From: Methylococcaceae bacterium
GTDB taxonomy: Bacteria > Pseudomonadota > Gammaproteobacteria > Methylococcales > Methylomonadaceae
Length of the DNA stretch: 20,496 bases
Assembly (NCBI GenBank): GCA_013140465.1
Contig: JABFST010000470.1
Span: 1 to 20,496 of the forward strand
Reading direction: 5' to 3'
The position numbers and the translations under genes are program-made. The notes under the pieces were generated by a model, which did not search any database, was not told the DNA's origin, and worked only from the letters and a program-made list of their open reading frames with translations. Below, piece after piece: positions 1 through 20,496 of this stretch; the stretch's first letter is position 1; each line of letters starts with the position of its first letter.

Positions 1-2
1 AC

Positions 3-12
3 GCCGCGCGGC
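3..12. promoter_or_regulatory. Palindrome upstream of sRNA unit 1, with -10 box at 47-52
   Basis: The perfect palindrome GCCGCGCGGC lies 34 nt upstream of a TATTCT -10-like box (47-52). A start near 59 would put the palindrome centre near -51, a usual place for an activator site. The -35 region is weak, which fits activator dependence (inference). Confidence 0.5.
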
Positions 13-58
13 AATCCGCCACATTTTAAAAACTAAGGTTTAGCGATATTCTATATGC

Positions 59-147
59 AACTCTTGAGATGCAACTTCCTTCCTCGGAATTCAGAGTTTT
101 ATATCCTTCTCTATAATGCGGCATGGTCTTCATGCCGCATTTTTTTT
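59..147 (+). ncRNA. Candidate sRNA, unit 1
   Basis: The predicted RNA runs from about 59 (7 nt after the -10 box) to the T run at 140-147, about 90 nt. It contains a short 5' hairpin around CTCTTGAG (61-68), a C/U-rich block CTTCCTTCCTCGG (75-87), a second pyrimidine block CCTTCTC, and a terminator hairpin. The pyrimidine blocks are complementary to purine-rich Shine-Dalgarno sequences, suggesting translational control by pairing at ribosome binding sites. The transcript ends, expression and targets are inferred. I do not recognise a named sRNA family. Confidence 0.6.
115..147 (+). terminator. Intrinsic terminator of sRNA unit 1
   Basis: An 11-bp perfect stem (AATGCGGCATG at 115-125 with CATGCCGCATT at 131-141), a 5-nt loop and eight T at 140-147. 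Confidence 0.9.
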
Positions 148-181
148 GCCTGTTGATTAGTGATCCATATTGCGACAATAC

Positions 182-191
182 GCCGCGCGGC
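182..191. promoter_or_regulatory. Palindrome upstream of sRNA unit 2, with -10 box at 226-231
   Basis: GCCGCGCGGC again, exactly 34 nt before TATTCT (226-231). It is preceded by a TGCGACAAT block, which is also present before units 3 and 4. Confidence 0.5.
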
Positions 192-237
192 AATCCGCCA
201 CATTTTAAAAACTAAGGTTTAGCGATATTCTATATGC

Positions 238-326
238 AACTCTTGAGATGCAACTTCCTTCCTCGGAATTCAGAGTTTTATATCCTTCTCTATAATGCGG
301 CATGGTTCTCATGCCGCATTTTTTTT
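238..326 (+). ncRNA. Candidate sRNA, unit 2
   Basis: Nearly identical to unit 1 throughout the transcribed part; the visible difference is the terminator loop (GTTCT instead of GTCTT). The C/U-rich block is at 254-266. Near identity with unit 1 points to a recent duplication or gene conversion. Confidence 0.6.
294..326 (+). terminator. Intrinsic terminator of sRNA unit 2
   Basis: The same 11-bp perfect stem as unit 1 (294-304 with 310-320), followed by eight T (319-326). Confidence 0.9.
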
Positions 327-360
327 GCCTAGTGGTTTGTGGTGGAAATTGCGACAATCC

Positions 361-370
361 GCCGCGCGGC
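361..370. promoter_or_regulatory. Palindrome upstream of sRNA unit 3, with -10 box at 405-410
   Basis: The palindrome and the 34-nt distance to TATTCT (405-410) are retained although the spacer between them has diverged. This argues that the spacing is under selection. Confidence 0.5.
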
Positions 371-416
371 AATACACCACATTTTCTTTATTGAGTATTG
401 GCTATATTCTATAGTT

Positions 417-507
417 CATCTCTTGAGATGTAGTCTTCCTTCCTCGGAAATGAGTGTATTATTTCCTTCTCTATAATGCGGCATAGTGTATATGGCGCAT
501 TTTTTTT
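417..507 (+). ncRNA. Candidate sRNA, unit 3
   Basis: A diverged sibling. Its 5' hairpin is perfect here (CATCTC, TT, GAGATG; 417-430), which supports selection on RNA structure. The C/U-rich block CTTCCTTCCTCGG is intact at 435-447, as is the downstream CCTTCTC block. Confidence 0.58.
475..507 (+). terminator. Intrinsic terminator of sRNA unit 3
   Basis: The stem 475-485 with 491-501 has one G-G mismatch. The outer stem bases and the eight-T run (500-507) are kept. Confidence 0.85.
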
Positions 508-541
508 GCTTGTCGATATGCGTGGCTAACTGCGACAATCC

Positions 542-551
542 GCCGCGCGGC
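542..551. promoter_or_regulatory. Palindrome upstream of sRNA unit 4, with -10 box at 586-591
   Basis: GCCGCGCGGC lies 34 nt before TATTCT (586-591), again with TGCGACAAT just upstream. Confidence 0.5.
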
Positions 552-597
552 AATACGTCACATTTCTTTTTGTTGCCCTAGTCGGTATTCTATACCC

Positions 598-685
598 GAC
601 TCTTGATATGCAATCTTCCTCCTCGGAAATCAGAGTTAAATTCCTTCTTTTATAATGCGGCATACCCTCATGCCGCATTTTTTTT
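598..685 (+). ncRNA. Candidate sRNA, unit 4
   Basis: The last and most diverged unit. Its pyrimidine block reads CTTCCTCCTCGG (615-626), which contains a CCTCC core complementary to GGAGG. The 5' hairpin is weakened (TTGATATG). The unit converges on the nitroreductase gene, whose stop is at 700. Confidence 0.55.
654..685. terminator. Intrinsic terminator of sRNA unit 4
   Basis: The 10-bp stem AATGCGGCAT (654-663) pairs with ATGCCGCATT (670-679), followed by eight T (678-685). It lies 15 nt past the end of the opposing nitroreductase gene and could also end that transcript. Confidence 0.85.
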
Positions 686-699
686 GCCCGTCTTTTTTA

Positions 700-1305
700 C
701 TAGCCCTTTTCGCTTTTACCCCATAGACCAAAGTAAAACCGATCTTCTAGCGATGCGCGTATGCGTTCGGCGGATTCAGCGGCTTTAAATTCTTCTGCAA
801 GCGTGTCTATTTCGGCTTGATAACCCACTGCAATCATTGCCATAGGCGTATAGCCTGTGGGCAAATTGACTAGATCACGCGCTTGTTGGGCATCAAAACC
901 GCCCATTTGGTGCGTTACTAAGCCCAGTGCCGTGGCTTGTAAGCACAGGCTAAGGCTGGCAGCACCTGTGTCGTAGCTAGCCCAGCGGTTAGCCGCGCCA
1001 TTGTGCTGAAAATTTTCTGAGGCTACCGTTAACACCAATACCGGCGCGTGTTGGGCCCATAATTGGTTTTTTGCAGCCAGGCAGTTGAGGGCTAGTTGCC
1101 ACTGGTTTTCATCGTGTTCCTTAACAAACACCACAAAACGCCAAGGCTGGTCATTAAAGCAAGACGGCGACCAGCGTGCGGCTTCTAACAGTGCCTGTAA
1201 GTCTGTGTCGCTGAGCGTGCGCTTTGGGTCAAATGCCCTAGGGCTCCAGCGGTCTTGCAGCAGTGTGTGTATAGGGGTTTGGGTGATGGCGGGCTTAGTG
1301 TGCAT
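700..1305 (-). CDS. Nitroreductase family protein (FMN-dependent)
   Basis: 201 aa, a normal length for this flavoprotein family, which reduces nitro compounds, quinones or other substrates with NAD(P)H and is usually a cytoplasmic dimer. The N-terminal RWSPRAFD segment and the following ARWSPSCFNDQPWRF segment are the typical FMN-phosphate and isoalloxazine-contact motifs. A GLVTHQMGGF segment and a C-terminal GYQAE segment also fit. The ATG at 1305 is preceded by AAGGA about 11 nt upstream. It stands alone: the upstream neighbour on the same strand is separated from it by a MITE-like repeat. The true substrate cannot be told from the sequence. Confidence 0.9.
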   Translation of the reverse strand: MHTKPAITQTPIHTLLQDRWSPRAFDPKRTLSDTDLQALLEAARWSPSCFNDQPWRFVVFVKEHDENQWQLALNCLAAKNQLWAQHAPVLVLTVASENFQHNGAANRWASYDTGAASLSLCLQATALGLVTHQMGGFDAQQARDLVNLPTGYTPMAMIAVGYQAEIDTLAEEFKAAESAERIRASLEDRFYFGLWGKSEKG

Positions 1306-1330
1306 GGGCAGGTTTTCCTTAGCGTGTTGG

Positions 1331-1471
1331 GGCTACTCACTTAAAGCGGGGCTGAGGAGCCGTTGGCTGAGCGGAGTCGTTGGCTGAGCGGAGTCGAAGC
1401 CGGCGGCGGGATTCGCTTCGACTCCGCTCAGCCAACGACACCCAAACTGTCCCAGCTTAAACGGGAAGCCG
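1331..1471. repeat. MITE-like palindromic repeat, left copy
   Basis: 141 bp. Its ends resemble each other as imperfect terminal inverted repeats (GGCTACTCACTTAAAGC.. against GGCTTCCCGTTTAAGC.. on the other strand). The core is a REP-type hairpin with GAGCGGAGTCGAAG opposite CTTCGACTCCGCTC. Compared with the right copy at 1960-2086 it carries a tandem duplication of about 17 bp of GGCTGAGCGGAGTCGTT. It lies in the opposite orientation to that copy. Confidence 0.85.
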
Positions 1472-1540
1472 CGTGTTGGCGGTGGTGTTAGGCGTGTTGC
1501 CAAGCTTTTGCGGCGCATCTGGATTGTCGCCAGTAAGCCG

Positions 1541-1879
1541 TCAGGTTTCATTGGCAAGCGCGTCGGTTAAGTCGGTGTATATGTCAAAGGCCCGATTAAG
1601 GCGGGTTATTTCAAACATTGCCAAGACTTGGGGCGAGCAAGCAACCAAGGCGAGTTTGCCAGCTTTTGCGGCGGCATGTTTGTAGCCGGATAACAAGGCG
1701 CCTAAGCCGGAGCTGTCTATAAAACGCACTTGCTGCATTTGTACCAGCAAATGCGTTTCGCCTTGCTCCAATAAATGCAGCAGATAGTCTTTTAGTTCAG
1801 CAGCGTTATGGGCATCCAAGCGTTCTTCTTGGATAGCAATGACGCTATAGGCGTTGATTTTCTCAAGCTGTAATTTCAT
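1541..1879 (-). CDS. Stand-alone STAS domain protein (anti-sigma factor antagonist type)
   Basis: 112 aa, a single STAS domain of the SpoIIAA/RsbV class. The loop FIDSSGLGALLSG (about residues 53-65) holds the Ser that is phosphorylated in this family (Ser56 or Ser57), and LDAHNAAELK lies at about 21-30. Family members switch partner kinases or anti-sigma factors by their phosphorylation state. No kinase or phosphatase gene is in the window, so the partner is unknown. No clear Shine-Dalgarno precedes the ATG at 1879. The gene is bracketed by two inverted copies of the same ~130-bp repeat, so its flanks are mobile-like DNA. Confidence 0.9.
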   Translation of the reverse strand: MKLQLEKINAYSVIAIQEERLDAHNAAELKDYLLHLLEQGETHLLVQMQQVRFIDSSGLGALLSGYKHAAAKAGKLALVACSPQVLAMFEITRLNRAFDIYTDLTDALANET

Positions 1880-1959
1880 GGCTGTGGGTTGTGGGTTGGC
1901 TATTGGGGCTGTGAAAGTATTTCAAATAATCACAAAAAGGTGTTTTTTATTTTCTTAAA

Positions 1960-2086
1960 CGGCTTCCCGTTTAAGCTGGGACAGTTTGGGTGTCGTTCGC
2001 TGAGCGGAGTCGAAGCGAATCCCGCCGCCGGCTTCGACTCCGCTCAGCCAACGGCTCCTCATCAGTCCCGCTTTAAGTGAGTAGCC
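1960..2086. repeat. MITE-like palindromic repeat, right copy
   Basis: 127 bp, the reverse complement of the left copy at 1331-1471, with the same ends and the same inner hairpin. The few differences (for example GTTCGCTGAG for GTTGGCTGAG) and the missing 17-bp duplication show that the copies have evolved separately. Confidence 0.85.
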
Positions 2087-2107
2087 TCTTAAACCTTTGT
2101 TTTAATA

Positions 2108-2178
2108 AGAGACTTTAGTGAAAAAACATGTTTTTTCACTCCGATGAGCAAGCTTACGTTAATTCTTTCACAGTCTCT
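2108..2178. repeat. Small palindromic element with AGAGACT ends
   Basis: Bounded by AGAGACT (2108-2114) and AGTCTCT (2172-2178), with GTGAAA-like sequence just inside each end. It contains a perfect 24-bp palindrome at 2117-2140 centred on ACATGT and made mostly of A and T runs. It is probably a short non-autonomous or REP-type element. Confidence 0.5.
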
Positions 2179-2186
2179 ATTGGAAA

Positions 2187-2274
2187 GCCACGGGTTAGGC
2201 TCGTGGCAAACATACAGTCCCCCTCCTTTTTAAGGAGGGGATTGCAAGGGGACTGAATAAGTACGCCCCGTGGC
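2187..2274. repeat. Nested inverted repeats
   Basis: An outer pair GCCACGGG (2187) and CCCCGTGGC (2266-2274) encloses a smaller GCCACG..CGTGGC hairpin (2187-2207) and a CAGTCCCC..GGGGACTG structure (2215-2254). The latter has an inner CCCCTCC..GGAGGGG stem. It looks like one extragenic element inserted in another. No coding sequence is seen between 2087 and 2294. Confidence 0.55.
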
Positions 2275-2294
2275 ATTTTAGGATGGCTTGGGCG

Positions 2295-2825
2295 TTAGGC
2301 AAAACGGTCGATCATTTTTTCGGCCTGTTCGGCAAATTGTTCTAGGTTGCCTTTGCTGACTTTATCGACGGGTATGACCAATGCGGTGCTTAAGTCTATA
2401 TAAATATAAACATAGCGTTTGCCGTATTCCACGCGCACCAAATCAGACCAAGCCATATTATGCTTACCGCTAGGTGATTTTTCTATTAAGTAATTAGGGT
2501 TGCTGGGATCTATTTTTAAGTTGTAAGTGCCAAACATCAAGCTTTTTTCTTTGGCGGAATAGCTGTTTATAAGTTTGTGTTGCCAGCGTGACATAATCGT
2601 TCTGGGCATAAATAAAGACCATAACACGCCTATCAGCGCAATATAGGCCGAGGTGTTTAAGTCTTTGTAATAAAAATAATAAAAAGCACCAATTAACAAA
2701 ACGACACTAGGCACTATCAGGCGGTTTTTGCGCATATCACTTTTATATTCTTCGGTTTTCATATACCGCGCCGCGTTAAAGTGGATCAGGTCTTGCTCGT
2801 CAAATTCATATTCTATTTCAAACAT
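2295..2825 (-). CDS. YcxB-like membrane protein
   Basis: 176 aa. The layout is that of the YcxB-like family: a short N-terminal part starting FEIEYEFDEQDL, two closely spaced membrane helices (about residues 36-53 and 58-71), then a soluble C-terminal domain with an IEKSPSGKHNMAWSDL segment that resembles a PH-like fold. The function of the family is not known. It begins 29 nt after the end of ndh on the same strand, so the two are probably co-transcribed with ndh first. Confidence 0.7.
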   Translation of the reverse strand: MFEIEYEFDEQDLIHFNAARYMKTEEYKSDMRKNRLIVPSVVLLIGAFYYFYYKDLNTSAYIALIGVLWSLFMPRTIMSRWQHKLINSYSAKEKSLMFGTYNLKIDPSNPNYLIEKSPSGKHNMAWSDLVRVEYGKRYVYIYIDLSTALVIPVDKVSKGNLEQFAEQAEKMIDRFA

Positions 2826-2854
2826 AATAGTAATCTTGTTGGAGTTTAAAAGGA

Positions 2855-4162
2855 TTAGTGCATTTTAATTTTTTTATAAACGCTGCGCCTAAACGCATTC
2901 GATAGCGTCAGCATGGCGGTCCTAAAATAACCGTGTATCGCCACTTGGTGCATTTTGTACAGCGACAGGTAAACCACTTTGGCAATAAAGCCGCCTATGC
3001 TGACCGTACCCATCAAATTGCCCATGAGGTTGCCGACCGTGGTGTATTTGCCTAAGGAGACTAAAGACCCGTAATCATAATAGACAAAAGGCACCAAAGC
3101 CCCGCCGCTCAGGCGGTTGCAGATCGATTTGCATAAGGTGGAGGCTTGTTGGTGCGCGGCTTGCGCCCTAGGCGGCACATTGCCTTTATGGTCAGGCCAT
3201 AGGCAGGCGGCGCAATCGCCCATAGCAAAAATGTCGGGGTCGCTGGTGGCTAAGGTGTTATCGACGATAAGTTGGTTGATGTGGTTGGTTGCCAAGCCAT
3301 CCAGCTGGCTTAGCCAATCGGGGGCTTTTATGCCAGCAGCCCATACTTTGAGTTCGGCCTCAATAAATTCGCCATCGTGCGTGGTGATGCCTTCTTTGCT
3401 GATTTCAGTGACGCGCCGCCCCATTTTAAGGTCTACGCCCAGATTGACCAGCTGTTGTTGCGTGGCAATTGCCAGTTTAATCGGCAAGGCGGGCAGCAAT
3501 TGGGTTGCCGCCTCGATAATGGTGAGCTTGACTGTGCTTTTTTCATTAAGGCCGTAGATAGCCAATACGTTGGTGACTTCGTGCAACTGCGCCGCCAGTT
3601 CCACACCTGTTGCGCCCGCGCCGACAATGGCGATGGACAGGGGTTTGACGTGGGCGCTGTCTTTGCCTATATAGCTTTTTAAATACGCCTCAAACAATTG
3701 CTTCTGAAACTTAAAGGCTTGCCGCGTGGTATCCAAAAACAAGCAGTGTTCGGCGACGCCTTTAATGTTAAAGGTGTTGCTGACGCTGCCTATGGACATG
3801 ACCAAGGTATCGTAACTGAAGGTGCGGCTAGGTATGAGTTCTTCGCCGCTATCACTGAGCGTAGGGCTAACGTAAATTTCCTTTTTTTGGCGGTTTAAGC
3901 CTTCCATTTTGCCTAGGCGAAAACGGAAATGGTTGCGGTGGCCTTGCGGCAGATATTCCACTTGTTCCGATTCGTCCAGCGTACCTGCCGCGACTTCGTG
4001 CAGCAGGGGTTTCCAGATATGGGTGGAGGTCGCATCAATAAGAGTGACTTCCGCCTTGCCCTTTTTACCTAATTTTTGCCCTAAGCGCGTGGCAAGTTCT
4101 AGGCCCGCTGCGCCGCCGCCGACAATCACTATTTTGTGTTGTTCATTATTATTAGCCATCAC
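2855..4162 (-). CDS. ndh: Type II NADH:quinone oxidoreductase (NDH-2)
   Basis: About 435 aa, the usual length. NDH-2 is a single-subunit FAD enzyme on the inner face of the membrane that passes electrons from NADH to quinone without pumping protons. The FAD-binding VGGGAAGLELA motif lies near residues 14-24, the NADH-binding VGAGATGVELA near 180-190, and the FAMGDCAAC segment that contacts FAD near 312. QAAHQQA follows, near the quinone site. The C-terminus is basic and amphipathic, as expected for membrane attachment. The start is either GTG (4162) or the ATG right after it (4159). A GAGGGG Shine-Dalgarno lies 8 nt from the GTG and 11 nt from the ATG, so the GTG has the better spacing. Confidence 0.93.
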   Translation of the reverse strand: MMANNNEQHKIVIVGGGAAGLELATRLGQKLGKKGKAEVTLIDATSTHIWKPLLHEVAAGTLDESEQVEYLPQGHRNHFRFRLGKMEGLNRQKKEIYVSPTLSDSGEELIPSRTFSYDTLVMSIGSVSNTFNIKGVAEHCLFLDTTRQAFKFQKQLFEAYLKSYIGKDSAHVKPLSIAIVGAGATGVELAAQLHEVTNVLAIYGLNEKSTVKLTIIEAATQLLPALPIKLAIATQQQLVNLGVDLKMGRRVTEISKEGITTHDGEFIEAELKVWAAGIKAPDWLSQLDGLATNHINQLIVDNTLATSDPDIFAMGDCAACLWPDHKGNVPPRAQAAHQQASTLCKSICNRLSGGALVPFVYYDYGSLVSLGKYTTVGNLMGNLMGTVSIGGFIAKVVYLSLYKMHQVAIHGYFRTAMLTLSNAFRRSVYKKIKMH

Positions 4163-4490
4163 ACTTATATCCCCTCTCTAATAGGTTTGTTTGCGTCCCC
4201 ATTATATCCAATCGCCATGTTTGTGGCTGATAATGTGGGCTGGCGTGGTCTAAGCAATGCCTGTGCCGGAGTCGGTGGCGTTGCTGCCGTGTTGGGCCAG
4301 CGAATAAACACAGCGTTTATTTTGCTAATCCGGCAAAGTCTACTTAAAATACAGGGTTGATAAGCGGCGGTACAGGGCTAGGTTTGTATCCGCCACACTT
4401 ATTTCAGTCGCTTTAACCCCACGTTGGGCGGATGCGCCCCCTAACCCTGCAATTTGCAGTGACACACTCACTAAGGCACAGATAACACCC
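4163..4490. other. Intergenic region between divergent ndh and ICMT-like gene
   Basis: About 330 bp without a supported gene. It should contain promoters for both divergent neighbours, but I see no clear consensus pair. An AT-rich hairpin AATAAAC..GTTTATT lies at 4303-4321. A plus-strand open frame through 4136-4360 has no recognisable domain, so I do not call it a gene. Confidence 0.5.
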
Positions 4491-5213
4491 ATGACAGCTC
4501 TTTTTAATCAGTGCGGAAACTTTTTGTTCCACACGCGTAACGTCCTTTTTCCCCTGCTCATCGCAACGTTGCTGTTTTTATGGCCACCTGTTGCGATCAA
4601 CCAAGTCCCCGGCATGTACTTAATGGTGCTGGGTTTGCTGATGATTTTGGTGGGCCAAGGCTTAAGGATATTGGCGATAGGCTTGTCTTATATCGTGCGC
4701 GGCGGGCGTATGCGCCGTATTTATGCCGAAAACTTGGTGACTGACGGCTTGTTTGCGCATTGCCGCAATCCCTTATATGTGGGCAATGTATTGATTGTTA
4801 TGGGGTTTGTGTTTGTTTCCGGCAATGTGACGGGGCTGGTCGTTGGTTCTTTATTGTTTATGGCTATCTACAGGCTGATTGTGTTTAGCGAAGAAAGTTT
4901 TTTAAGCGATAAGTTTGGCAAGGCTTATGACGCGTTTTGTGCCGATGTGCCGCGTTGGCTGATTAATGTTACGGGCTTGTCCGACACCATCAAAAACTAT
5001 CAGTTTGATTGGCCCAAAGTGGCGGTAAAAGAGTACGGCACTATTATGACTTCGCTGATGGTGCCCTTAGGCATTATCGCCTATAAACTCAGCCTTACCC
5101 AGCAATTGGCGGATTATCAGCCGCTCTTGATAGGCGCGGGCGTGGCTATTATGGCGGCGTATGGTTTTGTCCGCTTTTTAAAGAAAAGCGGTCGCCTTAA
5201 ACCCATGCGCTAA
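4491..5213 (+). CDS. Isoprenylcysteine carboxyl methyltransferase-like membrane protein
   Basis: 240 aa, an integral membrane protein with several hydrophobic helices. The family signature is clear: HCRNPLYVGNVLIVMGF (about residues 92-108) followed by SEESFLSDKFGKAYDAFCADVPRWL, corresponding to the RxPxYxG and E..L..xFGxxYxxYxxxVPR motifs of ICMT/PEMT-type methyltransferases that use S-adenosylmethionine at the membrane. Bacteria mostly lack prenylcysteine, so the substrate is unknown. Two further C-terminal helices follow the motif. The start has no close Shine-Dalgarno. cmoA follows 35 nt downstream on the same strand. Confidence 0.8.
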   Translation: MTALFNQCGNFLFHTRNVLFPLLIATLLFLWPPVAINQVPGMYLMVLGLLMILVGQGLRILAIGLSYIVRGGRMRRIYAENLVTDGLFAHCRNPLYVGNVLIVMGFVFVSGNVTGLVVGSLLFMAIYRLIVFSEESFLSDKFGKAYDAFCADVPRWLINVTGLSDTIKNYQFDWPKVAVKEYGTIMTSLMVPLGIIAYKLSLTQQLADYQPLLIGAGVAIMAAYGFVRFLKKSGRLKPMR

Positions 5214-5248
5214 GCCGCTCACGCATAACCCACACACACGGCATATTT

Positions 5249-5989
5249 ATGACAGAACAAGATAGAGTATTTCAACAAACGGGTCGGGCTGAAGATTTCA
5301 AGTTTGACGAGCGCGTGGCAAAAGTGTTTGACAACATGGTGTCACGCAGCGTGCCTTTTTATACCGAAGTCCAGCGCATACAATCGGATTTGGTGATGGA
5401 CTTTCTGCCCGAATCAGGCGGCGTGGTGCTGGATTTGGGTTGCTCTACAGGCACAACTATCGAATACCTGACCAAACACCCAAAATGCCCTGCCAGCACC
5501 CATTTTATTGGCTATGACAATTCCGAGTCGATGCTGGACAAGGCACGCGACAAACTCGCCGGGCAGTTGACCGCGCAAACGGTCACGCTGATTACCGCCG
5601 ATTTAAGTGCTTTGCCCGAATTGCCGCCTTGCGATGTGGTAATCTTAAACTGGACTTTGCAATTTGTGCGCCCGATAGACAGGGAGCGGTTGCTGACGAC
5701 TATTTTTGAAGCGTTGCGGCCTAACGGCATTGTGTTATTGTCCGAAAAGATATTGGTCAACGATCCGGTGTTAAACCGTTTGTACATAGACCATTATTTG
5801 CAGTTTAAAATCTCCCAAAGCGGTTACAGTGATGTAGAAAACCAGCGTAAGCGCGAAGCCTTGGAAAACGTGCTGATCCCTTACCGTTTGGATGAAAATT
5901 ATGAACTGCTGGAACGCGCTGGCTTTCAACGCATAGGGACGTATTTTCAGTGGTTTAATTTTGCCTGTCTGCTTGCTGTCAAACTTTGA
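5249..5989 (+). CDS. cmoA: Carboxy-S-adenosyl-L-methionine synthase
   Basis: 246 aa, matching the known length of about 247. CmoA makes carboxy-SAM from SAM and prephenate. CmoB then uses it to make the cmo5U34 wobble modification in tRNAs. The SAM-binding VLDLGCSTGTT motif lies at about residues 60-70. The N-terminus (DRVFQQTGRAEDFKFDERVA) and the FVRPIDRERLL and SEKILVNDP segments are typical of CmoA rather than of general methyltransferases. No cmoB is found downstream in this window. Confidence 0.93.
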   Translation: MTEQDRVFQQTGRAEDFKFDERVAKVFDNMVSRSVPFYTEVQRIQSDLVMDFLPESGGVVLDLGCSTGTTIEYLTKHPKCPASTHFIGYDNSESMLDKARDKLAGQLTAQTVTLITADLSALPELPPCDVVILNWTLQFVRPIDRERLLTTIFEALRPNGIVLLSEKILVNDPVLNRLYIDHYLQFKISQSGYSDVENQRKREALENVLIPYRLDENYELLERAGFQRIGTYFQWFNFACLLAVKL

Positions 5990-6039
5990 TGTTATAAGGT
6001 TCGCAGCTGATAAATCTGTATTAAACGCCCTCTCCCCAA

Positions 6040-6060
6040 CCCTCTCCCTGTGGGAGAGGG
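6040..6060. repeat. Short GC-rich hairpin (REP-like)
   Basis: CCCTCTCCC, a 3-nt loop, GGGAGAGGG, with an extra CCCTCTCCCC just upstream. There is no T run behind it, so it is more like a dispersed extragenic palindrome than an intrinsic terminator. Confidence 0.55.
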
Positions 6061-6193
6061 GGCTATGCACAGTGTAACTTATTGTTTTTATAGCTTTTAA
6101 AACTTGTGTAGATACTTATCTCTGGGAGTGGGCAGACGATCGCATTTAATGTAAGTTACTTTACTTCCTTTGTCCTCACTATGCCTCTTGGCG

Positions 6194-6224
6194 GGCCGCC
6201 TGACACGACACGCTTAGGGCGGCC
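6194..6224 (+). other. GC-rich hairpin before the antiporter-subunit operon
   Basis: GGCCGCC (6194-6200) and GGCGGCC (6218-6224) form a 7-bp stem with a 17-nt loop, about 60 nt before the start of the NuoL-like gene. It could be part of the leader RNA or a weak terminator for upstream transcription. Apart from this and the hairpin at 6040, nothing else is seen in 5990-6283. Confidence 0.35.
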
Positions 6225-6283
6225 TGTTTGCCCACACCCCCTCCGCCGCTAGCACGGTATATGGCCTGACTGTTAAAAATCTT

Positions 6284-7837
6284 ATGGACGCTTTGGTTGT
6301 ACTCATCCCCTTGTTGCCTTTTACCGCCGCTGTGGTGCTGGGCGTAAGCCAGTTGTTCGGCATCCTTAAAGGCGAAGCCAGTGAAAACACCACGGCCTTA
6401 TTGGCAATGTGGGCGCTATGTATGGCTAGCCTGTTGGCCTTAGTGTTGGCGGGGGCGGATGCACTAGGCTACAACCACGGCGTGCTAACGCTAGGCTCAT
6501 GGCTGGACAGCGAGGGTTTTGCCATTAGCGCCAACTTTACCACCACCGGACTACCCGTGCGCTTGGCGGCCTTGTTTGCGCTGTTGTTGGTGATCGTTAT
6601 GCGCTTTGCCATCAACTATTTGCACCGCGAAGCGGGTTTCCACCGTTTTTTCTTTCTGCTCAGCTTGTTTGCGGCGGGCATGTTGTTATTGGTATTGTCC
6701 GGCAATGCGGTCGGCAGTTTTTTTGGTTGGGAAATCGCCGGACTGTGTTCGTATGGCTTGATAGCCTATGCCTATAACCGCCCTGTTGCCGCCAGCAATG
6801 CCACGCGGGTGTTCATCACCAACCGGATCGGCGATACCGGATTTATCTTGGGCATCGCCTTATCCGCGATATTTGCCGATAGCCTCAATTGGCAACAGAT
6901 CAACACTGCCGACCTGACTACCGGGCAAGCCACAGGCATCGCCTTAAGCTTTAGCGTAGCCGCGTTTGCCAAATCGGCACAACTGCCGTTTACGCCGTGG
7001 TTGGCGCGTGCTATGGAGGGCCCTACGCCGTCCAGCGCGGTGTTTTATGGCGCGGTTATGGTTCATGCCGGGGTGTTTTTGGTGTGCGTGTTAGCCCCGG
7101 TGTTTGAACAAGCCCCGCTGGCTATGGCGGTTTTGGTTATCGTAGGCGGGTTGACGGCCTTGTATAGCTTTATTGTTGGCCTGACCCAAACCGATGTCAA
7201 AAGTGCCTTAAGTTTTGCCACTACCGGCCAATTGGGCTTGATGTTTTTGGCCTGTGGCTTAGGGTTTTGGCAATGGGCAAGTTGGCATGTGTGCGCCCAC
7301 GCCGTCGTTAGGGGCTATTTGATGTTAACCGCGCCGTCGTTAATGCACAATGTCTTGGACAACCCCATCAAACCTATCCACCCCAAAATTGCTAGCTTGC
7401 GTTGGGCGTATATCGCCTCTTTGCAACGCTTTTGGTTGGATCCGTTTACCGATTGGACCTTAATAAGGCCCATCCGGCGTTTGGCGCATGACTTAAGCTA
7501 TTTCGACGACCACGTTATTGATCCGTTCATGGGCGCGACGGCACCGATGTTGTCGCGCTTGTCATCGTATGCGCAATTGGAAGAGCATCTCGTTGGGGCG
7601 CAATTAAACGATGAAAACCTGTTTGCCAAAGGCACGGGTTTGGCGGGCAAGCTGACCGAATGGACGGCGGCGTTAATGCACTGGTTTGAAGACCGTTTTG
7701 TGCTGCGCGGCATCGGCAAAGATGCCCTGCATTTCGGGCGCAAACTAGGCCATGTCGCCAACCAGTTTGAGCAATTGATCTTAAGGCCACGGTATTTGGT
7801 CTTATTTGTGTTTATCACCCTATTAGTTGCATTTTGA
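6284..7837 (+). CDS. NuoL/complex I subunit 5-like antiporter protein, shortened
   Basis: 517 aa, against about 610 for standard NuoL. The N-terminal 355 residues follow the antiporter module: GWEIAGLCSYGLI with Glu150 (helix 5), FAKSAQLPFTPWL with Lys230 (helix 7), and HVCAHAVVRGYLMLTAPSLMH at about 335-355, where the usual central Lys is Arg343. After this point the last antiporter helices (with the distal Lys) are missing. The chain goes straight into FDPF/FDDHVIDPFMG-type sequence, a long polar helical region and one terminal membrane helix, which looks like the lateral piston arm and anchor of NuoL. It is the first gene of a three-gene operon. No NADH, FeS or quinone-module subunits are present. 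Confidence 0.8.
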   Translation: MDALVVLIPLLPFTAAVVLGVSQLFGILKGEASENTTALLAMWALCMASLLALVLAGADALGYNHGVLTLGSWLDSEGFAISANFTTTGLPVRLAALFALLLVIVMRFAINYLHREAGFHRFFFLLSLFAAGMLLLVLSGNAVGSFFGWEIAGLCSYGLIAYAYNRPVAASNATRVFITNRIGDTGFILGIALSAIFADSLNWQQINTADLTTGQATGIALSFSVAAFAKSAQLPFTPWLARAMEGPTPSSAVFYGAVMVHAGVFLVCVLAPVFEQAPLAMAVLVIVGGLTALYSFIVGLTQTDVKSALSFATTGQLGLMFLACGLGFWQWASWHVCAHAVVRGYLMLTAPSLMHNVLDNPIKPIHPKIASLRWAYIASLQRFWLDPFTDWTLIRPIRRLAHDLSYFDDHVIDPFMGATAPMLSRLSSYAQLEEHLVGAQLNDENLFAKGTGLAGKLTEWTAALMHWFEDRFVLRGIGKDALHFGRKLGHVANQFEQLILRPRYLVLFVFITLLVAF

Positions 7838-7844
7838 GGTACTG

Positions 7845-9380
7845 ATGGAAACGCCGCTCATGTTGTGGCCGGAAACTGCCGCTTTTCCGCTGCTCAGCAC
7901 CCTAACGCTGATCCCGCTAGTTACCCTCATAGCAATAGTGCGCTCACCCTCGGCACGCTTGGCACTGCGGTTTGGTTTTGTTGGCGCCGCCCTGAATGTT
8001 GCCCTAAGCATGTATTTGTTAATGGTGTTTGATGTCGGCAATGCCAGCATCCAATTAGTTGAGCAAGTGCAGCTAGGCTGGTTGAGTTATTGCGTAGGCG
8101 TGGATGGCGCAAATATTTTGTTCATCCCCTTAACCGCTGTGCTGACGTTTTTAGCCTTGATTTATACCTTAATCACCCGCCACGTCACCGACAAGCTGTT
8201 CATCGCCTGTTTGTTGGGTTACGAAACCGTGCTGATCGGCGCGTTTGCCGCCCTCAATCTCATGCAGTTTTGGTTGTGGAGCGTGATGGAATTAGTCCCG
8301 GTGGTATTACTGACCCATCACGCGGGTACGGGCCACCAACGGCGTTGGGTGGTCGCCTTGTTTATGCAATATTGGGGCAGTGCCTTGTTGATGACCTTAG
8401 CGGGTTTTTTGCTGTTGGCCTTTGGCTTAATTGATGCCGAACATCCGCTGACATTCGATTGGCTGACGCTAAAAGAAAATAACGCCTATTTGCATGATGA
8501 AGTGTTGATTTTTATCCTGCTGTTTTTTGGTTTTGCGATCAGGATGCCGCTGTTTCCGTTTCATGGCTGGCTACCGCTAATCGCCGAACAAGGCACGGTC
8601 GCCAGTGCCGCCATTTTTATGGTCGGCTTAAAACTGGGCATTTATGCGGTGATCCGCTTTATTTTGCCTTTAGTGCCTGGGGTGGCGGAACAATGGGCAG
8701 GGTTTGCCTTAACCCTCAGCCTTATCAGCATTTTTTACGGCGCGTTGTTGGCCTTAATGCAAATCAATATCCGCCGCTTGCTGGCGTTTGCCGTGGTCAG
8801 CCACACGGGCATGTTAGTGATAGGCTTGTTTTGTTTTAATGAGTTTGGCTTAGAAGGCAGCTTGTTGTTGTCCAGTGCCTACGGTTTGGCAACAGCGGGC
8901 ATGTTGTTCAGCGTCGGCTTGATTTACGAGCGCACCCGCACGGCCTTTATCCCGCGATTAGGTGGCTTGTTTGACAGCAATTTCGCCATAGCCTTGTTGT
9001 TTTTAATCTCCGCACTCAGCACCATGGTGATGCCCGGCACACCCGGTTACGATGCCGCGCATTTGCTCATAGAAGGCGTGATTGAAGAAGACGGCTGGTT
9101 AATGGCGATTGCCATCTTGTTAGGCAACGTACTGGCGGCGGCGTTTTTGTTGCGGGCTTTCCAACAAATCTTTATCGCCACCGCCAAGCGGGTACATCAG
9201 CCTTACGGCACGACCCACCATCCCGTGCGCAAAGAGCGCATCATCACTGGCGTGATTTGTGGTTTGCTGATCGTCACTGGTTTTTATTCTACGCCTTGGC
9301 TGGCGTTTATCGACCAAGAAGCCACTGCCATAAAAGCGCAATATCCTATCCACAGCACCCAGCATGGCAGCCCAAAATAA
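7845..9380 (+). CDS. NuoM/complex I subunit 4-like protein, divergent
   Basis: 511 aa from the ATG at 7845, chosen because GAGG sits 5 nt before it. An in-frame TTG at 7827 has no such signal and lies inside the upstream gene. About 14 membrane helices. Glu149 in WSVMELVPVVLL (helix 5) and Lys263 in GLKLGIYAVIRF are kept. The normally conserved helix-7 Lys is Arg233 (FAIRMPLFPFHGWLP), and the distal Glu that follows the PGTxG motif is Ala405 (PGTPGYDAAHLL). Proton transfer through this subunit may therefore differ from standard NuoM. It begins 7 nt after the NuoL-like gene. Confidence 0.85.
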   Translation: METPLMLWPETAAFPLLSTLTLIPLVTLIAIVRSPSARLALRFGFVGAALNVALSMYLLMVFDVGNASIQLVEQVQLGWLSYCVGVDGANILFIPLTAVLTFLALIYTLITRHVTDKLFIACLLGYETVLIGAFAALNLMQFWLWSVMELVPVVLLTHHAGTGHQRRWVVALFMQYWGSALLMTLAGFLLLAFGLIDAEHPLTFDWLTLKENNAYLHDEVLIFILLFFGFAIRMPLFPFHGWLPLIAEQGTVASAAIFMVGLKLGIYAVIRFILPLVPGVAEQWAGFALTLSLISIFYGALLALMQINIRRLLAFAVVSHTGMLVIGLFCFNEFGLEGSLLLSSAYGLATAGMLFSVGLIYERTRTAFIPRLGGLFDSNFAIALLFLISALSTMVMPGTPGYDAAHLLIEGVIEEDGWLMAIAILLGNVLAAAFLLRAFQQIFIATAKRVHQPYGTTHHPVRKERIITGVICGLLIVTGFYSTPWLAFIDQEATAIKAQYPIHSTQHGSPK

Positions 9381-9386
9381 GGCCCT

Positions 9387-10940
9387 ATGGACATGATTGA
9401 ATCTACCTTCCCCTTGCTTAGCTTAACCATAGTGCTACCCTTGTTAGGCGCATTAGCAACCGGCTTAGCCACCAATAACCGGCTGGCTAAATACATCGCC
9501 CTATGGGTTGCCGTAGCGGAATTGCTGCTAACTCTTAGCGCGTGGTGGTTGTTTAAGCCCGAAGACGGCAACCGTTTTCAGCTGGTTGAACAGCGTGCGT
9601 GGATACCTAGCCTTAATATGGAGTATTTAGTCGGTATTGATGGCATTTCGGTGTTGTTTTTGCCGATGACGGCGTTATTGACCGTACTTGCCATCGCCGC
9701 CTCATGGACCTCAGTGCAGCATTTGCACCGCTTGCATTTTGCCTTGTTGCTGGCCTTAGAAGGCATCACCATCGGGGTGTTTTGCGCCCTAGACACCATG
9801 CTGTTTTTTTTGTTTTGGGAGTTGACCTTACCGCCCATTTTCTTCCTGATCGGCTTATGGGGCATCGGCACGCTACGGCGCACGGCGGCAATGAAATATA
9901 CCCTGTTTATGCTGTTTGGCGGCGTGCCCTTGTTATTCGCATTTGTGTTGCTAGCCATCAACCACGCCACCGAAGTCAACGGCGCATTACCGCAAAACCT
10001 ATCGTTTAGCTTGCCCGTGCTATTGGCAACACCCGTATCCGAGCACTTGCAAACTGTCGTGTTTGTATTGTTGCTGTTAGGCTTTGCCGTTAAAGCCCCG
10101 CTGATTCCCTTTCATACCTGGCTACCCACCGCTACGATGGAAGGCCCTACGCAAATCACCGCATTGCTTATCGGCCTTAAGCTGGGCATCTACGGCATAG
10201 TACGCTTTACCTTGCCGTTAGCGCCGTCAGCGGCAGTCGGATTCAGCTGGATACTGGGCATTTTAGGCGCGGTCACGCTGGTATACGGCGGTTTGATTGC
10301 CCTACAACAAAGCAATCTCCGACGCTTATTGGCGTATGCCAGCATTAGCCATGTCGGCTTGGTGATTATCGGTATCGCATCATTAACCGTGCAAGGCATA
10401 CAAGGCGCGATTTTCCAATTATTCAACTTTAGTGTGATTGCCAGTTCGCTGATGCTGATTGCGGGGTTTATCCACCAACGCCTTGCCAGTACCGAAGCCG
10501 TGCATTTGGGTGGTTTGGCGAAGGTGATGCCGCGCTTAAGCACATTTTATTTTTTGTTCATGCTGGCAAGCATCGGCGTACCCGGTACCAACGGGTTTCC
10601 GGCAGAATTGTTGTTGATTTTCGGCGCCTTAAGCGCCCACCCAGGCTTAGGGTTGACGGCATTGGCAGGAGCGGTGCTGAGTGCCGCGTATATGCTCAGC
10701 TACACCCGCCGCGCGTTTTGGGGCCCCATCACCCAAACCGCCGTAAGCCAAAGCCAAGACCTGCGCCCGCGCGAACTCGCGTTGCTGTGCATACCCGCCT
10801 TGCTGGTGTTATGGTTTGGGTTTTTTCCAAATACTGCGCTAAGTGTGAATCAAGTGGCGGCAGAGGCGTGGTTGTCGCGCTTATTGGAACCGCCACAAAT
10901 GCCAAATAATGATGTGGTTGGGTTGTGGCAAGGCCATTAG
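9387..10940 (+). CDS. NuoM/complex I subunit 4-like protein, canonical
   Basis: 517 aa with about 14 membrane helices. All key residues of a NuoM-type proton channel are present: Glu145 in FWELTLPPIFFLIGLWG, Lys236 in GFAVKAPLIPFHTWLP, Lys265 in GLKLGIYG, and Glu407 in PGTNGFPAELLLI. LRRLLAYASISHVG and the C-terminal LSYTRRAFWGP segment are also typical. It starts 6 nt after the previous gene, with AAGG 4 nt before the ATG, so the three genes form one transcription unit. Together they resemble the membrane antiporter part of a complex I with two NuoM subunits, but without its other parts. Confidence 0.88.
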   Translation: MDMIESTFPLLSLTIVLPLLGALATGLATNNRLAKYIALWVAVAELLLTLSAWWLFKPEDGNRFQLVEQRAWIPSLNMEYLVGIDGISVLFLPMTALLTVLAIAASWTSVQHLHRLHFALLLALEGITIGVFCALDTMLFFLFWELTLPPIFFLIGLWGIGTLRRTAAMKYTLFMLFGGVPLLFAFVLLAINHATEVNGALPQNLSFSLPVLLATPVSEHLQTVVFVLLLLGFAVKAPLIPFHTWLPTATMEGPTQITALLIGLKLGIYGIVRFTLPLAPSAAVGFSWILGILGAVTLVYGGLIALQQSNLRRLLAYASISHVGLVIIGIASLTVQGIQGAIFQLFNFSVIASSLMLIAGFIHQRLASTEAVHLGGLAKVMPRLSTFYFLFMLASIGVPGTNGFPAELLLIFGALSAHPGLGLTALAGAVLSAAYMLSYTRRAFWGPITQTAVSQSQDLRPRELALLCIPALLVLWFGFFPNTALSVNQVAAEAWLSRLLEPPQMPNNDVVGLWQGH

Positions 10941-10953
10941 GGCTTGGGGGGAT

Positions 10954-11087
10954 TTTATTGGGTAACGGTATATAGGATTAGGCGATGGCTTTGTCCATTG
11001 CCGTTGCCTTTGCTAAATTGACAGGGATGGGGTTGGTTATTTGTGCGTGTTGGGCGGTTAGTGGCCCAACAAACACCTAGCATCGTC
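10954..11087 (-). pseudogene. Remnant of a C5-cytosine DNA methyltransferase C-terminus
   Basis: Read on the minus strand, this stretch encodes FVGPLTAQHAQITNPIP followed by VNLAKATAMDKAIA and a stop at 10978. It aligns with FVGPLTAQYAQIGNAVPVNLAKAMGKAIV at the C-terminus (motif X) of the methyltransferase at 15429. Nucleotide similarity reaches past the stop, interrupted by an 8-nt deletion and small indels. The catalytic domain is absent and the motif X GN is changed to TN, so it is a non-functional relic. Homology stops at about 11087, where a repeat-like sequence (AGGTTGCATTCCG..) begins. Confidence 0.82.
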
Positions 11088-11246
11088 TTTTAGGTTGCAT
11101 TCCGTAGCAAATGTAACAGCATTTCGCCAAAGCTGTGGATTGCCTTGCGGCGAATCTACCTTACATTCATACACCTTACGGCCTTAAAAACGTTCGAATA
11201 ATTGATTAAAGAATAGTTATAAAGGTTATGGAGAGAGCATTTCAAA
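11088..11246. other. Intergenic leader upstream of the ATPase/nuclease pair
   Basis: The first part (about 11090-11170) is GC-mixed and palindrome-rich, like a dispersed extragenic repeat. The last 60 bp are AT-rich and should hold the promoter of the ATPase gene. GGAGAG at 11230-11235 is the only Shine-Dalgarno-like sequence and is somewhat far from the ATG at 11247. Confidence 0.4.
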
Positions 11247-12641
11247 ATGAAAATAAAACTTAAATATTTAGGCGCATTAAAACAAGCTGAGTTTACGTTA
11301 GGTGATTTTACTATTTTATGTGGCAGCAATAATACAGGAAAAACCTATGCTACTTACGCATTATTTGGTTTTTTATCTTATTGGCAAGAAAGCCTTATGG
11401 AAGGGCGTTTAATTGATCTATCCGATAAAGAAATAGATATTCTTTTCAATGAGGGGGTGATTCATGTAAATATTGAAAAATATATTGAGCGCGTGCCAGA
11501 ATTGCTAGATACTTTTTGTAAAAAATATACCGATAAACTCCCAGAGGTCTTTGCTTCATCTAATGAAAAATTTAAAGAGAGTCAATTTATAGTACAAACT
11601 TGTGTAAATGAAATACAACTAATCGAGAACTACGAACAACGTATAAAAGCAGGTAATTCTGAGGTTTTGATAATCAAAAAAACAGAAAATGACTTATCGA
11701 TTTCGCTACTGATTGAACAAAGTAAACTTAAAGTACCACGAGAAGCGATTAAATGGACTGTTAATAAGATAATGGATTATATTATTTTGGGTAATTTGTT
11801 TCCAAAACCCTTTATTGCTAGTGCGGAAAGAACAGGTGCCGCTATTTTTAGAAAGGAATTAAATTTTGCGCGCAATCGGGCATTAGAGGCAATGGGGCAA
11901 GATAAAAACGCTGACCCTAGAGATTTACTATCAAAAATCTATCAAGATTATGCTTTGCCTGTTAAAGAAAATGTCGATTTCACTCGTCAATTGGAATCAA
12001 TTGCAAAAAAATCTAGTTTCATAGCAACACAATATCCTGGAATATTACAAGATTTTTCTGACATCATTGGCGGTGAATATAAAGTTACTGACAATGATGA
12101 ACTGTATTATGTTCCTAAAGGCAAAAAAAAAGTAAATTTAACTATGGATGAAAGCTCTAGTGCAGTTCGTTCACTACTTGATATTGGATTTTATTTAAAA
12201 CATATTGCTGAGCCTGGTCATTTGTTAATGGTAGATGAGCCAGAATTAAATTTGCATCCTGAAAATCAACGTCGTGTTGCTAGACTTTTTGCACGATTAG
12301 TGAATTTAGGTATTAAAGTATTTATTACCACACATAGCGATTATATTGTAAAAGAATTAAATACGCTGATTATGCTTAACAACGACAAGCCATATCTAAA
12401 AGCAATTGCTGAACAAGAAGGCTATAAGCGTGAAGAGTTAATTTCTTTTGAAAAAATAAAAGTTTATATTGCCGACAAAGCTTTAATTAAACTTGATGGA
12501 GCAAGAAATAGAACCATATGTGCTACATTAATATCGGCTGATATTAACCCGGAATTAGGTATTGAAGCACGCAGTTTTGATACAACAATCGAAACAATGA
12601 ATCGTATACAGGAATCTATTGTTTGGGGGGAAGACGAATAA
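11247..12641 (+). CDS. ABC/SMC-type AAA ATPase of a candidate defence pair
   Basis: 464 aa. The Walker A motif GSNNTGKT is at residues 26-33, a signature-like SSSAVRSLL at about 302-310, Walker B LLMVDEPELNLHPENQ with Asp330/Glu331, and the switch His in TTHSDY at 363. This is the SMC/RecF/OLD-like ATPase architecture common in phage-defence proteins (AAA_15/AAA_21 type). No TOPRIM domain follows, so it is not a one-protein OLD nuclease. Codons are clearly AT-rich compared with the housekeeping neighbours, suggesting transfer. Its stop overlaps the start of the nuclease gene by one base, which implies a fixed stoichiometry and a joint function. Confidence 0.85.
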   Translation: MKIKLKYLGALKQAEFTLGDFTILCGSNNTGKTYATYALFGFLSYWQESLMEGRLIDLSDKEIDILFNEGVIHVNIEKYIERVPELLDTFCKKYTDKLPEVFASSNEKFKESQFIVQTCVNEIQLIENYEQRIKAGNSEVLIIKKTENDLSISLLIEQSKLKVPREAIKWTVNKIMDYIILGNLFPKPFIASAERTGAAIFRKELNFARNRALEAMGQDKNADPRDLLSKIYQDYALPVKENVDFTRQLESIAKKSSFIATQYPGILQDFSDIIGGEYKVTDNDELYYVPKGKKKVNLTMDESSSAVRSLLDIGFYLKHIAEPGHLLMVDEPELNLHPENQRRVARLFARLVNLGIKVFITTHSDYIVKELNTLIMLNNDKPYLKAIAEQEGYKREELISFEKIKVYIADKALIKLDGARNRTICATLISADINPELGIEARSFDTTIETMNRIQESIVWGEDE

Positions 12642-13207
12642 TGTCAGATATTATTATTCTTAAAGAGATGCTTCAGGAATCACTAATCGCATCACTAAAT
12701 CCGCATCCTTATGATATAAATAAGAAACAAGTTATCTTAAGTGAGCCTGATGCAAATTACTCCGTAACTATTGATAGTGTGCCAAACGAATCAGAAGTAA
12801 TTGTTATAAAAACAGATGCTTTTATAGCTCCAACAACAACTTTTAAAAGCTCAAAACATGAATGTAAAAGGGCTGATTTTGTTATCATTATTAACTCTGA
12901 TAAGCATCAAAAAATTATTTTCATTGAATTAAAAGCAAAATCAACTACCAGTAAAGAATCAGATATTATTTTACAATTTAAAGGTGCAAGGTGTTTTATA
13001 ACTTACTGCCAAGAAATTGGTAAGCTTTTTTGGAATGAACCAAATTTTCTTGAAAACTATGCTTATCGGTATGTAAGTATTAGAAATATTGGCCTACCTA
13101 AAAAGCCGACAAGGAACAAAATACACCCAACTCATGATCTGCCTGAAAAAATGCTTAAAATTGGGGCTCCCAATCGTTTGATACTTAATCAGTTAATTGG
13201 AAATTAA
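12641..13207 (+). CDS. PD-(D/E)xK-type nuclease, partner of the ATPase
   Basis: 188 aa from the ATG at 12641, chosen because it forms the TAATG overlap with the ATPase stop and has GGAAG 7 nt upstream; an earlier TTG is unlikely. Residues 74-98 (ECKRADFVI....IIFIELKAK) give the Asp79...Glu96-x-Lys98 triad of PD-(D/E)xK phosphodiesterases, with Gln112 in LQFKGA as a possible extra active-site residue. I do not recognise a named family. From its partner it may be a DNA- or RNA-cleaving effector that is licensed or regulated by the ATPase (inference). AT-rich like its partner. Confidence 0.7.
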   Translation: MSDIIILKEMLQESLIASLNPHPYDINKKQVILSEPDANYSVTIDSVPNESEVIVIKTDAFIAPTTTFKSSKHECKRADFVIIINSDKHQKIIFIELKAKSTTSKESDIILQFKGARCFITYCQEIGKLFWNEPNFLENYAYRYVSIRNIGLPKKPTRNKIHPTHDLPEKMLKIGAPNRLILNQLIGN

Positions 13208-13460
13208 GTCCGTAGATACCATCTATCGAAATCAATCGCGCAAAAAATAAAAATGCTTCGGGGTCAGGGTTTACATCTGCCATTAATAATTGGGTACAGA
13301 GTAAATCACCGTAGCTTGGGTTGCATCTTTTCGCAACCCAATCCACCATGCTAAAGTCCCGTCAAATTTGGGTTTTCTAAGAAAAATTTTCGATTAGACG
13401 ACATTTTTAAAATAGTTATGCGATAAATTTGTCGCATACACCACGTTAGAAGAAAAGACA
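13208..13460. other. Intergenic region with palindromes
   Basis: No gene is supported. A hairpin TGGGTTGC..GCAACCCA lies at 13317-13340. A near-perfect 20-bp dyad, ATGCGA-TAAATTTG-TCGCAT, lies at 13418-13437, 23 nt before the GTG of the SIR2-like fragment, and could be an operator. A CGGGGTCAGGGTTTACA-type segment near 13258 resembles extragenic repeat-associated sequence. Confidence 0.45.
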
Positions 13461-13598
13461 GTGACTGAATCGAAGTGTGTAAATTGGCTATTTGGACGTG
13501 GTTTATCTATTGGCTGTAATCTTCCTTGGGCAACCAATAAGATGCTCTTAAGGGTTTTGACTCCATTGTTTATGCCATTTAAAAACATTTTTGATTAA
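13461..13598 (+). pseudogene. Short ORF resembling the N-terminus of a SIR2-type defence protein
   Basis: 45 codons from a GTG. The segment VNWLFGRGLSIGCNLPW matches the glycine-rich NAD-binding start (hydrophobic strand, GxGxS, then a Cys/Leu/Trp stretch) of SIR2-like domains that occur in defence proteins. After about 25 residues the likeness ends and a stop follows. It is either the relic of a truncated gene or a chance match. It lies between the ATPase/nuclease pair and the FemAB-like gene. Confidence 0.35.
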
Positions 13599-13619
13599 CT
13601 ATATTTTAATGGAGTTTCC

Positions 13620-14762
13620 ATGGATATATCCCTGCACAATTTGCAATCGCAAGCCTTACCGCCGTCCACCCATCTGCGCATCATGACGTTCGATGCCAAC
13701 AACGATCTGTTATGGAATGGGCTAGTGAGTGCTTCGCCACAAGGCAGCGTCTTCTTACGCAGCGACTGGCTGGATATGCTACGCAGTACTGACAAGTGTG
13801 GCTTGGATTTTCTTCGGATTGGCTACTTTGATGCGAAGCAGCGGCTGGTAGGTGGCTGGGTTCTGCCTTACCGTAGGTTGGGAGGCTTGCGTTATGCGGC
13901 GGTAGGCTTTGAATTTTTTTATGCAGGGCCTTTATTGCTACCCGAGCTGTCTTGTCCGACTATGCATTATTCGAAAGAACGCCACACGGTATTATCAGGA
14001 TTAGCGCAAATGATGCGTCAAGAAACTGATTTGGCAGTCGCTGAAACCCACCCTTCATTGCAGGATGTAAGAGATTTTCTCTATCAAAATTGGACTATTT
14101 CCCCTGAATACACGCATATCTGGGATATGCTTGAGCCTGATGCGATATTAGCACGGATGAATCGGGAAAAACGGCGTGAAATCAAACGCGGTATGGAGGC
14201 TTACCAGTTTGCGCATGAAGAGCTACACATGCAGAATTTTGAGGAGTTTATTGTTATCTACCAGAAAACCATGCGCAAATTCGGCTGGTATCCCAGCTCC
14301 AATTGGCGGGATAGCTTGTATCAACGCTTGGAATGGATGTGTAGCCAGGATGGTTGCCGTTTATATACCGCCCGCACGCCATCGGGAGCTATGGCGGCGG
14401 CAGTATTGGTGTTGTTAAGCCGCGAAGATCAAACCGTTTATCTATGGCGTATGGCACATGATAGTGACTTGCGCGACAGCCGTGTCGTACCCGCTTTGTA
14501 TTGGTGGTCTTCTTTTGCTATAAGCCAACATGAGCCCAATTTACGTTATGTAAATTTCGGCGGCTCACCCTTACCCTCTTTGGGACAGTTTAAAGATTAT
14601 CTCGGTGCGCAGCCTATCCAGCATTTCCGACTTATCCACCGCCGCCCTTCCGTGCGCCTAGGCTTGTGGCGTGGGGTCGATCAGGCACGGGATCTCGGGC
14701 GAAAAATACTGGCGCAATATCCTTGGTTAGATCGGATTCGAATCAAAGGGGGCGGGATCTAA
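13620..14762 (+). CDS. FemAB/GNAT-type acyltransferase (BioF2-like)
   Basis: 380 aa, cytoplasmic, with no signal peptide. The chain has a duplicated GNAT layout. The second half contains the MNREKRREIKRG segment, the FIVIYQKTMRKFGWYPSS segment, GCRLYTARTPSGAMAAAVLVLL (the strand pair with an acceptor-binding bulge) and VNFGGSPLPSLGQFKDYLGAQP. These are typical of FemAB-like and polysaccharide-linked GNAT acyltransferases (PF13480 type). Known members add amino acids to peptidoglycan or acyl groups to envelope polymers; the substrate here is unknown. GGAG lies 5 nt before the ATG. Base composition is that of the host, not of the AT-rich genes upstream. Confidence 0.75.
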   Translation: MDISLHNLQSQALPPSTHLRIMTFDANNDLLWNGLVSASPQGSVFLRSDWLDMLRSTDKCGLDFLRIGYFDAKQRLVGGWVLPYRRLGGLRYAAVGFEFFYAGPLLLPELSCPTMHYSKERHTVLSGLAQMMRQETDLAVAETHPSLQDVRDFLYQNWTISPEYTHIWDMLEPDAILARMNREKRREIKRGMEAYQFAHEELHMQNFEEFIVIYQKTMRKFGWYPSSNWRDSLYQRLEWMCSQDGCRLYTARTPSGAMAAAVLVLLSREDQTVYLWRMAHDSDLRDSRVVPALYWWSSFAISQHEPNLRYVNFGGSPLPSLGQFKDYLGAQPIQHFRLIHRRPSVRLGLWRGVDQARDLGRKILAQYPWLDRIRIKGGGI

Positions 14763-14824
14763 TACGGCTTCACAATTAGTTACAATGTTAGTTTTTTAGT
14801 TAACAAAGACGTAAAATCGCTTTC

Positions 14825-15117
14825 ATGAAAGTTTCTGAGTTATTGGGCATTATAGAAAAAGACGGTTGGTTTTTGGTGCGCCAGCGTGGCAGCCATCGCC
14901 AATTTCATCACTGCACTAAATCTGGCTGGTAAACCTAGCATTGACGTGCCTCGCGGCACACTGAACAGCATTTTGAAACGTAACTATTCAGCATCCGGGG
15001 CACAACAGCCGTTCGCTGAGCGGAGTCGAAGCGAACAAACCGGCTTCGACTCCGCTCAGCCTACGGTAAATTTGACTTATTAGAAGTCGCTCTGAATAGT
15101 TACGTTTGAACGAGTAG
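14825..15117 (+). pseudogene. hicA: Broken hicA toxin gene
   Basis: The ATG at 14825 opens MKVSELLGIIEKDGWFLVR, then RGSHRQF, which is the HicA mRNA-interferase start with its catalytic His24. After CTKSGW the frame meets TAA (14930). The rest of the toxin (GKPSIDVPRGTLNSIL) continues in another frame from about 14928, consistent with a small deletion that removed the TVTxxG strand. The 3' end is split by the element at 14976-15107, after which TTGAACGAG and TAG (15115-15117) look like the original end. The toxin should be inactive. hicB starts 2 nt after the old stop. Confidence 0.85.
14976..15107. repeat. MITE-like element inserted in hicA
   Basis: 132 bp. It is bounded by a perfect 16-bp inverted repeat (AAACGTAACTATTCAG at 14976-14991, CTGAATAGTTACGTTT at 15092-15107). 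TTGAA is found at both junctions and may be a target duplication. Inside, 15009-15066 is a REP-type hairpin with the same GAGCGGAGTCGAAG core as the repeats at 1331 and 1960. Confidence 0.85.
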
Positions 15118-15119
15118 TT

Positions 15120-15332
15120 ATGCGATATAGGGTTATAGTTGAGAAAGGCGAATCAAGTTATGGTGCTTTTGTTCCTGATTTGCCTGGCTGTATAGCGGTC
15201 GGGGAAACGGAGCAAGAGGTTATTGAGCTCATTCAAGAGGCCATTCAACTTCATCTGGAAGATTTGCAAACTGAAGGTCATCCAATTCCTTTGCCAGTAT
15301 CAAAAAGTACATTTATCGACGTAGCCGCGTAG
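15120..15332 (+). CDS. hicB: HicB antitoxin (short form)
   Basis: 70 aa. The sequence MRYRVIVEKGESSYGAFVP, then DLPGCIAVGETEQEVIELIQEAIQLHLE, is the partial RNase H-like fold of HicB antitoxins, which bind and block HicA. This is the short version, without an obvious C-terminal DNA-binding domain. The frame is intact and starts 2 nt after the presumed hicA stop. With hicA broken, it is an orphan antitoxin that could at most neutralise HicA toxins made elsewhere. Confidence 0.88.
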   Translation: MRYRVIVEKGESSYGAFVPDLPGCIAVGETEQEVIELIQEAIQLHLEDLQTEGHPIPLPVSKSTFIDVAA

Positions 15333-15428
15333 CCCTTGGTTATTTTCGTTTTAGTTAGTTGGGTTTCTGGAAAAATGTTTTCAGGTTTTGTAATATCGCA
15401 TCAGTCTTAAAGGCAAGCCCCTTTAAAC

Positions 15429-16665
15429 TTAGGCCGCCTTTATCCGGCAACGGTAATATGCGTTTAGGCATTGCACGATGGCTTTGCCCATTGCCTTCGC
15501 CAAATTGACAGGGACGGCGTTGCCTATTTGTGCGTATTGTGCGGTCAGTGGCCCGACAAACGTCCAGTCATCGGGAAAGGTTTGGATACGCGCATATTCC
15601 CTGACCGTAAACGGGCGGGTTTCTTTAGGATGGCAGCGTTCGGTCTGTTTTTGTGCAGGGGCGCAGGTTAAGGTCAGGCAAGGTTCATCCCACGCAATTC
15701 TTCTTGCCATTCCCGTTTTGCCGCCACTTAAGTGAAACGACCCTTTCATATACGATTTTTGCAGTGCTAGGGGCAAGTCGCGCCAATACCCACCTGGCGG
15801 TATCAATTCCATAATGGCACGTTTGCTGTCGGGATAAAGTTGCCCTAGGGAGGGCGGGACATCGGTGTCAAACAGCGGGCCTTTTTTGAGTGCGTCTTTC
15901 AGCACATACACTGTGGATTCGGGTGTGGGCCAATTAAACTTTAAGCCCATCCCCCTTTTAAGCCCACGATAAACAGCCGTTCGCGTTTTTGGGGCACGCG
16001 GAAATGAATGGCTTTCAACACCTGTGGCGGCATCACGTCATAGCCTAATTCATCTAAAATAGACACCATGCCCGCGAGCGTTTTGCCCTGTTCATGCTGG
16101 AGCAAGCCGCGCACATTTTCGCCGACACACAGCAAGGGCTGGGTTTCTTTTACGGCCCGGGCAAATTCAAAAAACAATGTGCCGCGTGCATCTTCAAAGC
16201 CTAGGCGTTTGCCCGCATAAGAAAAGGCTTGGCAAGGAAAGCCGCCTGTCAATACATCGACACGGCCTTGGTAAGGCGTAAAATCGATAGCCGCGACATC
16301 GCCTTCAATCACTTGCCAGTGCGGGCGGTTTGTCCTTAAGGTCGCACAGGCATTTTTATTGATTTCAGAAAGCAGGATGGTGTCCAAGCCCGCTTGCTCC
16401 AGCCCCAAGGCCAAGCCGCCCGCACCTGCAAACAATTCGATTGATGTTAAGTTTCTGATAGGTTTTTCGTTGGCTGAATGGGAGTAGGGGTAAACATAAA
16501 GCCTATTTTCTCAAATATAGATAAGTTAGCAGCACGGTAGACCCTATAATTGTTCATTGGATGGCGTTCTGCGACCAATTTACCGGACTTATCCCAACGA
16601 CGAAGGGTTTCTTTGGTAACGCCTAACATGTCGGCGACTTCTGATAAGGTGTAAATGGCTTTCAT
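15429..16665 (-). pseudogene. C5-cytosine DNA methyltransferase with N-terminal HTH, split by two frameshifts
   Basis: Three consecutive frames make one protein of 412 aa if one base is added at each of two runs: A5 (T5 on plus, 16463-16467) and G5 (C5 on plus, 15951-15955). Part 1 (16665-16447) is a MerR/excisionase-like helix-turn-helix (YTLSEVADMLGVTKETLRRW). Part 2 has motif I (ELFAGAGGLALGLEQAG), motif IV with the catalytic Cys (GGFPCQAFS), motif VI (ENVRG) and motif VIII (PQKRERLFIVG). Part 3 has the target recognition region, motif IX (REYARIQTFPDDW) and motif X (QIGNAVPVNLAKAMG). All motifs are present, so the breaks are recent or are sequencing errors. AGGG lies 7 nt before the ATG. 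The cognate endonuclease is divergent at 16768. Confidence 0.85.
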
Positions 16666-16704
16666 TAAATAACCCTGTGTAAGGTTGTTGTAATGGTTAT
16701 TTTA

Positions 16705-16717
16705 GCCCAAATTGGGC
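16705..16717. promoter_or_regulatory. Candidate operator between methyltransferase and endonuclease genes
   Basis: The perfect 13-bp palindrome GCCCAAATTGGGC lies directly upstream of a TAAAAT -10-like box (minus strand, 16699-16704) for the methyltransferase. Methyltransferases with an N-terminal HTH (for example those of the SsoII and EcoRII type) bind such a site to repress their own gene and allow endonuclease expression. The role here is inferred from position. Confidence 0.55.
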
Positions 16718-16767
16718 AGTTTTAGAAAGCAATACAGTGACAAATAACTTTTTATATAAATTTTGCT

Positions 16768-17496
16768 ATGAACAAAACACAACAATTAGAAATATTGACT
16801 CAGGTAAAGAAGTGGTTTCGTGATGTCATTTTGCCAAATCACATTAAAAACACTAAAAAATTAGCAAGTGCTGATGTTTTCGATATTAATCCATTCTTGG
16901 TGCCTTATCTTGCTGGATTTCTAACAGGAGAGCTGACTCCTGAGTCCATCGCAAAGGCTTTGTTGTATCCTAGAATCCTGGGTACATCAATAACTACGTC
17001 GTTTGGACAAAATATGCAGAAGTTTATTGCTGATGTCTTAAGAAACAGTTTTGGTTCTATGGTGCATGGAATCGATATTGAGTTTATTGATGCTGTTGAT
17101 GGCCGTCGAAAATATTGTCAAGTGAAGTTAGGGCCTAATACCATTAACAAAGATGATGTTTTGACCATACACAACCATTTTAAGGCTGCTAGAAACTTAG
17201 GCAAAACTAACCATGTTCCTATTCAGCACGGTGATTTGGTAATTGGTGTGCTTTATGGCGAGGCAGGACAGGAGAGTAGCCACTATCAAAAGCTCAGGGA
17301 CGAACACGATTATCCCTTGTATGTAGGCAATGAGTTTTGGTTACACTTGACTGGTGATCCAGATTTTTACCAGTTGTTAAGGCTAGCTATTGTAGAGGTT
17401 GCTGTTGAAGCAAAAGGAGTTGAAATTATTGAGGAGGTGTTGAAGGAACTTGCAGCAACTGATACGGTAAAAATGATGGCAGGACATCAAATATAG
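16768..17496 (+). CDS. Type II restriction endonuclease, PmeII/EcoO109I-like
   Basis: 242 aa. NHIKNTKKL, INPFLVPYLAGFLTG, and LGTSITTSFGQNMQKFIADVL are recognisable conserved blocks of the PmeII/EcoO109I group of type II endonucleases. The likely active site is GIDIEFID (about 101-108) followed by CQVKLGPNTINKDD (about 117-130), a PD-(D/E)xK variant with Gln118-x-Lys120. The frame is open throughout. No Shine-Dalgarno is visible before the ATG, which would keep translation low. It is divergent from the C5 methyltransferase, 102 bp away. The recognition site cannot be read from the sequence; EcoO109I itself cuts RGGNCCY. Confidence 0.8.
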   Translation: MNKTQQLEILTQVKKWFRDVILPNHIKNTKKLASADVFDINPFLVPYLAGFLTGELTPESIAKALLYPRILGTSITTSFGQNMQKFIADVLRNSFGSMVHGIDIEFIDAVDGRRKYCQVKLGPNTINKDDVLTIHNHFKAARNLGKTNHVPIQHGDLVIGVLYGEAGQESSHYQKLRDEHDYPLYVGNEFWLHLTGDPDFYQLLRLAIVEVAVEAKGVEIIEEVLKELAATDTVKMMAGHQI

Positions 17497-17615
17497 GCAG
17501 ATATTTTAATCGCTAGCATATTGAGCAAAGTATCTTAAATTAAGCTGAATCCCAACGTTTGAAAAAAATTAGCCGCGCATACCCCTTGGCAGTCAGGACA
17601 TTAACGTAGGTACAA

Positions 17616-18194
17616 ATGACGATGTATTGTGTCAACACCCAACAAGTGGTGGAACAAACCCTAAGCAAGTCGCGTTTTATCGGGGTGCTGGTGCCTTGCG
17701 CCAACGAGCGTGAGGTGTTGTCGGCACTGAAGGGCTTGCACGGCGAACATCTGGGGGCGACGCATATTGCTTATGCGTATCGGCTAAAAACCGAGAGTGG
17801 GCTGGTGTATCGCTTCCATGATGCGGGGGAGCCGACCGGAACGGCGGGCAAGCCTATCTTCCAGCATGTTGAGGGCAAAGATTTGGTGAATGTGCTGCTT
17901 GCCGTCATCCGTTATTTTGGTGGCATTAAGCTGGGCGCGGGCGGTTTGACTAGGGCTTATGGCAATACCGCAAAATTGGCGATTGCTGCGGCAGATTGCC
18001 AGCCGTATGTGGAACGGGTGACGGTCAGTTTGCAGTTGGATTACGCCAAAATGCAAGCCTTGGCGTATTTGTTGAAAAAATTGGATGGGCATATTGTGCA
18101 ACAGGATTTTGCCGCCCAAATACAATTGTCGGTGCAATTGCCGACGGCGCAGTTAGCCGATTTGTGTGCGGCTTTTCCTGAGGTGAGGGTTTAA
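17616..18194 (+). CDS. yigZ: YigZ/IMPACT family protein
   Basis: 192 aa, close to the 200-205 usual for the family. The N-terminal domain has the conserved HIAYAYR, FHDAGEPTGTAGKPI and VIRYFGGIKLGAGGLTRAYG segments. A ferredoxin-like C-terminal domain follows from about residue 130. Eukaryotic IMPACT regulates GCN2; the bacterial role is unclear. The start is the ATG at 17616, with a second in-frame ATG two codons later. It ends 13 nt from the convergent membrane protein gene. Confidence 0.92.
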   Translation: MTMYCVNTQQVVEQTLSKSRFIGVLVPCANEREVLSALKGLHGEHLGATHIAYAYRLKTESGLVYRFHDAGEPTGTAGKPIFQHVEGKDLVNVLLAVIRYFGGIKLGAGGLTRAYGNTAKLAIAAADCQPYVERVTVSLQLDYAKMQALAYLLKKLDGHIVQQDFAAQIQLSVQLPTAQLADLCAAFPEVRV

Positions 18195-18207
18195 GTGTTG
18201 CCTACCG

Positions 18208-18936
18208 TTAAGGCTGCGTTTCCGGCTTGCTCACCTCAAAAAAGGATTGGTAAGACGCATACATTAAATTGGCGGTGAGCATGTATAACACAGGTGTCAG
18301 TAGCGGTGTCAGCGATGAGCATAAGATGGCCTGGGCAAAAATAAACCCCAGCATTTGGTAAAGCGCGGCTTGGTTGCGGCTGACGCGGTAATTGCCTTCG
18401 GTAATCGCGGCACTGTAGCGGAAGTCTTTAAACAGCATTAACGGGTAGCTAAACCAGCTGGCAAAGCTGGTGAGCATCAGCAGGGTAAAGATTAGCGTGG
18501 CGTTGGCGTAGGTGTACAGCCAGTTCGCCAGTTCGCGCGTGCTGGTGCGGTTAAGCAGGTCGGGGCTTAGCTCCCAGTTAAAGAAAAACAGCAAAATTTT
18601 GCCGTATTCCCCTGTCAATAGGTTGGCGATGAGCGTAAACACAAACCAAAAGAGGGTGATGGTGCTGGCCGCCAGCAAGGCTAAGGGCAAGCTTTTTTTG
18701 ATGGCCCAAGACAGTGCGACGGGCTGTTCGGCGGTTTTTTTTAAGTCGGCGTATTTGGCGATGCCCACGCCGACAAACAAGGCACTGACCGACACCATAA
18801 TGCCAAAAGCCAGTGATAGCCGCCCTAGGGTCATGGCGATACCCAACAACACGGTATAGGCCACCCACACACTAGGGCTGTAACTGATTAAAATCAGCGC
18901 AGTTTTTAGCCAGCGGCTAAATTTGGCTTTTTTCAC
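18208..18936 (-). CDS. Hypothetical multi-pass membrane protein, coupled to trpS
   Basis: 242 aa from a GTG at 18936 that overlaps the trpS stop (GTGA, 4 nt). The open frame runs further into trpS, but upstream it is Arg-rich shadow sequence, so GTG is the sensible start. About six membrane helices are seen, with a basic N-terminus (KKAKFSRW). The [33 protein letters not shown] segment before the last two helices resembles the pattern in BPSS1780-type membrane proteins (WxxPxLvxxxxxxxxxAxxxSxxaxxxN). Function unknown. It is the downstream gene of the trpS unit. Confidence 0.75.
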
Positions 18937-19946
18937 GACGAAATCCGGGCAATACCGACGGCTTTGCGCAGTTCTTTCAGAAACGGCGCACTGACTGCGC
19001 GTGCTTTCGCCGCGCCGTCTTGCAATTGTTCTTCTATATGTTCTGGGGCTTGCATGAGTGCCTCGTAGCGTTCCCGGGCAGGGGTAACGTGGTCGTTGAT
19101 GTGGGTGAACAATAGCTGCTTCATTTCGCCCCAAGCGATACCTTCGGCATAGCGTTGGCGCACGGCTTGCACTTCCTGTGGGCTGGCAAAGGCGCGGTAG
19201 ATGCTAAACAGCGTGCAACTGTCGGGGTCTTTGGGTTCGCCTGGTTCTAAGGAATTGGTCTTGATTTTGTTGATGAGTTTTTTAAGTTTTTTCTCAGGCT
19301 CAAACAAGGGGATGGTGTTGTTATAGCTTTTGCTCATTTTGCGCCCGTCCAAGCCGGATAAGGTCGCGCCATGCTCGTCCAAAACAGCTTCGGGTAAGGT
19401 GAAATGGTCGCCGTAAATGTGGTTAAAGCGTCCGGCGATGTCGCGTGCCATTTCGATGTGCTGGATTTGGTCTTTGCCGACGGGCACTTTATGGGCTTTA
19501 AACATCAAAATGTCGGCAGCCATCAGTATCGGGTAGCTGAACAAGCCCATGTTGATGCCTTTGTCGGGTTCGGTTTCGCCGCTTTGTTCGTTTTCCGCAA
19601 CAGCCGCCTTGTACGCGTGGGCGCGGTTCATCAAGCCTTTGGATGCTACGCAGGTCAGCATCCAAGTCAGCTCCATAATTTCGGGGATGTCCGATTGCCG
19701 ATAAAACACGGCGTTAGAGGTGTCCAAGCCCAATGCCAGCCAAGTGGCGGCAATTTCTAGGCTGGATTGGCGCACGCGTTCGGGTTCTTGGCATTTGATT
19801 AGGGCGTGGTAGTCGGCAAGAAAATAAAAAGGCACGACGTTGGCATCTTTGCTGGCGGCAATCGCGGGCCTAATGGCACCGACATAATTGCCTAAATGCG
19901 GAGTGCCTGTGGTTGTTATACCTGTTAAAACAATGGCTTTAGTCAT
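18933..19946 (-). CDS. trpS: Tryptophan--tRNA ligase
   Basis: 337 aa, the usual length for a bacterial class I TrpRS, which charges tRNA-Trp. The HIGH-type motif is HLGN at residues 17-20 ([13 protein letters not shown]) and the KMSKS motif is [10 protein letters not shown] at about 201-210. The tryptophan-binding [14 protein letters not shown] and [15 protein letters not shown] segments are intact. AGGA sits 4 nt before the ATG. It is preceded by its own promoter-like box and followed by an overlapping membrane protein gene. Confidence 0.96.
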
Positions 19947-19982
19947 GGTGTCCTGTGTGTATGGCGAGTGTTTGGGGGCGGT

Positions 19983-19988
19983 ATTATA
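19983..19988 (-). promoter_or_regulatory. -10 box of the trpS promoter
   Basis: A perfect TATAAT on the minus strand, 36 nt upstream of the trpS start. The -35 region at 17 nt is poor, so the promoter call rests on the -10 box and its position in the mtaB-trpS gap. Confidence 0.5.
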
Positions 19989-20075
19989 ACGTTTTCGGCA
20001 TCAGAACCGCATAGCCGGGCTGTAAACCGCGCACTCATGGTTAAGGGTATACTGGCTTTTGGCGGGAAAGCAATT

Positions 20076-20496
20076 TTATGTTGCCGCGTCCTGCATGTCG
20101 CCGTTGAGGTAATGTTCGTCCAATGTGGTCAGGCGTGCCGTCAGCGTTTGGTTTTCTACCTCGCGCTCGGCAGGGATCACGCACGCGACGCGCAAATAAT
20201 TGGGGGTATAGCCAAACACGCGCTGCTGACCGTGTTCCAGCGGTTCGCGGTAGGCTTCCCATAATACCGGAAAGCTCAGCCCCAGATGCTGGCGGTAGAA
20301 ATCTTGTTTCATGGTCAGGGCGAGTGCGTGCAACTGCTGGCTGCGCTGTTTTTTGGTTTCGGCATTGACGGGGTCGGGCAAGCTTGCGGCTTTAGTGCCT
20401 TCGCGTGCGGAATAGCTAAAGATATGGATATGCCCAAAGCCTATGCGCTTAATGAAGTCTAGGCTGTCTTGCCATTCCTGTTCGGTTTCGCCCGGA
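20076..20496 (-). CDS. mtaB: tRNA t6A37 methylthiotransferase MtaB, C-terminal part
   Basis: About 139 codons, with the 5' part outside the window; the frame runs open to the last base. PGETEQEWQDSLDFIKRIGF, then HIHIFSYSAREGTKAASLPD, is the end of the radical SAM barrel of methylthiotransferases. PVNAETKKQRSQQLHALALTMK begins the C-terminal TRAM-like domain. MtaB makes ms2t6A at position 37 of tRNAs decoding ANN codons. The radical SAM cysteines are not visible here. MiaB/RimO relatives differ in the YSAREGTKA segment, so MtaB is the best call. Confidence 0.85.
   Translation of the reverse strand, partial: PGETEQEWQDSLDFIKRIGFGHIHIFSYSAREGTKAASLPDPVNAETKKQRSQQLHALALTMKQDFYRQHLGLSFPVLWEAYREPLEHGQQRVFGYTPNYLRVACVIPAEREVENQTLTARLTTLDEHYLNGDMQDAAT

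Follow-up and report, generated by a model that had tools for sequence, protein, structure and literature searches.

The CiaRH csRNAs of streptococci are several short RNAs, each of which has a response-regulator site, a -10 box spaced from that site and a terminator, as described in the accessible text of PMC3091779. In Rhodobacter sphaeroides, the network of PrrA, the homologue of RegA, includes the small RNA PcrZ, and the sites bound by RegA/PrrA have been proposed to be an inverted GCG repeat (both from the accessible part of PMC4263372). For RegB/RegA of Methylomonas sp. DH-1, the motif GGASNPI and the residue Asp59 have been named, and RegA ChIP enriches the feo promoter. The same 2026 study reports that tonB and siderophore-receptor genes are affected without RegA binding. 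In its accessible text, RegA is said to act on tonB and tbdr indirectly, through intermediaries yet to be found (PMC13274454).

The window analysed here is the whole stretch of DNA under study, an entire contig of 20,496 bases from a methanotroph of the order Methylococcales. As a biological sink for methane, the methanotrophs of this order are important. In the open-access literature searched, as far as its text was accessible, we met no study of a native regulatory small RNA in a type I methanotroph. The accessible parts of these sources describe a synthetic sRNA used in Methylomonas DH-1 (PMC7720504), one unnamed sRNA gene predicted by Rfam in Methylocaldum (PMC5399248) and alphaproteobacterial sRNAs in the type II methanotroph Methylosinus sporium (PMC12403871).

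Positions 1–686 of the window form a head-to-tail array of four units of 179–181 nt, and these units are almost certainly small RNA genes. What is new here is the operator upstream of each unit, which is doubled in units 2–4 and was absent from the first-pass annotation of this DNA. Through this operator the array is linked to a set of small RNAs across the genome, and a RegA-driven bank of such RNAs would point to a regulon whose output shifted towards RNAs inside one order.

The four-unit array and its family

Each unit has the same layout: an operator, a -10 box, a pyrimidine-rich RNA of ~87 nt and an intrinsic terminator (Table 1). With unit 2 as the reference, the identity is 94% for unit 1 (E = 6.6e-76), 81% for unit 3 (E = 5.9e-32) and 78% for unit 4 (E = 7.9e-24). 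The spacers between the units vary and the operator, -10 box, core and terminator are kept. The unit alignment bears out the first-pass annotation, which had described four tandem units with a TATTCT box, a pyrimidine core, a terminator and diverged spacers. That annotation also held that the array might extend past the window. The first base of the contig is base 1 of unit 1, so the assembly breaks inside the array, which is cut, and four copies are a minimum.

In 82 related units, whose alignment is explained below, the hexamer that aligns with TATTCT is a conserved TAnnAT. As predictions, the -10 call and the starts that had been proposed near 59, 238, 417 and 598 are therefore sound. The same alignment led to the rejection of a -10 box placed 3' of TATTCT, and its columns contain no clear conserved -35 box. 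When RNAs 1–4 were folded and compared to 200 shuffles each, the z values were -4.2, -5.2, -3.0 and -5.7, respectively, with 1, 0, 2 and 0 of the 200 shuffles folding equally well. The third RNA has the lowest model score among the four, and a stop codon directly follows its ATG.

Table 1. Predicted features of the small RNA array in the window
Feature	Position	Strand	Remarks
Unit 1	1–179	+	
RegA-type operator, unit 1	8–25	+	1 mismatch to GCGRCAATNTGYCACATT; upstream copy lost at contig start
-10 box TATTCT, unit 1	47–52	+	aligns with TAnnAT conserved in 82 units
sRNA 1	59–147	+	predicted start 59–60; terminator hairpin 115–141, then T run
sRNA 1, inner parts	stem 61–67/91–96; CU hairpin 76–89; CU linker 101–112	+	
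Unit 2	180–358	+	
Double RegA-type operator, unit 2	172–204	+	match 187–204, 1 mismatch; GCGAC-N5-GCCGC at 172–186 and GCGGC-N5-GCCAC at 187–201, then ATT
-10 box TATTCT, unit 2	226–231	+	aligns with TAnnAT conserved in 82 units
sRNA 2	238–326	+	layout as sRNA 1; terminator hairpin 294–320
Unit 3	359–538	+	
Double RegA-type operator, unit 3	351–383	+	match 366–383, 2 mismatches
-10 box TATTCT, unit 3	405–410	+	aligns with TAnnAT conserved in 82 units
sRNA 3	417–507	+	terminator hairpin 475–501
Unit 4	539–~690	+	
Double RegA-type operator, unit 4	532–564	+	match 547–564, 1 mismatch
-10 box TATTCT, unit 4	586–591	+	aligns with TAnnAT conserved in 82 units
sRNA 4	598–685	+	terminator hairpin 654–679, then T run

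Relatives of the unit were sought in several ways. BLAST found it in 20 of 24 genomes of the same genus at E≤1e-10 and in 21 at E≤0.01, with the 21st (G010) contributing only a piece of 19 nt where a contig ends. Genome contigs were also scanned with a pattern taken from the RNA core, in which the operator was not used and own-genome records may have been left out. All 49 stretches found carry Methylococcales titles, and they include Methylobacter tundripaludum SV96 (three loci) and M. psychrophilus. Scan and BLAST matches together gave the alignment of 82 units of this RNA type, called class A, in which the core is partly invariant because the scan required it. A covariance model was built from these aligned units, and in the filtered searches, in which weak matches are lost, it detected the family in 144 of 201 family genomes and 26 of 29 genera at E≤0.01 (own genome counted), and in 103 of 251 genomes of the order at E≤0.001, all 103 being within the window's own family. 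Tandem copies occur elsewhere, with three in G002, three in G022 and four in G044.

Two-sided changes were seen in 10 of 16 pairs, in both helices, compared to a mean of 4.7 in shuffles, and none of 500 shuffles was as high. The sample comprised 52 matches from many genera, including a few class B siblings (see below), and its alignment was fitted to the model. The first-pass annotation had named random substitutions across relatives as an outcome that would speak against small RNA genes, and the outcome favours the small RNA reading. Its proposal of sibling sRNA genes, each with its own promoter and terminator, is upheld by family-wide recurrence, covariation, the lack of a kept reading frame and fixed promoter geometry; the search of related genomes that it suggested found the unit, as given above. 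Its failure to match the unit to a named family also agrees with the covariance-model search of Rfam, which gave nothing at the gathering threshold for the window or for 16 loci of relatives, so that a known Rfam family was rejected. A phage or plasmid element was likewise rejected, as there was no match in the phage or plasmid collection.

The remainder of the window contains several further features. A C5-cytosine methyltransferase at 15429–16435 on the minus strand appears by eye to be split into overlapping ORFs (15941–16435 and 15429–15950). Beside it is a small MerR-like ORF (16447–16665, by eye), and a 242-aa ORF in the same neighbourhood (16768–17496) may be a restriction enzyme, also by eye. 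A 41-nt inverted repeat, 98% complementary, lies at 1356–1471 and 1960–2060, where it adjoins copies of GGCTGAGCGGAGTCGAAGC and flanks a STAS-domain gene; it looks like a small repeat element. On the plus strand at 6284–10940 are three successive ORFs of 517 aa each, which by eye resemble NuoL/M/N-type proton-pumping subunits.

The operator and its probable link to RegB/RegA

The operator has the form GCGRC-N5-GYCAC-ATT, which is an inverted GCG repeat. GCGRCAATNTGYCACATT is found within 2 mismatches upstream of 81 of the 82 class A units. Its spacing from the sequence CTCTTGA is -53 in 80 of the 82 and -54 in one, which is unit 3 of the window. The sole exception is a class A RNA in Candidatus Methylobacter titanis (L095 1559–1641, minus strand), which has no operator and provides a natural test of the promoter. 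The operator was also present in all 23 covariance-model matches from other genera that we chose for inspection. Taking the start near AACUC, the centre of the operator is near -43, which we take to be the position of a class II activator. An OmpR-type direct-repeat operator was rejected after the inverted-repeat operator had been placed in the 82 units.

The inverted GCG repeat agrees with the description of RegA sites in the accessible part of PMC4263372. In the window's own genome, a perfect operator on contig C136 is located ~115 bp before a divergent kinase gene, which is followed by a response-regulator gene. The best NCBIfam match of the kinase is RegB/PrrB, with 202 bits under a cut-off of 350, and that of the regulator is RegA/PrrA, with 192 bits under a cut-off of 250. 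The kinase has GGASNPI, and the regulator has Asp59 and the domains Response_reg and HTH_8. RegB was scored in this genome only. A regA-type gene (NF033791) is present in 16 of 16 genomes with 183–199 bits, in every case below the equivalog cut-off of 250 bits. Ten of the 16 have an operator within 3 kb of the regA-type gene, and these ten are not independent because much of the proximity is shared synteny. No operator was found within 3 kb of regA in G018, G005, G007, G015, G063 and G222. Between msrA and regB of G018 there is no operator within 4 mismatches, and G015 has the regulator and no operator at ≤1 mismatch.

The feo promoters count against a link to RegA: although feo is a RegA ChIP target in DH-1, the 14 feo loci for which upstream sequence was available, all from strains other than DH-1, have no operator within 2 mismatches, and the closest site has 3 mismatches (L271). 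The small RNA genes could therefore be real and the operator could belong to another transcription factor, with the link to regBA reflecting shared ancestry or hitch-hiking. In support of this, feo is the sole ChIP-supported RegA target known to us in the family. Furthermore, ChIP-seq of Rhodobacter PrrA gave no strong consensus in the accessible part of PMC4263372, unlike the tight motif seen here. No binding motif was found in the accessible parts of PMC8191878 and PMC12727197. What stands against another factor is the distribution of the operator outside the order, where it occurs at ≤1 mismatch in 25 of 141 genomes, with one control match across all 143 searched. A RegA-type regulator (E≤1e-30) is present in 21 of the 25 operator-positive genomes versus 3 of 25 hand-picked, operator-negative ones (Fisher p = 5e-7), the other 4 operator-positive genomes having no RegA-type match at this threshold. 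In addition, 8 of the 21 have an operator no more than 3 kb from the regulator gene, and in six of those eight the distance is 1.3–1.5 kb, or about one regB gene length. An unrelated factor is thus considered improbable, and control of these small RNA genes by RegA is considered likely.

Operator-linked small RNAs and their putative action

The operator-site set consists of all sites with ≤1 mismatch in the order. This amounts to 104 sites from 30 genomes searched (G015 has none), with sites in tandem arrays and in related genomes each counted singly. A terminator is found 35–190 nt downstream in 79 of the 104, compared to 3 of 104 in the mirror direction, and in the remaining 25 the script found no terminator. 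A motif complementary to the Shine-Dalgarno (SD) sequence, such as TCCTT or CCTCC, precedes the terminator in 74 of the 79, whereas shuffled stretches gave a mean of 29 and at most 40, and the reverse-complement motif was seen in 3.

The RNAs were divided into classes, which are defined by neighbourhood and partly named by eye. Class A is the type of the window array and adjoins ksgA in G018. Class B precedes an ORF that contains HEAGHAAAIYL and that lies beside yggS and pilT. Class C is located between msrA and regBA, or by msrA alone (L111, L113). Class D is divergent from the soluble methane monooxygenase gene mmoX (Phenol_Hydrox domain) and precedes an ORF of no known family. It was located at L104 2753–2890 (plus strand) and at L108 about 2780–2895 (minus strand); the ORF that follows encodes 225 aa with no Pfam or NCBIfam match. 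At two further loci, L107 3067–3502 (plus strand) and L039 near 2955–2973 (minus strand), the operator is directly before a small exported-protein ORF (MKKN...) and there is no sRNA terminator.

In other families of the order, a terminator is present at 8 of 11 operator sites, with two in tandem in G029. Outside the order, terminators follow just 2 of 33 operator sites (mirror direction, 0), and ORFs resembling exported proteins are often found 3' of the operator by eye. The operator would thus seem to predate its use for RNAs. In three genomes outside the order (L288, L289, L306), what follows the operator is a small exported-protein ORF containing YVGLCC(G/A)KCGGNMP, possibly an older target of the regulator.

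The units, their conservation and structure, the operator, the association with regA and the sRNA-rich operator set were computed. The layout of the units matches that of the CiaR csRNAs, and activation, SD pairing, help from Hfq and a dosage effect are therefore proposed. Here, each unit would be the gene for a trans-acting small RNA of ~87 nt that has been kept across the methanotroph family. Under redox stress, phosphorylated RegA of the RegB/RegA redox system would bind to the operator near -43 and recruit sigma-70 polymerase, the promoter itself having a good -10 box, and the result would be activation instead of repression. Three parts are predicted in the folded RNA: a 5' stem that carries a C/U-rich hairpin, a linker containing CCUUCU, and the terminator. 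For units 1, 2 and 4 the predicted fold leaves the CCUUCU unpaired. The C/U stretches may then pair with the SD regions of target mRNAs and block translation. Hfq, whose gene was found in 6 of 6 genomes, would probably assist in this pairing. By analogy to the csRNAs, anti-SD repression is probably the main action. Tandem copies would raise the RNA dose, and dosage or target diversity, as the first-pass annotation had supposed, is a plausible reason for the copies. As one operator would also drive further small RNAs of unlike sequence, much of the output of RegA in the order would be post-transcriptional.

The complement of the linker was found before an ATG at 21 places in 8 genomes versus 6 in the control, an excess that could be explained by an ordinary ribosome-binding site. 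Only four of the 21 open a frame of ≥100 codons, and there is no recurrent gene among them; we therefore name no target. A conserved mRNA target via the linker complement was rejected, since nothing was conserved. It could then be that an RNA-binding protein or another small RNA is the partner for which the RNAs act as sponges or mimics, in which case the copies would titrate this partner and there would be no mRNA pairing. Tandem copies and strongly conserved loops are also compatible with titration, as is a target search that yielded no mRNA. However, the SD-complementary stretch is the feature common to the classes. Also, each class A RNA has a single GGA, which is within a stem (by eye), and is therefore not CsrA/RsmA-like. 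Titration is accordingly unlikely and anti-SD pairing is preferred. That the units encode a short peptide (MQTSSSEFRVLYPS...) or are leaders regulating a downstream gene can be set aside almost entirely: in 79 of 82 units the conserved GAGATGCAA includes an ATG, but this ATG is missing in 3 and followed by a stop at the second codon in 2, the conserved CAGAG is spread over all three frames from the ATG (60, 10 and 9 of 79), so that a coding or leader-peptide constraint was rejected as the main one, and the next gene in the window is convergent to the array.

Comparison with described systems

Of the RNA families in Rfam, the best sub-threshold match is suhB/MmgR (RF00519), with 30.6 bits for unit 1 and 30.3 bits for unit 2, under the threshold of 41. 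Units 3 and 4 are unmatched, and the relatives L079 and L088 have no match at E≤1. PcrZ is a single RNA of a phototroph, and it is likened to the RNAs described here by description and not by sequence.

Methylomonas sp. DH-1 is a type I methanotroph with a two-component system of the same kind, and GGASNPI and Asp59 are common to both systems. In the main text of the DH-1 paper, as far as accessible, the terms sRNA, small RNA, motif and non-coding are all absent (PMC13274454). A small RNA bank driven by RegA is a candidate for how RegA affects genes to which it does not bind, and it is testable with existing mutants and RNA-seq. The loci of this bank belong to several unlike families and are found next to ksgA, msrA-regBA, pilT and mmoX. 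On balance, we lean slightly towards the view that an operator which seldom precedes a terminated RNA elsewhere in the Gammaproteobacteria was turned over to small RNAs in the Methylococcales, and that RegB/RegA works largely via an anti-SD bank that would provide the missing intermediaries.

The closest likeness is to the csRNAs, with which the array has in common a response-regulator-type site, a spaced -10 box, a terminator and SD-complementary stretches, as far as these are described in the accessible part of PMC3091779. Features of a csRNA-type regulon found here are the fixed spacing of site and -10 box (80 of 82), the terminator (79 of 104) and the SD-complementary stretch (74 of 79). 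According to the accessible text of that source, CiaR sites have the form of a direct repeat, TTTAAG-N5-TTTAAG, whereas the site here is an inverted GCG repeat. The csRNAs also belong to another phylum, and here several classes of unlike sequence are under one operator, in addition to tandem arrays. With these differences, it is likely that the array belongs to a bank of anti-SD small RNAs which is under RegA control and operates in the manner of the CiaR-csRNA regulon.
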